Assembly: GCA_003220685.1 (NCBI GenBank)
Contig: QHTE01000055.1
Span: forward strand, 224,759 to 288,758
DNA from: Candidatus Rokuibacteriota bacterium
GTDB lineage: Bacteria > Methylomirabilota > Methylomirabilia > Rokubacteriales > CSP1-6
Direction: 5' to 3'
DNA length: 64,000 bases
In this document: positions 1 to 64,000 of the stretch, one piece after another
Numbering within the stretch: the stretch's first letter is position 1
Layout: every line of letters starts with the position of its first letter
Program-made: the position numbers and the translations under genes
The notes under the pieces: generated by a model
Databases searched by the model: none
What the model was told of the DNA's origin: nothing
What the model saw: the letters and a program-made list of their open reading frames with translations, nothing else

Positions 1-638
1 ACGTCGACGTCGGGACGAGCGGCGGCGTCTGGGGGCTCGAGCGCGGCTACTGCCTGATGATCGGCGGCGAGCGCGACGTGGTCGAGCGGCTCGCGCCGAT
101 TTTCAAGACGCTCGCCCCCGGGCCGGCCAGCGTTGCCAGGACGCCGGGACGCGAGGCGATGAGCGGCACCGCCGAGCACGGCTTTCTCTACTGTGGCCCC
201 TCGGGCGCCGGCCACTTCGTGAAGATGATTCACAACGGCATCGAGTACGGGCTGATGCAGGCGTACGCCGAAGGCCTGGACATCTTGAAGAATGCGAGCA
301 CCAAGTCCCTCGAGCCGGACCTCCGCTACGAGCTGAACATCCCGGACATCACCGAGGTGTGGCGGCGCGGCTCGGTGGTGAGCTCCTGGCTCCTTGACCT
401 GACGGCGCAGGCGCTTGCCGAAAATCCGACCCTGTCCAACTACACGGGCGTGGTCGCCGATTCCGGAGAGGGGCGCTGGACCGTCATGGCCGCCGTCGAG
501 GAAGGCGTGCCGGCCGACGTGCTGTCGGCGTCGCTCTACGCGCGCTTCCGCTCGCGGCAGGATCACACCTTCGCCGAGAAGGTGCTCTCGGCGATGCGGC
601 AGAAGTTCGGCGGGCACGTCGAGCAGCCGGCCGGGTGA
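1..638 (+). CDS. gnd: 6-phosphogluconate dehydrogenase, C-terminal part (gene runs off the left edge)
   Basis: Oxidative decarboxylation of 6-phosphogluconate to ribulose 5-phosphate in the pentose phosphate pathway (cytosolic). The reading frame is open from base 3, and the visible residues begin [19 protein letters not shown], the VDxGTSGGVxGLExGYxxM block of the short GndA/YqeC-type enzymes. Further on, [19 protein letters not shown] carries the substrate- and catalysis-associated Lys and Asn of the family (GxGHxVKMxHNGIEY). The C-terminal helical domain ends normally in a TGA. That stop overlaps the GTG start of the glucokinase gene (GTGA), so the two are translationally coupled and belong to one glucose-use operon. 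The N-terminal NAD(P)-binding domain lies outside the window. The family assignment is firm; NAD versus NADP preference cannot be judged. Confidence 0.93.
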
Positions 639-1654
639 TCTTCGCGGGCGACGTCGGCGGAACGAAGACGGCGCTGGCGCTCTTCGAGGTGCGGCGCCGC
701 GCGCTGGCGCTCGTCCGCGAAACCGTGCTACCGAGTCACGGCTTCGCCGCGCTCACGGACGCGATCCGGCAGTTCCTGCTCGAGGGCTCGCCGGCGTCGG
801 TCGACGCGGCGTGCGTGGGCGTCGCCGGTCCCGTGATCGACGGGCGGTGCACGGCGCCGAATCTCCCGTGGGAGGTCGACGAAGCCTCGCTGGCCCCCGC
901 CGTCACGACGCGGCGGGTGAAGCTCGTCAACGATCTGGAGGCGACGGGCCACGGCGTCCTCGGGCTTCCGACATCGGCGCTGGCGATGCTTCAGGCCGGC
1001 GCGCCACGCAAGGCGACGATGGCGCTGATCGCCGCGGGCACGGGCCTCGGGGAAGTCCTGCTCGTCTGGGACGGCCGGCGCTACCGCGTCGTCAGCTCCG
1101 AAGGTGGCCACACCGATTTCGCGCCGCGCACCGATCTCGAGATGGAGCTCTTCCAGTTTCTCCGCGAGGAGTTCGGGCGCGTCAGCTACGAGCGCGTCGT
1201 CTCCGGACCCGGGCTCTACAACATCTACCGGTTCCTCCTGGCGAACGGCGGCGCGCCGGAGGCCGAGTGGCTCCGATCGCGCATGGAGACCGGCGACCCG
1301 AGCGCGGTGGTCGCCGAGGCGGCGCTCGCCGGCCGCGACGCGCGGGCCGTCCAGGCGCTCGATGTGTTCGTCTCGATCTACGGCGCCGAGGCCGGCAATC
1401 TGGCGCTCAAGGCGCTCGCCGTCGGCGGCGTCTTCGTCGGCGGCGGCATCGCGCCGAAGATCCGGGCCAAGCTCGAGGACGGGACATTCATCAGCGCGTT
1501 TCGAGACAAGGGACGGCTGGGCGGCATGATGAGCGCGATCCCCGTGCACCTGGTCCTCGAGCCGCGCGCCGCCCTTCTCGGCGCGGCCGCCATCGCGAGG
1601 TCGCTCCGATCCGGCCCCGCTTCGAAGCGCCGCGCCGGCCAGAGTCCCACCTAG
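635..1654 (+). CDS. glk: Glucokinase (Glk family)
   Basis: ATP-dependent phosphorylation of glucose to glucose 6-phosphate, 339 aa, near the usual length of bacterial Glk (about 320-340). Seen: N-terminal phosphate-1 motif [17 protein letters not shown], then [23 protein letters not shown] (catalytic Asp in ND-L-E) and the adenosine/phosphate-2 region [19 protein letters not shown] is the Glk-specific substrate motif, and GGGIAPK is near the C-terminus. These are Glk (PF02685) hallmarks rather than ROK ones, since the ROK zinc-binding CxCG motif is absent. The GTG start overlaps the stop of the preceding gnd gene. With gnd upstream and a glycosidase downstream, the operon would release glucose and feed it to the pentose phosphate pathway. 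Confidence 0.94.
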
Positions 1655-1691
1655 CTCGGCGTTCCTCCCGAGCCCGCGGCGTGTCCAGGCC

Positions 1692-4352
<2,661 letters not shown>

Positions 4353-4510
4353 TATTCCATGGCAGGCCTGCCGCGTCGCCTGCGGGCGGCGGGTGAAGCC
4401 GTGGGGTTGCGGCCAGCGCCGTCAAGGCGGGGATGTCGGGCACCCCGCGCCAGCGCCACGGATAGCCGCCGGAGTAACGCCCGGCCGGCGGGCCGAGCTC
4501 GAACGACGTC

Positions 4511-5518
4511 TCAGGCCTTGCCCTCGAGCGCGCGCTTGAGCTGGTCGAGGTGGTTGTCGTCGTGCCACGCCATCAAGGTGACGAAGTCGTCGATCGTGAC
4601 GGGGCCGCGTGTGACGTGGATACCGGCGCGCTTCCACTGCTCGGGGGTCAGGGCGCGGAGCAGGGCGAGCGCCTCGTCGCGCCGCGTGCGAAACGCCGCC
4701 AGCGCGAGCTGCGCGTCGTTCCGGAGATATTGCCGCTCCTCGGCCCAGCGATCGGGCGTGGTGGGATCGAACGCGAGCTTGGGATTGTCCATCGCCAGGA
4801 TCATCCCGAAGCGGCCGGTAAACATCTCCTCCACGTCGCGCAGGTGGCAGATCGCTTCCTTCGCCGCCCAGTTCTTGCCGTCGGGCCGGCGGGAGAGCGC
4901 CCCGTCATCGCGGCCGCGGATCGCGGCGGCGAGCTCGTCGGCGGTGCGGGAGAGCCGGCGCATCCGCTCCTCGCGCGGCAGCTTCGCGTACTCTTCCATG
5001 GTCGGCATCGTCACTCTCCCTCTGGCCTCGGGCACCAGCTGATGGAACAGGCTCGACTCGCGCTTGTAGAACCCCTGCGTATGATACGACTCCGGCAGTC
5101 GAAGCCCCGTGTAGTCCACGTGATGCCCGACCTCGTGGAGCAGGGTCCGCAGATAGGAGCGAAACGCGACGACGCGCTTTTTCTTGGCCGTCCGCATCCA
5201 GAGCTGGATCTTCGGCTTGCGGCCCCGCTCCTGGGTGTAGAGGCCGTGCAGCTCGCCCCAGCGCGAGTGCGGGCGCGCGGCCAGGACCTCGACATGCACC
5301 GCGGGTAGGCCCATCGCCTCGGTGAGGCCGGCGATCAGCTCGTGGCTCGCCCGTTCGGTCGCGGCGCGCTCTTCGGTATTGAGGGCCGCCTCGAGCGCCG
5401 CTACGAGCGGGTAGAGCGCGGCCGGGTCTTCGAGGCGGATCTCGACGAGCGCGTCGCTCTTGCGGTAGACGGCCTGCTGGGCGCGCGTGAGCCGTCCGTA
5501 GTAGGCGAACGGCGCCAC
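4511..5518 (-). CDS. Zincin-like (HExxH) domain fused to a DinB-superfamily domain
   Basis: One uninterrupted frame of 335 aa. The GTG start (5516-5518) overlaps by one base the stop codon of the upstream enoyl-CoA hydratase. Residues 1 to about 165 form a domain with LRTLLHEVGHHVDYTGLRL, a canonical HExxH zinc site, so probably a small metallopeptidase-like fold of unknown substrate. Residues about 170-335 are a DinB/DUF664-like four-helix bundle: LSRRPDGKNWAAKEAICHLRDVE (His in CHLRDVE) and LMAWHDDNHLDQLKRAL, with the metal-binding His spacing of that superfamily. An ATG at 5006-5008, preceded by AGAGGGAGAG, could restart translation and yield the DinB domain alone. DinB proteins are normally stand-alone (about 160-175 aa), so this may be two fused genes. 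Function is not assigned. Confidence 0.7.
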   Translation of the reverse strand: MAPFAYYGRLTRAQQAVYRKSDALVEIRLEDPAALYPLVAALEAALNTEERAATERASHELIAGLTEAMGLPAVHVEVLAARPHSRWGELHGLYTQERGRKPKIQLWMRTAKKKRVVAFRSYLRTLLHEVGHHVDYTGLRLPESYHTQGFYKRESSLFHQLVPEARGRVTMPTMEEYAKLPREERMRRLSRTADELAAAIRGRDDGALSRRPDGKNWAAKEAICHLRDVEEMFTGRFGMILAMDNPKLAFDPTTPDRWAEERQYLRNDAQLALAAFRTRRDEALALLRALTPEQWKRAGIHVTRGPVTIDDFVTLMAWHDDNHLDQLKRALEGKA

Positions 5519-6300
5519 TACTGGCCGGTGAAGCGCGGCGTTCTCTTCTCGAGAAACGCCTTCGCGCCCTCGATGCGGTCCTCGGTCGTCCGGAGGAGCG
5601 TCGCCAGATCGTTCTCGAGACGGAGGCCGTCCTCGAGCGGCAGGCCGAGCCCCTTCACGACCGCCTCCTTCGCGTAGCGCAGCGCCACCGGCGCCTTCTC
5701 GGCGAGCGTCCGCGCGAGCGTCTGCGCGGCGGCCGGGAGCTCGGCCGGCGGGACCACGCGCTCGACGAGCCCGATGCGCAGCGCCTCGCGCGCGTCGATC
5801 CGCGCGCCGGTCAGGATCATCTCGAGCGCCTTGCCGCGGCCGACGAGCCGGGGCAGCCGTTGCGTGCCGCCGCCGCCCGGGATGATCGCGAGGTTCACCT
5901 CGGTGAGGCCGAGCAGCGAATCCTCGCTGGCGATCCGGATGTCGCACGCGAGCGCCAGCTCGAGCCCGCCGCCCAGCGCGAACCCGCGAATCGCGGCGAT
6001 GATCGGCTGACCGCACCGGTCCATCGCGGCGCGGAAGTCGACGCGGCGGCGGGCGTCGCGGAACTTGACGGGCACCTGGGGAACCACGAACTCGCGGATG
6101 TCGGCGCCGGCCGAGAACGCCCGGTCGCCCGCGCCCGTCACGACGACGACGCGCGCCTCGCCGCTCTGCGCGAGCCCGCCGAAACATTCGGTGAGCTCCT
6201 CACGCATGCGCTCGTTCATCGCGTTGTGGACGTTGGGCCGGTTGAGCGTGATCGTCGCGATGCCGTCGGCCACCTGGTAGCGGATCGCCTCGTACGTCAC
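5518..6300 (-). CDS. Enoyl-CoA hydratase/isomerase (crotonase family)
   Basis: 260 aa, the standard crotonase length. Both hydratase glutamates are present: GLELALACD (equivalent to Glu144 of rat mitochondrial enoyl-CoA hydratase) and GLTEVNLAIIPGGGGTQRLP (equivalent to Glu164), 20 residues apart as in the family. The oxyanion-hole motif GDRAFSAGADIREF is also there. It therefore probably hydrates trans-2-enoyl-CoA in beta-oxidation-type degradation. The GTG start (6298-6300) overlaps by 4 bases the stop of the CoA transferase upstream (GTGA). It lies in one minus-strand operon with a CoA transferase, two acyl-CoA dehydrogenases and a MaoC-like protein, which together look like a dedicated acyl-CoA catabolic route. 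The exact acyl substrate is unknown. Confidence 0.92.
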   Translation of the reverse strand: MTYEAIRYQVADGIATITLNRPNVHNAMNERMREELTECFGGLAQSGEARVVVVTGAGDRAFSAGADIREFVVPQVPVKFRDARRRVDFRAAMDRCGQPIIAAIRGFALGGGLELALACDIRIASEDSLLGLTEVNLAIIPGGGGTQRLPRLVGRGKALEMILTGARIDAREALRIGLVERVVPPAELPAAAQTLARTLAEKAPVALRYAKEAVVKGLGLPLEDGLRLENDLATLLRTTEDRIEGAKAFLEKRTPRFTGQ

Positions 6301-7463
6301 CGGGCGCCTCCCGCCCGGCGGCACACGCCGCGCGCCGCGAGGCCGGCGATCTCGTCGTCGGTGTAGCCGAGCTCGCGCAGCACGGCGTCGGTGTGCTGGC
6401 CCAGGGTCGGCGCTGGGCCTGGATCGCGCGTCGGCGTGCCCCGAAACGCGATCGGCTGTCCCATCATGCGCAGGCGGCCGACCTCCGGATGGTCGTACTC
6501 GCGGACCATGTCGTGGTGGCGCACCGCCGGATGGTCGAGGAAATCCAGCACGGTCTGGACCGGCGCCGCCGGGATGTCGTGCTTGGCGAGTTGCGCGAGC
6601 CAGTGCTCGCGCGGCTTCGAGCGGAACTTGGCCTCGATCAGCGGCAGGAGCGCCTGGTTGTTCTCGAGGCGCGCGATCCACGACGCGAACCGCGGGTCGT
6701 CGGCCAGGTCGTCGAGCTCGAGCGCCTTGCAGAGCTTCACCCAGAACGCCTGGTTGCCGACCGCCAGGAAGAACCACGCGTCGTCGCCCGCCTGATAGAG
6801 ACGATAGGTCGGGTTGTCGCGGATCAAGGTCGGCTTGGTCGGATAGTCGATGGCCACGCCCGACTGCAGCGCCAGCACCCCGCGCAGCAGCGAGGTCTCC
6901 ACGCGCTGGCCGCGCCCTGTTCGCTCGCGCGCGAAGAGCGCCGCGAGGATGCCCTGGGTCGCCAGCGCCGCGGTGTAGTAGTCGGCGGGCGCGGTCCGGA
7001 GATACACCGGCGGCCCGCCGAAGCCCTGCAAGGTCATCAGACCGCCCAGCGCCTGAAAGACCGGATCGAAGCCCGGTCGGTCGGAGTCCGGACCGCTCGA
7101 GCCGAAGGCCGTGACCGAGGAGTAGATCAGGCGCGGGTTTATCGCGCTCAGCCGCTCGTAGCCGACGCCCAGGCGCTCGGCGACGCCCGGCCGCATGTTC
7201 TCCATCACGACGTCGGCGCGCTGGGCGAGCTTCCCGACGATCTCGCGGCCTTCCTGGGTCTTCAGATTCACGGCGAGCGAGCGCTTGCCACGATTCCAGC
7301 CCAAGAAGCCGGGCAGCTCGCGGAACGAATCGCCCTCGAGCGCCTCGACCTTGATGACCGCCGCCCCGAGATCGGCCAGCTGCATCGCGGCGTAGGAGCC
7401 GGCGATGTAGCTGGTCAGGTCGACGACCTTGACACCGTCGAGCGGCGGCGGGGGCGTGGACAC
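6297..7463 (-). CDS. CaiB/BaiF (class III) CoA transferase
   Basis: About 388 aa from a GTG at 7461-7463 (VSTPPPPLDGVKVVDLTSY); the open frame extends further upstream into the neighbouring dehydrogenase gene without homology. Class III features: GVKVVDLTSYIAGSYAAMQLADLGAAVIKVE at the N-terminus, then NRGKRSLAVNLKTQEGREIV. The ADVVMENMRPGVAERLGVGY segment and the following PRLIYSSVTAFG block also match. The glycine-rich loop TLQGFGGPPVYL and an active-site Asp candidate in YDP-like GFDPVFQALGGLM complete the picture. It transfers CoA between acyl donors and carboxylic acids, here presumably activating the acid that the dehydrogenases and hydratase of this operon degrade. Its stop overlaps the hydratase start. 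Confidence 0.9.
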   Translation of the reverse strand: MSTPPPPLDGVKVVDLTSYIAGSYAAMQLADLGAAVIKVEALEGDSFRELPGFLGWNRGKRSLAVNLKTQEGREIVGKLAQRADVVMENMRPGVAERLGVGYERLSAINPRLIYSSVTAFGSSGPDSDRPGFDPVFQALGGLMTLQGFGGPPVYLRTAPADYYTAALATQGILAALFARERTGRGQRVETSLLRGVLALQSGVAIDYPTKPTLIRDNPTYRLYQAGDDAWFFLAVGNQAFWVKLCKALELDDLADDPRFASWIARLENNQALLPLIEAKFRSKPREHWLAQLAKHDIPAAPVQTVLDFLDHPAVRHHDMVREYDHPEVGRLRMMGQPIAFRGTPTRDPGPAPTLGQHTDAVLRELGYTDDEIAGLAARGVCRRAGGAR

Positions 7464-7482
7464 GGGGCGGTGGGCGCTCCAG

Positions 7483-8601
7483 CTACCTCGTGGCGCGCCG
7501 GACGATCTGCTCGCGGTGGTAGTCGACGTCGCCGTACATCGCCTCGAGCGCCTTGGCACGCTTGAAGTAGATGTGCAAGTCGTACTCCCACGTGAAGCCG
7601 ATGCCGCCGTGCACCTGGATCGCCTCGCCGCACACCTTCCGCGATGCGTCGGCCACGTACGCCTTCGCGACCGAGGCCGCCAGCTCGTGATCCTCCGCCT
7701 TCGCGTCGAGCGCCCACGCCGCGTAGTAGACGGCGGAGTGCGAGTTCTCGACCTCGAGGAGCATCTCGGAGCACTTGTGGCGGATGGCCTGGAACGAGCC
7801 GATGGGCTGGCCGAACTGCTCGCGGACCTTGGCGTAGCCCACGGCCATGTCGAGGCATCGGCGCGCGGCGCCCAGCATCTCGGCCGCCGCGCCGACCGCG
7901 CCGCGCCGCAGCAGGCCGCTCAGCAACGCCGCGGCCTGACCGGGAGCGCCGAGCACGGCGTCGCCGGCCACGGGCACGCTGTCCATCTCGAGGTGGACCC
8001 AGCGAGTCGCCAGATCCATGCCCTGGACCGGCGAGAGCTTGAGCCCCGCCCCCGAGGGATCGACGAGGAACAGGGACGGGCCTTCGGGCGCGCGCGCGGG
8101 GATCAGCAGGACGTCGGCCACGTGGGCCCACGGCACGAAGCGCTTGGTCCCGGAGAGGGTCCAGCCCTTCGATGATTTCTCGGCCCGCGTCGTCACCGCC
8201 GCCGGATCCCAGTCGAGGTCGCGGTCGAGGAACGCGAGAGTCGCGCGCGCGTCGCCGGTGGCGATCGCGGAGAGCCACCGCTTCTTCTGCGCGTCGTTCC
8301 CGGCCGCCTCGATGGCGGCGGCGGACAGCACGGTCGGCCAGTACGGTCCGGGGTAGGCGGCGCGTCCGAGCTCTTCGAGCAGGATCGCGGTCTCGACCAT
8401 GCCGAGGCCGCTGCCGCCGTACGCCTCGGGCAGGGAGAGGCCGTGCCAGCCGAGCTGAGCCATCTCCTTCCACATCGACTCGCTCTCGCCGCGCGGGTCG
8501 TCCCACAGGAGACGGACCGTGGCCGGCTGGCAGTGCTCGTCGAGGAAGGCGCGCGCCGAGTTTTTCAGCAATTGCTGGTCGGAGCTGAATGAAAAGTCCA
8601 T
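7483..8601 (-). CDS. Acyl-CoA dehydrogenase family protein
   Basis: 372 aa FAD-dependent dehydrogenase fold. It has the N-terminal helical domain (MDFSFSSDQQLLKNSARAFL), LPEAYGGSGLGMVE, a middle beta-domain with GTKRFVPWAHVADVLLI, and a C-terminal helical domain with REQFGQPIGSFQAIRHKCSEM and EAIQVHGGIGFTWEYDLHIY. The FGxPIxxFQAIxHxxA and QxHGGxGFTxE blocks are typical of the caiA/FadE-like subset that works as a partner of a second dehydrogenase. The usual catalytic Glu segment (YEGTxxIQ) is not visible at the C-terminus. This paralogue may therefore be the smaller, non-catalytic or differently catalytic half of a heteromeric enzyme with the neighbouring gene (8606-9811), four bases away. 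That pairing is an inference from adjacency and from alpha2beta2 dehydrogenases known in steroid catabolism. Confidence 0.9.
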   Translation of the reverse strand: MDFSFSSDQQLLKNSARAFLDEHCQPATVRLLWDDPRGESESMWKEMAQLGWHGLSLPEAYGGSGLGMVETAILLEELGRAAYPGPYWPTVLSAAAIEAAGNDAQKKRWLSAIATGDARATLAFLDRDLDWDPAAVTTRAEKSSKGWTLSGTKRFVPWAHVADVLLIPARAPEGPSLFLVDPSGAGLKLSPVQGMDLATRWVHLEMDSVPVAGDAVLGAPGQAAALLSGLLRRGAVGAAAEMLGAARRCLDMAVGYAKVREQFGQPIGSFQAIRHKCSEMLLEVENSHSAVYYAAWALDAKAEDHELAASVAKAYVADASRKVCGEAIQVHGGIGFTWEYDLHIYFKRAKALEAMYGDVDYHREQIVRRATR

Positions 8602-8605
8602 GGCG

Positions 8606-9811
8606 TCAGGCCTTCAGGCGGTCGGCGCGCACTTCCTTCGGCAGGCCGAGCACGCGCTCTCCGATGATGTTCTTCTGGATCTCGGACGAGCCCGAGTAGA
8701 TCGTGCCCGCGCGCGACCACAGGAACGCGGTCGCGAAGGTGCCCGGCTCGCCGGACGAGGTGTCGACCTCCTCGAACTCCTCGCGCGCGACCATGAGCTG
8801 GCCGAACGGGCCGAGGATCTCGAGGGCCAGCTCGTAGTAGCGCTTCTCGAACTCGGTATACGAAAGCTTCGTGATCGACGACGCGGCACCCGGCGCGTCG
8901 CCCTTCTGCAGGGCGGAGAGCACGCGCAGCGCCGCGTAGCGCTGCACCTCGAGATCGGCGTAGATCCGTCCCATGCGCGCGCGGACGGCCGGATCGTCGA
9001 TCAGCGGCTTGCCGCCTCGCTTGAGCTCCTTCGTGGCCTTCACGAGCTGGTTGAACGCGGTGACGTACCGCGTGACACGCCCGAGTGCGTTGCCGCCGCG
9101 CTCGAAGCCGAGCGTGGTCTGCGCGATCGCCCAGCCTCCGTTGACGTCGCCGATCAGGTCCGACTTGTCGGCGCGCGCGTTGGTCATGAAGACTTCGGAG
9201 AAGAGCGAGCTGCCGGTGATCTGCTTGAGCGGGCGCACCTCGACGCCGGGCTGGCGCATGTTGAGGAGCACGCACGAGATGCCGCGGTGCTTGGGCACCT
9301 TCGGATCCGTGCGGCAGAGCAGGATACCCCAGTCGGCGATCGGGCCGCTCGAGGTCCAGATCTTCTGGCCGTTGACGACGAAGTGATCGCCCTGGTCCTC
9401 AGCGCGCGTCTTGAGGCTCGCCAGGTCCGAGCCGGCGTTCGGCTCCGAGTAGAGCTGGCACCAGATCTCCTCGGCGGTCAGCATCCTCTTCAGATAGCGC
9501 TTCTTCTGCGCTTCCGTCCCGTGGACGATGATCGTCGGGCCGATGAAGCCGATGCCGAGGCCGTTGATGGCCGGCGGCGCGCTCACACGCGCCATCTCGT
9601 CCTGGACGATCGCCTGCTGCATCGGCGTGGCGCCCCAGCCCCCGTACTCCTTGGGCCACAGCATGCCGACGTAGCCCGCCTCGTAGAGCTTCCGATGCCA
9701 CGCCTTGCGCTCGTCGAGCGTCTTCAGCTCCTGCTTGGGGATGTTGGTCTCGAGCCAGCGGCGTGTCGCGGCGCGAAACTCCCGGTCTTCAGGCGAGTAG
9801 TTCAGGTCCAT
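8606..9811 (-). CDS. Acyl-CoA dehydrogenase family protein
   Basis: 401 aa. Seen in order: MDLNYSPEDREFRAATRRWL (N-terminal helical domain); WPKEYGGWGATPMQQAI; the middle-domain signature CQLYSEPNAGSDLASLKTRA; GQKIWTSSGPIADWGILLCR; and the C-terminal segment GTIYSGSSEIQKNIIGERVL. This matches FadE-like acyl-CoA dehydrogenases acting on CoA thioesters with FAD and passing electrons to ETF. At the position of the classical catalytic glutamate (IYEGT) this protein has Ser (IYSGSS). The base is either provided elsewhere, as in some subfamilies, or the protein needs its neighbour. Followed at 4 bases by a second dehydrogenase gene; probably a two-subunit enzyme. Confidence 0.9.
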   Translation of the reverse strand: MDLNYSPEDREFRAATRRWLETNIPKQELKTLDERKAWHRKLYEAGYVGMLWPKEYGGWGATPMQQAIVQDEMARVSAPPAINGLGIGFIGPTIIVHGTEAQKKRYLKRMLTAEEIWCQLYSEPNAGSDLASLKTRAEDQGDHFVVNGQKIWTSSGPIADWGILLCRTDPKVPKHRGISCVLLNMRQPGVEVRPLKQITGSSLFSEVFMTNARADKSDLIGDVNGGWAIAQTTLGFERGGNALGRVTRYVTAFNQLVKATKELKRGGKPLIDDPAVRARMGRIYADLEVQRYAALRVLSALQKGDAPGAASSITKLSYTEFEKRYYELALEILGPFGQLMVAREEFEEVDTSSGEPGTFATAFLWSRAGTIYSGSSEIQKNIIGERVLGLPKEVRADRLKA

Positions 9812-9860
9812 CGGGTCGGCCTCCTCGGATGCACGTTTCTAGCATGCCGGCCCGCGCGAA

Positions 9861-10718
9861 TCAACGCGCGGAGTCCGGCAGCCGGTAGATCGCGGTGTGG
9901 AGCACGTGGGCGATCGGGCGGCGCGCGCCGGCGACCAGGACCAGGTCGGCCTCGACGAACTCGCGCCCCTCCTTCTCGAAGAGCGAGCGCACCTTGCCGC
10001 GGGTGGACAAGGTCTCGCCGACCTTCGCGCCGCCGAGGTGGCGGACGACGCTGCCGACGTGGATCCACGGGCTCATGCGGACGTTCTGCGAGAGAGCCTT
10101 GTTGGCCTGGTCGAGGAAGAACGCGGGATGGATGAAGCCGCGCGCGCCGCGATAGATGGAGAGACCGTCGCTGACCCGCTCGAGGTACTCCGCCTGACGC
10201 TCGTCGTCGTACGGATTGATCGGGGTGCCGAGGGCGTGGAGGCTGGCGAAATGCTCGCGCGTCGCCGGCGGGCGGTCCGCCGGCAGCGGCGCCACCGGGT
10301 ACTGGGCGAGATTGACCGGCGCGGGCGAGCCGGCCGGAAGCGTCGCCGCCAGGGTCGCGCATTCGCCGCCGACGGCGGTGGTCGCCGTGACCGTCGCGGT
10401 GAGCCCCTTCGCGTCGCGCGAGGTCACCACGCCGGCCAGGCCCACTTCCTCGCCGTCGTGAATGGGCTCGCGGAAGCGCACGTTCGCCGTCCCCCGCTCG
10501 AGCCAGGCCGCGCCGAAGGCCGCGACCAGCGGGTGCGTCAGATAGGCGTACACGGTCACGCCGGGCACGAGGGCGCCGCGGAAGCCGTACCGGCGCGCGA
10601 TCTGCTCGTCGTGGATCTTGTTCTCTGAGCTCGAGGACGTGTTGCGGGCCTTGACGTGATACTCCGGCAGGCGCTCCGGGCTATTCGTATGGGCCTCCTT
10701 CACGTACACCACGGCCAC
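9861..10718 (-). CDS. MaoC-like hot-dog-fold dehydratase/hydratase-type protein
   Basis: 285 aa, first gene of the minus-strand acyl-CoA operon. The sequence contains a MaoC-type stretch (DEQIARRYGFRGALVPGVTVYAYLTHPLV, with the GxLVPGxxxxxxL motif of the hydratase dimer interface). A second half resembles the other hot-dog repeat (GDxxTxxGKV-like KVGETLSTRGKVRSLFEKEG), so it is probably a double hot-dog protein. MaoC hydratases hydrate enoyl-CoA. The strict catalytic D-x(4)-H (GDxNPxH) motif is not evident, so it could be a hydratase-like scaffold or thioesterase-type enzyme. The divergent lemA gene starts 36 bases away, so regulation of the two is likely linked through the shared intergenic region. 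Confidence 0.72.
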   Translation of the reverse strand: MAVVYVKEAHTNSPERLPEYHVKARNTSSSSENKIHDEQIARRYGFRGALVPGVTVYAYLTHPLVAAFGAAWLERGTANVRFREPIHDGEEVGLAGVVTSRDAKGLTATVTATTAVGGECATLAATLPAGSPAPVNLAQYPVAPLPADRPPATREHFASLHALGTPINPYDDERQAEYLERVSDGLSIYRGARGFIHPAFFLDQANKALSQNVRMSPWIHVGSVVRHLGGAKVGETLSTRGKVRSLFEKEGREFVEADLVLVAGARRPIAHVLHTAIYRLPDSAR

Positions 10719-10737
10719 CCGTGGGTGCCGGCAAGTA

Positions 10738-10743
10738 TATAAT
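10738..10743 (+). promoter_or_regulatory. Candidate -10 element (TATAAT) for the lemA operon
   Basis: A perfect TATAAT stands 11 bases before the ATG of the lemA-type gene, in the 36-base gap between divergent genes. A matching -35 is not recognisable 16-18 bases upstream. If used, transcription would start around 10750, giving an almost leaderless message with only the short AGGA-like stretch (CAGGAC) before the ATG. Seen directly; its use as a promoter is inference. Confidence 0.4.
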
Positions 10744-10754
10744 CAACGCAGGAC

Positions 10755-11351
10755 ATGTCGCGCGGGCTCCTCATCGTCCTGATCGTGATCGCCGTCCTGG
10801 TCGTCGGCATCGGCGCGTGGGCCGTCTCGATCAACAACCAGCTGGTCGTCCTCGACCAGAACGTCGGTGAGAAGTGGGCGCAGGTGCAGAACGTGTATCA
10901 GCGCCGCGCCGACCTCATTCCCAATCTCGTGGAGACCGTGAAGGGCTTCGCGACGCAGGAGCGCACCGTGCTGGAGGAGGTCACGCGCGCGCGGGCCAGC
11001 GCCTCCTCGATCCAGCTCACGCCCGAGGCGCTCAACGATCCCAAGGCGCTCGAGAAGTTCCAGGCCGCGCAGAACCAGCTCTCGGGCGCCCTGTCGCGAT
11101 TGCTGGTCACGGTCGAGCGCTACCCCGAGCTCAAGTCGAACCAGAACTTCCTGGCGCTGCAGAGCCAGCTCGAGGGCACCGAGAACCGCATCACCGTCGA
11201 GCGCCGCAACTTCAACCAGGCGGTCCGCGACTACAACACGCGCCTGCGACTCTTCCCGGGCTCGGTGGTCGCGCGCGTCTCGGGCTACCAGCCCAAGGCG
11301 TTCTTCGAGGCGGCGCCCGACGCGGCGACCGTCCCCAAGGTGAAGTTCTAG
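10755..11351 (+). CDS. lemA: LemA family membrane-anchored protein
   Basis: 198 aa with one N-terminal membrane segment (about residues 4-25, GLLIVLIVIAVLVVGIGAW) followed by a long helical domain. LemA hallmarks are VSINNQLVVLDQNVGEKWAQ, YQRRADLIPNLVETVKGFA, TRARASASS and RNFNQAVRDYNTRLRLFPGS. LemA proteins are cell-envelope proteins with the C-terminal helical bundle outside the cytoplasm; their biochemical role is unsettled. Immediately downstream are two TPM-domain genes, an arrangement common for LemA (lemA plus YgcG/TPM-type secreted protein), pointing to a shared envelope or protein quality-control role. Confidence 0.93.
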   Translation: MSRGLLIVLIVIAVLVVGIGAWAVSINNQLVVLDQNVGEKWAQVQNVYQRRADLIPNLVETVKGFATQERTVLEEVTRARASASSIQLTPEALNDPKALEKFQAAQNQLSGALSRLLVTVERYPELKSNQNFLALQSQLEGTENRITVERRNFNQAVRDYNTRLRLFPGSVVARVSGYQPKAFFEAAPDAATVPKVKF

Positions 11352-11352
11352 T

Positions 11353-12114
11353 CTGCTTCTCGCGGCTGTCCTCGCCGTCGCCCTCGTCCTGCCGCCAGCG
11401 CCGACCGCCCGGCTGAACGACTACGCCGGTCTGCTCACGCCGGCCGAGCGCGAGCGGATCGAGACCCTCCTGACCGAGCGCGAGCGGACCACCGGCACCC
11501 AGATGGCGATCGCGGTGTTCAAGTCGCTCGACGGCGAGAGCCTGGAGGACGTCGCGAACCGGCTCTTCCAGCACTGGCGCCTCGGACAGAAGAAGCTCGA
11601 CAACGGCGTGCTGCTCGTCGTCTTCGTCGAGGATCGAAAGCTGCGACTCGAGGTCGGCTACGGGCTCGAGGGCGTGCTGCCCGACGCCGAGGCCGCGCAG
11701 ATTATCCGCGGCGCGATCGCGCCGCGCTTCCGCGAGCAGCGCTACGCGGCCGGGCTCGAGGCCGCGACCCTCGCCGTGTTCGAGCGCATCAAGCCGGGCT
11801 CCACACCCGAAGAGCTCAAGCGCGTGGCCGAGTCGTCGCCGCGGCGGCGGGACAGCGGGAGCCCGAATCTCTACCTGCTCATCTTGCTCGCGTTCATCGC
11901 GCTGACCGTCGGCGGGCTCGCATGGGAAGCATCGCACCAGCGCGGCTACACCGCGGGCCGGCGGGGCTGGACATCCGCCGGCGGTGGCTGGTATGGGGGA
12001 GGGTGGGGCGGAGGCGGCGGCTATTCGGGCGGCGGCGGCTTCGGCGGTGGGGACGGCGGGTTCTCGGGCGGCGGCGGTAGCTCCGGCGGGGGCGGCGCGA
12101 GCGGGAGCTGGTGA
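11353..12114 (+). CDS. TPM-domain (YgcG-type) secreted protein, probable CTG start
   Basis: The full TPM domain (LNDYAGLLTPAERERIETLL, then GTQMAIAVFKS, LFQHWRLGQKKLDNGVLLV and VGYGLEGVLPDAEAAQI) begins well before the first ATG of the frame (11503). In frame, the only room between the TGA at 11341-11343 and the domain contains no ATG, GTG or TTG. A CTG at 11353, two bases after the lemA stop and preceded by AAGGTGAAG, gives a good signal peptide (LLLAAVLAVALVLPPAPTA). I therefore propose a non-AUG start. After the TPM domain come a transmembrane helix (LYLLILLAFIALTVGGLAW) and a Gly-rich tail (about 45 residues, mostly G with S, W, Y, F), as in YgcG proteins. The protein is 253 aa. The gene ends in TGA directly abutting the ATG of the next TPM gene. 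Confidence 0.85.
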   Translation: MLLAAVLAVALVLPPAPTARLNDYAGLLTPAERERIETLLTERERTTGTQMAIAVFKSLDGESLEDVANRLFQHWRLGQKKLDNGVLLVVFVEDRKLRLEVGYGLEGVLPDAEAAQIIRGAIAPRFREQRYAAGLEAATLAVFERIKPGSTPEELKRVAESSPRRRDSGSPNLYLLILLAFIALTVGGLAWEASHQRGYTAGRRGWTSAGGGWYGGGWGGGGGYSGGGGFGGGDGGFSGGGGSSGGGGASGSW

Positions 12115-12588
12115 ATGGCGAGACATCCGAGCTGGACGCGGCGGTTCCTGAGCGAGGCGGACTTCGACGCGATCACGCGCGCGATCAAGACCGCCGAGGC
12201 GCGAACGTCCGCCGAGATCCGTGTGCATCTCGAGCGTCGGGTGCCGCGGCGGCTCCTCGTCGGGCGCGCGCCGGACGCCGTGACGCGCGCTCACCACGTG
12301 TTCCAGCGCCTCGGCATGCACCGGACCGCCGAGCGCCACGGCGTGCTGGTCTATCTCGCGGTCGAGGACCGACGGCTCGCCGTCGTCGGCGACGAGGGCA
12401 TCCACACCCGCGTCGGCGATCCGCACTGGCACCGGGTGCGCGACCTGATGGTGGAGCGGCTCAAGTCGAACGCGCCGCGTGAGGCGATCGAGCGCGCCGT
12501 CGAAGAGCTCGGTCGCGCCCTCGCCGCGCACTATCCGCGGCGGCCCGGCGATGAGAACGAGCTGAGCGACGAGGTGAGCGTGTCGTGA
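12115..12588 (+). CDS. Second TPM-domain protein, cytoplasmic type
   Basis: 157 aa, no signal peptide. It starts at an ATG that follows directly on the stop of the preceding TPM gene (TGA|ATG), so is translationally coupled. The TPM domain spans almost the entire protein: FDAITRAIKTAEARTSAEIR, then RHGVLVYLAVEDRRLAVVGD, GIHTRVGDPHWHRVRDLM and a C-terminal helix. TPM domains occur in thylakoid lumen phosphatase-like proteins (TLP18.3) and in YgcG/LemA gene neighbourhoods. Catalytic function in bacteria is not established. The three-gene lemA-TPM-TPM unit is a recurring arrangement, and the short soluble TPM protein is usually the last member. Confidence 0.85.
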   Translation: MARHPSWTRRFLSEADFDAITRAIKTAEARTSAEIRVHLERRVPRRLLVGRAPDAVTRAHHVFQRLGMHRTAERHGVLVYLAVEDRRLAVVGDEGIHTRVGDPHWHRVRDLMVERLKSNAPREAIERAVEELGRALAAHYPRRPGDENELSDEVSVS

Positions 12589-12616
12589 GGCACCGCGTCG
12601 GGTGTACTGTACGGGC

Positions 12617-12934
12617 ATGGTCACGCGCGTAGCGCTCGCCGCGGCGCTGACCGCCGTGCTGGCGTCGTCGGCCGCCGGGGCTCAGGACGCTCGGCCCGGC
12701 GAGGCTCCGTCGTCGCTCGAGCTCAAGCGCGAGGCGAAGCCGGCGCGGCCGATCGTGCGCCCCGAGAGCGATCGCGGCCAGGCGGTCCGCGACGCGTCGA
12801 GCGCCGCGGCCGAGTACGAGCAGCGGCAGCGAGACGAAGCGCTGGTGCGCGAGCAGACGCGCCCAGCAATCCGCCGGCCGGATCTCGGCTACGACGTGAC
12901 CAGCGGGATCCAGCAGCGCAACCTGCGCCGATGA
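12617..12934 (+). CDS. Small secreted protein of unknown function
   Basis: 105 aa from an ATG at 12617 (a GTG five codons upstream is in frame but would disrupt the signal peptide). Residues 1 to about 24, MVTRVALAAALTAVLASSAAGAQ, form a typical Sec signal peptide with an A-x-A cleavage site. The mature part (about 80 aa) is very hydrophilic, rich in Arg, Glu, Ala and Gln and without cysteines, with a predicted helical stretch around RDASSAAAEYEQRQRDEALV. No family recognised. It ends in a TGA that overlaps by 4 bases the ATG of the next gene (ATGA), so is co-transcribed with the aldolase-like gene. The connection to it is not evident. Confidence 0.6.
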   Translation: MVTRVALAAALTAVLASSAAGAQDARPGEAPSSLELKREAKPARPIVRPESDRGQAVRDASSAAAEYEQRQRDEALVREQTRPAIRRPDLGYDVTSGIQQRNLRR

Positions 12935-14031
12935 CTCGCGACGACATTGCCACGCCCGCGCTGCTGCTCGACCTCGACCGCTTCGAGCGCAACCTGCGCC
13001 GGATGGCGGCGCACGCGCGCGCGTCCGGCAAGAACCTCAGGCCCCACGCGAAGACGCATCGCTGCCCCGAGATCGCCCGCCGCCAAGTGAGCGCGGGCGC
13101 GCTCGGCGTGGCCTGCGCCAAGCTCGGCGAGGCCGAGGTGATGGCGCGGGCGGGTGTCCGCGGGCTCCTCATCACGACCGAGGTCGTCGCGCCCGCCGCG
13201 ATCCGCCGGCTCATGCGGCTCGTCTCGGCGGCGCCGGACACGCTCGTCGTGATCGACAATCCCGCCAACGTGACGGACCTCGGCCGCGAGGCGGCCGCCG
13301 ACGGCGTGACGCTCAACGTGCTGGTCGACGTCGACGTCGGCACCCGCCGCACCGGCATCGCCCCGGGCGAGCCGGCGCTGGCGCTGGCCCGCGCCGCGGT
13401 CGCGCAACCGGCGCTCCGCTTCCGTGGGCTCCAGGGCTACGCGGGCCACTGCGCGCACGTCGTGGGCTGGGAGGCGCGGCGCGAGGCGTCGCACGCGGCG
13501 CTGAAGCCGCTGATGGAGACCCGCGAGCTGATCGAGCGGGCCGGTCTGCCGGTCGAGATCGTCGCCGGCGGCTCGACCGGCACGTATGACATCGACGTCG
13601 AGCTGCCCGGGCTCACCGAGCTGCAGGCCGGCTCCTACTGCGTGATGGACATCGACTACCGCCGCATCGGGGCTCGCGCCGGCGCGGTCAACGGCGACTT
13701 CGAGATGGCGCTGACGGTGATCACGACGGTCGTCAGCGTACCCACGGCCGAGCGCGCGATGGTCGACGGCGGGCTCAAGGCCTTCTCGACCGACAAGCCG
13801 TTTCCGCCGGAGTCGGTGGAGCGCCCGGGCGTCGAGTTCGGCTTCGCCGGCGACGAGCACGGCCGATTGACGGTCACCGATCCGTCGCGAGTACCGCGCC
13901 TGGGCGAGCGCATCGAGTTCTTCCCGCCCCACTGCGACCCGACGATCAACCTCTACGATCGCATTTACGCGATGCGCGGCGACAAGGTCGAGGCGGTGTG
14001 GGACGTCGCCGCGCGCGGCCGCTCGGACTGA
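12931..14031 (+). CDS. DSD1-type PLP-dependent amino-acid lyase (D-threonine aldolase / D-serine dehydratase-like)
   Basis: 366 aa, alanine-racemase N-terminal fold plus a DSD1 C-terminal domain. The PLP lysine motif is RPHAKTHRCPEIARRQ, where the Lys forms the Schiff base. GVACAKLGEAEVMARAGV, VLVDVDVGTRRTGI and GGSTGTYDID (phosphate-binding loop) follow. The C-terminal metal-binding block PPHCDPTINLYD has the His and Cys that bind a divalent metal in D-threonine aldolase and D-serine dehydratase. Expected reaction: cleavage of a D-3-hydroxy-amino acid to glycine plus aldehyde, or dehydration of D-serine. Sequence alone does not separate these. Confidence 0.88.
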   Translation: MTRDDIATPALLLDLDRFERNLRRMAAHARASGKNLRPHAKTHRCPEIARRQVSAGALGVACAKLGEAEVMARAGVRGLLITTEVVAPAAIRRLMRLVSAAPDTLVVIDNPANVTDLGREAAADGVTLNVLVDVDVGTRRTGIAPGEPALALARAAVAQPALRFRGLQGYAGHCAHVVGWEARREASHAALKPLMETRELIERAGLPVEIVAGGSTGTYDIDVELPGLTELQAGSYCVMDIDYRRIGARAGAVNGDFEMALTVITTVVSVPTAERAMVDGGLKAFSTDKPFPPESVERPGVEFGFAGDEHGRLTVTDPSRVPRLGERIEFFPPHCDPTINLYDRIYAMRGDKVEAVWDVAARGRSD

Positions 14032-14041
14032 TTACATGGGG

Positions 14042-14230
14042 GGCTCAGGGCGCCCCCCAAGCCCCCCGACGCTCGGACACGCCCCGGCGGAGCCGTGGCG
14101 CGCCTCGCGAGTCTTGGCGGTTCCGGCGGCTCAGGGCGCCCCCCAAGCCCCCCGACGCTCGGACACGCCCCGGCGGAGCCGTGGCGCGCCTCGCGAGTCT
14201 TGGCGGTTCCGGCGGCTCAGGGCGCCCCCC
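14042..14230 (+). repeat. 86-bp tandem repeat, two full copies plus the start of a third
   Basis: The unit starts GGCTCAGGGCGCCCCCCAAG and recurs with an exact 86-base period: the CTCA core is at 14044, 14130 and 14216. The two full copies look identical over their length, and the third stops after about 17 bases. The array fills the gap between two convergent genes (stops at 14031 and 14240). It is extremely GC-rich with runs of C, and reads open in two plus-strand frames, which is a by-product of composition. No similar copy is seen elsewhere in the window. Confidence 0.93.
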
Positions 14231-14239
14231 GCGCGGGGC

Positions 14240-14689
14240 TCAGGCTGCCGGCCGGTACACGATCAGGTAGCGGTGCTCGCCCTCGAGCACGACTTCGCCC
14301 CGCTGGTTCTTCAGCGCGACGCGCAGGGTGAGAAGGCCCGCCGACCGCTTGCGCTCCAGCGCGATCACCTCGTGCTCGGGATAGATCGTGTCGCCGATGA
14401 GCGCCGGGCCCCGAAACCGGGTGGTCTGCTCCACGAACGCGACGATGGAGTCCTCGATCAGCGGCGCGAGCATCGAGGCGCCGACGGCAGTGAGCGACGC
14501 GAGCAGCAGACCGTGGGCGAGCCGTCCGCCGTAGCGGGTCTTCTTCCCGTACTCCTCGTCGTAATGGATCGGATGATTGTCGCCGGTCATGCCCGCGAAG
14601 AACATGAAGTGCGCGTCGGTCAAGGTGCGTGACGGGCTCTTGAACCGATCGCCTACCTTGAAGTCCTCGAAGTAGCGCTGCGGCGTCAC
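14240..14689 (-). CDS. MaoC-family (R)-specific enoyl-CoA hydratase-like protein
   Basis: 149 aa, single hot-dog domain. GTG start at 14687-14689 (VTPQRYFEDFKVGDRF) overlaps by 4 bases the stop of the dus gene (GTGA). The catalytic motif is intact: FFAGMTGDNHPIHYDEEYG provides Asp and His of the GDxNPxHxD hydratase signature, and GGRLAHGLLLASLTAVGASM is the following HGxxxxS block. Expected reaction: reversible hydration of trans-2-enoyl-CoA to (R)-3-hydroxyacyl-CoA. Co-transcription with a tRNA-modifying enzyme is probably incidental. There is no terminator-like structure between its stop and the convergent tandem repeat. Confidence 0.9.
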   Translation of the reverse strand: MTPQRYFEDFKVGDRFKSPSRTLTDAHFMFFAGMTGDNHPIHYDEEYGKKTRYGGRLAHGLLLASLTAVGASMLAPLIEDSIVAFVEQTTRFRGPALIGDTIYPEHEVIALERKRSAGLLTLRVALKNQRGEVVLEGEHRYLIVYRPAA

Positions 14690-15594
14690 CAGGCACTCCA
14701 GAAGATCTCGCGGGCCTCGGCGGAGTCGCGCGCCCCGAACAGCTCCCCGCGCAGGCGCGCGGCGCCCGCAAAGCCGCTGGCGTACCAGGCCAGGTGCTTC
14801 TTGAGCTGGATGGCCGCGGTCCGCGGCGGCAGCCGCGCCTCGATCAGCGCGTCGTGGCGGCGGATGATCCGCGCCCGCTCGTCGCGCGAGGTCCCGGATC
14901 CGCGGAAGATCCAGGGCGCGCCGAGCGCGCCGCGCCCGATCATGACCGCCGCGCACCCGGTGGCCGCCACCATCCCCTCGGCGTCGGCGACGGAGCGCAC
15001 GTCGCCGTTGCCGATCACCGGGATCGCCACCGCGTCGACGACGCTCGCGATGATCTCCCACGGCGCCCGGCCGCTGTACTGCTGCGAGCGCGTGCGTGGA
15101 TGGACGGTGATGGCATCGACGCCTTCGCTCTCGGCGATGTGGGCGATCGCGACGGCGTTCACGGTGCGGTCGTCCCAGCCCCCGCGGATCTTGATCGTGA
15201 AGTCGACGCCGATCGCCTTGCGCATCGTCCGGAACACGACCGCCGCGCCGAGCGGGTCGCGCATCAGCGCCGAGCCCTGGCCTTTCGCGACGATCTTCGC
15301 CACCGGGCATCCCATGTTGAGATCGATCGCGTCGGCGCCGGCGGCCTCGAGCCGGCGCGCGGCTTCGCCGAGCACGTCGGGATCGGCGCCCAGCAGCTGG
15401 AGCGCGATCGGATGCTCCTCGGGCAGGAAGCTCGCGAGCTCGACCGTGCGCGCGCTGCCCTCCACGAGGCCGCGCGCGTCGATCTCCTCGCTGGTGAGGC
15501 GCCCGGCGCCGCACTCGCGCGCGGTCAGCCGGAACGGCGCGTTGGTCACGGCCGCCATCGGCGCCAGACGCAGATCGATCATGCGCTCCAGCAT
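14686..15594 (-). CDS. dusB: tRNA-dihydrouridine synthase, DusB type
   Basis: 302 aa FMN-dependent enzyme reducing uridines in the tRNA D-loop. Seen: LAPMAAVTNAPFRLTARECG (N-terminal FMN/substrate region); LQLLGADPDVLGEAARRLE; the Dus signature LNMGCPVAKIVAKGQGSALM with the catalytic Cys; TIKIRGGWDD; ITVHPRTRSQQYSGRAPWE; IPVIGNGDVRS; and MIGRGALGAPWIF. Length fits (DusB about 320). The N-terminal part follows MLERMIDLRLAPMAAVTNAP; GTG or TTG codons upstream were not needed. One caveat: many high-GC genomes have a single Dus whose specificity (DusB or another subtype) is not decided by sequence. Confidence 0.92.
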   Translation of the reverse strand: MLERMIDLRLAPMAAVTNAPFRLTARECGAGRLTSEEIDARGLVEGSARTVELASFLPEEHPIALQLLGADPDVLGEAARRLEAAGADAIDLNMGCPVAKIVAKGQGSALMRDPLGAAVVFRTMRKAIGVDFTIKIRGGWDDRTVNAVAIAHIAESEGVDAITVHPRTRSQQYSGRAPWEIIASVVDAVAIPVIGNGDVRSVADAEGMVAATGCAAVMIGRGALGAPWIFRGSGTSRDERARIIRRHDALIEARLPPRTAAIQLKKHLAWYASGFAGAARLRGELFGARDSAEAREIFWSAW

Positions 15595-15612
15595 CTCACG
15601 GAAGGGCCGGCG

Positions 15613-16281
15613 CTACTCCACGAGCGCGACGGCGCGCACCGGCGAGCCGTCGGCGCCCTCGAGCTTGAGCGGCAGCGCCATGAAGCGGCAGCGCGCGGCG
15701 CCGATCTGGTCGAGGTTGGTCAGGTACTCGATCACCGTGATGCCGGCCGGAAAGAAGATCGCGTGGGTCGTGTACTCCGAGCGCTCCGGTCGCCGGCGCG
15801 GCTCGCCGATCGTGTCGCGGATGCAGTGGTCGGGCGGATAGTCGTAGCCGACGGCCTTCGCGCCGCGGCCGACGAGCCACTCGCAGGCGCTCGGCCCCGT
15901 CCACGGGCCTTCCTTCCAGAACTGCGACTTGTCGACGCCCATGCGCCTGGGCCAGTCGGTGCGCAGCAAGACGATGTCGCCGCGGCGCACGTGCGCAGCG
16001 CGGCGGTCCAGATCGGCGGCCGTGACTTCGCCGTTGGCGCCGAGGTGCGTCAGATCGACCACGGCCGCGTCGCCCACCCACTGATCGACGGGCATCGAAG
16101 CCATGTCGCGCCCGTCCACCAGGTAGTGGAGCGGCGCGTCGACGTGCGTGTAGGCGTGGCAGCTGATCGTGAGCACCGTGCTCTGCAGCGGGTGGCCGGT
16201 GGCGTGCGCGGCCACCAGCTCGGGCGCCACCTTCCAGCGGAAGTGCGGGCGGATCGAGAAGCTCAGATCGACGATGCGCAC
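15613..16281 (-). CDS. Cyclase family protein (kynurenine formamidase-like metal hydrolase)
   Basis: 222 aa, PF04199-type fold. The metal-binding motif HxxTHxD is present as SCHAYTHVDAPLHYLVDG; the downstream DIVLLRTDWPRRMG and AKAVGYDYPPDHCIRD fit the family (V-L-x-T-x-W and G-x-D). Members hydrolyse N-formylkynurenine or isatin, or act as polyketide-type cyclases. Without a tryptophan-catabolism neighbour I would not choose. The gene lies in a tight minus-strand run with a methyltransferase 4 bases upstream. Confidence 0.85.
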   Translation of the reverse strand: MRIVDLSFSIRPHFRWKVAPELVAAHATGHPLQSTVLTISCHAYTHVDAPLHYLVDGRDMASMPVDQWVGDAAVVDLTHLGANGEVTAADLDRRAAHVRRGDIVLLRTDWPRRMGVDKSQFWKEGPWTGPSACEWLVGRGAKAVGYDYPPDHCIRDTIGEPRRRPERSEYTTHAIFFPAGITVIEYLTNLDQIGAARCRFMALPLKLEGADGSPVRAVALVE

Positions 16282-16285
16282 GCCG

Positions 16286-17062
16286 TCACCGCTCCGCGAC
16301 CAGCACCGACACCGGGAAGCCGTAGCGGATCTGCCCGTTCTCGAGCCGTGGCTGGATGTCGAGCGCGTCGTCGGCGAGCGCGGCGCGGAAGATCTCGCGG
16401 ATCTTCTCGTCGTCGCCGGGGCGCGGGAACGACCGCCCGATCAGCGCCTCGAGCTCGCCCTCGAGCCGATATGACGTCACGCGCGGCTCGGGCAGGCCGA
16501 CCGCGGCGTAGAGCTCGCGATGCTCGTCGACGGGCAGCGAGCGCACGTGCGAGGGATCGCGCAGGCGCTCCATCCGGTTGAACGCGTCGGCGCGCCGCGC
16601 CTCCGGCGTGCTGTCGACGACCACGACCCGTCCGCCGGGGGTGGCGACGCGCGTCATCTCGCGCAGCACGGCCAGCGGATCGAGAAAGTGGTGAAAGGCG
16701 AAGCGCGAGGTCACGATCGAGAACGACGCGTCCGGCCACGGCAGCGGTAGCACGTCGCCCTGCCGCCACGAGACGTTCGTCAGGCCGAGCTGGGCGGCGT
16801 GAGCCCGCGCGCGCTCGAGCATGGCCGGCGTGATGTCGATGCCGGTCGCGTGGCGCACCACGCGCGCGAACGCGGCGACGACGAGCCCCGGCCCGCAGGC
16901 GACGTCCAGCACGGTGTCCTCGGGGCCGGCGCCGCTCGCCTCGACGATGAGCCAGAGCGCCGCCTCGTCGCGGATGCCCGGCGCCGTGGCGAACGCCGTC
17001 GCCTGGCGCGTGAACTGATCGAGGATCTGGTGCTGGTGCTCAGAGGGTCCGCTTGTAGGCAT
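16286..17062 (-). CDS. Class I SAM-dependent methyltransferase (UbiE/COQ5-like)
   Basis: 258 aa. Motif I VLDVACGPGLVVAAFARVV with the glycine-rich SAM loop; acidic residue in TGIDITPAMLERARAHA; motif SWRQGDVLPLPWPDASFSIV; post-motif FHHFLDPLAVLREMTRVATP, then GGRVVVVDS. All are classical Methyltransf_11 features. Start ATG at 17060-17062 overlaps 23 bases of the 3' end of the upstream amidohydrolase. Substrate unknown; the shape (helical insertion after motif III) is like enzymes methylating small aromatic or quinone molecules. Confidence 0.87.
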   Translation of the reverse strand: MPTSGPSEHQHQILDQFTRQATAFATAPGIRDEAALWLIVEASGAGPEDTVLDVACGPGLVVAAFARVVRHATGIDITPAMLERARAHAAQLGLTNVSWRQGDVLPLPWPDASFSIVTSRFAFHHFLDPLAVLREMTRVATPGGRVVVVDSTPEARRADAFNRMERLRDPSHVRSLPVDEHRELYAAVGLPEPRVTSYRLEGELEALIGRSFPRPGDDEKIREIFRAALADDALDIQPRLENGQIRYGFPVSVLVAER

Positions 17063-18275
17063 GCCCGCCTTTCATGATCACCTTGAGGTTGTCCTGGACC
17101 TGGAACACGCGGAGATTCCGGAGCGGGTCGCCGGCCACGACGATCAGGTCGGCGTACTTGCCGGGCTCGACGGTGCCGATCCGGTCCGACATGCGGAAGA
17201 GCGCGGCGTTGACCTTGGTGGCCGAGAGCAGCACCTCCATCGGCGTCATCACCTGCGCCTTCAGCTCGAACTCGACCGCCCGCTGCACCATCATGTCGCC
17301 CAGGAGATCGGAGCCCGAGCCGATCTGGCAGCCGGCGCGATAGGCGTACGTCAGACCCTGCACGGATTGCTCGCGGGCGAGATTGATCTTCTGGATCTGG
17401 TGATCACCGATGCCGTAGCGCTTGCCCTCGCGGTAGATCATCTCGTAGGTGATCATCGTCGGCACCAGGAACGCGCCGGCGTCCTTGATCGCCTTCGCGG
17501 CGGCCTCGCGGATCAGGTTGCCGTGCTCGATCGAGCGCACGCCCGCCTCGATGGCGTTGCGCACCGCCGTGTCCGAGTAGGCGTGGGCCAGGACGTACTT
17601 GCCGACGGCGTGCGCCTCCTCGGCCGCCGCGCGCATCTCGCCGATCGTGAACTGCGTGGTGTCGAGCTCGTCGGCCGGCGACATCGCGCCGCCGGACGCC
17701 ATGATCTTGATCTGATCGACGTCGCGCCGGAGCTGCTCGCGCACGGCCTTGCGCACCTCGGGCTCGCCGTCGGCGATCGAGCCGATCATGCCGATGCAGC
17801 AATCGATCGGCGCGACCCACTCCGAGCGCCGCCGCTTGTCGCCGTGGCCGCCGGTCTGCGAGATGTAGTTGCCCGACACGAGCATCCGCGGCCCGGGGTA
17901 GATCCCTTCGTTGACGGCCTCGCGGAATCCATAGTCGGCGCCGCCGGCGTCGCGCACCGTCGTGAACCCTTGCATCAGGCACTCCTCGGCCCGGCGCAGC
18001 GCCTTCGCGGCCAGGAGGCTCGGCGGCAGATAGCGGTGCTGGTCGGTGATGTTGCCTTCGACCGCGCAGATGTGGACGTGGGCGTCGGTGAGTCCGGGCA
18101 TCAGGGTCGCGCCGCGGCAGTCGAGCGTCGTTACGGGTCCGGGCAGCGGGCCGACCCTCCCGTTCGCGAGGACGTCCTTGATGCGATCCTCCTCGACGAC
18201 GACCGCGGCGCCCAGCATCGGCTCGGCGCCGGTGCAGTCGATCAGCACCGCGTTGGTGAAGACGGTCAGGCTCAT
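17040..18275 (-). CDS. Metal-dependent amidohydrolase (imidazolonepropionase/prolidase-like)
   Basis: 411 aa from the ATG at 18273-18275 (MSLTVFTNAVLIDCTGAEPM). A longer upstream frame exists but is only antisense-style sequence over the HD gene. Amidohydrolase motifs in order: LMPGLTDAHVHICAVEG (HxH metal ligands), TTVRDAGGADYG, QIKIMASGGAMSPADE (Lys bridging region), KYVLAHAYSDTAV, SIEHGNL, QIGSGSDLLGDMM (Asp ligand) and PGKYADLIVVAGDPL at the C-terminus. Substrate class is a cyclic amide or peptide derivative. The start codon overlaps the stop of the HD-domain gene by one base (TGATG). Confidence 0.9.
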   Translation of the reverse strand: MSLTVFTNAVLIDCTGAEPMLGAAVVVEEDRIKDVLANGRVGPLPGPVTTLDCRGATLMPGLTDAHVHICAVEGNITDQHRYLPPSLLAAKALRRAEECLMQGFTTVRDAGGADYGFREAVNEGIYPGPRMLVSGNYISQTGGHGDKRRRSEWVAPIDCCIGMIGSIADGEPEVRKAVREQLRRDVDQIKIMASGGAMSPADELDTTQFTIGEMRAAAEEAHAVGKYVLAHAYSDTAVRNAIEAGVRSIEHGNLIREAAAKAIKDAGAFLVPTMITYEMIYREGKRYGIGDHQIQKINLAREQSVQGLTYAYRAGCQIGSGSDLLGDMMVQRAVEFELKAQVMTPMEVLLSATKVNAALFRMSDRIGTVEPGKYADLIVVAGDPLRNLRVFQVQDNLKVIMKGGHAYKRTL

Positions 18276-18859
18276 CAGCGGAGCTCGTCCAGGGTGAGCC
18301 GGAAGCTCGGGACGAACGTCTCCATGAAGTAGCCCACCTCCGGAAGATCGAGTCCTTCGACGCTCGCGCGCAGCGCCTTCTCGGCCTGAGCGAACTCCGG
18401 ATTGCCGGCGCCGGTTTCTTCGAGGCATTTGAGGTACGCGCAGAGCTTGTCGGCCGCTCGCACCAGCGTGCGGTGCGCCTCATCGCGCGGATCGGGCCGG
18501 AAGAATGGCTCGTACCCGGGCTTCAGCGGATCCGGGATCAGCCCGAAGAGCTTGTCCTTCGACGCGGCCTCGATCGCGTGGTACGCGCGGTGGATCTCGG
18601 GGTTGAACTCCTTCACCGGCGCCGGAAGATCGCCCGTCAGCACCTCGCTCGTGTCGTGGTAGATCGCCAGAGTCGCCGCGCGCTCGGGGCTCACGTCGCC
18701 GCCGAAGAGCCGGTTGCGGATGATCGCGAGGGCGTGGGCGATCTGCGCCACGCGCAGGCTGTGCTCCTGGATGTTCTCGGGATAGGTGCTGTGCATGAGA
18801 CCCCAGCGGCGAATGAACTTCATCCGCGAGAGGTACGCGAAGAAATGGCTGGTGGACAT
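18275..18859 (-). CDS. yfbR: 5'-deoxynucleotidase, YfbR type (HD superfamily)
   Basis: 194 aa. Start taken at the ATG giving MSTSHFFAYLSRMKFIRRW, which lines up with E. coli YfbR (MKQSHFFAHLSRLKLINRW); an ATG four codons earlier is in frame. HD metal motifs: IQEHSLRVAQIAHAL, LAIYHDTSEVLTGDLPAPVK (His-Asp pair) and VRAADKLCAYLKCLEE (third Asp region). The C-terminus ends FVPSFRLTLDELR as in YfbR. Expected activity: hydrolysis of dNMPs to deoxynucleosides with a divalent metal. The similarity to the E. coli protein is extensive, so the assignment is firm. Confidence 0.93.
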   Translation of the reverse strand: MSTSHFFAYLSRMKFIRRWGLMHSTYPENIQEHSLRVAQIAHALAIIRNRLFGGDVSPERAATLAIYHDTSEVLTGDLPAPVKEFNPEIHRAYHAIEAASKDKLFGLIPDPLKPGYEPFFRPDPRDEAHRTLVRAADKLCAYLKCLEETGAGNPEFAQAEKALRASVEGLDLPEVGYFMETFVPSFRLTLDELR

Positions 18860-18913
18860 CGCCGCGAGCATACACGACCCGGCGCGGGCCGTGCCATGCG
18901 GGCGTGTCAGCCC

Positions 18914-19441
18914 CTAGCAGGCGCGCTCGGGGACCCAGTAGGGCTGGTAGTAGCCCCAGGCGTAGGCGCGGGGCTCGTAGCGCCCCTCGACCCACAGAGC
19001 GTCGTAGTTGTAGTAGCCCGGGACCCACACGCTGGAGACGTAGCTCTGAGGCACCCAAGAGTAGGCCCAGTAGCCGGGGGCGACGCAGCTCTGCGGCGCG
19101 GCGACGTACACCGGCTGCGTGATGACGATCAGCGCCGGCACCGCCGGGCGGTGGACGACGGTCGGCTCCTTCCGGGGATCGAGAAGCCGCTGCCGCGGAT
19201 CTGCGTACTGCAGCCGAGGATCGGGATACTGCAGTCTCGGGTCGGGGTACTGCAGTCTCGGGTCGGGATACTGCTGCCGCGGGTCGCGCGGGATGTTGTC
19301 CCGGGCCGTCGCGGTCTGCGGGAGCTGCCCCTGGGGGAGGTCGCCGCCGTTGGTGGCGGGGACCTTCGCGCCGGTCGCGTCGGCGCCGGCGGGGGTTCCG
19401 GCAACCAGGACGACCAGCAGCAGGTGGGCCACGATCTTCAC
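18914..19441 (-). CDS. Secreted Tyr/Pro-rich protein with heptapeptide repeats
   Basis: 175 aa, signal peptide MKIVAHLLLVVLVAGTPAGA. Residues 56-90 are five tandem heptads (QQYPDPR, LQYPDPR twice, LQYADPR, QRLLDPR), with D-P-R constant. After a linker comes a C-terminal domain of about 70 residues rich in Tyr, Trp, Val and Pro, with PQSCVAPGYWAYSWVPQSYV and the repeated Y-x-x-Y/W pattern, plus two Cys. Similar YxPxYW-type tails occur in YXWGXW-like secreted proteins of GC-rich bacteria. No enzymatic motif; likely a periplasmic or surface structural protein. The protein at 37886-38266 has the same style. Confidence 0.7.
   Translation of the reverse strand: MKIVAHLLLVVLVAGTPAGADATGAKVPATNGGDLPQGQLPQTATARDNIPRDPRQQYPDPRLQYPDPRLQYPDPRLQYADPRQRLLDPRKEPTVVHRPAVPALIVITQPVYVAAPQSCVAPGYWAYSWVPQSYVSSVWVPGYYNYDALWVEGRYEPRAYAWGYYQPYWVPERAC
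19172..19276 (-). repeat. Five-unit 21-bp coding tandem repeat (heptapeptide YPDPR type)
   Basis: Within the secreted protein gene, the TACTG core recurs at 19206, 19227, 19248 and 19269, i.e. every 21 bases. The repeat encodes (Q/L)QYPDPR. Middle copies are nearly identical at the DNA level while the outermost diverge, the pattern expected of slippage or unequal recombination. Copy number could vary between strains. Confidence 0.9.
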
Positions 19442-19508
19442 GCCGACTCCTCTCTAGGCTCTCTACGGTTCGACTCGCGCGGGCGGGGCTCCATTTACGT
19501 CTTCCCCT

Positions 19509-20231
19509 TCACCTTACCGCGATGCGGGCCTGGATTCCGGCCCACACCAGCTCGGCCCACCGCGCATAGCCTACATCGGATGGATGGTAGCCGTCGGCCC
19601 CGATGAGCTCCGGGCTGGCCGGGACCTCGCGCTGGCTGGCCGCGTAGAGATCCACCAGCTCGGCGCCGTACGCGCGGCTGCGGCGCTCGAGCGCCTCGTT
19701 GAAGAGCACGGTCTGCCGAGCGAGCGCGTCGCGCTCGCGGTGCGCGCGGAAGCGTGGGGTGACGACCAGGTCGGGAATCAGGTTCACGACCGTGACCGCC
19801 GTCGTCTCGTCACGCAGGCGCCCGAGGATCGAGTCGAGATTGCGCTCGTACGCGGCCGCCGGCACCCGCGTGGTGATGTCGTTGGGCCCGATCGAGAGCG
19901 TCACGAGGTGAGGGCGTAGCTCGATCGCGCGGGCGAGCTGCCGCCGGAGCACATCGGCGGAGGTCGCGCCGCCCGCGCCCAGATTGGCGACGCGCGCCGA
20001 CGGGTAGACGGCGCGCAGCCGCTCGTGCAGCCGGCTGACGTAGTTGAAGTCGGCGCGGGTGGCGCCGACGCCCTCGACCGTGCTGTCGCCGAGGGCCACG
20101 TACTGGATCGCGGCGTCGCGGTCGACGGGCAGCGTCCGCGCCCCCTCGTCGGGCAGCGTCCGGGCTTCGTGCCACCGACCCGTCGCGCACGCCGTCGCGA
20201 GGAGCACGGCGAGCAGGGTGACGCGTGTCAC
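19509..20231 (-). CDS. SGNH/GDSL-family hydrolase, probable lipoprotein
   Basis: 240 aa from the GTG at 20229-20231, overlapping by 4 bases the stop of the LLM gene upstream. N-terminus MTRVTLLAVLLATACATGRW is a short signal with a lipobox-like LATAC, so probably a lipid-anchored periplasmic protein. SGNH blocks: VALGDSTVEG (block I Ser), NLGAGGATSADVLR (block II Gly), TLSIGPNDITTRVP (block III Asn) and DGYHPSDVGYARWA (block V, Asp/His catalytic pair). Expected esterase or lipase-type acyl hydrolysis of an unknown ester. A longer open frame upstream covers the LLM gene and is not coding. Confidence 0.88.
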   Translation of the reverse strand: MTRVTLLAVLLATACATGRWHEARTLPDEGARTLPVDRDAAIQYVALGDSTVEGVGATRADFNYVSRLHERLRAVYPSARVANLGAGGATSADVLRRQLARAIELRPHLVTLSIGPNDITTRVPAAAYERNLDSILGRLRDETTAVTVVNLIPDLVVTPRFRAHRERDALARQTVLFNEALERRSRAYGAELVDLYAASQREVPASPELIGADGYHPSDVGYARWAELVWAGIQARIAVR

Positions 20232-21187
20232 CAGTGAGCGCCGTCCTCGAGGGTTCGGCGATACCACGGCGCGTCGGGGAAGGTGATCGGGCGGATCGCG
20301 GGCAACGTCACGCCGGCCTCGCGGTACGCGCGCACGAAGGCCTGGCCGGTCTCGGGCTTGCCGACGGCGCCGACCGCGCGCGTCAGCCCCTCGGCCACCT
20401 CGCCGCTCCGGTCGAAGGCCGCGAGCTCCTTGCCGAGGCCGCTCGCCTCGAGCATGGCGCGATAGAACGGCAGGGTGAGATAGCGCGCGAGCTCGCCGCG
20501 GAACGCGCCGAGAGCGGCGGGCGCATCGTCCGCGATCGCCAGCGGGACGGCCGCGACGATCTCGAACCCGGCCAGGGTCTTCCCGGCGCGCGCGCGGCCC
20601 CTTCCGAGCGCCGGCACCGCGACGTCTCGCACGTAGCCCGGCGAGCAGAGCCAGAGGACGACACCATCGGCGATCTCGCCGGCGAGCTCGAGCATCTTCC
20701 GGGACAGCGCGGCGAGATAGATCGGCGGCGCCGGGGGACGCTCGGGAATCGCGAGGCTCCAGTTGACCTTGTAGTGGCGGCCCTCGAAGGCGGCGGCGCC
20801 GCCGAGCGCGCCACGGAGGACGCCGACGTACTCGCGCGTGACGGCGAGCGGCTCGCGCAAGGTGAGGCCGAGCGAAGACTCCATGCTGACCTTGTGGCTC
20901 ACGCCGATGCCGAGCCTGAACCGCCCGCCGCTCATCTCCGACAGGGTGAGCGCCGCCTGCGCCATCGCCACCGGGTGCCGCGGGTAGATCGGGACGACCC
21001 CGTTGCCGAGCCCGAGCCGCGTCGTCGCGGCGCCGTAGGCCGCGAGCACGAGGAACGAATCGCGCCCGGAGCCGTGGGTCACCCACACGCTGTCGTAGCC
21101 CAGCGCCTCGGCCCGGCGCGCGAGGTCGACGCCGACGGCGAGGTCGCGCCCGGGATTCAGAAAGGCCGCGCGCCGGAGCGTCGCCAT
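20228..21187 (-). CDS. LLM-class flavin-dependent oxidoreductase (F420- or FMN-dependent)
   Basis: 319 aa luciferase-like TIM barrel. Seen: RAEALGYDSVWVTHGSGRDSF, LGLGNGVVPIYPRHPVAMAQ, ALTLSEMSGGRFRLGIGVSH, LREPLAVTREYVGVLRGAL, PPAPPIYLAALSRKMLELAG and DGVVLWLCSPGYV. This pattern fits the F420-dependent methylenetetrahydromethanopterin-reductase-like subgroup, but cofactor choice cannot be decided. Immediately upstream (divergent neighbour) is the HTH gene. Its GTGA overlap with the SGNH gene implies one transcript. Another LLM enzyme closes the window at 63174. Confidence 0.9.
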   Translation of the reverse strand: MATLRRAAFLNPGRDLAVGVDLARRAEALGYDSVWVTHGSGRDSFLVLAAYGAATTRLGLGNGVVPIYPRHPVAMAQAALTLSEMSGGRFRLGIGVSHKVSMESSLGLTLREPLAVTREYVGVLRGALGGAAAFEGRHYKVNWSLAIPERPPAPPIYLAALSRKMLELAGEIADGVVLWLCSPGYVRDVAVPALGRGRARAGKTLAGFEIVAAVPLAIADDAPAALGAFRGELARYLTLPFYRAMLEASGLGKELAAFDRSGEVAEGLTRAVGAVGKPETGQAFVRAYREAGVTLPAIRPITFPDAPWYRRTLEDGAHW

Positions 21188-21188
21188 G

Positions 21189-21461
21189 TCAGTCGCGGAT
21201 CCACGACTCGGCGAGCGGGATCGGCGCCCGGCGCGCCCGCGCGCGGAGCGGGATCACGTTCGCGGTTCGCGCGGTGCTGGGCGCCAGCCGCAGGAGCCCT
21301 TCGACTTCCGCTCGGCGATAGAGCCGCTGGCGCTTGATGCCCTGGCGGTAGCTCCGGAGCACGCCGCGGCTCACGTAGGCGTAGAGCGTCGCCGGCTTCA
21401 CGCCGAGCAAGCGGGTCGCCTCCTTGACCGTCAGGTACTCCTCGCCGTTCACGCTGATCAT
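21189..21461 (-). CDS. Small MerR/excisionase-like helix-turn-helix protein
   Basis: 90 aa from the ATG at 21459-21461 (an upstream in-frame start would add 22 unconvincing residues). The HTH is YLTVKEATRLLGVKPATLYAYVSRGVLRSYRQG, followed by a wing KRQRLYRRAEVEGLLRLA, the MerR/excisionase-type (HTH_17) fold. The C-terminal 30 residues are basic and low-complexity. The same HTH block (L-x-x-x-E-A-x-x-x-L-G-V-x-x-x-T-L-Y-A-Y-V-S-R-G) is found fused to the N-terminus of some bacterial citrate synthases. Here it is a separate gene divergent from a citrate synthase gene lacking that domain. Likely an autoregulator and regulator of that synthase, binding the shared intergenic region. Confidence 0.83.
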   Translation of the reverse strand: MISVNGEEYLTVKEATRLLGVKPATLYAYVSRGVLRSYRQGIKRQRLYRRAEVEGLLRLAPSTARTANVIPLRARARRAPIPLAESWIRD

Positions 21462-21523
21462 GGCGCGCCTCGCCTCCGACGCTAGCAGGAGCGGCCGGTC
21501 TCGTCCAGGGTCCGCTGGCCTGG

Positions 21524-21557
21524 TCAATCTAAATCAAGTATAATCAATATCGGTCAA
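21524..21557. promoter_or_regulatory. Phased TCAA array: candidate operator between the HTH gene and citrate synthase
   Basis: Four TCAA tetramers begin at 21524, 21534, 21544 and 21554, exactly 10 bases apart, in an AT-rich stretch within otherwise GC-rich DNA. The same stretch holds a perfect TATAAT at 21539-21544, so a bound protein would cover the promoter. The elements lie on one face of the helix. The divergent HTH protein is the obvious candidate binder. Arrangement is seen directly; role is inference. Confidence 0.6.
21539..21544 (+). promoter_or_regulatory. Candidate -10 element for citrate synthase
   Basis: Perfect TATAAT inside the TCAA array; a start near 21551 would give a leader of about 50 bases to the ATG at 21601, with a strong AAGGAGG ribosome-binding site 7 bases before the start. 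A convincing -35 is not visible (TGGCCT-like at the expected place), consistent with an activated or MerR-type promoter. Confidence 0.5.
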
Positions 21558-21600
21558 GATAAGCAGGCCCACGACACGTGTACGAGTCAAGGAGGCGGCG

Positions 21601-22794
21601 ATGGAGACGGCGTGGAAAGCAGGGCTCGAGGACGTCATCGCGGCGCGGTCGGGGATCTGCCAGGTCGACGGCGAGCGCGGAAAACTCTACTACCGGGGCT
21701 ACGAGATCGCCGAGCTCGCGGGCACGCTCTCGTTCGAGGACGTGACGGCGCTCCTCTGGCACGGCGAGGTGCCCTCCGCCGCCGAGTCGGCCGCGTTCGC
21801 CGCGCGGCTCGAAGCGGCGCGCGGACTCCCTCCGGCCGTCGGCGACCTGCTGCGCGCCCTGCCGCGCGACGCGCACCCGCTCGACGCCCTTCGCACCGCG
21901 GTGTCGCTGGCCGCGACCCACGACCCGGACGTGCGCTCGAACGAGCCCGAGGCGAATCTCAGGAAGGCCTTCCGCCTCATGACGCTCGTGCCGGAGACGG
22001 TCGCCGCCTGGCAGCGGATCCGCACCGGCCGGACGCCCGTGACGGCGCCGGGCGCCGCGTCGCACGCCGCCTACTTCCTGGAGCTCCTCGAGGGGCGGGC
22101 CCCGTCGCCCGACGTCGCGCGGGTCCTGGACCTGGTGCTGACCCTGCACGCCGACCACGAGCTGAACGCCTCCACGTTCGCGACGCGGGTCGGCGTCGCG
22201 ACCCTCACGGACCTGCACGCGGCCATCGTGGCGGCGGTCGCGACCCTGAAGGGCCCGCGGCACGGGGGCGCCAACGAGGACGTGCTGGCGATGCTCCTCG
22301 AGATCGGCGAGCCGGCGCGCGCCGAGAGCTACGTCGAGTCGCGCCTGGGGGCGCGGGCCGGCCTGTCCAAGCACGAGCGCGGCGACCCGCGCGTGCGCGT
22401 GCCCGGGTTCGGCCATCGCGTCTACAAGGTGGACGACGCCCGGGCGCGGGTACTCCGTGGCATGGCCAAGTCGATGGCGGAGGCGACGGGCCGGCAGAAG
22501 CTCTTCGAGGTGGCCGAGCAGGTCTACGACGCGATGCGGGCCCGGACGAGCTTGCCGGTGAACGTCGACTTCTTCTCGGCCGTGGTCTACGACGCGCTCG
22601 GGATCCCGCCGGACTTCTGCACGTCGATCTTCGCGGTCGGGCGTGTCGCGGGCTGGTGCGCCCACGCGCTCGAGCAGTACGCCGACAATCGCCTCATCCG
22701 GCCGCGCGCCGACTACATCGGCGCCGCGCCACGGCCGCTCGTCGATCAGCGGCGGAGGACGGAGACCTCCATGGCGTCGTCGTCGAAGTCGTAG
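21601..22794 (+). CDS. Citrate synthase (type II-like, lacking an HTH domain)
   Basis: 397 aa. Catalytic residues visible: His in LHADHELNASTFATRV, His in VPGFGHRVYKVDDARA and Asp in SLPVNVDFFSAVVYDALG, the His-His-Asp set of citrate synthases. The N-terminus begins WKAGLEDVIAARSGICQVDGE and YYRGYEIAELAGTLSFEDV, as in the short bacterial/archaeal-type enzymes. Condenses acetyl-CoA (or propionyl-CoA) with oxaloacetate. The strong AAGGAGG ribosome site and the separate promoter suggest independent expression under the HTH protein encoded divergently. Its 3' end overlaps the convergent O-methyltransferase gene by 49 bases. A second citrate synthase is at 57876-59009. Confidence 0.93.
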   Translation: METAWKAGLEDVIAARSGICQVDGERGKLYYRGYEIAELAGTLSFEDVTALLWHGEVPSAAESAAFAARLEAARGLPPAVGDLLRALPRDAHPLDALRTAVSLAATHDPDVRSNEPEANLRKAFRLMTLVPETVAAWQRIRTGRTPVTAPGAASHAAYFLELLEGRAPSPDVARVLDLVLTLHADHELNASTFATRVGVATLTDLHAAIVAAVATLKGPRHGGANEDVLAMLLEIGEPARAESYVESRLGARAGLSKHERGDPRVRVPGFGHRVYKVDDARARVLRGMAKSMAEATGRQKLFEVAEQVYDAMRARTSLPVNVDFFSAVVYDALGIPPDFCTSIFAVGRVAGWCAHALEQYADNRLIRPRADYIGAAPRPLVDQRRRTETSMASSSKS

Positions 22795-23303
22795 GCGCGG
22801 CTGTCGTAGCGGCCGCCGGTGCGCACGTACTCGAGATAGGGCGCGACCTCGCGGCGCGCGATGCCCGTGTTGTCGGCTACGACGACCGCCCCGGGCACGA
22901 GCTTGGGCTCGAGCTGCCGGAGGTAGTCGAGGTAGTCCGCCTTCTCGGCGTCGATGAACGCGAAGTCGAAGCGGCCCGGCAGGAGCGGGATCACGCGCAG
23001 CGCCTCGCCGGCGATCACCTTCACCCGGCGGGCCAGGCCGGCCTCGGCGGCGTTGGCGCGCACGAGGTAGGCCAGGAAGGGATTCGCCTCGACGCAGGTG
23101 AGCCGTCCGCGCGGCGGCATCGAGCCCGCGATCAGGATCGCCGAGTAGCCGAGCAGCGAACCCAGCTCGACCGCGCGCGTGGGCCGGTGGCGATCGAGCA
23201 GCCGCCGGAGCACGCGGCCCTTGGCGCGCCCGACGTTCGGGATGTGCCAGTACCTCGTGGCGCGGTCCATCAGCGCCAGCATCCGCCGGGCTTGCTTCGT
23301 CAC
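22746..23303 (-). CDS. O-methyltransferase (class I, caffeoyl-CoA/COMT-like family 3)
   Basis: 185 aa from the GTG at 23301-23303, overlapping the HMG-CoA lyase stop (GTGA). Motifs: VELGSLLGYSAILIAGSMPP (SAM-binding), TCVEANPFLAYLVRANAAEAG (acidic residue binding ribose), FDFAFIDAEKADYLDYLRQL (catalytic Asp/metal ligands of Methyltransf_3), PGAVVVADNTGI. Metal-dependent O-methyltransferases of this family methylate catechol-like hydroxyls; substrate unknown. The 3' part overlaps 49 bases with the convergent citrate synthase gene. Confidence 0.88.
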   Translation of the reverse strand: MTKQARRMLALMDRATRYWHIPNVGRAKGRVLRRLLDRHRPTRAVELGSLLGYSAILIAGSMPPRGRLTCVEANPFLAYLVRANAAEAGLARRVKVIAGEALRVIPLLPGRFDFAFIDAEKADYLDYLRQLEPKLVPGAVVVADNTGIARREVAPYLEYVRTGGRYDSRAYDFDDDAMEVSVLRR

Positions 23304-24220
23304 GCGCGCGCGGCCGGGACGCGCCCCACGACGGTGTCCGGCACCGGATAACGTCGCGTGGACTTTCCCGCCTTCACGATCTGACCGGGCAAGACCGCGA
23401 TCAGGCGGTCGAGGTCGATCCCGGTCTCGATCCCCATCGCGGCGAGACAGTGCACCAGGTCCTCGCTGCAGACGTTGCCCGAGGCGCCGGGCGCGAACGG
23501 ACAGCCGCCCAGCCCGCCGATCGAGCAGTCGAGGTTCGCGACGCCGTACTCCATGGCGGCCAGGATGTTCGGAATCGCCATCGCGCGCGTGTCGTGCGTG
23601 TGCAGGGTCCACTCGATCCCCGGGAACTTCGGCACGAGGTGCTCGAGCGTGCGCGCGACCTGCCGCGGGTTCGCCATCCCGGTGGTGTCGGCCAGGCCGA
23701 CGGCGCGCGCGCCCATGTCGGTCAGACGCCGCACCACGCTCTCGAGCTGGGCGAGCGGCACGTCGCCCTCGAACGGGCAGCCGAACGACGTCGAGATGCC
23801 GCTGCTCACCGGAACCCTCGCACGCTCGGCCACCTGCATGACGGCCCGCAGCTTCTCCATCGACTCGGCGATCGTCATGTTCACGTTCGCGAGGTTGTGG
23901 CTCTCGCTGGCCGAGACGACGGTGTGGATCGCGTCGACGCCGGCGTCGACCGCGCGCACCGCGCCCTTGTCGTTGGGCACGAGCGCCGCGTAGCGCGTCC
24001 CCGGCCGGCGCGCGATGCGCGCCATGACCTGCTCGGCGTCGCGCAGCTGCGGCACCACCTTCGGATGCACGAACGAGGTCACCTCGATCCGGGGGATGCC
24101 GGCCTCCGACAGGAGGTTCACGACCTCGATCTTCTGCTCGGTCGGGATGAAGTCGGGCTCGATCTGGAACCCGTCACGGGTTCCCACCTCGCATATCGTG
24201 ACGCGCGCGGGTAGCTTCAT
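23300..24220 (-). CDS. Hydroxymethylglutaryl-CoA lyase
   Basis: 306 aa from the ATG at 24218-24220 (MKLPARVTICEVGTRDGFQ). The DRE-TIM metallolyase core includes EVGTRDGFQIE, VTSFVHPKVVPQLRDAEQVM, GISTSFGCPFEGDVPL and LHTHDTRAMAIPNILAAME. The lyase signature SIGGLGGCPFAPGASGNVCSED, with its catalytic Cys (GCPFAxGAxGN), is intact. Cleaves HMG-CoA to acetyl-CoA and acetoacetate; homologues also act on related 3-hydroxy-3-methyl acyl-CoAs in leucine and acyclic terpene degradation. Its placement among acyl-CoA genes suits branched-acyl catabolism. Confidence 0.9.
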   Translation of the reverse strand: MKLPARVTICEVGTRDGFQIEPDFIPTEQKIEVVNLLSEAGIPRIEVTSFVHPKVVPQLRDAEQVMARIARRPGTRYAALVPNDKGAVRAVDAGVDAIHTVVSASESHNLANVNMTIAESMEKLRAVMQVAERARVPVSSGISTSFGCPFEGDVPLAQLESVVRRLTDMGARAVGLADTTGMANPRQVARTLEHLVPKFPGIEWTLHTHDTRAMAIPNILAAMEYGVANLDCSIGGLGGCPFAPGASGNVCSEDLVHCLAAMGIETGIDLDRLIAVLPGQIVKAGKSTRRYPVPDTVVGRVPAARA

Positions 24221-24312
24221 GGCATCCTCCAGACCTCGGATGTGCTGAACTGTAGCATGCGGAAGGCGAACCGATCGAGCGGCGGCGCGCATCGTAGAGA
24301 GAGGAGGGCCCG

Positions 24313-24801
24313 ATGAACCCCAATCTCGGCATCAACGACAAAGACCGGGCGGGCGTGGTCAAGATCCTCAACGCGCTGCTTGCCGACGAGTACGTGCTGT
24401 ACACGAAGACCCGCAACTATCACTGGAACGTCGTGGGTCCTCAGTTCAACGACCTGCACAAATTCTTCGCCGCGCAGTACGAGGCGATCGACGGCTTCGT
24501 CGACGACGTCGCCGAGCGCGCGCGCACCCTGGGCGGCCACGCGGTGGCGACCCTCGGCGAGCTCGCGGAGGCGGCACGGCTCAAGGAGCACCCCGGCCAG
24601 TATCCGAGCGCTGACGACATGCTGGAGAATCTGCTGGCCGACCACGAGGCGATCATCCGTCAGCTACGCGCCGACGCCGACGCGGCGGCGACCAGGTTTC
24701 ACGACATGGGCACGAACGACTTCCTGACCGGCCTCATGGAAGAGCACGAAAAGATGGCCTGGATGCTCCGCTCCTTCCAGGAAGGCAAACGCCCCCGCTA
24801 G
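24313..24801 (+). CDS. dps: Dps-type ferritin-like DNA-protection protein
   Basis: 162 aa four-helix bundle. The intersubunit ferroxidase residues are visible: RNYHWNVVGPQFNDLHKFFA (His pair) and YEAIDGFVDDVAERARTLGG (Asp, Glu). VATLGELAEAARL and FLTGLMEEHEKMAWMLRSF end the bundle. A strong GAGGAGGG ribosome site precedes the ATG. Dps proteins oxidise and store iron with hydrogen peroxide and coat DNA in stationary phase. No OxyR- or Fur-type box was recognised upstream. Confidence 0.93.
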   Translation: MNPNLGINDKDRAGVVKILNALLADEYVLYTKTRNYHWNVVGPQFNDLHKFFAAQYEAIDGFVDDVAERARTLGGHAVATLGELAEAARLKEHPGQYPSADDMLENLLADHEAIIRQLRADADAAATRFHDMGTNDFLTGLMEEHEKMAWMLRSFQEGKRPR

Positions 24802-24906
24802 CTTCGCTGCTCTCGGTGGACCACGGCGTGGCTTTGAGGCACGTCGGGGCGCAGCGAGTCGAGCGCCGGCTTTGCGGGCGCAATCGAATTCGGGGCACAG
24901 GACGGC

Positions 24907-24930
24907 GCGGAGTTATCCTAATAACTCCGC
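24907..24930. terminator. Perfect 10-bp hairpin at the 3' end of the acyl-CoA dehydrogenase gene
   Basis: GCGGAGTTAT and its reverse complement ATAACTCCGC frame a 4-base CCTA loop. The dehydrogenase stop codon (24918-24920) lies in the loop itself. There is no U tract on either strand, so intrinsic termination is uncertain; it could act in both directions between the convergent dps and dehydrogenase genes, or stabilise the 3' end. About 100 bases of otherwise unremarkable sequence separate it from dps. Confidence 0.55.
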
Positions 24931-26084
24931 GGCATTCCGAGCACGTGCTCGCCGACGTAGGCGAGCACCAGGTTGTTGTTGACCGGCGCCGTCTTGTAGA
25001 GGCGGCACTCGCGGAACTTCCGCTCGACGTCGTACTCCTCGGCGTAGCCGTAGCCGCCGTGACAGTCGATGCACGCGTTGCCGGCGTCCCACGCCGCCTC
25101 CGCGCCGAGGTACTTCGCCATGTTCGCCTCGCCGCCGCACGGCAGCCCCGCGTCGAAGAGCGCGGCGGCCTTGTCGCGCATCAGCTGCGCCGCGTCGGTC
25201 GCGACGTGGGCCTTGGCGATCGCGAACTGCACGCCCTGGTTGGCGCCGATGGGCTTGCCGAAGATCACGCGCTGGTTCGAGTACGCCACCGCCTTCTCGG
25301 TGAACCAGCGCGCGTCGCCGAGCGAGTCCGAGGCGACCAGGATGCGCTCGGCGTTCATGCCGTCCAGGATGTAGGAGAACCCCTTGCCCTCCTGGCCGAT
25401 CAGGCTCGTGGCCGGGATCTCGACGTTGTCGAAGAACAACGCGTTCGTCGAGTGGTTCATCATCATGCGGAGCGGCCGCACCTCGAAGCCCTTGAGACCG
25501 CGAATGTCGATCAGGAAGACCGCCAGCCCGTCCGTCTTGCGCTTCACCTGCTCCACCGGGGTCGTGCGCGCGAGGAGCAGCATCAGGTCGGACTGCAGCA
25601 CGCGCGAGATGAAGATCTTCTGGCCGTTGACGACGTAGCGATCGCCCTTCCGGACGGCCGTGGTCTGGAGCTTCGTGGTGTCCGAGCCCGAGTTCGGCTC
25701 GGTCACGCCGAAGGCCTGCAGGCGCAGGGCGCCCGTCGCGATCTTCGGCAGATACTCGCGCTTCTGCGCCTCGGAGCCGTGCCGCAGCACGGTGCCCATG
25801 ATGTACATCTGGGCGTGGCAGGCGCCGGCGTTGCCGCCGGAGTAGTTGATCGTCTCGAGGATCAGTCCGCCCTCGCGGATGCCGAGCCCCGCGCCGCCGT
25901 ACTCTTGCGGGATCAGCGCCGCCAGATACCCCGCCTCGGTCAGCTCGGTGACGAACTTGTCCGGGTACTCGCGGCGCGTGTCGAGGTCGCGCCAGTACTC
26001 GCCGGGATACCGCTTGCAGATCTCCAGCACGCCCGCCCGGAGCGCGCGCTGCTCTTCTGTGAGTGCGAGCTCGATCGACGCCAT
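24918..26084 (-). CDS. Acyl-CoA dehydrogenase family protein
   Basis: 388 aa from the ATG at 26082-26084, which is better spaced from AAGGGGAAG than the GTG two codons earlier. Seen: LTEEQRALRAGVLEICKRYP, IPQEYGGAGLGIREGGLILE, AFGVTEPNSGSDTTKLQTTA (FAD/substrate-binding middle domain), GQKIFISRVLQSDLMLLLAR, RVIFGKPIGANQGVQFAIA and CIDCHGGYGYAEEYDVERKF. Near the C-terminus the usual YEGTxxIQ segment carrying the catalytic Glu is replaced by LYKTAPVNNNLVLAYVGE, so the base must lie elsewhere or be lost. Second of three minus-strand acyl-CoA genes; two bases separate its start from the hydratase stop. Confidence 0.9.
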   Translation of the reverse strand: MASIELALTEEQRALRAGVLEICKRYPGEYWRDLDTRREYPDKFVTELTEAGYLAALIPQEYGGAGLGIREGGLILETINYSGGNAGACHAQMYIMGTVLRHGSEAQKREYLPKIATGALRLQAFGVTEPNSGSDTTKLQTTAVRKGDRYVVNGQKIFISRVLQSDLMLLLARTTPVEQVKRKTDGLAVFLIDIRGLKGFEVRPLRMMMNHSTNALFFDNVEIPATSLIGQEGKGFSYILDGMNAERILVASDSLGDARWFTEKAVAYSNQRVIFGKPIGANQGVQFAIAKAHVATDAAQLMRDKAAALFDAGLPCGGEANMAKYLGAEAAWDAGNACIDCHGGYGYAEEYDVERKFRECRLYKTAPVNNNLVLAYVGEHVLGMPRSY

Positions 26085-26086
26085 CG

Positions 26087-26884
26087 TCACTTCCCCTTGA
26101 ACTCGGGCTGTCGCTTCTCGTTGAAGGCGCGGACGCCCTCGAGGCGGTCCTCGGTCACGACCGTCGCATTATAGGCCTCGATCGCGAGGATCATCGCGGT
26201 GTCGAGGTCCGTCTCCGCGCCATAGGCGATGGCCTTCTTCGCCTGACGGACCGCGATGGGCCCGTTCTGCGCGATCGTCGCGGCGATCCGGGTCGCAGTG
26301 GCGCGCGCCTGGCCGGCCGCGACCAGGTGGTTGACGAGGCCCGCCGCCTTGGCCTCGTCGGCCTTCATCCGCCGGCCTGTGAAGATCAGCTCCTTCGCGA
26401 GCGGCGCGCCGACGATCCGCGGCAAGAGCTGCGTGCCGCCGATCCCCGGAAAGATGCCGAGCGTCGTCTCCGGCACACCGAACACCGCCGTCTCGCCGGC
26501 GACGATGAAGTCCGAGAGGATCGCCAGCTCGCAGCCGCCCGCAAGCGCGAAGCCTTCCACCGCGGCGATCACGGGCACCGGGCACCGGAGCACGCGGAAG
26601 GCCGCCTGCTCGAAGATCACGTGCTGTGCGCGCCACGCCTCGTCGGTCATGGCGTTGCGCTCCTTGAGATCGCCGCCGGCGCAGAAGGCGCGGTCGCCGG
26701 CCCCGGTGAACACGATCGCCCGCACGTCCGGGTCGCGCTGGAATCCGTCGAAGCAGGCGAGCAGGTCCTCGCCCATCGCGGTGTTCATCGCGTTCATCTG
26801 CTCGGGCCGGTTCAGGGTGACCGTGACCACCCGCGCGTCGTCCGAGCGCGTGACGAGCAGATGACGGTAGCTCGCGGCGCTCAC
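26087..26884 (-). CDS. Enoyl-CoA hydratase (crotonase family)
   Basis: 265 aa from the GTG at 26882-26884 (GTGA overlap with the CoA transferase). Both catalytic glutamates are present: GGCELAILSDF and FGVPETTLGIFPGIGGTQ, 20 residues apart. The oxyanion loop is GDRAFCAGGDLKER, and the C-terminus EKRQPEFKGK is typical of EchA-type enzymes. The longer frame upstream covers the CoA transferase and is not coding. Middle gene of the CoA transferase-hydratase-dehydrogenase operon, parallel in content to the operon at 5.5-10.7 kb. Confidence 0.92.
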   Translation of the reverse strand: MSAASYRHLLVTRSDDARVVTVTLNRPEQMNAMNTAMGEDLLACFDGFQRDPDVRAIVFTGAGDRAFCAGGDLKERNAMTDEAWRAQHVIFEQAAFRVLRCPVPVIAAVEGFALAGGCELAILSDFIVAGETAVFGVPETTLGIFPGIGGTQLLPRIVGAPLAKELIFTGRRMKADEAKAAGLVNHLVAAGQARATATRIAATIAQNGPIAVRQAKKAIAYGAETDLDTAMILAIEAYNATVVTEDRLEGVRAFNEKRQPEFKGK

Positions 26885-28071
26885 TGGATCACGCCCTTGC
26901 TCCGGAGGCTTCTCACGTCGTCGAGGGTGTAGCCGAGCCAGGTGAGGACGTCGCCGCTGTGCTCGCCGAGGAGCGGCGGCACCCGGCGCACGGCCGGCCG
27001 GACGCCGTCCCAGGTGAGCGGCAGCCCGATGCTCTGGTAGTCGGGCAGCCGCGGATGCGCTGCCCGGACGACCACGCCGCTCTCGCGCGTCTGGGGCTCT
27101 TCGAGCATCTGGTCGACGCTCAAGATCGGCGACGCCGGCACCCCCGCAGCGCGGAGCGCCTCGACGAGCTCGGCCAACTTGCGCTGCCGCGTGCGGGCGG
27201 AGAGCGCCTCGACGAGCGGGCCGCGGTTGCTCACGCGGGAAGGATTGTCCTTGAACCGTGCGTCCTGGGCGAGCTCGGGGCAGCCGAGCGCCGCCGCGAG
27301 CTTCGCGAACAGGGCGTCGGAGCCCGCGCCGATCATCGCGAAGCCGTCGGCCGTCGGGAAGGCTTGATAGGGCGCGATCATCGCGGTGCCGGAGCCCTGC
27401 GGCTGTGGCACGGCGCCGGAGGCCATGTAGCCCATGGCGTGGTAGGACATCCACATCAAGGCCGTCTCGAAGAGCGCGGTTGTCACCTCGATCGCGCGCC
27501 CGGTCGCATCGCGCTGCCGAAGTGCGGCGACGATGCCCAGGGCCGCCCACATGCCGGTGCCCATGTCGACGATCGACGTCCCGACGCGTGCCGGCTCCTG
27601 ATCGGGATGGCCGTTGACCGACATCAAGCCGCTGTACGCCTGCATCAAGGGATCGTATCCGGGCAGATGGCTGAGCGGTCCGCGAGCTCCAAACGCGGTG
27701 ATGGAGCAGTAGACGATGCGTGGGTTGATCCGTGAGGCGGCCGCGAAGTCGAGCCCGAGCTCCTCGATGGCTCCCGGCCTGAGACTCTGCACGAACACGT
27801 CGGCGCGGCCGACCAGGCGGTGCAGGATCTCGAGACCCCCGGGTGACTTGAGGTCGAGGGCGAGACTCTTCTTGTTGCGATTGAGCGAGATGAAGGTGGC
27901 GCTCTCACGGCCCCAATAGGGTGGCGCCCATGCCCTGGCGTCGTCGCCGCGCCCGGGCCGTTCGATCTTCACCACCTCGGCACCCATGTCTCCGAGGGTC
28001 TGGGTGCAGAACGGCCCGGCGACGTTCTGGGTCAGATCGGCAACGACGATACCCTCCAATGGATGCGCCAC
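26881..28071 (-). CDS. CaiB/BaiF (class III) CoA transferase
   Basis: 396 aa. MAHPLEGIVVADLTQNVAGPFCTQTLGDMG and VKIERPGRGDDARAW at the N-terminus. FISLNRNKKSLALDLKSPGG, DVFVQSLRPGAIEELGLDF and VYCSITAFGARGPLSHLPGY (the YDPLMQA Asp is the likely catalytic nucleophile) follow. MSVNGHPDQEPARVGTSIVD is the glycine-rich loop region. First gene of the operon, with the 94-base gap upstream facing the divergent 605-aa gene. Likely transfers CoA to a dicarboxylate or branched acid that the following hydratase and dehydrogenase process. Confidence 0.91.
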   Translation of the reverse strand: MAHPLEGIVVADLTQNVAGPFCTQTLGDMGAEVVKIERPGRGDDARAWAPPYWGRESATFISLNRNKKSLALDLKSPGGLEILHRLVGRADVFVQSLRPGAIEELGLDFAAASRINPRIVYCSITAFGARGPLSHLPGYDPLMQAYSGLMSVNGHPDQEPARVGTSIVDMGTGMWAALGIVAALRQRDATGRAIEVTTALFETALMWMSYHAMGYMASGAVPQPQGSGTAMIAPYQAFPTADGFAMIGAGSDALFAKLAAALGCPELAQDARFKDNPSRVSNRGPLVEALSARTRQRKLAELVEALRAAGVPASPILSVDQMLEEPQTRESGVVVRAAHPRLPDYQSIGLPLTWDGVRPAVRRVPPLLGEHSGDVLTWLGYTLDDVRSLRSKGVIQ

Positions 28072-28147
28072 GCCAGGAGTCTACCATCGCGGAAGTACCT
28101 CAAAACGTCCCCTATCCAGGGATTTTCGGAGCGTCCGGGCTGTGCGA

Positions 28148-28153
28148 TAGAAT
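28148..28153 (+). promoter_or_regulatory. Candidate -10 element upstream of the 605-aa gene
   Basis: TAGAAT, a good match to TATAAT, lies 13 bases before the ATG at 28166; a TTCGGA at 28125-28130 is a poor -35 with 17-base spacing. The leader would be only a few bases long and no Shine-Dalgarno sequence is visible before the ATG, so translation may be nearly leaderless. Weak evidence on its own. Confidence 0.3.
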
Positions 28154-28165
28154 CGAATTCACCCC

Positions 28166-29983
28166 ATGGCTCCGAACGCCGAAGACTTGGCCAAGCGCCT
28201 GGCGGCGCTGAGTGAACGGTTCACGACGCTCGCCGCAGCGCTCGCTCAGGCCACCCGAGAGCTCCAGGCCGGCATCGTCCCGTCCGAGGCCGTCGTCGAC
28301 GAAATCACCAAGATCCGCACTGACTTCGTCGAGGTCCGCCATCGCATTCTGGAGGCGGCTCGCTCGCTTTCCATCACCGTGCCGGCGATCTCCGAAGTCG
28401 ACAGTCTCAGGGCACTCGAGCCGGTGCTCCAGACCCTCGTGCAGACCATCGCAACCCAGGAAAAGAAGGCGGCACTGTCGGAGGCGCGGACCAGGGTCAT
28501 GACGGTGCTGGACCGGATTCTGACCGTTACCCATTCAGACGGCCCGAACTTCGCCTCGCTGGTGCAGTGCCTGATAAAGGCCAAGGAGACTCGCCAGGCG
28601 GCGCAGGACCCCAAGGCGTTCGACTCCGAGGACGCCCCCGCCTTCCTCAACAGCATCCCGGCGTTCGCCGCCTTACTCTCGATCATCGAGGGGCGCGACG
28701 CTATCGACGATGACAAGTTCGCCGTCCTGGACGAGCAGGTGACCCAGGCCTTCGGAAGGACCCTGGCGGTCGCGGCGGCCCGCGGAAAGCTCACTGTCGG
28801 CGCGGTCCCGGCGCCCCTCACGGAGCGGTCGGCTCCTCCCGCGCAGAAGGAGCCGATCACCCGGTCCGCAGCGGCCGCGGCCCATGCTCCGGCCCCCGCG
28901 GCCCCTTCGCGAAACATCATTTTCACCAACCGCGAGCCCACCCCGCCGCCCCGCGAGCCCGTCCAGCCGCGCGAAGGGGTGCTGACGCGCGAGCCCGTCC
29001 AGCCGCGCGAGTCCGCGCAGCCACGGGAAGGTCTCCTGACGCGTGAATCGGCGCAGCCGCGGGAAGACGTCCTGGCGCGTGAGTCGGCGCAGCCCGCCGC
29101 CGATCAGGGACCTCAGGACGAGGCGGCGCAGTGGTGGGTGTCGGCGTGGGCCCGATGGACGCAGTGGAAGGGCACCCTCGCCTTCGACGCCGCCGTGAAG
29201 GAAGAGCTCGGCAAGTACAACTACGTCTTGAGCGTGCCGATCCAGAAGAGCACGGACTACGAAGAGGGCCTGCTCTCGTACGGCTACTCGATCCTCCTCG
29301 ATCACATCGAGCGCCGCTTCTCGGGCTTCGTCAACAAGGCGCTGAACAGCCTCAAGACGTTCCAGCCGGGCACCGCGGGCGCGCCGAAGTCGGTCGGTGC
29401 GCACCTCTACAACGTCCTCGTGAACGAAGGCCGGCTCCAGGAGATCTATCCCGAGTTCGTCAAGACCGTGCTTCTGGCCGCCGTGCCCGAGCCCGGGCTC
29501 TGGACGCACGCGCGCATCCTCGAGTCGACGACCGAGACGCGGATCTTCACGCATCCGAGCAACCGGATCGGCGATCCCGAGCACAACTCCCAGCGGCTCA
29601 CCCAGGAGCGCCAGCGGTTCGCCGACCATCGCTTCCCGGTCGTCGTGTCGCCGATCACCGCTCGCTTCTTCGCGATCGCGGCCGACCTGCGCGAGCCGCG
29701 GTCCATTGACGTGAAGCTGGTGGACGGGCGGAGCGACTCCGATCACGCGTGGCTGCTGACGATGCCGCCCGTGGGACGGGCCGACCTGAAGTCCGAGGTG
29801 CTACGGCTCTTCCCGGAGGGAACCTCGGTGCCGGGGCTGGGACGGGACTACGCGACCTTGTGGGTGGCGGTGTTCAACCCGGATCCGAGCACGGAAAAGA
29901 AGTACGAGCTGACCTTGAGCCTCAAGCAGTCCGCCGCGACCAAGCCGTCGACCGGGACCTTCCGCTCGGCACAGAGCGCCTGA
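28166..29983 (+). CDS. Large uncharacterised protein: helical N-domain, REPVQP-type repeats, globular C-domain
   Basis: 605 aa, no signal peptide or membrane helix; I do not recognise the family. Residues 1 to about 205 are helical and amphipathic (ALAQATRELQAGIV, EVRHRILEAARSL). A basic Pro-rich linker follows with twelve-residue repeats of the type REPVQPREGVLT / RESAQPREDVLA (about residues 256-311). The C-terminal 290 residues start with AAQWWVSAWARWTQWKGTLA and contain YNYVLSVPIQKSTDYEEGLLS, then PSNRIGDPEHNSQRLTQERQ and ATLWVAVFNPDPSTEKKYEL, suggesting a compact domain. One base beyond its stop the convergent 124-aa gene ends. Real gene on the basis of codon-like composition and organised domains. 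Confidence 0.7.
   Translation: MAPNAEDLAKRLAALSERFTTLAAALAQATRELQAGIVPSEAVVDEITKIRTDFVEVRHRILEAARSLSITVPAISEVDSLRALEPVLQTLVQTIATQEKKAALSEARTRVMTVLDRILTVTHSDGPNFASLVQCLIKAKETRQAAQDPKAFDSEDAPAFLNSIPAFAALLSIIEGRDAIDDDKFAVLDEQVTQAFGRTLAVAAARGKLTVGAVPAPLTERSAPPAQKEPITRSAAAAAHAPAPAAPSRNIIFTNREPTPPPREPVQPREGVLTREPVQPRESAQPREGLLTRESAQPREDVLARESAQPAADQGPQDEAAQWWVSAWARWTQWKGTLAFDAAVKEELGKYNYVLSVPIQKSTDYEEGLLSYGYSILLDHIERRFSGFVNKALNSLKTFQPGTAGAPKSVGAHLYNVLVNEGRLQEIYPEFVKTVLLAAVPEPGLWTHARILESTTETRIFTHPSNRIGDPEHNSQRLTQERQRFADHRFPVVVSPITARFFAIAADLREPRSIDVKLVDGRSDSDHAWLLTMPPVGRADLKSEVLRLFPEGTSVPGLGRDYATLWVAVFNPDPSTEKKYELTLSLKQSAATKPSTGTFRSAQSA
28952..29098 (+). repeat. 36-bp-type coding repeats in the linker of the 605-aa protein
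   Basis: CGCGAGCCCGTCCAGCCGCG-like units recur about every 36 bases and encode twelve-residue units beginning REPVQPRE or RESAQPRE. One unit is shortened to eight residues. Copies differ by point changes, so this is an old or selected low-complexity linker rather than a fresh expansion. Confidence 0.75.
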
Positions 29984-29984
29984 T

Positions 29985-30359
29985 TTAGGGCTTCGCGGGA
30001 TCGGCCGCCTTGGGCTGCTCTGCGACCCTTGGCGACTCGGGCGGCCTGGCGTGATCGGGCTGACGCGGTTGGTCCGCGGGTCCCGATCGTTCGAAGGGGC
30101 TCCGGCGAGGGGTGATACCGAGCTTCGCCGCGATCTGTCCCATGGCCTGAGCGATCTCGTCCTTCTCGAGCCGCAGCAGGTGATTCTCCCGCTTCAGGTC
30201 CTCGATGTCCTTGTGAAGCTTATCCACTTCCTTCTGCGCTGCGGCGCCCGCGTGGTGGTCGCCCGCGATGAGCTCGGGCAGCAGACCGAAGATCTGGCGT
30301 GTCTCCTCGATCCACTTCGCGACTCGCTCTCGCGCTTCAGCAGCGGATGTGGGGTCCAT
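29985..30359 (-). CDS. Small coiled-coil protein of unknown function
   Basis: 124 aa from the ATG at 30357-30359, placed 7 bases after GAGGA; a GTG at 30398 in frame gives 13 extra residues. N-terminal MDPTSAAEARERVAKWIEE, then a strongly heptad-like coil KEVDKLHKDIEDLKRENHLL followed by RLEKDEIAQAMGQIAAKLG, and a Pro-rich basic tail. The coil-plus-tail shape resembles phasin/PhaE-like or cell-division coiled-coil partners, but no family is recognised. It converges tail-to-tail with the 605-aa gene (one base apart), which also carries a Pro/Arg/Glu-rich linker. Confidence 0.6.
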   Translation of the reverse strand: MDPTSAAEARERVAKWIEETRQIFGLLPELIAGDHHAGAAAQKEVDKLHKDIEDLKRENHLLRLEKDEIAQAMGQIAAKLGITPRRSPFERSGPADQPRQPDHARPPESPRVAEQPKAADPAKP

Positions 30360-30520
30360 GGCCATCCTCGTCTGCTCCGGGGCGCGGTCCGTCGCCACAT
30401 GTCATTGGGCGGAAGGCCGACGGCAGCCTGCTAGCCCGGGCAGGTGCTACGTTCGTAGAATATCAGCGTAGCATCGGCGTTCAGAAATTCGCAAACCGGC
30501 CGCGGGGGGGGGAGGGCCGG

Positions 30521-31075
30521 TCAGGGCGTCGAGGGCGTGGCCAGGACGGCCTCGATAAACTGGCGTCCCTTCTGGCTATCCCACTGTCGCGGGCCCGCCG
30601 CCCGCCCGACCAGCCGGCCCTGGCGGTCGACGATGTACACGGTCGGCGGACCCCAGACGCCATACGCCTTGCCGGTCACGTCGCCGCTCTCGTCGAGCAG
30701 CACCGGCGCGATGTAGCCGCGCTCCTTGACGGTCTGCCGGACCCTGTCGGGATCCTCTCTGAAGTCGATCAGAAGGACTTCAAGGCCCTTACCGCGGTAA
30801 TCCCGATAGACCTTCTGGACGGGAGGCAACTCCTCCCGGCAGGTGGTTCACCACGTGGCCCAGAAGAAGAGCATCACGACTTTGCCGCGTAGATCGGCGA
30901 GGCTGACCGTCTTGCCGGCGAGATCCGGCAGCGAGAAGGCCGGTGCCGCCTTCGGCGGCGTGTACGGCTGTATCTGCACGCTGGCGAAGTCCGGCCGAGC
31001 GGCCGCCCTGGGCGCGATCGTCGCCGACCCGACCAGCGCCGCGGTGAGGACTGCGACGGGCACTAGTGATCTCAT
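30521..31075 (-). CDS. TlpA/thioredoxin-like protein, probable selenoprotein (UGA at the first active-site Cys)
   Basis: The frame runs from ATG 31073-31075 (an ATG six codons earlier is also in frame) with signal peptide [20 protein letters not shown], then [20 protein letters not shown] and MLFFWATW. It meets a single UGA at 30848-30850 and continues in the same frame as [39 protein letters not shown], ending at 30521. Every piece of a TlpA/AhpC-TSA redoxin is there. The UGA falls exactly on the first Cys of W-C-x-x-C, giving W-U-T-T-C (Sec76, Cys79). A stem-loop begins 9 bases after the UGA. Best reading: an exported selenocysteine thioredoxin of about 184 aa. The alternative is a nonsense mutation or sequencing error. 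No sel genes are in this window. Confidence 0.8.
30815..30842 (-). promoter_or_regulatory. Bacterial SECIS-like hairpin just downstream of the in-frame UGA
   Basis: In mRNA sense a perfect 7-bp stem CGGGAGG/CCUCCCG (30820-30838 on the + strand) encloses the loop AGUUG. Below it a mismatch, a G-C pair and a bulge lead to two more pairs (CU/AG). The loop starts 17 nt after the UGA and has G at its second position. This satisfies the published bacterial SECIS rules of spacing (16-37 nt) and a G in the first two loop bases. The stem is entirely within codons TGC-CGG-GAG-GAG-TTG-CCT-CCC-GTC-CAG. Confidence 0.65.
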
Positions 31076-31108
31076 GAGCGCAGGGTACCGCATGACGCCA
31101 GCCCCGAG

Positions 31109-33457
31109 CTATCTCCGCCGCAAAGCCCGCATGACGCGCTCCGGGGTGATCGGCTGGTCGGTGAGCATCACGCCGAGCGGCGCCAGCGCGTCGTTGACCG
31201 CGTTGACAATCGCGGCGGGCGCGCCCGTCGCCCCCGCCTCGCCCGCACCCTTGAAGCCGCCGACCAGTCCCGGGGCGGGTGTCTCGATGTGGTGCATCTC
31301 GATCGGCGGCAGGTCGGCGCTGGTCGGCACGGCGTAGTCCATCAACGTCGTCGTGAGCAGCTGCCCGGCGTCGTCGTAGACGCAGTGCTCCAGCAGCGCG
31401 CCGCCGAGCCCCTGGGCGATTCCGCCGGCGATCTGGCCCTCGACGAGCGCGGGATTGACGATGCGCCCGCAATCGTCGACGGCGACGTATCGCAGGACAC
31501 GCACGCGGCCGGTGTCGGCGTCGACCTCGACGACCGCGAGGTGGGCACCGTTCGTGAAGGTCCACGCCGCGGGATTCGTGTAGTGCACGGTCGCCTCGAG
31601 GCTCGGCTCGACGCCTCGGAGCTCGTTCGACCGGAAGTGCGCGGCGCGGGCGAGCTCGGCGTAGCTCAGGCCCCGTTCCGGGCTCCCGCGGACCGCCGCG
31701 CGGCCGCCGCCGAGCTCGATGTCGGCGGCGTGCGTCTCCAGGAGCGCAGCCGCGATCGTCCGGATCCGTTCTCCGAGCGCCCGGGCGGCCAGCAGGGTCG
31801 CGCTGCCGCCGATCGGCATGCCGCGGCTCGCCCAGGCGCCTCCGCCGTACGGCACCACGGCGGTGTCGCCCGACCGCACGGCGACCTCGTCGAGCGGGAC
31901 GTCGAGCACGTCGGCGATGATCTGCGCAAGCGCGGTGTGAGTTCCCTGGCCCTGCTCGGTGACGCCCACGAGCGCGGTGACCGCGCCGCCGGGCTCGAGG
32001 CGCACGGTCGTTCCGTCCTGGCCCGAGATCGGCGCGCCGCCGACGCCGTAGAACTGCGCTCCCGGACCGGTGAGCTCGACGAAGCACGCGAGCCCGATGC
32101 CCACGTGGCGTCCCGCGGCGCGCGCCGCCGCCTGCTCGCGCCGCAGCCGGTCGTATCCGGCAGCCTCCACCAGACGCGCCAGCGCGGCCTGATAGCTGCC
32201 GCTGTCGAAGACGTTGCCCGCCGCCGAGGTGTAGGGAAGATCCTCGGGCCGCACCAGATTGCGGCGCCGCGTCTCCGCGGAATCGAGTCCGAGATCGCGC
32301 GCGACGAGATCGATCATGCTCTCGGTCACCGCGGTGGCGATCGGATGACCCACGGCGCGGTACTGCGACGTGACCACTTTGTTCTGCGCGACGACGCGCA
32401 GGGTGGCGTCGTAGTTCCGCACGCGATAGGGCCCCGGGAGCAGCCGGAGCACCTGACCGCCTTCGACGACGCTCGAGCGCGGATACGCGGAGTAGGGCCC
32501 GACCGCAGCCGTGATGCTCGCCCGCATCGCGGTCAGGACGCCGTCGCGGTCGGCCGCGACCTCGACGCGGATCGTCTGCTCGCGCGCGTGGATGTCCGAC
32601 AGGAACGATTCGCGGCGACCCGCGACGAACTTGACGGGCCGACCCAGCGTCAACGCGAGCGCGCACGCCGCCATGTCGTCCTGGTAGACGTGAATCTTGA
32701 TGCCGAAGCTGCCGCCGACGTCAGGGGCCACGACACGGACGCGCGGCTCGGCGAGCCCGAAGAGCTCGGCGACCACGGCCTGCATCATGTGCGGGACCTG
32801 CGTCGAGATCCACAAGGTGAGCGCGCGGGTCGCGGGCTCATAGTCGGCGACCAGGCTTCGCGGCTCGAGCGGCACGCCGGTGTGGCGACCCGTCGTGAAC
32901 GTGCGCGCCCACACGCGGCCGGCGCCGGCGAAGGCGCGCTCGACGTCGCCGGCCGAGAGGCGCGTCTCGTAGAGGACGTTGTCGCCGAGCTCGGGATGGA
33001 TCAGGGGCGCGCCGGCGGCCAGCGCCGTCTCCGGTGCCAGCACCGCGGGCAGCGGCTCGTACTCGACCTCGACCAGCGCCGCCGCGTCGTCGGCCGCCGC
33101 CCGGCTCTCGGCGGCGACCGCGACGATCGGCTCGCCGACGTAGCGCACGCGATCGACGGCGAGCGGGAGCATCGCGCCTGTCTTCATGCCCCGGTAATGG
33201 AGGAGGACGCCGCGATAGGGCTTGCAGAGCCGGGCGACGGCCTCGCCCGTCAGCACGCCGGCGACACCGGGCGCTCGGCGCGCGCGATCGACATCGAGCC
33301 GGACGAGGCGCGCGTGGGCGTGGACGCTGCGGACGAACGCGGCGTGAACCATGCGCGGCAACGTCACGTCGTCGACATAGCGGCCGCGCCCCGTCAGCAA
33401 ACGGGGGTCGTCGCCGCGTTTGACGCGCGCTCCGATTCGGCCCGCCGGCGCCGACAC
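31109..33457 (-). CDS. Xanthine dehydrogenase family, molybdopterin-binding large subunit (orphan)
   Basis: 782 aa from a GTG. Architecture: N-terminal Ald_Xan_dh domain (MVHAAFVRSVHAHARLVRLD; AGVLTGEAV; YVGEPIVAVAAESRAAADDA) then the Mo-binding domain (VVAPDVGGSFGIKIHVYQDD; VTEQGQGTHTALAQIIADVL; VGGFKGAGEAGATGAPAAIV, the last with the catalytic Glu in the GAGE motif). The position of the CO-dehydrogenase active-site loop (VAYRCSFR) reads TSQYRAVGHP, so this is not a CO dehydrogenase. It belongs to the CoxL-like form II group with unknown organic substrates. No FAD- or 2Fe-2S-subunit genes are adjacent, so they must be encoded elsewhere. Confidence 0.9.
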   Translation of the reverse strand: MSAPAGRIGARVKRGDDPRLLTGRGRYVDDVTLPRMVHAAFVRSVHAHARLVRLDVDRARRAPGVAGVLTGEAVARLCKPYRGVLLHYRGMKTGAMLPLAVDRVRYVGEPIVAVAAESRAAADDAAALVEVEYEPLPAVLAPETALAAGAPLIHPELGDNVLYETRLSAGDVERAFAGAGRVWARTFTTGRHTGVPLEPRSLVADYEPATRALTLWISTQVPHMMQAVVAELFGLAEPRVRVVAPDVGGSFGIKIHVYQDDMAACALALTLGRPVKFVAGRRESFLSDIHAREQTIRVEVAADRDGVLTAMRASITAAVGPYSAYPRSSVVEGGQVLRLLPGPYRVRNYDATLRVVAQNKVVTSQYRAVGHPIATAVTESMIDLVARDLGLDSAETRRRNLVRPEDLPYTSAAGNVFDSGSYQAALARLVEAAGYDRLRREQAAARAAGRHVGIGLACFVELTGPGAQFYGVGGAPISGQDGTTVRLEPGGAVTALVGVTEQGQGTHTALAQIIADVLDVPLDEVAVRSGDTAVVPYGGGAWASRGMPIGGSATLLAARALGERIRTIAAALLETHAADIELGGGRAAVRGSPERGLSYAELARAAHFRSNELRGVEPSLEATVHYTNPAAWTFTNGAHLAVVEVDADTGRVRVLRYVAVDDCGRIVNPALVEGQIAGGIAQGLGGALLEHCVYDDAGQLLTTTLMDYAVPTSADLPPIEMHHIETPAPGLVGGFKGAGEAGATGAPAAIVNAVNDALAPLGVMLTDQPITPERVMRALRRR

Positions 33458-33475
33458 GGCGGGAATCTATCACGA

Positions 33476-33504
33476 TTGACACTCGTGAACCGGGCCCCTA
33501 TCAT
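33476..33504 (+). promoter_or_regulatory. Sigma-70-type promoter of the first ABC transporter operon
   Basis: TTGACA (33476-33481), exactly 17 bases, TATCAT (33499-33504): a near-consensus housekeeping promoter in a GC-rich genome. Expected start around 33511, leader about 40 bases, followed by a GGAGG ribosome site 5 bases before the ATG at 33551. The -35 is 19 bases from the start of the divergent xanthine-dehydrogenase-like gene. Confidence 0.75.
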
Positions 33505-33550
33505 CGGCGCGTTTCGAGACACTCCACCCGCGTTCACGACGGAGGTAGTC

Positions 33551-34768
33551 ATGCATCGACGCCAGTTCCTGACGACCGCAACGGCCGGGGCGAGCATCCT
33601 GGTCTTCCCGGCCGTGCTGCGGGCGCAGAGCAAAGATCCAGTCCGCATCGGCTTCCCGCTGCCGCTGACCGGCACCTTCGCCGCGATCGCGGCCGACATG
33701 CAGCGCGGCGCGCAGCTCGCGATGGAGGAGCTCAACGCGAAGGGCGGCGTCATGGGCCGGAAGGTCGACGTGATGTTCCGCGACGACGAGCTCAAGCCGG
33801 CGGTCGGCGCCCAGCGCACCAAGGAGCTGATCGAGAACCAGAAGGTCGACTTCGTCGTCGGCGGTCTCGCCGCCCACGTGCAGATGGCCATCAACGAGCA
33901 GACCAAAGCCGCCGGCAGGCTCTACATCTCGGTCAGCCAGTCCGACGAGATCAGCGCCAAGCCCGACACGAGCCCGCTGACGTTCCACGAGGCGCTGAAT
34001 CCGACGATCACCAGCCGAACCATCGCCACCTTCGGCACCAAGGAACTCGGCAAGAAGTGGTGGATCGTCTACGCCGACTACGCGTTCGGCAAGCAGAACA
34101 CCGCGGTGTTCGCCGCCATCGCCCCCAAGCTCGGCGCCACCTTGCTCGGGAGCACACCCTACCCGCTCGGCAAGCCCGAGTTCTCGGCCCACCTGCCGAA
34201 GATCCAGGCGGCCAAACCCGACGTGATCTACGCCGTGACCCCGGGCGCCGACAACGTCCCCTTTCTCAAGCAGGCGATCAGCTTCGGCTTGAAGAAGGAG
34301 GCGAAGATCATCGTGCCGTTGCACTTCCTCGACTACGTCAAGGAAGGTGGCGCGGAGGTCTGGCAGGATATTTTCGGCGCGACGCACTTCTGCCACGAGC
34401 TGGCCGAGACCCTGCCGCAGGCCAAGCGCTACGTCGAGGCCTACACAAAGAAGTTCAACCGGCCGCCCGACGCGTACTCCGGCTACGGCTACAGCGGCAT
34501 CATGGAAGTCGCCCGGGGCGTCGAGCTGGCGAAGTCGACCGACTCCAACACGGTCGCGAACGCGCTCCGCAAGAACCGCGAGTACGACCACTACAAGGGC
34601 AAGCAGTGGTGGCGCGCCTGCGACAACAAGTCCTTCCAGGACCTGTGGATCCTCAAGGTCCGCTCGCCGCAGCAGGTGAAGGGCGAGTGGGGCTTCTTCG
34701 ACGTCGTCGGCAAGGTCGCGGCGAACGAGGAGCTCGACCGGACCTGCGCCGAAAAAGGACTCGCCTAG
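33551..34768 (+). CDS. Branched-chain amino acid-type ABC transporter, substrate-binding protein (set 1)
   Basis: 405 aa Leu/Ile/Val-binding (LivJ-like) type I periplasmic protein. The N-terminus MHRRQFLTTATAGASILVFP is a Tat-like signal (RRQFL). Then VRIGFPLPLTGTFAAIAADM, GAQLAMEELNAKGGVMGRKV, FVVGGLAAHVQMAINEQTKA and WWIVYADYAFGKQNTAVFAA, with hydrophobic strands. Binds an amino acid or related carboxylate and delivers it to the permeases encoded next. A much longer open frame upstream (from 31289) is antisense to the molybdenum hydroxylase and is not coding. Confidence 0.94.
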   Translation: MHRRQFLTTATAGASILVFPAVLRAQSKDPVRIGFPLPLTGTFAAIAADMQRGAQLAMEELNAKGGVMGRKVDVMFRDDELKPAVGAQRTKELIENQKVDFVVGGLAAHVQMAINEQTKAAGRLYISVSQSDEISAKPDTSPLTFHEALNPTITSRTIATFGTKELGKKWWIVYADYAFGKQNTAVFAAIAPKLGATLLGSTPYPLGKPEFSAHLPKIQAAKPDVIYAVTPGADNVPFLKQAISFGLKKEAKIIVPLHFLDYVKEGGAEVWQDIFGATHFCHELAETLPQAKRYVEAYTKKFNRPPDAYSGYGYSGIMEVARGVELAKSTDSNTVANALRKNREYDHYKGKQWWRACDNKSFQDLWILKVRSPQQVKGEWGFFDVVGKVAANEELDRTCAEKGLA

Positions 34769-34772
34769 CCGC

Positions 34773-35657
34773 GTGCTCGACATCCCGCTGCAGGCACTCG
34801 CCGCTCAGGCCTTCACCGGCCTCGTGCTGGGCGGGATCTTCGTCCTGATGGCCATCGGGCTCAGCCTGATATTCGGGCTGATGACGGTGGTGAACTTCGC
34901 CCACGGCTCGTTCTACATGCTGGGCGCGTACGTCGCGTTCTCGCTGATGGGAGTGACGAAGAGCTTCTGGGCCGCGCTGGTCCTGGCCCCGCTCGTGGTC
35001 GGGGCGCTGGGGTTCCTGGTCGAGCGCTTCCTGATCCGGCGGCTCTACGGGCGCAGCCCGGACGATCCGCTGTTGCTGACGTTCGGGCTGTCGCTGGCGA
35101 TGGTCGAAGGCGCGAAGCTCGTCTGGGGGAAGATCGGCCTCACCGTCGACCCGCCCAGGCAGCTGGCGGCCGCCGTCAACCTGGGCTTCATGAATTTCCC
35201 GGTCTACCGGCTGTTCGTCATCGCGGTGACGGCTGCCGTGCTGGTGTCGCTGTGGCTCTTCCTCGAGAAGACCAGCGTCGGGCTCGTCATCCGCGCGGGC
35301 TCCCGGGACGCGCTGATGGTGCGGGCGCTCGGTGTGGACCTCAATCGGATCTGGCTGCTCGTCTTCGGGATCGGCATCGCGATGGCCGGCCTGGCCGGCG
35401 TTCTCGCGGGCCCGATGCGCGGCGTCTATGCCGAGATGGGGGTCGAGATCATCATCGACTCCTTCGTGATCGTGGTGGTCGGCGGGATGGGAAGCCTGGC
35501 CGGAGCGATCGTCGCCGGGCTGGTCATGGGCGAGATCGTCAGCCTCACGACGTTCTTCGCGCCCAGGCTCGCCGAGCTGATCATCTTCATCGTGATGGCC
35601 ATCGTCCTGCTCGTCCGGCCGAGCGGACTCTTCGGCGAAGCGGGTCTGGCGGAGTGA
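34773..35657 (+). CDS. ABC transporter permease, LivH type (set 1)
   Basis: 294 aa from a GTG four bases after the SBP stop. Multi-spanning with FGLMTVVNFAHGSFYMLGAY, the conserved N-terminal loop of LivH. The EAA-like segment is GLVIRAGSRDALMVRALGVD, and VVVGGMGSLAGAIVAGLVMG lies near the C-terminus, all defining the BPD_transp_2 family. Its TGA overlaps the GTG start of the LivM gene by 4 bases, so the two permeases are translationally coupled and should assemble into one heterodimer. Confidence 0.94.
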   Translation: MLDIPLQALAAQAFTGLVLGGIFVLMAIGLSLIFGLMTVVNFAHGSFYMLGAYVAFSLMGVTKSFWAALVLAPLVVGALGFLVERFLIRRLYGRSPDDPLLLTFGLSLAMVEGAKLVWGKIGLTVDPPRQLAAAVNLGFMNFPVYRLFVIAVTAAVLVSLWLFLEKTSVGLVIRAGSRDALMVRALGVDLNRIWLLVFGIGIAMAGLAGVLAGPMRGVYAEMGVEIIIDSFVIVVVGGMGSLAGAIVAGLVMGEIVSLTTFFAPRLAELIIFIVMAIVLLVRPSGLFGEAGLAE

Positions 35658-36619
35658 TCTCGGCAGCGCTCCGCCCGGTCACGTCGTGGGTGGCGGCCCA
35701 TCCCGTGGCGTCGTTCGTCGTCTTCTTCGCCGCGTTCCCGTTCCTGGTGCCCTACCAGTCGCTCGCGACGCAGGTGCTGATCTTCGGGCTGTTCGCGCTG
35801 GGGTTCAATCTCCTCTACGGCTACACCGGCCTGCTCTCGTTCGGTCACGCCGCCTACTACGGCCTGGGCGCCTACGGCACCGGCATCGCGCTGGCCAAGC
35901 TCAAGCTGACGTCCCTGTGGCTCGCGCTGGGCATCGGTCTGGCCGCGGCGGTGATCGGCGGCGCCGTGATCGGATTCTTCTGTCTGCGGCGGCGAGGCAT
36001 CTACTTCGCCATGCTCACCCTGGCCTTCGCGCAGATGCTCTACTTCGTCGCGTTCCACGCCGCGGATCTGACCGGCGGCGACGACGGGCTGCGCGGCATT
36101 CCGCTGCTCCCGCTCGGGCTCTTCGGCGCGTCGGTCTCGCTCCGCACGCCGCTGGCGTTCTACTTCTTCGCGTACGCCTTCGTCGTGCTGGCGGTCGCCG
36201 CGCTCCGGCGAATCCTCGACTCGCCCTTCGGCGCCGTGCTGCAGGCGATCCGCGAGAACAGCGACCGCGCCGTGGCCTGCGGCTACGACATCAACCGGAT
36301 CAAGCTGCTCTCGTTCGTCTTCTCGGCGCTCTTCACCGGGCTGGCCGGCGCGCTCGACGCGCTGCGACTGACGGTGGTGCCGGTCGATTCTCTCTACTGG
36401 ACGACCTCGGGACAGGTGGTGATCATGACCTTGCTGGGAGGCGCCGGGACGTTCTTCGGGCCGTTCGTCGGCGCCGCCACGTTCCTGATCCTGGCCGACC
36501 GTCTGAGCCTCTTCATCGAGGCCTGGCCGCTCGTGATCGGTGTCATCTTCATGGCGTTCGTCCTGTTCCTGCCGCGCGGGATCTGGGGCACCCTGGCGGC
36601 GCCAGGAGTCGAGCGATGA
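35654..36619 (+). CDS. ABC transporter permease, LivM type (set 1)
   Basis: 321 aa starting at GTG 35654 (GTGA overlap). Hydrophobic throughout, with LGFNLLYGYTGLLSFGHAAYYGLGAY near the N-terminus, LQAIRENSDRAVACGYDINR (EAA-like loop contacting the ATPase), MTLLGGAGTFFGPFVGAATF and a C-terminal LPRGIWGTLAAPG. Typical LivM. The stop overlaps the start of the acyl-CoA dehydrogenase by ATGA, tying the transporter to a catabolic enzyme. Confidence 0.94.
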   Translation: MISAALRPVTSWVAAHPVASFVVFFAAFPFLVPYQSLATQVLIFGLFALGFNLLYGYTGLLSFGHAAYYGLGAYGTGIALAKLKLTSLWLALGIGLAAAVIGGAVIGFFCLRRRGIYFAMLTLAFAQMLYFVAFHAADLTGGDDGLRGIPLLPLGLFGASVSLRTPLAFYFFAYAFVVLAVAALRRILDSPFGAVLQAIRENSDRAVACGYDINRIKLLSFVFSALFTGLAGALDALRLTVVPVDSLYWTTSGQVVIMTLLGGAGTFFGPFVGAATFLILADRLSLFIEAWPLVIGVIFMAFVLFLPRGIWGTLAAPGVER

Positions 36620-37815
36620 AAGAGATCCAGCGCGCGATCGTCGAGCGCGCGGAACGATTGACGCGCGAGCGCATCGCGCCGCGGGCGGCCGAATACGATA
36701 CCGCCGCGGCCAATCCGATCGAGAGCTGGCGCGATCTCTGGCGCGAAGGCTTTCTGGCCGGCGCCATCCCCGCAAGCCACGGCGGGCTCGGGCTCGACAT
36801 GACGACGTACATCGCGGTCATCCGCGCGATCGCCCGTGGCTGCGCCAGCACCGCGATGACCCTCCACATGCACTCGACGGTCATGCGATTCGTCGACGCG
36901 GTTGGCAGCCCCGCGCAGAAGGTCCGCTATTTCGACGAGGTCGTGCGGCACGGCAAGCTCTTCGGAAGCTGGGGCAGCGAGCCCGCGGTGAGCCTCTCGC
37001 GCACCTTGCTCATGGAGACCGTGGTCCGCCACGACGGCGCCGGCTACGTGATCGACGGCGTCAAGCACTTCTGCACCATGGCCCTCGGCGCCTCGCATTA
37101 CATGGTGTGGTGCGCGCTCGACGGCGGTACCGACATGGGCAAGTCGCTCCAGCTGGCGCTGGTGCCCGCCGACTCACCGGGAATCACGACCGACGGCCAG
37201 TGGGACACCCTCGGCATGCGCGCGACCTTCAGCCCGTCCGTGACGTTCGCGGGTGTCCGCGTGCCGGACGACGGGATGCTCGGCGATCCCGGTGCCGCGG
37301 TCCAGGTGGGCGTCATCGAGACCTTCGCGCTCGGCTACGCGGCCGTCTATCTCGGTATCGCGGAATCCGCGCTGGCCTTCGCGCTCGACTACGCGACGAA
37401 GCGGATCGTGAAGCCCGAGAACACCGCGGTCGCGGCGGATCCGACCGTCCAGCGCCACGTGGGGGAGCTGGCGGCGCATCTCGACGCCGCCGGGCTCGTG
37501 CTGACCGACTCGGCCGCGCGCTGGGACGGCGCGGACCTCGCCGACCTCGGGCCGCTCGCCAACCGGGCCAAGTATCTGGCGACCGAAGTCGGGCTGCACG
37601 TCACCTCGAAGGTCATCCAGGTCGTGGGCGGGCGCGGCGCCTACAAGGACTTTCCCGCCGAGCGCGCGTTCCGCGATCTGAGGACCTGCACGTTGATGCC
37701 CCCGACGGTCGATCGCATGCTCGAGGCCATCGGCAAGAGCGCGCTCGGACTCGACACCGCGATTTTCAACGTCTCCGGGCGCAAGCTCCCGAGTGCTGAT
37801 CGGCCCCTGAAATAG
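36616..37815 (+). CDS. Acyl-CoA dehydrogenase-like flavoprotein (operon with transporter)
   Basis: 399 aa, ATGA overlap with livM. Dehydrogenase fold: VERAERLTRERIAPRAAEYD, IPASHGGLGLDMTTYIAVIR, KLFGSWGSEPAVSLSRTLLM, VKHFCTMALGASHYMVWCAL, VIQVVGGRGAYKDFPAERAF. The canonical C-terminal catalytic-Glu motif is missing (LRTCTLMPPTVDRMLEAIGK instead), as in the FadE/DszC-like monooxygenase and hydroxylase branch. It could be a flavin monooxygenase or acyl-CoA dehydrogenase; the linkage to the permease suggests it acts on the imported compound. Confidence 0.85.
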   Translation: MKEIQRAIVERAERLTRERIAPRAAEYDTAAANPIESWRDLWREGFLAGAIPASHGGLGLDMTTYIAVIRAIARGCASTAMTLHMHSTVMRFVDAVGSPAQKVRYFDEVVRHGKLFGSWGSEPAVSLSRTLLMETVVRHDGAGYVIDGVKHFCTMALGASHYMVWCALDGGTDMGKSLQLALVPADSPGITTDGQWDTLGMRATFSPSVTFAGVRVPDDGMLGDPGAAVQVGVIETFALGYAAVYLGIAESALAFALDYATKRIVKPENTAVAADPTVQRHVGELAAHLDAAGLVLTDSAARWDGADLADLGPLANRAKYLATEVGLHVTSKVIQVVGGRGAYKDFPAERAFRDLRTCTLMPPTVDRMLEAIGKSALGLDTAIFNVSGRKLPSADRPLK

Positions 37816-37885
37816 TTCGCCTCGAGGGTCCGTCCTATGGGCCAGAGGGAAGGCAAAGAGGTTGGCCCCCTCGGGAGGGACCGAC

Positions 37886-38266
37886 ATGAAAAAGGCTATA
37901 GTTCTTGCGAGCTTGTTAGCGCTGCTCGTTCCCGGCGCGGCATTCGCGGGGGCCTCGACCGACGCCGCCCTCGGACTCGGCGCCTTCGCCGTTTTCAACC
38001 AGATGATCTCGGGCACCGGCATCTTCGGCGCGTTCGTGCCCCCGCCGGTGCCGCGACCGGTTTACGTGCCGGCGCCGGTCATCGCGCCGCCGCCGGTGAT
38101 CGTGCACGAGTACCGGCCGGTCTACGTCCAGCCGCCCGTCTACTACGCGCCCCCGGTTTACCGCGTGTACCACGCGCCGGCGCGCACGGTCGTGATCGAG
38201 AAGCGCGTGGTCGTCCCGCCGGGTCACGGCTGGAAGCGCCACCACGGCCACGACCGCGACCGGTAA
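37886..38266 (+). CDS. Secreted Pro/Tyr/Val-rich protein
   Basis: 126 aa, ATG at 37886; GGGAGGG just upstream is a good ribosome site. Signal peptide MKKAIVLASLLALLVPGAAFA cleaves after AFA. The mature part has VPPPVPRPVYVPAPVIAPPP, EYRPVYVQPPVYYAPPVYRV and a basic His/Lys-rich end, RKHHGHDRDR-like. Low complexity, probably an extended envelope protein with metal-binding potential in the His-rich tail. Comparable in style to the secreted repeat protein at 18914-19441. No enzymatic function is suggested. Confidence 0.7.
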   Translation: MKKAIVLASLLALLVPGAAFAGASTDAALGLGAFAVFNQMISGTGIFGAFVPPPVPRPVYVPAPVIAPPPVIVHEYRPVYVQPPVYYAPPVYRVYHAPARTVVIEKRVVVPPGHGWKRHHGHDRDR

Positions 38267-38298
38267 GCGCCGCGATCTCGTCCGCCGGGACGCCGACC

Positions 38299-39009
38299 TC
38301 AGATTTCGAGGAAGCGCTGCCGAATGGTCGGGTCCCGGCGGAGTTGTTCCGGAGTGCCCTCGAACTGGATCTGCCCCTGGTCCATCACGTAGACGCGATG
38401 CGAGAGCGCGAGCGCGACCTCGAGCGTCTGCTCGACCAGCAAGATCGTCGTGCCACGCCGGTTGATCGCGGCCAGGATGTCCGTGAGGTTCTGAACGAGG
38501 AGCGGCGCGAGCCCTTCCGTCGGCTCGTCCACCAGCATGACGGCCGGGCGGCTCACCAGCCCCCGCGCGATGGCGAGCATCTGCTGCTCGCCGCCCGAAA
38601 GGAACCGGCCGCGATGCGCGATGCGCTCGCGCAGGCGCGGGAAGTAGCCGAACACTTCCTCCAGCACGTCGGCGCCGCCGTTCGGGCTCGAGCCGCCGAG
38701 CATGCCGAGCCGGAGATTCTCCAGCACGGTGAGATTCGGCAGCACCCGGCGCTCCTCCGGGATCCACGCGATCCCGCGGCGCGCGATCTCGTGGGTGCCG
38801 AGCCCGGTGATGTCCTCGCCGCGCAGTCGCACGTGACCGCGCCGGGCCCGCACGATGCCCATGATTGACCGGAGCGTGGTCGTCTTCCCGGCGCCGTTGC
38901 GTCCGATGAGCGTGACGACCTCGCGCTCGCCGACCGTCAGGGACACACCCTGCAAGATGTGGGCTTCGCCGTAGTAGGTGTGGACGTCCTCGAGCGCGAG
39001 CAGGCTCAC
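38299..39009 (-). CDS. ABC transporter ATPase, LivF type (set 1)
   Basis: 236 aa. Walker A VTLIGRNGAGKTTTLRSIMG, signature FLSGGEQQMLAIARGLVSRP, Walker B AVMLVDEPTEGLAPLLVQNL, H-loop and IPEERRVLPNLTVLENLRLG. LivF-type ATPase of a branched-chain amino acid transporter. It converges with the small secreted gene on the plus strand and partners the LivG ATPase whose stop overlaps its GTG/ATG start by 4 bases. Assigned to set 1 because the plus-strand operon ending at 38266 has SBP and permeases but no ATPases. Confidence 0.93.
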   Translation of the reverse strand: MSLLALEDVHTYYGEAHILQGVSLTVGEREVVTLIGRNGAGKTTTLRSIMGIVRARRGHVRLRGEDITGLGTHEIARRGIAWIPEERRVLPNLTVLENLRLGMLGGSSPNGGADVLEEVFGYFPRLRERIAHRGRFLSGGEQQMLAIARGLVSRPAVMLVDEPTEGLAPLLVQNLTDILAAINRRGTTILLVEQTLEVALALSHRVYVMDQGQIQFEGTPEQLRRDPTIRQRFLEI

Positions 39010-39755
39010 CGGCCGGCTCCCAGATAGGTCTGCTGCACGCGGGTGTTCGCGCGAATCTCCTCCGGCGTTCCGTCCGCCAGCACCTGGCCCTGGTGGAGCA
39101 CGGTGATGCGGTCGGAGATCCCCATCACCACTTTCATCTTGTGCTCGACCAGCACCACCGTGCGCCCCGCAGCGAGCTCGCGGATGAGCCGCATCGTCGC
39201 GTCGGTCTCCTCCGGGCTCATGCCCGCGGTCGGCTCGTCGAGCAGCAACAAGACCGGATCGGACGCGAGCGCGATGCCGAGCTCGAGGTGGCGCTTCTCG
39301 CCGTGCGAGAGGTGCGCGGCGAGCAGGTCGGTCTTGGCGCCGAGCCCCACCGATCTCAAGATTGCGACCGCCCGCTCGCTCACCTCGGTCAGGTGATCGA
39401 CGCGCGACCAGAAGTTGAACGACCGCGCGTAGCCCTGCACCGCGACGCGCACGTTCTCGAGCACGCTCAGGTGCGGGAAGACGTTCGTGATCTGGTACGA
39501 CTTGGCGATCCCGAGCCGTGCCGTCGCGTGCTGCGGCATGCCGGTGATGTCGGCGCCGTCGAACCAGATGCGGCCCGAGGTGGGCACCGTCTCGCCCGAG
39601 ATCAGACGGAAGAAGGTGGTCTTGCCCGCGCCGTTGGGCCCGATGATCGAGCGCAGCTCGCCGCGCCGCACGCTCACGTCGACGTCCGACACCGCCAGCA
39701 AGCTGCCGTACGCGCGCGTGAGGCGCTCGGTGCGCAGCAGGACGGCGTCGGGCAT
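39006..39755 (-). CDS. ABC transporter ATPase, LivG type (set 1)
   Basis: 249 aa from ATG 39753-39755 (MPDAVLLRTERLTRAYG); a much longer open frame upstream is not coding. Walker A IIGPNGAGKTTFFRLISGET, signature AAHLSHGEKRHLELGIALAS, Walker B VLLLLDEPTAGMSPEETDAT, and the LivG-style VEHKMKVVMGISDRITVLHQ. Together with LivF it energises the LivH/LivM pair. The 67-base gap upstream faces the divergent MBL-fold hydrolase. Confidence 0.93.
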   Translation of the reverse strand: MPDAVLLRTERLTRAYGSLLAVSDVDVSVRRGELRSIIGPNGAGKTTFFRLISGETVPTSGRIWFDGADITGMPQHATARLGIAKSYQITNVFPHLSVLENVRVAVQGYARSFNFWSRVDHLTEVSERAVAILRSVGLGAKTDLLAAHLSHGEKRHLELGIALASDPVLLLLDEPTAGMSPEETDATMRLIRELAAGRTVVLVEHKMKVVMGISDRITVLHQGQVLADGTPEEIRANTRVQQTYLGAGR

Positions 39756-39821
39756 AGCGCGAGATAGCACGCGGGCTTTCGCCGTGTCAAGGCGCCGAGC
39801 TGTGCTATCGTGCCGCGCGAT

Positions 39822-40778
39822 ATGAGCCGTCACGTCGTGCCGCGGCGCTGGAAGAGCGGGATGATCGAGGTCGGCGCCAAGGTCTTCGCCTACGTGCAGG
39901 CCTCGGGGATCGATCCGACCGGGGACACCGGCGTCGCCAACTCCGGGCTGATCGTGGGGCCCTCGGCGGCGGTCGCGGTGGACGCGCTGATGGTCCCGTC
40001 GATGACGAGACGGCTCGTGGCGGCCATCAAGAGGACGACGCGCAAGCCGATCGCCCAGCTCATCAACACGCACCATCACCTCGATCACACCGGCGGTAAC
40101 CGCTTCTTCCGCGGCGCCGCCATCGTGTCCACCGAGAAGTGCCGCGAGGCGCTGGCTCCGGGGTTTCCGCCCCTGTCGCTGCTGCAGCGGTTCATGCCCA
40201 AGTTCGCCGCCGAGTTCGCGAAGCTCCAGGTGATCCTGCCCACGGTGACCTTCGCGGACCGCATGGTGCTGCACGACGGCGAGCGCGAGATCCAGCTCTG
40301 GCATCCGGGCTTCGCCGCGCACACCGTCGGCGACGCGGTCGCGTACCTGCCGAAGGAGCGGATCCTCTTCGCGGGCGACATCGCGTTCCTCTACGTCACG
40401 CCGCTCGCGTTCCAGGGGCACGTCGGCAACTGGATCAAGGCCGCCGATCGGCTGCTGCGCTTCGACGCCGACGTGATCGTGCCGGGCCACGGGCCCGTCG
40501 GCACCCGGAAGGACCTCAAGAACATGCGCGACTACCTGGCGCTCGTGCGCCGCGAGGCCAGGCAGCGCTTCGACGCCGGCATGCCGGCGGAGGCCGCCGC
40601 CGCCGACATCAAGCTCGGCGTGTACGCGTCGTGGAGCGACGCCGAGCGGATCCTGCCGAACGTGATGCGCTGTTACCAGGAGTTTCGCGACGAGCTGGAT
40701 CAGCCGATGGACCTGCCGCGGATGCTGGCGGGGATGGAGCGGCTGCGGGGCGCGGCGTCGACGCACGCGTGCGTCTAG
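39822..40778 (+). CDS. MBL-fold metallo-hydrolase
   Basis: 318 aa from ATG 39822. Metal motif LINTHHHLDHTGGNRFF (HxHxDH), then a second zinc His in HPGFAAHTVGDAVAY, the Asp in ILFAGDIAFLYVTPLAFQGH and the C-terminal His in VIVPGHGPVGTRKDLKNM. This is the glyoxalase II/quorum-lactonase-like subgroup often seen as hydrolases of CoA- or glutathione-thioesters. Substrate unknown. The TAG stop overlaps head-on with the stop of the convergent MetE-like gene in a shared CTAG (40775-40778). Confidence 0.87.
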   Translation: MSRHVVPRRWKSGMIEVGAKVFAYVQASGIDPTGDTGVANSGLIVGPSAAVAVDALMVPSMTRRLVAAIKRTTRKPIAQLINTHHHLDHTGGNRFFRGAAIVSTEKCREALAPGFPPLSLLQRFMPKFAAEFAKLQVILPTVTFADRMVLHDGEREIQLWHPGFAAHTVGDAVAYLPKERILFAGDIAFLYVTPLAFQGHVGNWIKAADRLLRFDADVIVPGHGPVGTRKDLKNMRDYLALVRREARQRFDAGMPAEAAAADIKLGVYASWSDAERILPNVMRCYQEFRDELDQPMDLPRMLAGMERLRGAASTHACV

Positions 40779-41800
40779 CGCCGGCCTGAGAGCTCCTTGC
40801 GCACCCGCGCGGCGCCGGTGGCCAGCGCCGCGAGCTTCTGGTTGCACATGTAGCGGGGCGACCAGCCAAAGCCGCAGTCGGGGTTCACGGTCAGCTTCTC
40901 GGCCGGGCACACCTGGAGCACGCGCCGGATCCGCGCCGCGACCTCGTCGACGGTGTCCTGGTTGAACCCTTTCACGTCGATCACGCCGGCGCCGAGCTCG
41001 CGTCCCTCGCCGTAGCGCTTCCAGAGATCGACCTCGCTGAGCTCGCGGCCCGCGAACTCGAGCACGAACTGGTCGGCGCGCGCCTTGAGAAGCCCGGGAA
41101 AGTACGGCTCGTAGGAGCGGCTGAAGCGCGAGCGGCCGAAGCGGTTGCCGAAGCAGATGTGAAAGGCGAGCTTCACGTTGATGCCCGCGGTAGCCAGGTT
41201 GAAGAGCCGGGCCATCTCCTCGCCGGAGACGTTGCCGCGGGCCGGCTCGTCGAGCTGGATGAAGTCGGCGCCCGCCGCGACGAGTCCGCGGAGCTCGGCG
41301 GCGATGACCTCGGCGAAGCGCTCCGCGACGTCGACGACGCCCTTGTAAATCGTGCCCGGATGGATCCGCGAGCCGAACGTCAGCGGGCCCGCGCAGGTCG
41401 CCTTGACGTGGCTCGTCGTGTGCGACCGGAGGTACTCGAACTCCTTGACGATGCCGAGCCCGCCGCTCGGCGTCTCGATGCGGCCGACCGCCTCGTAGCG
41501 CGTCTGCTGGTCGTAGCCCCACGGGCCCGCCTTGCGGCGGACCGGCAGGGGCTCGATGCCCTTGATGATCGCGTAGTAGGAGTCGACGTAGCCGTCGAGC
41601 CGGCGGACCTCGCCGTCGGTGATGATGTCGATGCCCGCCTTCTCCATGTCGCGGATGGCGGCGTTGGCCGCGTCGTCGAACATCTCGTCCATGTCGGCCG
41701 GGCCGAAGTCGCCCTGCTCGAATGCCTTGACCGAGGCGAACCACCAGCCCGGTTTTCCGTGGGAGCCGACGACCGCGGTCGGGATCAGGGGCAGCGTCAT
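40775..41800 (-). CDS. Methionine synthase II-like (MetE C-terminal domain) methyltransferase, copy 1
   Basis: 341 aa, only the catalytic C-terminal half of cobalamin-independent methionine synthase. From ATG 41798-41800 (MTLPLIPTAVVGSHGKPGWW). Zinc ligands are in place: LAFHICFGNRFGRSRF (His and Cys), and NPDCGFGWSPRYM (third Cys). FIQLDEPARGNVSGEEM supplies the substrate-binding Asp/Glu. Short forms (COG0620) lack the folate-binding N-half and use other methyl donors such as methylcobalamin-protein or betaine-like compounds. ABC ATPase gene upstream overlaps 4 bases, so it is expressed with transporter set 2. Confidence 0.87.
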   Translation of the reverse strand: MTLPLIPTAVVGSHGKPGWWFASVKAFEQGDFGPADMDEMFDDAANAAIRDMEKAGIDIITDGEVRRLDGYVDSYYAIIKGIEPLPVRRKAGPWGYDQQTRYEAVGRIETPSGGLGIVKEFEYLRSHTTSHVKATCAGPLTFGSRIHPGTIYKGVVDVAERFAEVIAAELRGLVAAGADFIQLDEPARGNVSGEEMARLFNLATAGINVKLAFHICFGNRFGRSRFSRSYEPYFPGLLKARADQFVLEFAGRELSEVDLWKRYGEGRELGAGVIDVKGFNQDTVDEVAARIRRVLQVCPAEKLTVNPDCGFGWSPRYMCNQKLAALATGAARVRKELSGRR

Positions 41801-42507
41801 CGTGAGCGTCCTCCGATTATCCGCGAAACTCCGGGGTCGCGCCAGGCGTCGTCCGGCCGCCCGCCGAAGATGATCTCTCCGCGCTCGATGACGTAGAGCC
41901 GGGTCGTGTAGTCGGGTACGTGGTGGATGTTGGACTCCGCGATGAGAATCGCGCGGCCGAGCCCGGTGATGGCGGCGATACCGGCGCTCACCGCGGGGAT
42001 GATCGCGGGCGAGAGGCCCTCGAACGGCTCGTCGAGGAGCAGCATCTCCGGATCGAGCGCCAGCGCGCGCGCGATCGAGAGCATTTTGCGCTCGCCGCCG
42101 CTCATCTCGGGCCCCCGGCGCGCGGCGTAGCGGCGAAGCGCCGGGAACACCTCGTACGCCTGTGCGACGCGCTCGGCGGCCGCCCGCCCGCGGGGCCGCG
42201 TCCACGTCGCGATCTCGATGTTCTCGGCCACGGTGAGGTCCGAGAAGATGCCGCAGTCCTCCGGCGCCCAGCCGAGCCCGAGCCTGGCGATCTCGTGCGT
42301 GCGCCGCCCGTGGATGGGACGGCCCCGGAACTCGACCGCGCCGGCCCTCGGACTGAGATAGCCCATGACGGTCCGGAGGGTCGTCGTCTTGCCCGAGCCG
42401 TTGCGACCCACGAGGCACACCACCTCGCGCGCGCCGACCTCGAGCGAGACCCCGCGCAAGATCTGGCTCGACTGGATGAAGACGTCGACGCCGGCGACGC
42501 TCAGCAC
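41797..42507 (-). CDS. ABC transporter ATPase, LivF type (set 2)
   Basis: 236 aa. Walker A VCLVGRNGSGKTTTLRTVMG, signature EMSGGERKMLSIARALALDP, Walker B MLLLDEPFEGLSPAIIPAVS, D-loop and ILIAESNIHHVPDYTTRLYV. It stops just after overlapping the MetE-like start and its own start overlaps 7 bases of the LivG gene. Paired with the LivG ATPase at 42501-43274. Confidence 0.92.
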   Translation of the reverse strand: MLSVAGVDVFIQSSQILRGVSLEVGAREVVCLVGRNGSGKTTTLRTVMGYLSPRAGAVEFRGRPIHGRRTHEIARLGLGWAPEDCGIFSDLTVAENIEIATWTRPRGRAAAERVAQAYEVFPALRRYAARRGPEMSGGERKMLSIARALALDPEMLLLDEPFEGLSPAIIPAVSAGIAAITGLGRAILIAESNIHHVPDYTTRLYVIERGEIIFGGRPDDAWRDPGVSRIIGGRSR

Positions 42508-43274
42508 GAGAGCGCCCGCGGCGAGGCGGCTTTGCGGCCTATGACGGTGTCCATCACGCGCTGGTCGGCCAGGATCGTCCCCGGCGCCGCGTCGGCCAGC
42601 ACCTTGCCCTGATGGAGCGCGATGATGCGGTCGGAGTACGCGAACACGATGTCCATGTCGTGCTCGACCTGGACGATGGCGCGAAGCCCGATTCGCTTCG
42701 ACGCCGTCACGAGGGTGTCCATGATCGCGGTCTTGTCCGCCGTGCTCACCCCCGACGTCGGCTCGTCCAGCAGAATGATCACCGGCTTGAGCGCGAACGC
42801 CGAGGCGACGTCCAGGAGCTTCTTGTCTCCCTGCGGCAGCTGCCGGGCCGGAACGTGCCGCTTGTCGGCGAGCCCGAACAGCTCGGCGACTTCGAGCGCG
42901 CCCGCCTGCACCTCACGGTCGCGCGCGAGCGACCGGAACAGACGCGCGGCGCGTCCGAGCCGCGCCACCACCGCGGCCTGCAGCGTCTCGAGAACCGTGA
43001 GATCGGGAAAGACGTGGACGAGCTGAAACGAGCGGGCCATGCCGAGCCGGGCCAGGCGCGCCGGACCGGCGCCGCCGATTTCGCGGTCCTTGAACCGCAC
43101 CGTGCCTGCGCTCGGCCGCACGACGCCGGTGAGGATGTTGATCAAGGTCGACTTGCCGGCGCCGTTGGGCCCGACGATCGAAACGAACTCGCCCGCGTCG
43201 ATACCGAGGCTCACGCCGTCGAGCGCGCAAAACTCCCCGTAGAGCTTTCTCAGCCCTTTGGCCTCGAGGATCAT
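42501..43274 (-). CDS. ABC transporter ATPase, LivG type (set 2) with unusual signature
   Basis: 257 aa from ATG 43272-43274 (MILEAKGLRKLYGEFCALDG). Walker A VSIVGPNGAGKSTLINILTG; Walker B VIILLDEPTSGVSTADKTAI; the ABC signature reads PARQLPQGDKKLLDVASAF, i.e. LPQGDKK where most ABC proteins have LSGGQ or LSHGEQR. This variant occurs in some LivG-like subgroups. Followed by a TAG/GTG-type overlap into LivF. The frame upstream is a non-coding extension. Confidence 0.9.
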   Translation of the reverse strand: MILEAKGLRKLYGEFCALDGVSLGIDAGEFVSIVGPNGAGKSTLINILTGVVRPSAGTVRFKDREIGGAGPARLARLGMARSFQLVHVFPDLTVLETLQAAVVARLGRAARLFRSLARDREVQAGALEVAELFGLADKRHVPARQLPQGDKKLLDVASAFALKPVIILLDEPTSGVSTADKTAIMDTLVTASKRIGLRAIVQVEHDMDIVFAYSDRIIALHQGKVLADAAPGTILADQRVMDTVIGRKAASPRALSC

Positions 43275-44227
43275 GTGCGCCCCGCCAGCGCGGGACGGCG
43301 GCGCGTCACGAATCCCATCAACCCGTCCGGCGCCAGGATCACGATCACGGCGAGCATCGCGCCGAAGATCAGCCGCCAGTAGGGCACCACCGACATCACC
43401 CAGTTCTGGAGATAGATGAACACGAAGGCGCCGACGACCGGGCCGAAGAAGCTGGTAAACCCGCCGAGCAGGGTCATGAACACGATGTTGCCGGAGTGCG
43501 TCCAGTACGCCAGGGTCGGATCGACGTTGCCGGTCGGCGGGCCCAGGAGCGCGCCGCCGACGGCGGCGTAGACCGCGGAGATGACGAAGGCGTAGAAACG
43601 GTGGCGCGTGACCCCGATGCCGAGGGTCTCGGCCTTCGCCGGGTTGTCGCGGATCGTTTTCAGGCAGAGGCCGAACGGCGAGTGGACGATGCGCCACATG
43701 CCGAGCGCGGCGAGGCCCAGCACGGCCAGCGAATAATAGTAGTAGGGCCCGACGAGGTAGTCGGTCTTCGGCATCGCGTCGAGGCTTTGCCCGAGCAGCG
43801 ACGGCCGCAGGAACGGCAGGCCCTCGTCGCCGCCGGTGAGGCGGTAGAACTTCAGGACGAACGTGTAGAAGACCATGCCGAAGGCCAGGGTGAGCATGCC
43901 GAAGTAGATCTTCACGTAGCGCACGCAGAGCGCCGCGACCGGCACCGCCACGAGCGCGCCCAGCGCCGCGGCCGCGAGCAGGATCACCTCGAGCGAGCGG
44001 ATCTTGGCGTGCGTCGTCAGGAAGGCGCCGGTGTAGGCGCCGAGCCCGATGAAGAGCGCGTGGCCGAACGAGACGAGGCCCGCGTACCCGAACAGGAGAT
44101 TGAGCCCGAGCAGGACGACCGCGTAGGCCATGAACGGGAGCATGAGGAGCACGTGATACGTCGAGGCGACGAGCGGCGCGGCGGCGATGGCGCCGGCCCC
44201 CAGTGCGACCGCCAGGCCGCCCTTCAC
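43271..44227 (-). CDS. ABC transporter permease, LivM type (set 2)
   Basis: 318 aa from GTG 44225-44227. Transmembrane segments throughout, LGLNLLFGYAGLVSFGHALFIGLGAY near the N-terminus, LKTIRDNPAKAETLGIGVTR (EAA-like), MTLLGGFTSFFGPVVGAFVF and a C-terminal LAPDGLMGFVTRRRP. Overlaps by 4 bases with the LivH gene upstream and its own stop with LivG. Confidence 0.92.
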   Translation of the reverse strand: MKGGLAVALGAGAIAAAPLVASTYHVLLMLPFMAYAVVLLGLNLLFGYAGLVSFGHALFIGLGAYTGAFLTTHAKIRSLEVILLAAAALGALVAVPVAALCVRYVKIYFGMLTLAFGMVFYTFVLKFYRLTGGDEGLPFLRPSLLGQSLDAMPKTDYLVGPYYYYSLAVLGLAALGMWRIVHSPFGLCLKTIRDNPAKAETLGIGVTRHRFYAFVISAVYAAVGGALLGPPTGNVDPTLAYWTHSGNIVFMTLLGGFTSFFGPVVGAFVFIYLQNWVMSVVPYWRLIFGAMLAVIVILAPDGLMGFVTRRRPALAGRT

Positions 44228-45108
44228 GCCGCGGCCCCGCCGAAGAGGCCGCGCGGCCGCGCCGCCAGCACCGCGATCACGATGAGGTAGATCAGCAGCA
44301 TCTCGAGCTCCGGATAGACGGAGATCGCGATCGCGCGGAGAACGCCGACGACGAGCGCGCCGCCGAAGGCGCCCCGCATCGAGCCGAGCCCGCCGATCAC
44401 GACGACCGCGAAGGCCTCGACGATCAGCTCGATCCCCATCTCGCTCATCGCCGCCGTCGTGGGAATGACGAGCGCGCCGCCGAGGGTGCCGAGCGCGGTG
44501 CCGAGCGTGAAGACCTCGGCGTAGACGCGCCGCATGTCCACCCCGAGCGCCTCGGCCATCTCGCGGTTGTCGGCGGTCGCGCGGATGATGCGGCCGAACG
44601 CGGTGCGGGCCAGCAGCCAGCCGATCGCCAGCGCGATGGCGAGGCTCGCCGCGATCACGATCAGGTTGTAGACCGGCGCGGTGGCGCCGAGGAGCTGGAC
44701 CTGGCCGTAGGCCAGGTAGAGCCCGGCGGTCGAGCGGGGCGCCGTCCCCCACGTCAGGCGGATCGCGTCCTCCATCATGAGGACGATCGCGAACGTCATG
44801 AGGAGCTGGAAGGTCTCGTCGCGGTCGTAGACGAAGCGGAGGAGTCCGCGCTCGACCACGATCCCGACCGCGCCCACGGCCAGGCCCGCCAGCGCCAGCG
44901 GCACGATGAACAGCGCGGGGGGGCCGCCGGCGCCGACGTACCAGCCGACCGCCGAGACGCCGACGTAGGCGCCGAGCGCGTAGAAGGAGCCGCACGCGAG
45001 GTTGAAGATCTTCTGCACGCCGAAGACGACCTGGAGGCCGGCGGCCACCAGAAACAAGATCGAGGCGTGAAACAGGCCGCTCAGGAGGACGTTGACGGCG
45101 TGCGCGAT
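44224..45108 (-). CDS. ABC transporter permease, LivH type (set 2), non-canonical start
   Basis: LivH hallmarks: FGVQKIFNLACGSFYALGAY, IIRATADNREMAEALGVDMR and VVVIGGLGSMRGAFGGALVV. The family's usual N-terminal helix (here IAHAVNVLLSGLFHASILFL) continues upstream of the first TTG (45057) right to the stop codon of the SBP gene (45112-45114), in the same frame. No ATG, GTG or TTG occurs there. AUC at 45106-45108, 8 bases after GGAAGG, fits best; CTG at 45084 is an alternative. About 294 aa. The same-frame layout (SBP-TAG-LivH) makes low-level readthrough a further possibility. Confidence 0.82.
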   Translation of the reverse strand: MAHAVNVLLSGLFHASILFLVAAGLQVVFGVQKIFNLACGSFYALGAYVGVSAVGWYVGAGGPPALFIVPLALAGLAVGAVGIVVERGLLRFVYDRDETFQLLMTFAIVLMMEDAIRLTWGTAPRSTAGLYLAYGQVQLLGATAPVYNLIVIAASLAIALAIGWLLARTAFGRIIRATADNREMAEALGVDMRRVYAEVFTLGTALGTLGGALVIPTTAAMSEMGIELIVEAFAVVVIGGLGSMRGAFGGALVVGVLRAIAISVYPELEMLLIYLIVIAVLAARPRGLFGGAAA

Positions 45109-45111
45109 CGG

Positions 45112-46392
45112 CTAGACCTTCCAGCCGGCGATCCACTCGAAGAGCTTCGAGCCGGCCGGCTTCATCGCCTGCTTGGTGGACACGACCTCGAGGGGGCCGA
45201 TCGTGACGAAGTCGTACGCGTTCTTGTGGGTCGTGATGCCCTGATAGAAGTTGCACATCTGCACGTGGTCCTCGCGCCAGCTGCGCTTGCCGGAGAGCGA
45301 CTCGATCTCGAGGCCCTCGAGCGCCTTCACGACCCGGGCCTTCTCCGGCCACTTCTTCGCCGGCCCGGCGGCCTTCTCGACCGCCACCTTGTACGACTCG
45401 GCGTTGAAGAACGCGTGGTCGCACTCGTAGGGCGGATACTCGTTGTACTTCGCCTTGTACTCACGCACGAACTGCTTGAGGAGCGCACTGCCCTTGGGGT
45501 CGTCGAAGTACATGGTGTTGTAGCCCAGCAGCAGCCCCTCGGGCGTGAACTCCTTCTTGAGCGAGTCGTGGACGCCGCCCGCGGTCGTGAACACGCCCTT
45601 CATCGTCTTGAACAGGCCGACCGCGGCGGCCTGCTTCATGATGATCGTCGCGTCCCCGGACCAGAACGAGCACATCAAGAGGTCCGCCTTCGACTGCTGG
45701 ATCGCCGCGATGTGCGAGGTGAAGTCGGTGACGCCGAGCTTGGGGAACAGCTCGAGCACGAACTTCACGTCCGAGACGTAGCGGCGGAGCACAGCCTGGT
45801 AGGACTCCCAGCAGTCGTGTCCGTAGGAGTAGTCGTTGCCGATGCCGGCGACGGTCTTGATGCCCTTGAAGTACTTCGGCGTCAGGATGCCGGCGACGAT
45901 CGCCTCGACCTCGTTGTCGACGCTCTTGAACGCCCACTTGGGATTCGGCATCGTCTCCTCGACGCCCCTCTGGGTCGTGCCGTCCCAGGAGAGCCACGGG
46001 GTGCCGAGATCCTCCGCCACCGGGCCCAGCGCGAGCGTGACGCCGGTCGAGATGCCGCCCAGGACGACCTCGACCTGATCTTGCAGCACGAGCTTGCGGA
46101 AGCGCTCGACCGTGTCCTTGGGATTCGACTCCTCCTCGACCACGAGCTGAATCGGCCGGCCGAGGATGCCGCCGGCGTTGTTCACGCGCTCGGCCCACCA
46201 CTCGGTCGCGCGGAGCCCGGCGGCGCCGACCGGCGCCGCGACGCCGGCGCGGATCGTGAGCACGCCGATCTTCACGGGGCCGCTCGCCTGAGTGCCTGCG
46301 GCCGGCGCGTCGAGCCGGCTCGCCGCGGCCGCGCCGGCCCCGGCGCCCAGGAGCTTCAGGAACTGCCGTCGCGAGGAGTGGTCGTGCGTCAT
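45112..46392 (-). CDS. ABC transporter substrate-binding protein (set 2)
   Basis: 426 aa LivJ-like periplasmic protein with a Tat-type leader MTHDHSSRRQFLKLLGAGAG (RRxFLK). Domains: VKIGVLTIRAGVAAPVGAAG, VNNAGGILGRPIQLVVEEES, VLGGISTGVTLALGPVAEDL, AGIGNDYSYGHDCWESYQAV and YDFVTIGPLEVVSTKQAMKP. Longer than set 1's binding protein. Expected ligands are amino acids, urea-like or aromatic acids; the flanking MetE-like genes hint at a methylated small molecule. Confidence 0.92.
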   Translation of the reverse strand: MTHDHSSRRQFLKLLGAGAGAAAASRLDAPAAGTQASGPVKIGVLTIRAGVAAPVGAAGLRATEWWAERVNNAGGILGRPIQLVVEEESNPKDTVERFRKLVLQDQVEVVLGGISTGVTLALGPVAEDLGTPWLSWDGTTQRGVEETMPNPKWAFKSVDNEVEAIVAGILTPKYFKGIKTVAGIGNDYSYGHDCWESYQAVLRRYVSDVKFVLELFPKLGVTDFTSHIAAIQQSKADLLMCSFWSGDATIIMKQAAAVGLFKTMKGVFTTAGGVHDSLKKEFTPEGLLLGYNTMYFDDPKGSALLKQFVREYKAKYNEYPPYECDHAFFNAESYKVAVEKAAGPAKKWPEKARVVKALEGLEIESLSGKRSWREDHVQMCNFYQGITTHKNAYDFVTIGPLEVVSTKQAMKPAGSKLFEWIAGWKV

Positions 46393-46408
46393 GGCGAGGC
46401 TCCTGGTG

Positions 46409-47458
46409 TCATGGCCGCGGCGAAGCGAGCCCGAGCCGTCGGCGCGCGAGCCGCGTGCCGGCGACGAGGCGCTTGAGCTTCTCGAAGGCGACCCAGCGCG
46501 GCACCGGAAAGAAGCCGCAGTCGGGCACGGCCGACAGCCGCTCGACCGGAATGAACTTCGCGCAGAGCTCGAGCCGCTCGGCGACGTCCTCCGGGCTCTC
46601 CATGTAGAACGACTTCACGTCGACTACGCCACACGCCACGTCGCGGTCGACGCCGATCTCCTTCCAGTGCTCGATCTCCGCCATCTCGCGGTTCGCGTAC
46701 TCGAAAACGAACTGGTGGCATCGAGTGTCGAGCAGCTTGGGAAACATCCAACGATAAGACCGCTTGCCGCGCGGGCGCGACAGGAGATTGCCGAAGCAGA
46801 CGTGGTACGCGATCCGCGCGCGGACGCCCTCGACGCAGGCGTTGAACATCTTCACGTACTCGCCGATCTGCCCGGGCACGATCGCCGCCGACGGCTCGTC
46901 GATCTGGATGTAATCCGCCCCCGCGTCGACCAGCGCGCGTAGCTCGGCGTTGATGGCCGGGACGAAGTCCCAGCAGAGTGCCAGGCGATCGTTGCCGTAC
47001 GCGTCGCCGGGCCGGAGCTGGACGTGGATCGAGAGGGTGACGGGCCCGGGGCACGTGGCCTTCACGGGCTTCTCGGTCTGCGTCTTCAGATACTGGAACT
47101 CCTCGACCACGCCGAGCCCGCGCGGCACCGTGACGCGCTGCCGCGGCCGGTAGCGCGGCGCCGAGTCGTAGGCGTAGAGCCCGGTCTTTCGGAGTGGCTC
47201 GACCGGCTCGAGCCCGTCCATCTTCGCGTAGAAGGTCTGCACGAAGAAGAAGCGGCGCATCTCGCCGTCGCAGACGATATCGATGCCGGCGCGCTCCTGG
47301 TCGCGGATCGCGAGCTGCGTCGCGTCGTCGAACGTCTCCTTCGTATCGGTCTGGCCGTAGTCGCCCGCCTTGATCCGGTCGAGGGCGGTCCAGAACCAGC
47401 CCGGGAAGCCGTGGCTGCCCATCACGTGGGTCGGGATCGGCGGCAGGATGGCGGTCAC
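46409..47458 (-). CDS. Methionine synthase II-like (MetE C-terminal domain) methyltransferase, copy 2
   Basis: 349 aa from GTG 47456-47458 (VTAILPPIPTHVMGSHGFPG). Zinc motif RIAYHVCFGNLLSRPRGKRS (His, Cys), third ligand in SAVPDCGFFPVPR, substrate Asp/Glu in YIQIDEPSAAIVPGQIG. The N-terminus of the copy-1 protein reads VVGSHGKPGWWFASVKAFEQ; here VMGSHGFPGWFWTALDRIKA. The two are clear paralogues around the transporter (16 bases from the SBP gene). Likely methyl-group transfer to or from the transported compound. Confidence 0.86.
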   Translation of the reverse strand: MTAILPPIPTHVMGSHGFPGWFWTALDRIKAGDYGQTDTKETFDDATQLAIRDQERAGIDIVCDGEMRRFFFVQTFYAKMDGLEPVEPLRKTGLYAYDSAPRYRPRQRVTVPRGLGVVEEFQYLKTQTEKPVKATCPGPVTLSIHVQLRPGDAYGNDRLALCWDFVPAINAELRALVDAGADYIQIDEPSAAIVPGQIGEYVKMFNACVEGVRARIAYHVCFGNLLSRPRGKRSYRWMFPKLLDTRCHQFVFEYANREMAEIEHWKEIGVDRDVACGVVDVKSFYMESPEDVAERLELCAKFIPVERLSAVPDCGFFPVPRWVAFEKLKRLVAGTRLARRRLGLASPRP

Positions 47459-47512
47459 GCGCTGTTGTGTATCAGAGGGCCCTGCCTGGACGCAAGTCGA
47501 GGCCGTCCCGGA

Positions 47513-47569
47513 CTTATCGACTGCGGATCCAACCTGTGAAAACTTTTTCACGTTGACAGGCTCGATAAG
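47513..47569. promoter_or_regulatory. Nested inverted repeats around a TTGACA -35 element
   Basis: Outer arms CTTATCGA (47513-47520) and TCGATAAG (47562-47569), inner arms GTGAAA (47536-47541) and TTTCAC (47546-47551), close to concentric. A consensus TTGACA lies at 47553-47558 between the inner and outer right arms. A -10 is TGTATT (47575-47580) or nearby at 16-18 bases. The start codon follows at 47589 with no Shine-Dalgarno sequence, so translation may be leaderless. Regulation by one or two dimeric repressors is the simplest reading; the divergent MetE-like gene could share it. Confidence 0.6.
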
Positions 47570-47588
47570 CTATCTGTATTTCGCTGCC

Positions 47589-48557
47589 ATGACCACGTGC
47601 CCGGCCGATCCTGACGAAGAAGTTTGGACGAACCAGCGACACATGCTTCGCCCTGGAGATCTCGTGGAGGTGAAGACGCCCGACGAGATCCTACGAACCC
47701 TCGACGCTGACGGGACGTTGGACCACTTGCCGTTCATGCCGGAGATGGCCGAATTTTGCGGGAAGCGATTTCGTGTGGCCCGGCGGGTCGTGAAGACGTG
47801 CTACACGGGAAAAGGTTCGACCATGCGGGCGTTCAGGGGCGATGACGTGGTCACGCTCGACGGAGTACGCTGTTCCGGTGCCGCGCATGATGGCTGCCAG
47901 AAAGCGTGCTCGATTTTCTGGCGCGAAGCGTGGCTCCGCAAGGTCGCCGACAACGAAGGCCCCTCCGAGAGGGAATCGAATGACGGCAGGCGACTCCGCC
48001 GCCGGCTCAAGACCACGAGCGGCCCGAGCACTTTCTTTTGTCAGGCGAGCGAGTTGTTGAAGGTCACCGACAGCTTGCCACGGTGGTCTCGAATCGGACG
48101 ATGCGTCGTCGCGGTTCGAGCCGGTAATTGCAGCGTCCTGCAGATGGCCCGTCGCGTCGGGATATTTCTTTTCTGGAAATTCCGCCGGAAGCTGCTGGGC
48201 GAGTACGCGCGCGGACGCAAGCAATCCACTCCGGTGGCGACCCTCGGCCTCAAGGCCGGCGATTTGGTAGAAGTGAAGCCGATGGAGAGCATCCTCGACA
48301 CCTTGAACAGTACTGCGCAGAATCGTGGGCTCTACTTTTCGCCGGACATGCGTCGGCTGTGCGGGCAGCAGCGCCGGGTGAAGGCACGGCTCGACAAGAT
48401 CATCTTGGATGGGAGCGGAGAGATGCGTCAACTCCACAATACGGTGGCTCTGGAAGGTTCCGTGTGTCGGTGTGAAGCCATGGCACTGGGCGGTTGCGAA
48501 CGCTCCGAATTGGTCTATTGGCGCGAGATTTGGCTTCGCCGATCCCGACGGACGTAA
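47589..48557 (+). CDS. Uncharacterised protein with two tandem copies of a Cys-rich GDLVEV domain
   Basis: 322 aa from ATG 47589. Two internal repeats of about 95 residues each. Copy A: LRPGDLVEVKTPDEILRTLD, FMPEMAEFCGKRFRVARRVV, VRCSGAAHDGCQKACSIFWR. Copy B: LKAGDLVEVKPMESILDTLN, FSPDMRRLCGQQRRVKARLD, VCRCEAMALGGCERSELVYW. Conserved residues include the C-G-x-x-x-R-V block and a Cys cluster before E-x-W-L-R, so metal binding is possible. The linker between them is basic. I recall single-copy relatives beside natural-product or glycosyl genes but no assigned function. Codon composition is less GC-rich than the flanks, suggesting horizontal acquisition. Confidence 0.75.
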   Translation: MTTCPADPDEEVWTNQRHMLRPGDLVEVKTPDEILRTLDADGTLDHLPFMPEMAEFCGKRFRVARRVVKTCYTGKGSTMRAFRGDDVVTLDGVRCSGAAHDGCQKACSIFWREAWLRKVADNEGPSERESNDGRRLRRRLKTTSGPSTFFCQASELLKVTDSLPRWSRIGRCVVAVRAGNCSVLQMARRVGIFLFWKFRRKLLGEYARGRKQSTPVATLGLKAGDLVEVKPMESILDTLNSTAQNRGLYFSPDMRRLCGQQRRVKARLDKIILDGSGEMRQLHNTVALEGSVCRCEAMALGGCERSELVYWREIWLRRSRRT

Positions 48558-48704
48558 GCTCGACCGGGTGACGGGCGCCTGGCGCAACCTGGTCGCACCG
48601 GGTGTGGCGTCATCCGATCCACATATTCCTACGCCCTGCTCGAGCCGGTGCGGTTAATATTGCTGCAACTCAATGCTCGGACATTGCGCCCACTGGAGAA
48701 TACC

Positions 48705-49169
48705 ATGTCCAAATCGATCGTGATCACCTCCGCAGGCACCGACGGTCTCAGGTCCGCGCCGGTCAGACCCGACTGGGTCATCAATGGTCGGCCGGAGACC
48801 CGAAGCAGGGAACTGGCGAGAAGCCATGACCGCACTTCGCAAGCCAGGGTCTGGGATTGCACCGCTGGACGCTTCAACTGGCATTACACCCAGGACGAGA
48901 CTCTCGTCGTGCTCGACGGCGAGGCCTTCATCACCAACGGCGACGGAAAGGAACATCGAATCGGTGCGGGCGACATCGTATTCTTCCCCGCCGGCACCTC
49001 TTCCAAGTGGCATGTTCCCGAATACATCAGGAAGGTCGCCTTTCTTCGGCACACGATGCCGCGACCGGTTGGTTTCGGCGTACTCGCGTGGAATTCTATC
49101 CTCCGGATGGTCTGGCGAACGGGAGCATCGCCGTTGGTGATGACCTTGCTATGCGATTCACCCTACTAG
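48705..49169 (+). CDS. Cupin domain protein (DUF861/EutQ-like)
   Basis: 154 aa from ATG 48705 preceded by TGGAGA. One cupin barrel: WDCTAGRFNWHYTQDETLVV, LDGEAFITNGDGKEHRIGAG and DIVFFPAGTSSKWHVPEYIR. The first cupin motif supplies His and Glu (H-x-x-x-x-E-x), while the second ends in the typical PAGxxxxWH-like block. Small DUF861 cupins act in sugar or amine metabolism or ligand sensing; no activity is evident. Same lower-GC pocket as the upstream gene. The open frame before the ATG (from 48648) has a different composition. Confidence 0.78.
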   Translation: MSKSIVITSAGTDGLRSAPVRPDWVINGRPETRSRELARSHDRTSQARVWDCTAGRFNWHYTQDETLVVLDGEAFITNGDGKEHRIGAGDIVFFPAGTSSKWHVPEYIRKVAFLRHTMPRPVGFGVLAWNSILRMVWRTGASPLVMTLLCDSPY

Positions 49170-49439
49170 GCGTCACGAGGAGTCGTCTCGTGCGGCATCG
49201 CCGACCAGGCTTGTTGTGAACGGTCGGGGATTGTTTCAACGCGGTGGGCCCGGATGGCTCGCCATCGCGTCCCTCTTGCCCCCGGTGAATGGGGGAACTA
49301 TGCCTGCCGTGCTTGCCTTGGGACGTCGTGCGACGCCCGTAGAAGCACCCTCGCCAGCCCCGGGGGCGGGGGCGTCGGTGTCACGCTCGTACGAGCCGCG
49401 TCAGCGCCAGTGGCAGGTGAGTCCGCGTAGGGCAAGGCG
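49170..49439. other. Non-coding stretch with small hairpins before the GGDEF gene
   Basis: Within these about 270 bases I see no convincing gene. A 6-bp inverted repeat (CACGAG at 49174-49179, CTCGTG at 49187-49192) lies 5 bases after the cupin stop and may mark its transcript end, though there is no U tract. A second GC-rich stem (CCCCC...GGGGG near 49270) follows. Only short open frames of atypical composition are present. Confidence 0.4.
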
Positions 49440-49466
49440 ATGGGCGATATGATAAGACTATTCGAC

Positions 49467-51710
49467 ATGCGGATTCGCTTTTGGGGCACTCGTGGATCGA
49501 TCGCTGCACCCGGGGCGAGCACCGCCCGCTACGGGGGTAACACCTCGTGCGTCGAGGTACGGGCCTCGGACGGAACGGTGATCGTCCTCGACTGCGGCAC
49601 CGGGGCCCGCGAACTCGGGCTCCATCTGGCGCAAACTATGCCACAGCCGATCCGGCTGCACCTCTTCATCGGCCATACCCACTGGGATCACATCCAGGGC
49701 TTTCCGTTCTTCGTTCCGGCGTTCCTGCCCGGCTCCGAGCTGAACATCTACGCGCCACTCGGGTTGCAGCGCGGCCTCGAGGAAGCGATGGCCGGCCAGA
49801 TGGAGTATTCGTACTTCCCGGTCAAGATGCGCGACCTGCGCTCGCGCATCCACTTCACCGAGCTCGACGAGGGGTTCTTCCGGGTGGGCGGGGTGCTCGT
49901 GGAGACGCAGTTCCTGAATCACACCGCGCCCACGATCGCCTACCGCATGACCAGCGACGGCGCGACGATCGCGTATGCGACCGACCATGAGCCCTTCTGG
50001 AACGCCTCGGGCCGCGTCTCCCAGCATCCGGGCGACGAGCGCCACATCGCCTTCCTGAAGGGCGCGAACCTCGTGATCCACGACGCCCAGTACACCGACG
50101 CGGAGTACCGCGACAAGGTCGGCTGGGGCCACAGCAGCATCGAGTACGCGGTCGACGTCGCGCTGGCCGCCGGCGTCGAGCGCCTTGTGCTCTTCCACCA
50201 CGATCCGGCGCACGACGACGCGACGATGGAGCGGATGGAAGCGATGGCGCGGGACCACGTCGGCCGGCGAGGCCAGGCGCTGGACGTCCTCGCGGCCCGC
50301 GAAGGCCTCGAGCTGGAGGTGCGGGGCAGCAGCGCCGCGCCGGACATGGCCGAGGCCTCGGCCCTGCAGCACCGCCAGATCGTGGGCGGCCGCGTGCTCC
50401 TGGTCAGCGCCAACGAGCCGGAGGTCGCCGAGATCGAGGAAGTCCTCAGCGACGACGGCCTCGTCTTCCTGCGCGAGACGGACCTCCGCGCGGCGCTTTC
50501 GCGCGGTCCCGAGCTCGTACCCGACATCGCGATCATCGACCGCGAGCTGCTGGACGGCGACGACGACTCGAGCCTCGACGTCTTGCGCGACCGCCTGGGC
50601 CGGCGCAACTTTCCGATCGTCGTCCTCGCCAACAGCTCCATCCCGTCCGACGCCGTCTTCCGCGGCGAGGCCTCGTGGACCGACTACCTGCCGAAGCCCT
50701 TCAGCCCCCCCATGCTCCGTACCCGCGTGCGGGCGTGGCTCGCTCGGACCTTGCTCGTCTTCGATCCGGTCGAGCGTGTGGCGCTGCGCACCGAGCAGGT
50801 GACCGCATCGGGCGACAGCCGGGCTCGCTGCGCGAGCCTCCTGGCCGCTCTACCGCTATTCCGTTTCCTGACCGCGGAGCACCGCGAACTCCTGCTCGAC
50901 AGCGCGACCGAGCAGACCTTCACGGCCGGCCACGTGCTGATCCGCGAGAGCGATCCGCCCGACCGCCTTTTCGTCATCCTGTCGGGCCGGGTGCGCGTTC
51001 TGGAGGTCGCGACCGACTCTCCGGTGGAGCTCATCGTCGGCGAGCTCGGCGTGGGCGAGATCCTCGGCGAGCTGGGCGTGCTGCGGAACCAGCCGCGCTC
51101 GGCGACCGTCGTCGCGGTCGAGCGGACGCACTGCCTGGTCATCCCGCAATCCGAGTTCCTGAAGGTGCTGCAGAACTCCGCCGAGCTGGCGGTCTCGCTG
51201 CTGCGGACGCTCGCCGGTCGCCTCTACGAGACCGACCGCCGCCTGTCGCGCTTCGCGCCCGATCCGGTCACGGGCCTGCCGGGGCGCCGGGCCTTCTACG
51301 ATCAGTATCGCCGGCTGGCCGCCGTCGCGCGCCGCCGCAAGACCGGCGCGCTCCTGCTGGTCGTCGACGTCCTGCAGCTCCGGTCGATCAACGACCGCTT
51401 CGGCTACGGCATGGGCGACGACGTGCTGCGGACCGTGGCCGACGCCCTCGTCGAGGCCACGCGGACGACGGATCTGATCGTGCGCCACGGCGGCGACGAG
51501 TTCGTCGTGTTCTTCCCGGACGCCGGGGTGGGCGACATCGACACGGTCATCGCCAGGGTCAACGACAAGATCAAGGTCCTCTCGGGCAAGCGCGGCGTCC
51601 CGGTCGCGGTCACTTGCAACTTCGGCGTCGCCTACGCCCAGATCCCTCCCGAGATCGCGGACGATTTCCTGCGCGAGGCCGATCAGGACCGGCTGCGCCG
51701 CAAGCGGTAA
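49467..51710 (+). CDS. Four-domain signalling protein: MBL hydrolase - receiver - cNMP-binding - GGDEF
   Basis: About 747 aa from ATG 49467 (MRIRFWGTRGSIAAPGASTA); ATGs at 49440 and 49449 are also in frame. Residues 1-290: PhnP-like metallo-hydrolase, FIGHTHWDHIQGFPFF (HxHxDH). About 305-430: receiver-like domain with DIAIIDREL Asp, VVLANSS and LPKPF Lys. About 450-575: cyclic-nucleotide-binding domain, GEILGELGVLRNQPRSATV. About 590-747: GGDEF domain with an intact RHGGDEF and the I-site RTTD exactly five residues before, so a feedback-inhibited diguanylate cyclase. No transmembrane helix. A cNMP signal could thus set c-di-GMP output, with the MBL domain possibly hydrolysing a cyclic phosphate. 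Confidence 0.9.
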   Translation: MRIRFWGTRGSIAAPGASTARYGGNTSCVEVRASDGTVIVLDCGTGARELGLHLAQTMPQPIRLHLFIGHTHWDHIQGFPFFVPAFLPGSELNIYAPLGLQRGLEEAMAGQMEYSYFPVKMRDLRSRIHFTELDEGFFRVGGVLVETQFLNHTAPTIAYRMTSDGATIAYATDHEPFWNASGRVSQHPGDERHIAFLKGANLVIHDAQYTDAEYRDKVGWGHSSIEYAVDVALAAGVERLVLFHHDPAHDDATMERMEAMARDHVGRRGQALDVLAAREGLELEVRGSSAAPDMAEASALQHRQIVGGRVLLVSANEPEVAEIEEVLSDDGLVFLRETDLRAALSRGPELVPDIAIIDRELLDGDDDSSLDVLRDRLGRRNFPIVVLANSSIPSDAVFRGEASWTDYLPKPFSPPMLRTRVRAWLARTLLVFDPVERVALRTEQVTASGDSRARCASLLAALPLFRFLTAEHRELLLDSATEQTFTAGHVLIRESDPPDRLFVILSGRVRVLEVATDSPVELIVGELGVGEILGELGVLRNQPRSATVVAVERTHCLVIPQSEFLKVLQNSAELAVSLLRTLAGRLYETDRRLSRFAPDPVTGLPGRRAFYDQYRRLAAVARRRKTGALLLVVDVLQLRSINDRFGYGMGDDVLRTVADALVEATRTTDLIVRHGGDEFVVFFPDAGVGDIDTVIARVNDKIKVLSGKRGVPVAVTCNFGVAYAQIPPEIADDFLREADQDRLRRKR

Positions 51711-51711
51711 C

Positions 51712-52467
51712 CTACCGCTTCTTCCGGCTCGCGAACTCCCGGATTCGCTCCCGAGCCGCCGGGCTCGTCCTCAGCGCGGCGGCGTAGCCCTCGGCCTCCC
51801 GACCCGACCCGCCCGCGCGGATCGCCGCGACGATCTTCTTCGTCGCCTCGAGCCCGCCGCGGGGCGAACGGGCGATCTCCGCGGCCAGCGTGGCGACGCT
51901 CGTGTCGAGGGTGGGCGGAGCGACCACGCGATTGACGAGGCCGATGCGCAGCGCCTCGGTCGCGTGAATGGTACGTCCGGTGAGGAGCAGATCGCGAGCG
52001 TGGCCGCCCGCGACGACGTCCAGCAGGCGCGCGATCCCGTAGGCCGGCGGAAAGCCGAGCGTGACCTCCGGGAGCCCGAAGCGCGCCCGGTCGGACGCGA
52101 CGCGAAGGTCCTGGGCGATCGCGAGCATCAGCCCGCCGCCCAGGGCGAAGCCGTCGACGGCGGCGATCGTCACCTGCGGAAGTGTCGCGAAGCGCGCCAT
52201 GATCGCGGCGTGGCGCCGCGCGAGGGCCTCGGCGTCGTCGGGCGTCACCGTCTCCATCTCCTTGATGTCATTGCCGGCGCAGAAGGCGCGGCCGCGCCCG
52301 GCCACCACGAGCACGCAAACGTCGTTCAGCGCGGCCACGCGCTCGAGCGTTTCCTCGAGCGCGGCCGTCAGCCGGCGATCCAGCGCGTTGAGCGCCTCCG
52401 GGCGATTGAGCCGCAGCCACGCGACGCCGTCTTGGGCGTCAAGCTCGACGATCGGGGTGTCCGCCAT
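51712..52467 (-). CDS. Enoyl-CoA hydratase/isomerase homologue missing one catalytic Glu
   Basis: 251 aa crotonase fold: VAWLRLNRPEALNALDRRLT, GRGRAFCAGNDIKEM and GFALGGGLMLAIAQDLRVAS. At the position of the first hydratase Glu (GxELA) there is Met (GLMLAIA). The second Glu is present in ARFGLPEVTLGFPP, and the usual PGxGGTQRL block is PPAYGIARL. Hydration by the two-Glu mechanism is therefore unlikely. An isomerase, decarboxylase or other crotonase activity is more probable. Its ATG (52465-52467) lies within the 3' end of the creatininase gene, 29 bases of overlap. Confidence 0.83.
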   Translation of the reverse strand: MADTPIVELDAQDGVAWLRLNRPEALNALDRRLTAALEETLERVAALNDVCVLVVAGRGRAFCAGNDIKEMETVTPDDAEALARRHAAIMARFATLPQVTIAAVDGFALGGGLMLAIAQDLRVASDRARFGLPEVTLGFPPAYGIARLLDVVAGGHARDLLLTGRTIHATEALRIGLVNRVVAPPTLDTSVATLAAEIARSPRGGLEATKKIVAAIRAGGSGREAEGYAAALRTSPAARERIREFASRKKR

Positions 52468-53410
52468 TGGTCCGGGCCCGGCCGAGGGCGGTGAGGGTCA
52501 GGCAGGCCGCCACGCCGAGCGCGATGCCCACCGTCGCGGTGACGGCCATGGGCCAGAAGTCGGTCCTGAAGAACGCAAGCACGAAGAACGGCGAGCGGCC
52601 GGCGCGAGGCGCCACGCGCCCGTCGAGAAGGCCTTCCACGAGATCCATCGTCTCGGCCAGCAGGACCTCGCAAGCCGCCTTGGCGAACGCCGGATCGGCC
52701 AGCGCCGGGTGGCCGACGTAGCCCCGACCGCCGTTGCGGAGCGGGAAGTTCGGCACCGCGCGCGCGGGGAGCGAGTAGCGCGCCGGCGGAAGCGAGCGAT
52801 AGGACGGATCGACCAGATCGGGCCGGAGCAGGAGCATCAGCGAGGTCTCCCACCAGCCGGCGTGAGCATCCTCGGAGAACGCCCGACGCTCGTCGTCGGA
52901 GAGCGGGCGTCCGAGCGCGTCCGCGATCTTGTCGACGTATCGGCCGCGCAGGAACTGCCAGGCCAGATGGCCCGAGAGCGAGGCCATCGTCACGCGATGT
53001 CGCCGCGAGACGATCGCGGAGGCTTCTTCGAGCGCCGTCAGGTGCCCCGGTCCCCCGTGCCCGTTGGCGACGAGGATATAGCGGAAGCCGGCCCGCGCCA
53101 GCGAGCGGCCGCAGTCGACGACCGCGTCGCGCAGGACGCGCTGGCGCACGCTCACGGTGCCGACGGCGTCGAACGTGAACGAGCCGAGCGGCAAGGTCGG
53201 CGCCAGCAGGGCGGTCCAGCCGGGCCGCGCGGCGGTGAGGCGCTCGGCGAGGGCCTCGGCAAAGTGGCGCGCGGCGATCGCGTCGACGCCGACCGGTAGG
53301 TGCGGCCCGTGCTCCTCGAGCGGGCTCACCGTCAGGACGACGACGGTGCGCGCGCGGTCGAGCGCGTCGAGCGCGGAAGTCGACATTTCCTCGAGCCGGC
53401 GAACGCTCAA
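52439..53410 (-). CDS. Creatininase-family amidohydrolase with a C-terminal membrane helix
   Basis: 323 aa, start at TTG 53408-53410 because MSVRRLEEMSTSALDALDRA restores the family's conserved RxxEEM start and GGGAG lies 8 bases upstream; an ATG at 53386 would lose it. Zinc motifs: VSPLEEHGPHLPVGVDAIAA (EEHGPHLP, with the D), and YILVANGHGGPGHLTALEEA with NGHGG. The C-terminal end VTATVGIALGVAACLTLTAL is a single hydrophobic helix followed by basic residues, not usual for creatininases, so the enzyme may be membrane-tethered. Hydrolyses an amide such as creatinine- or formamide-like compounds. The TTGA start overlaps the plsC stop. Confidence 0.85.
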   Translation of the reverse strand: MSVRRLEEMSTSALDALDRARTVVVLTVSPLEEHGPHLPVGVDAIAARHFAEALAERLTAARPGWTALLAPTLPLGSFTFDAVGTVSVRQRVLRDAVVDCGRSLARAGFRYILVANGHGGPGHLTALEEASAIVSRRHRVTMASLSGHLAWQFLRGRYVDKIADALGRPLSDDERRAFSEDAHAGWWETSLMLLLRPDLVDPSYRSLPPARYSLPARAVPNFPLRNGGRGYVGHPALADPAFAKAACEVLLAETMDLVEGLLDGRVAPRAGRSPFFVLAFFRTDFWPMAVTATVGIALGVAACLTLTALGRARTNGGHPDRRA

Positions 53411-54864
53411 AAGGAGCTCCCTTTCGTCGCGGCCAGATAGTCGCTCTTGGCCCGCTCGAGCTCGGCGATCAGCGCCTGACGCTCCGTCGTCAAGCGACGG
53501 GCCGCGTGCTCGCGGGTCAGCGCGAGGGCGCCGAAGCGCAAACGGCTCCGGAGCCGCCCGGCGCCGACCCAGTAGCGATACGCGATCACGCCGGAGAGCG
53601 GCAGGGTGAGCAAAAATACGAGCGCGCCGGCGGGGCCGACCAGCCGCGCGACGAGCCAGGTCTCGAGCGCCCAGAAGAGCGGAATCGCGAGCATCGCGGT
53701 GAGGAACCGCCACGTCGCGTAGTCGGTCTCCTTGCGCGACATGTGGCGCGCCACCCAGCGCGGGATCCAGTAGGGGAGAAAGTTCACGGTCGCGCCGTAC
53801 ACGAAGAACGGAAAACCGACGATCGCCTGCCAGCCGCGGCGGATCCGCTGGCGGGGCCGCCGCCGCTCGAGCCGCGCGCGCACCGCCTCGTCCTTCACGC
53901 GATATTCGGCCAGGAGCGCCCGGTAGCTCTGGATGCTCTGCCCGATGCGCTCGACCCGCTCGGGGTCACGCTGCTTGAAGTAATTGGTCGAGTCCACGAT
54001 CGCCCGCGACAGGCGGACCAGGTCGATCTGCCGCTCGGCGAGGCCGCGCTCCTCGCGGAGCTCGCGCACCAGCTCGTCGCGGTAGAGCTCCTGGACGGCG
54101 TTCACGAGCCGGCTCTCGTCGATGCGCTCGACGTGGACCACCTCGGCCTCGATGCCCCACTGGATCGCGTCGGTGAGGGCCTCGACCGCTTTGACCGGAT
54201 CTCTCCGGTACGCCTCGAGGTAGGGCGTGACCGGAATGACCGGGCCGAAGGAGAGGAGGACGCGGCCGCGGAAGGACTTCCGCGCGTCGAAGTTGAGCCC
54301 GACCGGGATCACACGCAAGGGGCCCGGACGCTCGGCCTCGTAGCCGAGCGCCAGCCGCGCGGCGCCGGTCTTGATCCGCTGAACGCGCACCTCGGCATGC
54401 GTCGTGCCCTCCGGGTAGATGGCGACGAGCCGGCCCTCGGCGAAGGCCTTGAAGCACGCCTCGAAGGTGCCCGCATTTTTCTCCGCCGTTGTAGCGGGTG
54501 CCGTGAGCCCGGCTCCAGCCGAGGGTGGCCTGCCATAGGAGCTTGGCTCGTCTTGCTTGCGATAGACGGGGATCGCGCCGCACGCGAGGAGGAAGCGCGC
54601 GACGAGGCGATTCTTGAACAGGGCGGCCGTCGCCAGGTAGTGGACCTTGCGCGGAATCGCGGCGCCCACGAGCAGCGAGTCGATGAAGTTGTTGGGATGG
54701 TTGATGCAGAGGAGCACCGGCCCGTCGGCCGGCACGCGCTCCGGGTGCCGGATGTCGACCGAGCGAAAGAAGAACCAGAGCCAGAACCGCCCGACGGCGC
54801 GCACGGCGCGGTAGAAGCCGTCCATGCTATCGGGCCGCGCGCCGGTGTCGACGGTCGCGCTCAC
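53407..54864 (-). CDS. 1-acyl-glycerol-3-phosphate acyltransferase-like (PlsC family)
   Basis: 485 aa. GTG 54862-54864 overlaps the PrpF stop (GTGA); an ATG at 54825 is the next choice. Acyltransferase motifs: LLCINHPNNFIDSLLVGAAI (His-Asp catalytic block, in the NHxNxxxD variant), GAIPVYRKQDEPSS, and VAIYPEGTTHAEVRVQRIKT (EGT block). Two to three membrane helices near the C-terminus (ALETWLVARLVGPAGALVFL and GVIAYRYWV region) and a helical basic end. Acylates lysophosphatidate or a related acceptor. The long C-terminal half (about 250 aa) is more than in E. coli PlsC and typical for high-GC bacterial paralogues. Confidence 0.85.
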   Translation of the reverse strand: MSATVDTGARPDSMDGFYRAVRAVGRFWLWFFFRSVDIRHPERVPADGPVLLCINHPNNFIDSLLVGAAIPRKVHYLATAALFKNRLVARFLLACGAIPVYRKQDEPSSYGRPPSAGAGLTAPATTAEKNAGTFEACFKAFAEGRLVAIYPEGTTHAEVRVQRIKTGAARLALGYEAERPGPLRVIPVGLNFDARKSFRGRVLLSFGPVIPVTPYLEAYRRDPVKAVEALTDAIQWGIEAEVVHVERIDESRLVNAVQELYRDELVRELREERGLAERQIDLVRLSRAIVDSTNYFKQRDPERVERIGQSIQSYRALLAEYRVKDEAVRARLERRRPRQRIRRGWQAIVGFPFFVYGATVNFLPYWIPRWVARHMSRKETDYATWRFLTAMLAIPLFWALETWLVARLVGPAGALVFLLTLPLSGVIAYRYWVGAGRLRSRLRFGALALTREHAARRLTTERQALIAELERAKSDYLAATKGSSF

Positions 54865-55958
54865 GGAATGCGCGCGAAGCCTTCCATCAGGCGCCGGGCC
54901 GTCCGATACACGGTGACGCGCTCCGCCCAGGCGGCGCCGTCGCGGCGACGCACGGCGGCGTCGATCGGCAGCACTCCGGACGGATGACCGAGGCGGAGAT
55001 CGTGCGTGCCGTCGCCGGCGCACTCGCGCACGACGGTTCCGTCCACGCGCGCCGCCACGGCGAGGCACATCGCGACGGTGAGCGCGACGGCGCGGTGGCA
55101 GTTGCCCATCGAGATCACGCGCGTCACCAGATCGACGCTGTCCGCCGCATGCCGGACGCCGTCGAGCGCGGTGAACGCGGTCGCCGGCGCGACCATCGCG
55201 ATCTTGGGCACCGCGGCGCTGCCCGGGATGCCCATCCGCCTAGCCGCGTCGACGCGGATCGCCTCGAGCCGCGTCGAGAGCGCGCGGTCGGCGTCGATCG
55301 CCTGCGGCGTCTCGGTGCCGGCGAGGCCGAGGTCATTCGCGCGGACGAAGACGACGGGGTTCGTGGCGTCCACGAGCGAGGCGTCGATGCCGGCGATCGT
55401 CTCGCGGGGCGCGCCTGTCGGCAGGAGGCGCCCGGTGCCGGCACCGCCAGGATCCAGGAAGTCGAGCGCGATGCGCGCGCCGCGGCCGGCCACGCCGGCC
55501 AACTCGAAATCGCCCTCGACCGCCGCCTCGCCGTCGAGGACCGGCACGTGGGCGACGATGAGCTTCTTCGTGTTGGTGTTGTGGATGCGGACGAGCGTCT
55601 CGCCCTCGACCGCCTTCACCAGGCCCTCGTCGATCGCGAAGGGCCCGACAGAGGACGAGCAGTTGCCGCAGTTGCCCTTGTAGTCCACGATCGCCTTCGC
55701 CACTTCGACCTGCGCGAAGGTGTAGTCGACGTCGGCGTCCGGGTGCGATGGGGCGCCGATGATGCACGCCTTCGACAGGGACGAGATCCCCCCGCCCATG
55801 CCGTCGAGCTGGCGGCCGTAAGGGTCGGGGCTGCCGAGCGCGGTGAGCAGAATACGATCGCGCTCGGCGCCGGCCGGCGGAAGATCCGCTTGATGGAAAA
55901 CGAGACAGCGGCTCGTGCCGCCCCGCATGTAGACGGCCCGGATCTTCTTCTGGCTCAT
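54861..55958 (-). CDS. prpF: PrpF family isomerase (2-methylaconitate / oxalomesaconate type)
   Basis: 365 aa from ATG 55956-55958 (MSQKKIRAVYMRGGTSRCLV). PrpF hallmarks: RGGTSRCLVF, GRQLDGMGGGISSLSKACII, YKGNCGNCSSSVGPFAIDEG, NTNTKKLIVAHVPV and GHPSGVLPIDAAVRR. It isomerises 2-methylaconitate in propionate metabolism or tautomerises 4-oxalomesaconate in aromatic degradation. The tight operon with aconitase and citrate synthase favours the methylcitrate function. Overlaps the aconitase stop by ATGA. Confidence 0.85.
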   Translation of the reverse strand: MSQKKIRAVYMRGGTSRCLVFHQADLPPAGAERDRILLTALGSPDPYGRQLDGMGGGISSLSKACIIGAPSHPDADVDYTFAQVEVAKAIVDYKGNCGNCSSSVGPFAIDEGLVKAVEGETLVRIHNTNTKKLIVAHVPVLDGEAAVEGDFELAGVAGRGARIALDFLDPGGAGTGRLLPTGAPRETIAGIDASLVDATNPVVFVRANDLGLAGTETPQAIDADRALSTRLEAIRVDAARRMGIPGSAAVPKIAMVAPATAFTALDGVRHAADSVDLVTRVISMGNCHRAVALTVAMCLAVAARVDGTVVRECAGDGTHDLRLGHPSGVLPIDAAVRRRDGAAWAERVTVYRTARRLMEGFARIP

Positions 55959-57874
55959 GGACGTCGCCCCTTCGTGTGCGCCAGGATGCCGCCGGCCAGC
56001 AGGATCTCGCGCTCCCGCGTCGTCAGCGCGCACGAGGCGGTGAACGCGGCGCCCGTCCGCGCGTTCTCCACGCGCACCCGCTCGCCCGCCGCCAGCGCGG
56101 CGCGCAGGCCGGGCAGCCGCAAGCGGTCGTCTCGCTCGATGCCCGCGAAATCATCGGGATTGTCGAGGACGAGCGGCACGACGCCCCAGTTGATCAGGTT
56201 CGTGCGGTGGATCCGCGCGAACGATTTGACGATGACGGCGCGGATCCCGAGGTACATCGGGCCGGTGGCCGCCGCCTCGCGCGACGATCCCTGGCCGTAG
56301 GTCTCGCCGCCCACGATGATGCCGCGTCCGGCCGCCTTCGCGCGCGCCACGAAATCGGCGTCGACGTACTTGAAGCAGAACTCCGCGATCGCCGGGATGT
56401 TCGAGCGGAACACGAGCACCGCGGAGCCGGCCGGCGAGATGTCGTCGGTCGACACCTTGTCGCCGAGCTTGATCACGACCGGCGCCTCGAGCGTCTCGGC
56501 CACCGGCTCGCCGAGCGGCACCGGCTTGATGTTCGGCCCGCGCGGGATCTCGCCGGCCCCGTCGGGCTCGACGAATCCCACCGTCGAGCTCGCGAAGCGC
56601 GCCGGCAGGGTGACCGGCCCCGGCGCGCCGAGCGTGCGCGGATCGGTGATGACGCCGGTCAGCGCCGAGGCCGCCGCCACGGTCGACGAGCAGAGATAGA
56701 CCGCGTCGTCCTTCACGCCGCTCCGCCCGGGGAAGTTGCGGTTGAAGGCGCGCAGACTCTTGGCGCCGGCCGCCGGCACGTGGCCGATCCCGGCGCACGC
56801 CCCGCAGCTCGACTCGGAGACCGTGGCGCCCGCGGCGATGAGGTCGGTGAGCAAGCCTTCGCGGGCCATCGTCTCGAGGATCTTGTGGCTGCCCGGGAAC
56901 AGGACGAACGACACCGACGAGTGGACGCGGCGGCCGCGCACGATGTCGGTGACCGACGCCATGTCGTGCCACGAGCCATTCGTGCACGAGCCGACCATCA
57001 CCTGCTCGATCGGCGTGCCGGCGACTTCCTCGATGGGCACGACGCGGTCGGGCGAGCCCGGGAGCGCGACGAGCGGCGTGAGCGCCGCGAGGTCGAGCTG
57101 GATCTCGCCGTCGTACGTCGCGTCGTCGTCGGGCGCCGCCGGCCGCCAGTCGTCGCCGCGGCCCAGACGGGTCAGGAACGAGCGCGTGACGTCGTCGCTC
57201 GGGAAGACGCTGGTCGTCAGCCCGAGCTCGGCGCCCATGTTGGCGATCGTCATGCGCTGGGCGGCCGCCAGGCTCCGGAGCCCGGGGCCGCCGTACTCGA
57301 AGATCTTGCCCGTGCCGCCTCGGACGGTCAGTCGGCGCAGCAGCTCGAGGATCACGTCCTTCGCCGTCACCCACGGCTGGAGCGCGCCGGTGAGGTGAAC
57401 GCGGACGATCTCGGGCATCTGGAAGAAGTAGGGCCCGCCGCCCAGCGCGACCGCGACGTCGAGCCCGCCCGCGCCGATGGCGAGCATGCCGGCCGCGCCG
57501 CAGAGCGGCGTGTGGCTGTCGGTGCCGAGCAGGGTCTGGCCCGGAATGGAGAAGCTCTCCATGTGGACCTGATGGCAGATGCCGTTGCCGGGCTTGGAGA
57601 AGACCGCCCCGTACTTGCGCGAGACGGCCTGCAGGTAGCGGTGGTCGTCGGAGTTTCGCGAGTCGACCTGATAGACATTGTGGTCGGCGTAGCTCACGAT
57701 CCGGCCGGGCACGGCGCGCGCAAAGCCCATCGCCTCGAACTGGAGCCACGACATCGTGCCGTTGGTGTCGGTGAGGAGGACCTGGTCGACCGAGATGCCG
57801 ATTTCGTGGCCGGCGACGGGCTTTCCGGCGACGAGGTGGCTGGCGATGAGCTTCTGGGTGAGGCTCTGGGGCAT
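55955..57874 (-). CDS. Aconitate hydratase
   Basis: 639 aa single-chain aconitase of the shorter bacterial/mitochondrial-like length. Iron-sulfur ligands: QVMVGSCTNGSWHDMASVTD, SESSCGACAGIGHVPAAGAK (two Cys spaced as in aconitases). Substrate block: GTDSHTPLCGAAGMLAIGAG, SKPGNGICHQVHMESFSIPG. Swivelling domain: GETYGQGSSREAAATGPMYL (GSSRE Arg-Ser), IHRTNLINWGVVPLVLDNPD. Interconverts citrate, aconitate and isocitrate, or the 2-methyl analogues. Its gene follows citrate synthase by 1 base and overlaps PrpF, so a citrate or methylcitrate branch is probable. Confidence 0.93.
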   Translation of the reverse strand: MPQSLTQKLIASHLVAGKPVAGHEIGISVDQVLLTDTNGTMSWLQFEAMGFARAVPGRIVSYADHNVYQVDSRNSDDHRYLQAVSRKYGAVFSKPGNGICHQVHMESFSIPGQTLLGTDSHTPLCGAAGMLAIGAGGLDVAVALGGGPYFFQMPEIVRVHLTGALQPWVTAKDVILELLRRLTVRGGTGKIFEYGGPGLRSLAAAQRMTIANMGAELGLTTSVFPSDDVTRSFLTRLGRGDDWRPAAPDDDATYDGEIQLDLAALTPLVALPGSPDRVVPIEEVAGTPIEQVMVGSCTNGSWHDMASVTDIVRGRRVHSSVSFVLFPGSHKILETMAREGLLTDLIAAGATVSESSCGACAGIGHVPAAGAKSLRAFNRNFPGRSGVKDDAVYLCSSTVAAASALTGVITDPRTLGAPGPVTLPARFASSTVGFVEPDGAGEIPRGPNIKPVPLGEPVAETLEAPVVIKLGDKVSTDDISPAGSAVLVFRSNIPAIAEFCFKYVDADFVARAKAAGRGIIVGGETYGQGSSREAAATGPMYLGIRAVIVKSFARIHRTNLINWGVVPLVLDNPDDFAGIERDDRLRLPGLRAALAAGERVRVENARTGAAFTASCALTTREREILLAGGILAHTKGRRP

Positions 57875-57875
57875 T

Positions 57876-59009
57876 TCAGCGCTTGTCCACGGTCGTGAAC
57901 CCGCGGCGGGAGGGGCCGATGTAGTCGCCGCGGGGGCGGATCAGGCGGTTGTCGTCGTACTGCTCGATGATGTTCGCCGTCCAGCCCGCGATGCGACCGG
58001 CCGCGATCACCGGCGTGAAGAGATCCACGGGGATGTTCAGTGAGTAGAAGAGCGGCGCCGAGTAGAAGTCGACGTTGGGGATGAGCTTCTTCGCGTCGTT
58101 GATGCGCGCGTGGAGCTTCACCGCCATCTCGTACCACGTGAACTGGCCGGACTGGCGGCAGGCTTCCTCGGCCATGCCCCTGAGAATCGCGGCGCGCGGG
58201 TCGCCGGCCTTGTAGACGCGGTGGCCCATCCCCATGAATCGGCGCTTGTCCGCGAGCGCCTTCGCGGTGAAGGCGTCGACGTTGGCGACCTCGCCGATCT
58301 CCATCAAGGTCCGCATCACCGCCTCGCCGGCGCCGCCGTGGAGCGGCCCCTTGAGCGCGCCGACGCCGCCGGCCACCGCCGAGTGCATATCGGACTGCGT
58401 CGAGACGATGCAGCGGGTCGTGAACGTCGACGCGTTGAGCTCGTGCTCGGCGTAGAGCGTCAGGCTCGCGTCGAACGCCTTGGCGACGACGCCGCTGGGC
58501 CGCTTGCCCGTCAGCATGTAGAGGAAGTTGGCGGCGTGCGAGAGATCGGAGGCGGGCCGAATCGGCTCCTCACCGGACCGGATCCGATGGTGAGCGCAGA
58601 TCGCCGTCGCCATCTGGCTGGTGAGCCGGATCGCCTTCCGGACATTCGTCGCGTGAGAGCTGTCGGTGGTGTCGGGGTCGCTCATACCGAGGATCGCGAC
58701 CGCCGCCTGGAGCACGCGCATCGGATCCGTCGCCTTCGGCATGAGCTTGAACGCCTGGACGAGATCGGCGGGAATCTCGCGCGCGCTGATGAGCGCTAGG
58801 GTGGTCTTGTCGAGCTGCGCCGCGTTCGGGAGATCGCCGTACCAGAGCAGGTGGCACACTTCCTCGAAGCTCGCCCGGCGCGCCAGGTCTTCGATGTCGT
58901 AGCCGCCGTACGCCAGGCGGCCGTTCCGGCCGTCGAGATCGCACAGCTTGGTCTCGGCGGCGACGACGCCCTCGAGTCCGCGAATGAGCTGGCTGCCTTC
59001 CTTGTCCAT
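57876..59009 (-). CDS. Citrate (or methylcitrate) synthase
   Basis: 377 aa. Active-site residues: AEHELNASTFTTRCIVSTQS (His), MGMGHRVYKAGDPRAAILRG (His), LIPNVDFYSAPLFYSLNIPV (Asp). First gene of the minus-strand unit that continues with aconitase and PrpF, resembling the prpC-acnD-prpF set, although a prpB lyase gene is not in the window. ATG 59007-59009 follows AAGAGGG. The 134-base gap upstream faces the YcaQ-like gene. Distinct from the citrate synthase at 21601, which lacks this genomic context. Confidence 0.92.
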   Translation of the reverse strand: MDKEGSQLIRGLEGVVAAETKLCDLDGRNGRLAYGGYDIEDLARRASFEEVCHLLWYGDLPNAAQLDKTTLALISAREIPADLVQAFKLMPKATDPMRVLQAAVAILGMSDPDTTDSSHATNVRKAIRLTSQMATAICAHHRIRSGEEPIRPASDLSHAANFLYMLTGKRPSGVVAKAFDASLTLYAEHELNASTFTTRCIVSTQSDMHSAVAGGVGALKGPLHGGAGEAVMRTLMEIGEVANVDAFTAKALADKRRFMGMGHRVYKAGDPRAAILRGMAEEACRQSGQFTWYEMAVKLHARINDAKKLIPNVDFYSAPLFYSLNIPVDLFTPVIAAGRIAGWTANIIEQYDDNRLIRPRGDYIGPSRRGFTTVDKR

Positions 59010-59143
59010 GATCGCCCTCTTCGAGGCTCAGGTAGCTGGATGGTAACAGGAATTTCAGCGAGCGTCCTCAAGGCCGCGGGCTTCCACAGTTTGGCGACTG
59101 CGCGGCCCCCGCGATTCGAGCGGCCGATTCGGCCTCGTGAAGG

Positions 59144-60445
59144 TCAGGATTCGAGGACCGGCTCGTCTTGACGCGAGACGCGGAGCCAGCGCACGAGGGG
59201 CGCCCGCAACCGGGCCGGGGTGACGCGGCCGATCGCCACCTCGTCGGCTCCTACGAAGATGCGCAGCGAACCCATCGCCTGCGCGACGCCCCCGAGGGCT
59301 TCGTCCCGATCCAGACGATCTATGCCGTCGGGGAGCGCGCCGGCCGACGCGAACCAGGGCTCGAAGTGCACGTGGCGCACCTCCAGCTTCCGGTCGGCAC
59401 GGTGCGACTTGGCGTCGACGCGGCCGATGAGATGGCCGTGGTGGAGGATCGGGAGCGTGTAGTAGCCGTGCACGCGCTTGGGTTCGGGTGTGTAGACCTC
59501 GATCCGGTAGTCGAAGCCGAAGAGCCGCGCGACGCGGTCGCGGTACCACATCAGCGAGTCGAAGGGCGAGAGCAAGGTCGTCCCGTGCGCGAGTGCCGGC
59601 GCTCGGCCGGCGCGGACCAGGGCCGGAAGGTCGCTGGCGAGCGCGAGCCACCGGCCCCCCGAGCCCTCGAGCTCGATCTCCGTGATCTCGCCGCGCTCGA
59701 GCATCTCGCGCAGCGCCGCGCGTCGAACGCCCGGCTGGAAGCGAGGGAACGTGAGATAGCGCGCCAGATCGAGCTCGGTCGCCGCGCCCATGGCGTGGAG
59801 CGATCGTCTCACGTGCCAGCGCTGAAACTCCGCCGCGGAGACCGGCTCGACACCGAGCGCGTCCGGCATCGCGCGCTCGAGCAAGTCGTAGCGCTTCTGG
59901 AAGTGCTCGCGCGAGTGGATGGTGAGCGCGCCGTTCATCCAGAGATGATGGAGCGCGTGCTGTACCGGACGCCACGACCACCAGCCGCCGCCTCCCGCCG
60001 GCCGCCGTCCCTCGAAGTCGCCGTTGCCCATCGGCCCGTTGGCCTGGACCGCCTCGCGCACTGTGCGCAGCATCTTCGCGTTCCGGCGTGGCCAGCCCGA
60101 CCAGCCGGTGTGGCGGCTGCGATAGTCGAGCATGGCGCGCCGCCACCACGGAAAATCCGAGGCCGGCACGAGGCAGGCGGCGTGAGCCCAGTACTCGAAG
60201 AGGATCCGGCGGCGGTAGATCTGGCGATCGAGCCACGCCCGGTCGTACGGGCCGAATCGGCTCCACACGGTCAGGTAGTGGGCGCGGTCGAGCACGTTGA
60301 TCGAGTCGAGCTGGATCCCGCCGACATCCTGGACGAACCGGAGCAGGCGCGGCGCGGTCAGCCTGGTCGCGTGCGGCCGGGCCAGATTCTGACGCTCGAG
60401 GAAGAGCGCGGTGACGGCGCGCAACGTGACGCGGCGGCGTGGCAT
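59144..60445 (-). CDS. YcaQ/AlkZ-like winged-helix DNA glycosylase
   Basis: 433 aa from ATG 60443-60445 (MPRRRVTLRAVTALFLERQN); ATG six codons earlier is possible. Catalytic QxD motif of the AlkZ family in GGIQLDSINVLDRAHYLTVW (Gln and Asp). FEYWAHAACLVPASDFPWWR, SPFDSLMWYRDRVARLFGFD and VYTPEPKRVHGYYTLPILHH, then GRVDAKSHR, match the YcaQ pattern. These enzymes unhook interstrand DNA crosslinks caused by natural alkylating products. In a soil-type organism it may protect against such toxins. It is separately transcribed, and its upstream region (60446-60503) faces the acyl-CoA synthetase. Confidence 0.88.
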   Translation of the reverse strand: MPRRRVTLRAVTALFLERQNLARPHATRLTAPRLLRFVQDVGGIQLDSINVLDRAHYLTVWSRFGPYDRAWLDRQIYRRRILFEYWAHAACLVPASDFPWWRRAMLDYRSRHTGWSGWPRRNAKMLRTVREAVQANGPMGNGDFEGRRPAGGGGWWSWRPVQHALHHLWMNGALTIHSREHFQKRYDLLERAMPDALGVEPVSAAEFQRWHVRRSLHAMGAATELDLARYLTFPRFQPGVRRAALREMLERGEITEIELEGSGGRWLALASDLPALVRAGRAPALAHGTTLLSPFDSLMWYRDRVARLFGFDYRIEVYTPEPKRVHGYYTLPILHHGHLIGRVDAKSHRADRKLEVRHVHFEPWFASAGALPDGIDRLDRDEALGGVAQAMGSLRIFVGADEVAIGRVTPARLRAPLVRWLRVSRQDEPVLES

Positions 60446-60503
60446 CCGGCCGAAGCTTATCATCCTGCTGGAGCTTCGTTGAGGGGTGGTAGGCTACCGG
60501 CAC

Positions 60504-62156
60504 ATGGTCGAGACGCTTCTGCCGCGCGGCGAGAGCTACCAGGACGTCTACGAACGGTTCCGCTGGGCGATCCCGCCGGTCTACAACATCGCGATCGACG
60601 TCTGCGACCGCCACGCCGGCGACCGCTCGCGCGTCGCGCTCGTGTACGAGGACGACGCGGGCTCGGTGAGCGAGCACACGTTCGCGGAGTTTCGCGCCCG
60701 CTCGAACCAGCTGGCACGCGCCTTCACCGGCCTCGGAATCGTTCGGGGCGATCGGGTCGGGATCGTGCTGCCGCAGCGGCCCGAGACTGCGGTCGCCCAC
60801 CTGGCGGCCTATAAGCTCGGCGCGGTCGCGCTGCCGCTGTCGACGCTCTTCGGCCCGGAAGCGCTCGAGTACCGGCTGCGGGACGCCGGCGCGAAGGTCG
60901 TCGTGACGGACGGCGAGAATCTCGACCGCGTGCTCGCCGTCGCCAAGGGTTTGCCGGCGCTCGCTCAGGTGATCTCGGTCGATCGCGTCGACGCCGATGG
61001 TGTCGTCGAATACGCGAAGGCCATCGCACGCGAGCCCGACTCGCTCGAGCCCGTCGCCACGGCGGCGGAGGATCCGGCGATCCTCATCTATACGTCGGGA
61101 ACGACCGGGCCGCCGAAGGGGGTGCTCCACGCGCATCGCGTGCTGCTCGGGCACCTGCCGGCGATCGAGTTCTATCACGAGTACTTTCCGAAGCCCGGCG
61201 ACCGGCACTGGAGTCCGGCGGACTGGGCGTGGGCCGGCGGGCTGCTCGACGTGCTGCTCCCGAGCTGGCACTACGGCGTGCCGGTCGTCGCCCATCGCCC
61301 GAAGAAGTTCGACGCCGCGCGCGCGTTCGACGTCCTGGCGCGGCACCGTGTCCGCAACACGTTCCTGGTGCCCACGATGCTGAAGATGATGCGCTCGGTC
61401 GCCGATCCGCGCGCGCGGTGGAGGCTCGAGCTGCGCTCGATGTTCACGGGCGGCGAGGCCGTCGGCGAGGAGGTCATCCGGTGGGCGCGCGAGGCGCTCG
61501 GCGTCACGCCGCACGAGGGCTTCGGGCAAACCGAGGTGAACCTCGTGCTCGGCAATTGCTCGCTCCTGATGCCGGTGAAGCCGGGGTCGATGGGACGCCC
61601 GATCCCCGGCCACGTCGTCGACGTCGTGGACGGCAAGGGCACCGCCGTCCCGACCGGCGAGGTCGGCGAGGTGGCGGTGCGCCGTCCGGATCCCGTGATG
61701 TTCCTCAGGTACTGGAACAACGAGCGGGCCACCCGTGAGAAGTTCGTCGGCGACTGGGCGCTCACGGGCGATCTTGCCCGGAAGGACGCCGACGGCTACT
61801 TCTGGTTCGTCGGCCGCAAGGACGACCTGATCTCGAGCGGCGGCTATCGGATCGGGCCGGGCGAGATCGAGGACTGCCTGCAGGGCCACCCGGCGGTCGC
61901 GCTGGCGGCGGCCATCGGCGCGCCCGACCCCGTCCGGGGCGAGGTGGTCAAGGCGTTCGTCCAGCTCCACCCCGGAGCCGCCGGGACGCAAGAGCTGGCG
62001 CGCGACCTCCAGGCGTGGGTGCGCACGCGCCTTTCGGCCCACGAGTACCCCCGTGAGATAGAATTCATCGAGACCATTCCGGTGACGACGACGGGCAAGG
62101 TGCGACGCGCCGACCTGCGACAGCTCGAGCGCCGGCGGCGCGGACTGGAGAGCTGA
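60504..62156 (+). CDS. Acyl-CoA synthetase (AMP-binding, acetyl-/medium-chain type)
   Basis: 550 aa, ATG 60504 (MVETLLPRGESYQDVYERFR); a GTG six codons earlier is in frame. ANL signatures: LIYTSGTTGPPKGVLHAHRV (P-loop A3), MFTGGEAVGEEVIRWAREAL, GFGQTEVNLVLGNCSLLM (A5), WALTGDLARKDADGYFWFVG (A7/A8, with Asp), IPVTTTGKVRRADLRQLERR (A10 Lys). Length and motifs resemble AcsM-type enzymes that activate short and medium-chain or aromatic acids with ATP and CoA. Two bases on, the Fe-S gene begins, so they form one transcript. Confidence 0.92.
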   Translation: MVETLLPRGESYQDVYERFRWAIPPVYNIAIDVCDRHAGDRSRVALVYEDDAGSVSEHTFAEFRARSNQLARAFTGLGIVRGDRVGIVLPQRPETAVAHLAAYKLGAVALPLSTLFGPEALEYRLRDAGAKVVVTDGENLDRVLAVAKGLPALAQVISVDRVDADGVVEYAKAIAREPDSLEPVATAAEDPAILIYTSGTTGPPKGVLHAHRVLLGHLPAIEFYHEYFPKPGDRHWSPADWAWAGGLLDVLLPSWHYGVPVVAHRPKKFDAARAFDVLARHRVRNTFLVPTMLKMMRSVADPRARWRLELRSMFTGGEAVGEEVIRWAREALGVTPHEGFGQTEVNLVLGNCSLLMPVKPGSMGRPIPGHVVDVVDGKGTAVPTGEVGEVAVRRPDPVMFLRYWNNERATREKFVGDWALTGDLARKDADGYFWFVGRKDDLISSGGYRIGPGEIEDCLQGHPAVALAAAIGAPDPVRGEVVKAFVQLHPGAAGTQELARDLQAWVRTRLSAHEYPREIEFIETIPVTTTGKVRRADLRQLERRRRGLES

Positions 62157-62158
62157 CG

Positions 62159-63142
62159 ATGGCCTACGACTACAAGACGCACTTCGGCGAGATCACCCTG
62201 ACGCAGGATCTGACGACCTTGCCGGAGGAGCGGACGTGGCGTCTGCAGGCGCCCGAGGCGGACACCGCGCCGCACCAGATCGTGCTTTACCTCGGCTGCA
62301 ACGTCTTGCGCACCTCGCACATGATCCGCACCGTCACCGCGATCTTCGACCGGCTCGGGCTCGACTACGTCGCCGTCGGCGGCCCGACGTACTGTTGCGG
62401 CATCGTCCACCACCGGAACGGCGACACCGCGGCGTCGGGCGGCATGAACCGGCGCACGGTCGAGCTCTTCCAGCGCTACCAGCCCGAAGAGGTCGTGATG
62501 TGGTGCCCGTCGTGCATGTTCTTCTACGACGAGATCCAGAAGTTCCAGTGGCCGTTCCCGGTGCGCCACACGACGGAGTTCCTGGCCGACCGCCTGCCCT
62601 CGATCGAGTTCACGCATCGGGTCGACCAAGCCGTCGCGCTCCACTATCACAGTCAGAGCGAGCCGCGTCGGCGTGAGGGCGCCGCGGGTCGTCGGCTGCT
62701 GGAGGCGGTGCCCGGGCTGCGCCTGGTCGACGTCGGGTCCGAGCCGCGGTTCGGCCGCCTGTGCACCGTCGACGTCCAGGCCCAGCTCGGTCAACAGGTG
62801 TGGGACGGGCTCATCCTCGACGAGATCGACCGTTCTCGCGCTGGCGGCGCCCAGACCCTCGCGACGATCTACCACGGCTGCCAGCGGCTCATCTGCGGCT
62901 TCGAGGCCGAGCGCCCGATCACGATCGAGCACTATCTCTCGGTGTTCGCGCGCGGCCTCGGGATCGAGTTCGAGGATCGGTACAAGAAGTTCCGCCTCTG
63001 GCAGGATCCCGAGCGCGTCCTGGAGGAGTCGACGCCCTGCCAGACTGCGAACCACGTCGATCCGGCGCGGGCGAGACAGCTCGTCGAGAAGACGTTCGGA
63101 CGCTTCACGGCGGCGCCGGACGGAAGCCCGGCGGCATCGTAG
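62159..63142 (+). CDS. (Fe-S)-binding protein with CCG domain (heterodisulfide reductase B-like)
   Basis: 327 aa. CCG-type cysteine motif: LGCNVLRTSHMIRTVTAIF, then PTYCCGIVHHRNGDTAAS (CCG), MWCPSCMFFYDEIQKFQWPF (CxxC) and, in the second half, YHGCQRLICGFEAERPITIE (CxxxxxC-like). These fit the HdrB/GlpC/LldE fold that binds a non-cubane 4Fe-4S cluster. It could relay electrons for a dehydrogenase. Encoded right after the acyl-CoA synthetase (two bases), with the LLM oxidoreductase following. Confidence 0.82.
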   Translation: MAYDYKTHFGEITLTQDLTTLPEERTWRLQAPEADTAPHQIVLYLGCNVLRTSHMIRTVTAIFDRLGLDYVAVGGPTYCCGIVHHRNGDTAASGGMNRRTVELFQRYQPEEVVMWCPSCMFFYDEIQKFQWPFPVRHTTEFLADRLPSIEFTHRVDQAVALHYHSQSEPRRREGAAGRRLLEAVPGLRLVDVGSEPRFGRLCTVDVQAQLGQQVWDGLILDEIDRSRAGGAQTLATIYHGCQRLICGFEAERPITIEHYLSVFARGLGIEFEDRYKKFRLWQDPERVLEESTPCQTANHVDPARARQLVEKTFGRFTAAPDGSPAAS

Positions 63143-63173
63143 GCAGCGCGGCGCGGAGTCACTAGCCACCACC

Positions 63174-64000
63174 GTGGAGATCGGGCTCTTTACCGAGTTC
63201 GAATGGCGCCCGGGCGTCGACGAGGCGCAAGCCTTCGACGACTCGTTGACGCAGACGACGGTGGCCGAGGAGCTCGGCTACGACGCGGTGTGGCTGGCCG
63301 AGCTGCACTTCCAGAAGGAGCGTTCCGTGCTGGCCTCGCCGCTCGTCGTCGGCGCGACGATCGCCGGGCGGACCAAGCGCGTGAAGATCGGGTTCGCCGT
63401 ACAGGTGCTGCCGCTCATCCATCCGCTGCGCCTCGCCGAGGACGTTGCGACGCTCGATCACGTCAGCAAAGGCCGTGTCGATCTCGGCGTGGGCCGCAGC
63501 GGTCTGCCCGAGCACTACACGGGCTTCAGCATTCCCTACGAGGAAAGCCAGGAGCGCTTCGACGAGACGCTCGAGATCCTCCTGAAGGCGTGGACCGAGG
63601 AGCGATTCACGTACGAGGGCAAGTACTTCCAGTTCCACGACGTCTGCGCGGTCCCCAAGCCGTACCAGAAGCCACACCCGCCGCTTCGCGTCGCGGCGAC
63701 GTCCGAGGAGTCGTATGCGGCGGTCGGACGCCGCGGGCTGCCGATCTTCCTGGCGGTGAGGACGTCGAGCATCGGCGAGCTCGAGCGCTACGTCGGGGCC
63801 TATCACGCCGCGTGGCGCGAAGCCGGCCACCCGGGCCGCGGCGAGGTCGGCGTGATCCTGCCGGTCTACGTCGCCGAGACGGACCGCCGCGCGCGGGAGG
63901 AGACCGAGGCCAGCGCGATGCACTTCTATCGCTCGGTCGGCAAGGCCCTGCTCGCCGGGCCACGACGGGCGGTCGGCGAGCGGTTCCGCCGCATGAGCTT
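63174..64000 (+). CDS. LLM-class flavin-dependent oxidoreductase (partial, runs off the right edge)
   Basis: Open to the window's end from GTG 63174, so only about 275 residues are visible. Luciferase-like barrel: VEIGLFTEFEWRPGVDEAQA, VAEELGYDAVWLAELHFQKE, VGATIAGRTKRVKIGFAVQV, LPLIHPLRLAEDVATLDHVS, RVDLGVGRSGLPEHYTGFSI, SQERFDETLEILLKAWTEER. These resemble bacterial luciferase-like monooxygenases of the family found with F420 or FMN. Third member of the acyl-CoA synthetase/Fe-S unit, 31 bases downstream. C-terminus lies outside the window. Confidence 0.9.
   Translation, partial: MEIGLFTEFEWRPGVDEAQAFDDSLTQTTVAEELGYDAVWLAELHFQKERSVLASPLVVGATIAGRTKRVKIGFAVQVLPLIHPLRLAEDVATLDHVSKGRVDLGVGRSGLPEHYTGFSIPYEESQERFDETLEILLKAWTEERFTYEGKYFQFHDVCAVPKPYQKPHPPLRVAATSEESYAAVGRRGLPIFLAVRTSSIGELERYVGAYHAAWREAGHPGRGEVGVILPVYVAETDRRAREETEASAMHFYRSVGKALLAGPRRAVGERFRRMS

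Follow-up and report, generated by a model that had tools for sequence, protein, structure and literature searches.

In a stretch of 64,000 nucleotides from a Candidatus Rokuibacteriota bacterium (hereafter the window), a thioredoxin-like gene carries an in-frame TGA at the place of its first catalytic cysteine. Is this codon a stop, the trace of a decayed or misread gene, or is it decoded as selenocysteine (Sec)? A preliminary description of the locus had called the gene a probable new selenoprotein. Here we examined the codon, the frame around it, the RNA that follows it and the machinery of the host, and we found it very likely, judging from these sequence features, that the stop codon is read as Sec at the active site, both in the window gene and in its relatives across the phylum.

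A thioredoxin-fold gene with UGA at the active site

The gene lies on the minus strand at 30521..31093. Translated from 31093 to 30521 with TGA as Sec (U), it gives 190 residues followed by a terminator, itself TGA (30521..30523, from the frame translation). The first in-frame ATG is at 31093; the second, at 31075, is the start used in the preliminary description and is retained as an alternative. The sole internal TGA is codon 82 (30848..30850, minus strand), in the motif W-U-T-T-C, where it replaces the first Cys of the WCxxC of ResA/TlpA-type proteins. It was thus correctly described as the only interruption of the frame and as falling exactly on that Cys.

With Cys put at codon 82, the protein matched AhpC-TSA at 94.7 bits (cut-off 26) and Redoxin at 78.9 bits (cut-off 26.6). 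Its best NCBIfam matches were ResA (96.8 bits) and TlpA (81.4 bits), and each of the 13 NCBIfam models listed gave a score under its curated cut-off; for the ResA subfamily proper (NF002854) that cut-off is 170, so the protein falls outside the subfamily as curated. The closest solved structures were 3kcm, a thioredoxin family protein, and the ResA structure 4nmu. Together, these domain and structure matches place the TGA on the first active-site Cys. In a 27-row alignment the invariant positions were C82 (the Sec position, written as C), C85 and P150, and the protein therefore combines the AhpC-TSA/Redoxin domain, the WCxxC position and the later conserved Pro by which TlpA/ResA-like proteins are recognized. 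The gene product is accordingly predicted to be a thioredoxin-fold protein of the ResA/TlpA-like kind. Its translated sequence begins with a hydrophobic stretch (31013..31069, minus strand, limits approximate) that was taken by eye for a signal peptide, and hydrophobic residues are likewise abundant, on a reading by eye, in the N-termini covered by the alignment. These N-termini are probably those of an exported TlpA-type protein, and the putative periplasmic location proposed in the preliminary description draws on this hydrophobic stretch.

The UGA codon and the frame beyond it are conserved across the phylum

We searched 95 genomes of this phylum (Methylomirabilota) at E <= 1e-40 and obtained 57 homologues, 42-99% identical, from 51 genomes. 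All 57 were checked codon by codon. TGA occupied the Sec position in 55 of them, from 49 genomes, and a Cys codon (TGT/TGC) in the other two (L109 and L116); TAA or TAG stood at this position in none of the 57. This is the pattern by which bacterial selenoproteins are recognized: the UGA is in frame, conserved, and placed where a redox-active Cys would be. Where the 55 TGA homologues are aligned, no further in-frame stops were present except in L048 (+106) and L096 (+107), near the C-terminal end, which we read as terminators. Homologues with TGA at the same codon and free of random stops elsewhere, as the selenoprotein proposal had called for, are therefore the rule in this phylum.

The next in-frame stop of these 55 homologues was TGA in 35, TAG in 13 and TAA in six, and one frame runs off its contig. 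As 35 of the 55, the window gene among them, terminate with TGA, a global reassignment of this codon does not seem likely. For eight same-genus orthologues, the Ka/Ks after the TGA was 0.09-0.17 in 28 of 28 pairs, and before it 0.04-0.22 in the same pairs. The low values after the TGA indicate that the C-terminal part is translated and useful.

Copies 75-88% identical to the window gene were also present on seven contigs of Candidatus Rokuibacteriota metagenome-assembled genomes (MAGs), which are not independent of the same-genus genomes in the phylum set. A search of plasmid proteins gave only matches below 60% identity among the matches listed (5 of 1,300 records). TGA also stands at this Cys position, as UGWC and URWC, in two near-identical Chloroflexota homologues (L035 and L036) that share 37% identity with the window protein.

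A hairpin at a fixed distance from the UGA

The window gene has a bSECIS-type hairpin at 30820..30838 on the minus strand. Going 3' from the UGA, 9 nt are followed by a 7-bp stem (CGGGAGG/CCTCCCG), an AGUUG loop (AGTTG in the DNA) that begins 16 nt past the UGA, and the closing strand. Passages of a 2026 review (PMC13188914) describe the bSECIS model as a loop of 3-9 nt whose first two positions include G, a stem of 4-16 bp, a spacing of 16-37 nt and an energy of <= -7.5 kcal/mol. The window gene, with a stem of 7, the loop AGUUG, a spacing of 16 and -12.4 kcal/mol, fits this model, and 53 of the 55 TGA loci satisfied all constraints, energy included; L082 (-6.9) and L094 (-7.4) missed the energy threshold.

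Because the model by itself is permissive, with 1,140 of 6,569 off-site windows of these genes also passing, we tested for the hairpin at its exact position. A stem of 6-7 bp with an AGUU(G/A) loop starting 16 nt past the UGA was present at 55 of 55 TGA loci, and a stem of at least 6 bp arose at that place in 50 of 11,000 synonymous resamplings of these loci. Among other in-frame windows of the TGA genes, a 6-7 bp stem occurred in 29 of 6,569. With the window gene taken by itself, 6 bp was reached in 158 of 20,000 synonymous resamplings. Counting against the hairpin, 24 of 200 dinucleotide shuffles of that of the window gene alone folded as well (z -1.2). At 52 of 55 loci the hairpin was part of the minimum-energy fold calculated for the 45 nt past the UGA, a different structure being favoured at L082, L091 and L112.

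The stem has also been maintained while its sequence changed. Among 53 distinct sequences, pairs 1-6 were standard in all and pair 7 in 41, counts that are not independent events, related sequences sharing ancestry. Pair 3 occurred as A-U and G-C, pair 4 as G-C, G-U and A-U, and pair 6 as G-C, C-G and A-U; the both-sided changes at these three pairs are compensatory. Furthermore, the Leu codon in the loop was TTG or TTA at 55 of 55 TGA loci, compared with 43 of the 1,125 other Leu codons of these genes. The search for the same downstream hairpin in homologues, suggested at the outset, was thus answered at every TGA locus.

A probable natural exchange of Sec for Cys

A maximum-likelihood tree was built from 92 rows (66 Sec, 26 Cys) and 148 columns, six loci, among them the peroxiredoxin-like L129, having been left out beforehand; many of its forks are unresolved. 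It contains a group of 60 Sec rows and one Cys row with support of 99/99. The two Cys matches of the phylum search, L109 and L116, fall outside the group containing the 55 TGA matches. The Cys row in the group of 60 Sec rows, L056 (G006 C117:4378-4902), branches at a 100/99 fork with five other rows, all of which have TGA, in a group of six members. L056 has TGT at the Sec position, CTG rather than TTG for the loop Leu and CGG rather than AGG for an Arg, both changes being synonymous, and its stem at the hairpin place is 3 bp as against 6. Its hairpin is broken by these synonymous changes, probably in a reversion from Sec to Cys whose direction is read from the tree; this is a single case, and the estimated contamination of the source genome is 9%.

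Five other Cys relatives (L055, L070, L109, L116 and L123) had stems of 1-2 bp at the hairpin place. The presence of the hairpin in the TGA forms and its absence from the six Cys forms checked match what is predicted of a recoding element. The TGA/Cys exchange that the preliminary description had hoped to see among homologues is thus found in L056, a Cys form lying inside the Sec clade, and it represents a natural exchange in which the recoding hairpin was lost along with the Sec codon.

The selenocysteine machinery

The genome of the window (6.09 Mb, 137 contigs, 87.6% complete) contains a tRNA-Sec with anticodon tca (69.8 bits, above the Rfam cut-off), and near it, close together on contig C73, selA (588 bits) and selB (363 bits). 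A selD (335 bits; L018, G000 C19:189837-190781) has one in-frame TGA inside and is probably itself a selenoprotein as well. The genome therefore holds selA, selB, selC and selD, the set by which a bacterial selenoprotein host is recognized and which the preliminary description had proposed looking for.

Across the phylum, selA was found in 83 of 95 genomes. It was equally common with the TGA form (43 of 49 genomes) and without it (40 of 46, made up of 44 genomes with no match at E <= 1e-40 and two with a Cys match only), and we therefore set aside the co-occurrence of the gene with selA as non-discriminating. Both selA and tRNA-Sec were missing from six of the 49 assemblies with the TGA form, and tRNA-Sec alone from four more, in a phylum search for tRNA-Sec that used stricter filters. 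One genome with the TGA form and neither selA nor tRNA-Sec, G087, is rated 100% complete, which counts against Sec decoding. In many of the genomes selA and tRNA-Sec lie on one contig, whose loss may explain their joint absence.

Neighbours, paralogues and a possible redox partner

Upstream of the gene on the same strand, 15 nt before the ATG at 31093, lies a gene at 31109..33457 that we take to be xanthine/CO-dehydrogenase large-subunit-like (CoxL-like). It has this position at seven of the eight same-genus loci, all but L046, and was not found at the other phylum loci of the search (flanks of about 0.6-1.5 kb). We sought a functional partner by synteny and, with this neighbour found only at these seven loci within the flanks covered, claim no link; it also has no obvious redox link. 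Elsewhere in the window, a TGA-interrupted frame at 54311 on the minus strand (APCV-U-SRSG) passed the hairpin filter among 137 frames and is probably a chance occurrence.

The window's genome has four DsbD_TM matches. One of them stands beside a Sec-TlpA paralogue (L052, G000 contig C22, 228-1986), where the DsbD_TM gene at 228-1091 is upstream of the paralogue (UPDC) at 1435-1986 on the same strand. This arrangement suggests that such proteins get electrons via a CcdA/DsbD-type carrier.

Within its own genome the window protein had 17 matches, nine of them with one in-frame TGA before the terminator, and this genome thus has at least nine TGA-containing thioredoxin-fold genes. A hairpin fitting the permissive bSECIS model followed in all nine. 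In seven of the nine the TGA coincides with the aligned catalytic Cys column, and in the peroxiredoxin-like L118 and L122 it is 3-4 residues off; that of L122 presumably corresponds to a peroxidatic Cys, going by its motif. Against the WAxxUGC family, which it resembles, the paralogue L117 scored 221.7 bits (cut-off 300). Besides the window gene and the paralogue at L052, this genome has six thioredoxin-fold genes, L117-L122, each with one internal TGA at or near the redox-active Cys, WAxxUGC-like and PrxQ-like forms included.

Alternative readings of the codon

A lone stop in an otherwise open frame can come about when a sense codon turns into TGA by mutation or is misread as such, and the relatives that bear a name come from metagenome assemblies. 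A pseudogene or sequencing error would nevertheless have to recur at this codon in 49 genomes (55 of 57 homologues) and leave Ka/Ks at 0.09-0.17 past the TGA, and we regard it as extremely improbable. A suppressor tRNA or a code change that inserts some other amino acid is just as improbable. This idea has its opening in the clear in-frame passage of the TGA, with the inserted residue being a prediction from sequence; however, 35 of the 55 TGA homologues, including the window gene, terminate with TGA, and all 26 non-TGA rows of the tree have Cys at the position (the aligned column reads GAC in the left-out L129). The genome also has tRNA-Sec and the sel genes, and the hairpin agrees with the bSECIS model.

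Slightly more credible, although still very unlikely, is a regulated truncation in which translation mostly ends at the UGA and the full-length protein is a minor or selenium-dependent product. Termination at UGA competes with Sec insertion in known systems. Here, however, the N-terminal product would end before the second active-site Cys and lack most of the domain, and the C-terminal part is under purifying selection.

We therefore prefer Sec insertion, and give a probability of about 0.96 to the proposal that SelB-dependent insertion yields a probably exported UxxC thiol-disulfide oxidoreductase in which Sec replaces the first catalytic Cys (U-T-T-C). The codon position, the conserved frame, the hairpin and the machinery genes were seen directly in the sequence. 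SelA makes Sec on its tRNA from selenophosphate, which SelD supplies. SelB carrying Sec-tRNA-Sec would bind the mRNA hairpin 16 nt past the UGA, and the UGA would then be decoded as Sec instead of stop. The Sec protein would subsequently be exported, would probably swap electrons with client disulfides, and may be re-reduced by a CcdA/DsbD-type membrane protein.

More speculatively, and with the odds somewhat against it, a Methylomirabilota-wide lineage of exported TlpA-like proteins might be almost obligately Sec-dependent, within an expanded extracytoplasmic selenothiol system that has several Sec paralogues per cell, some of them coupled to CcdA/DsbD-type reductases. On this idea the SECIS hairpin would constrain the residues flanking the active site (Glu/Lys with Pro/Ser), so that RNA structure would shape the enzyme.

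Relation to known selenoproteins

We take the domain entry cd02966 to be TlpA-like. Table 1 of PMC13188914 lists UxxC selenoproteins that include thiol-disulfide isomerase-like (cd02966), Prx-like (PF00578) and redoxin (PF08534) proteins, and a Sargasso Sea set described in part of PMC1088965, the first source of the cd02966 entry, has a thiol-disulfide isomerase-like UXXC family. The thiol-disulfide isomerase-like selenoprotein, as entered in that table, shares with the window protein the TlpA-like domain class and a UxxC with Sec first; the two are likened by description, and the window lineage is Methylomirabilota. The entries for Prx-like thiol:disulfide oxidoreductase (PF00578) and Redoxin family protein (PF08534) have the same Pfam domains and UxxC motif class, a likeness at the level of domain and motif to what are broad families. 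NF041054 (ResA-like WAxxUGC motif-containing protein) is also ResA-like and has U in the motif of its name; however, against this model of 354 positions the window protein scored 62.9 bits, under the curated cut-off of 300 for WAxxUGC_long membership, and its motif is W-U-T-T-C rather than WAxxUGC. The Cys forms ResA, TlpA and DsbE share its domain and WCxxC position, but have Cys where the window protein has Sec.

Among the matches listed in a literature search on Rokubacteria with selenoprotein, selenocysteine and selenium, which covered few subscription journals, no title or abstract opening dealt with this gene family, and a text-term check of PMC12013277 and PMC5029168 gave no mention of Rokubacteria, Methylomirabilota, TlpA or thiol. 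Of the phrase "probable new selenoprotein", the selenoprotein part is upheld by codon, hairpin and machinery; the kind is not new, UxxC TlpA/Prx-like selenoproteins being already published in that table of PMC13188914. The window gene family is thus a correct and well supported new example of a published kind.

Routine annotation is expected to split or truncate TGA genes of this sort. The family provides a clean computational case of Sec decoding within a phylum whose members are mostly uncultured, here in a soil bacterium. One Methylomirabilota MAG is predicted to have 63 selenoprotein genes, according to a passage of PMC13188914 citing Deng et al. 2026, and the window gene family adds to the signs that the selenoproteomes of this phylum are very large.
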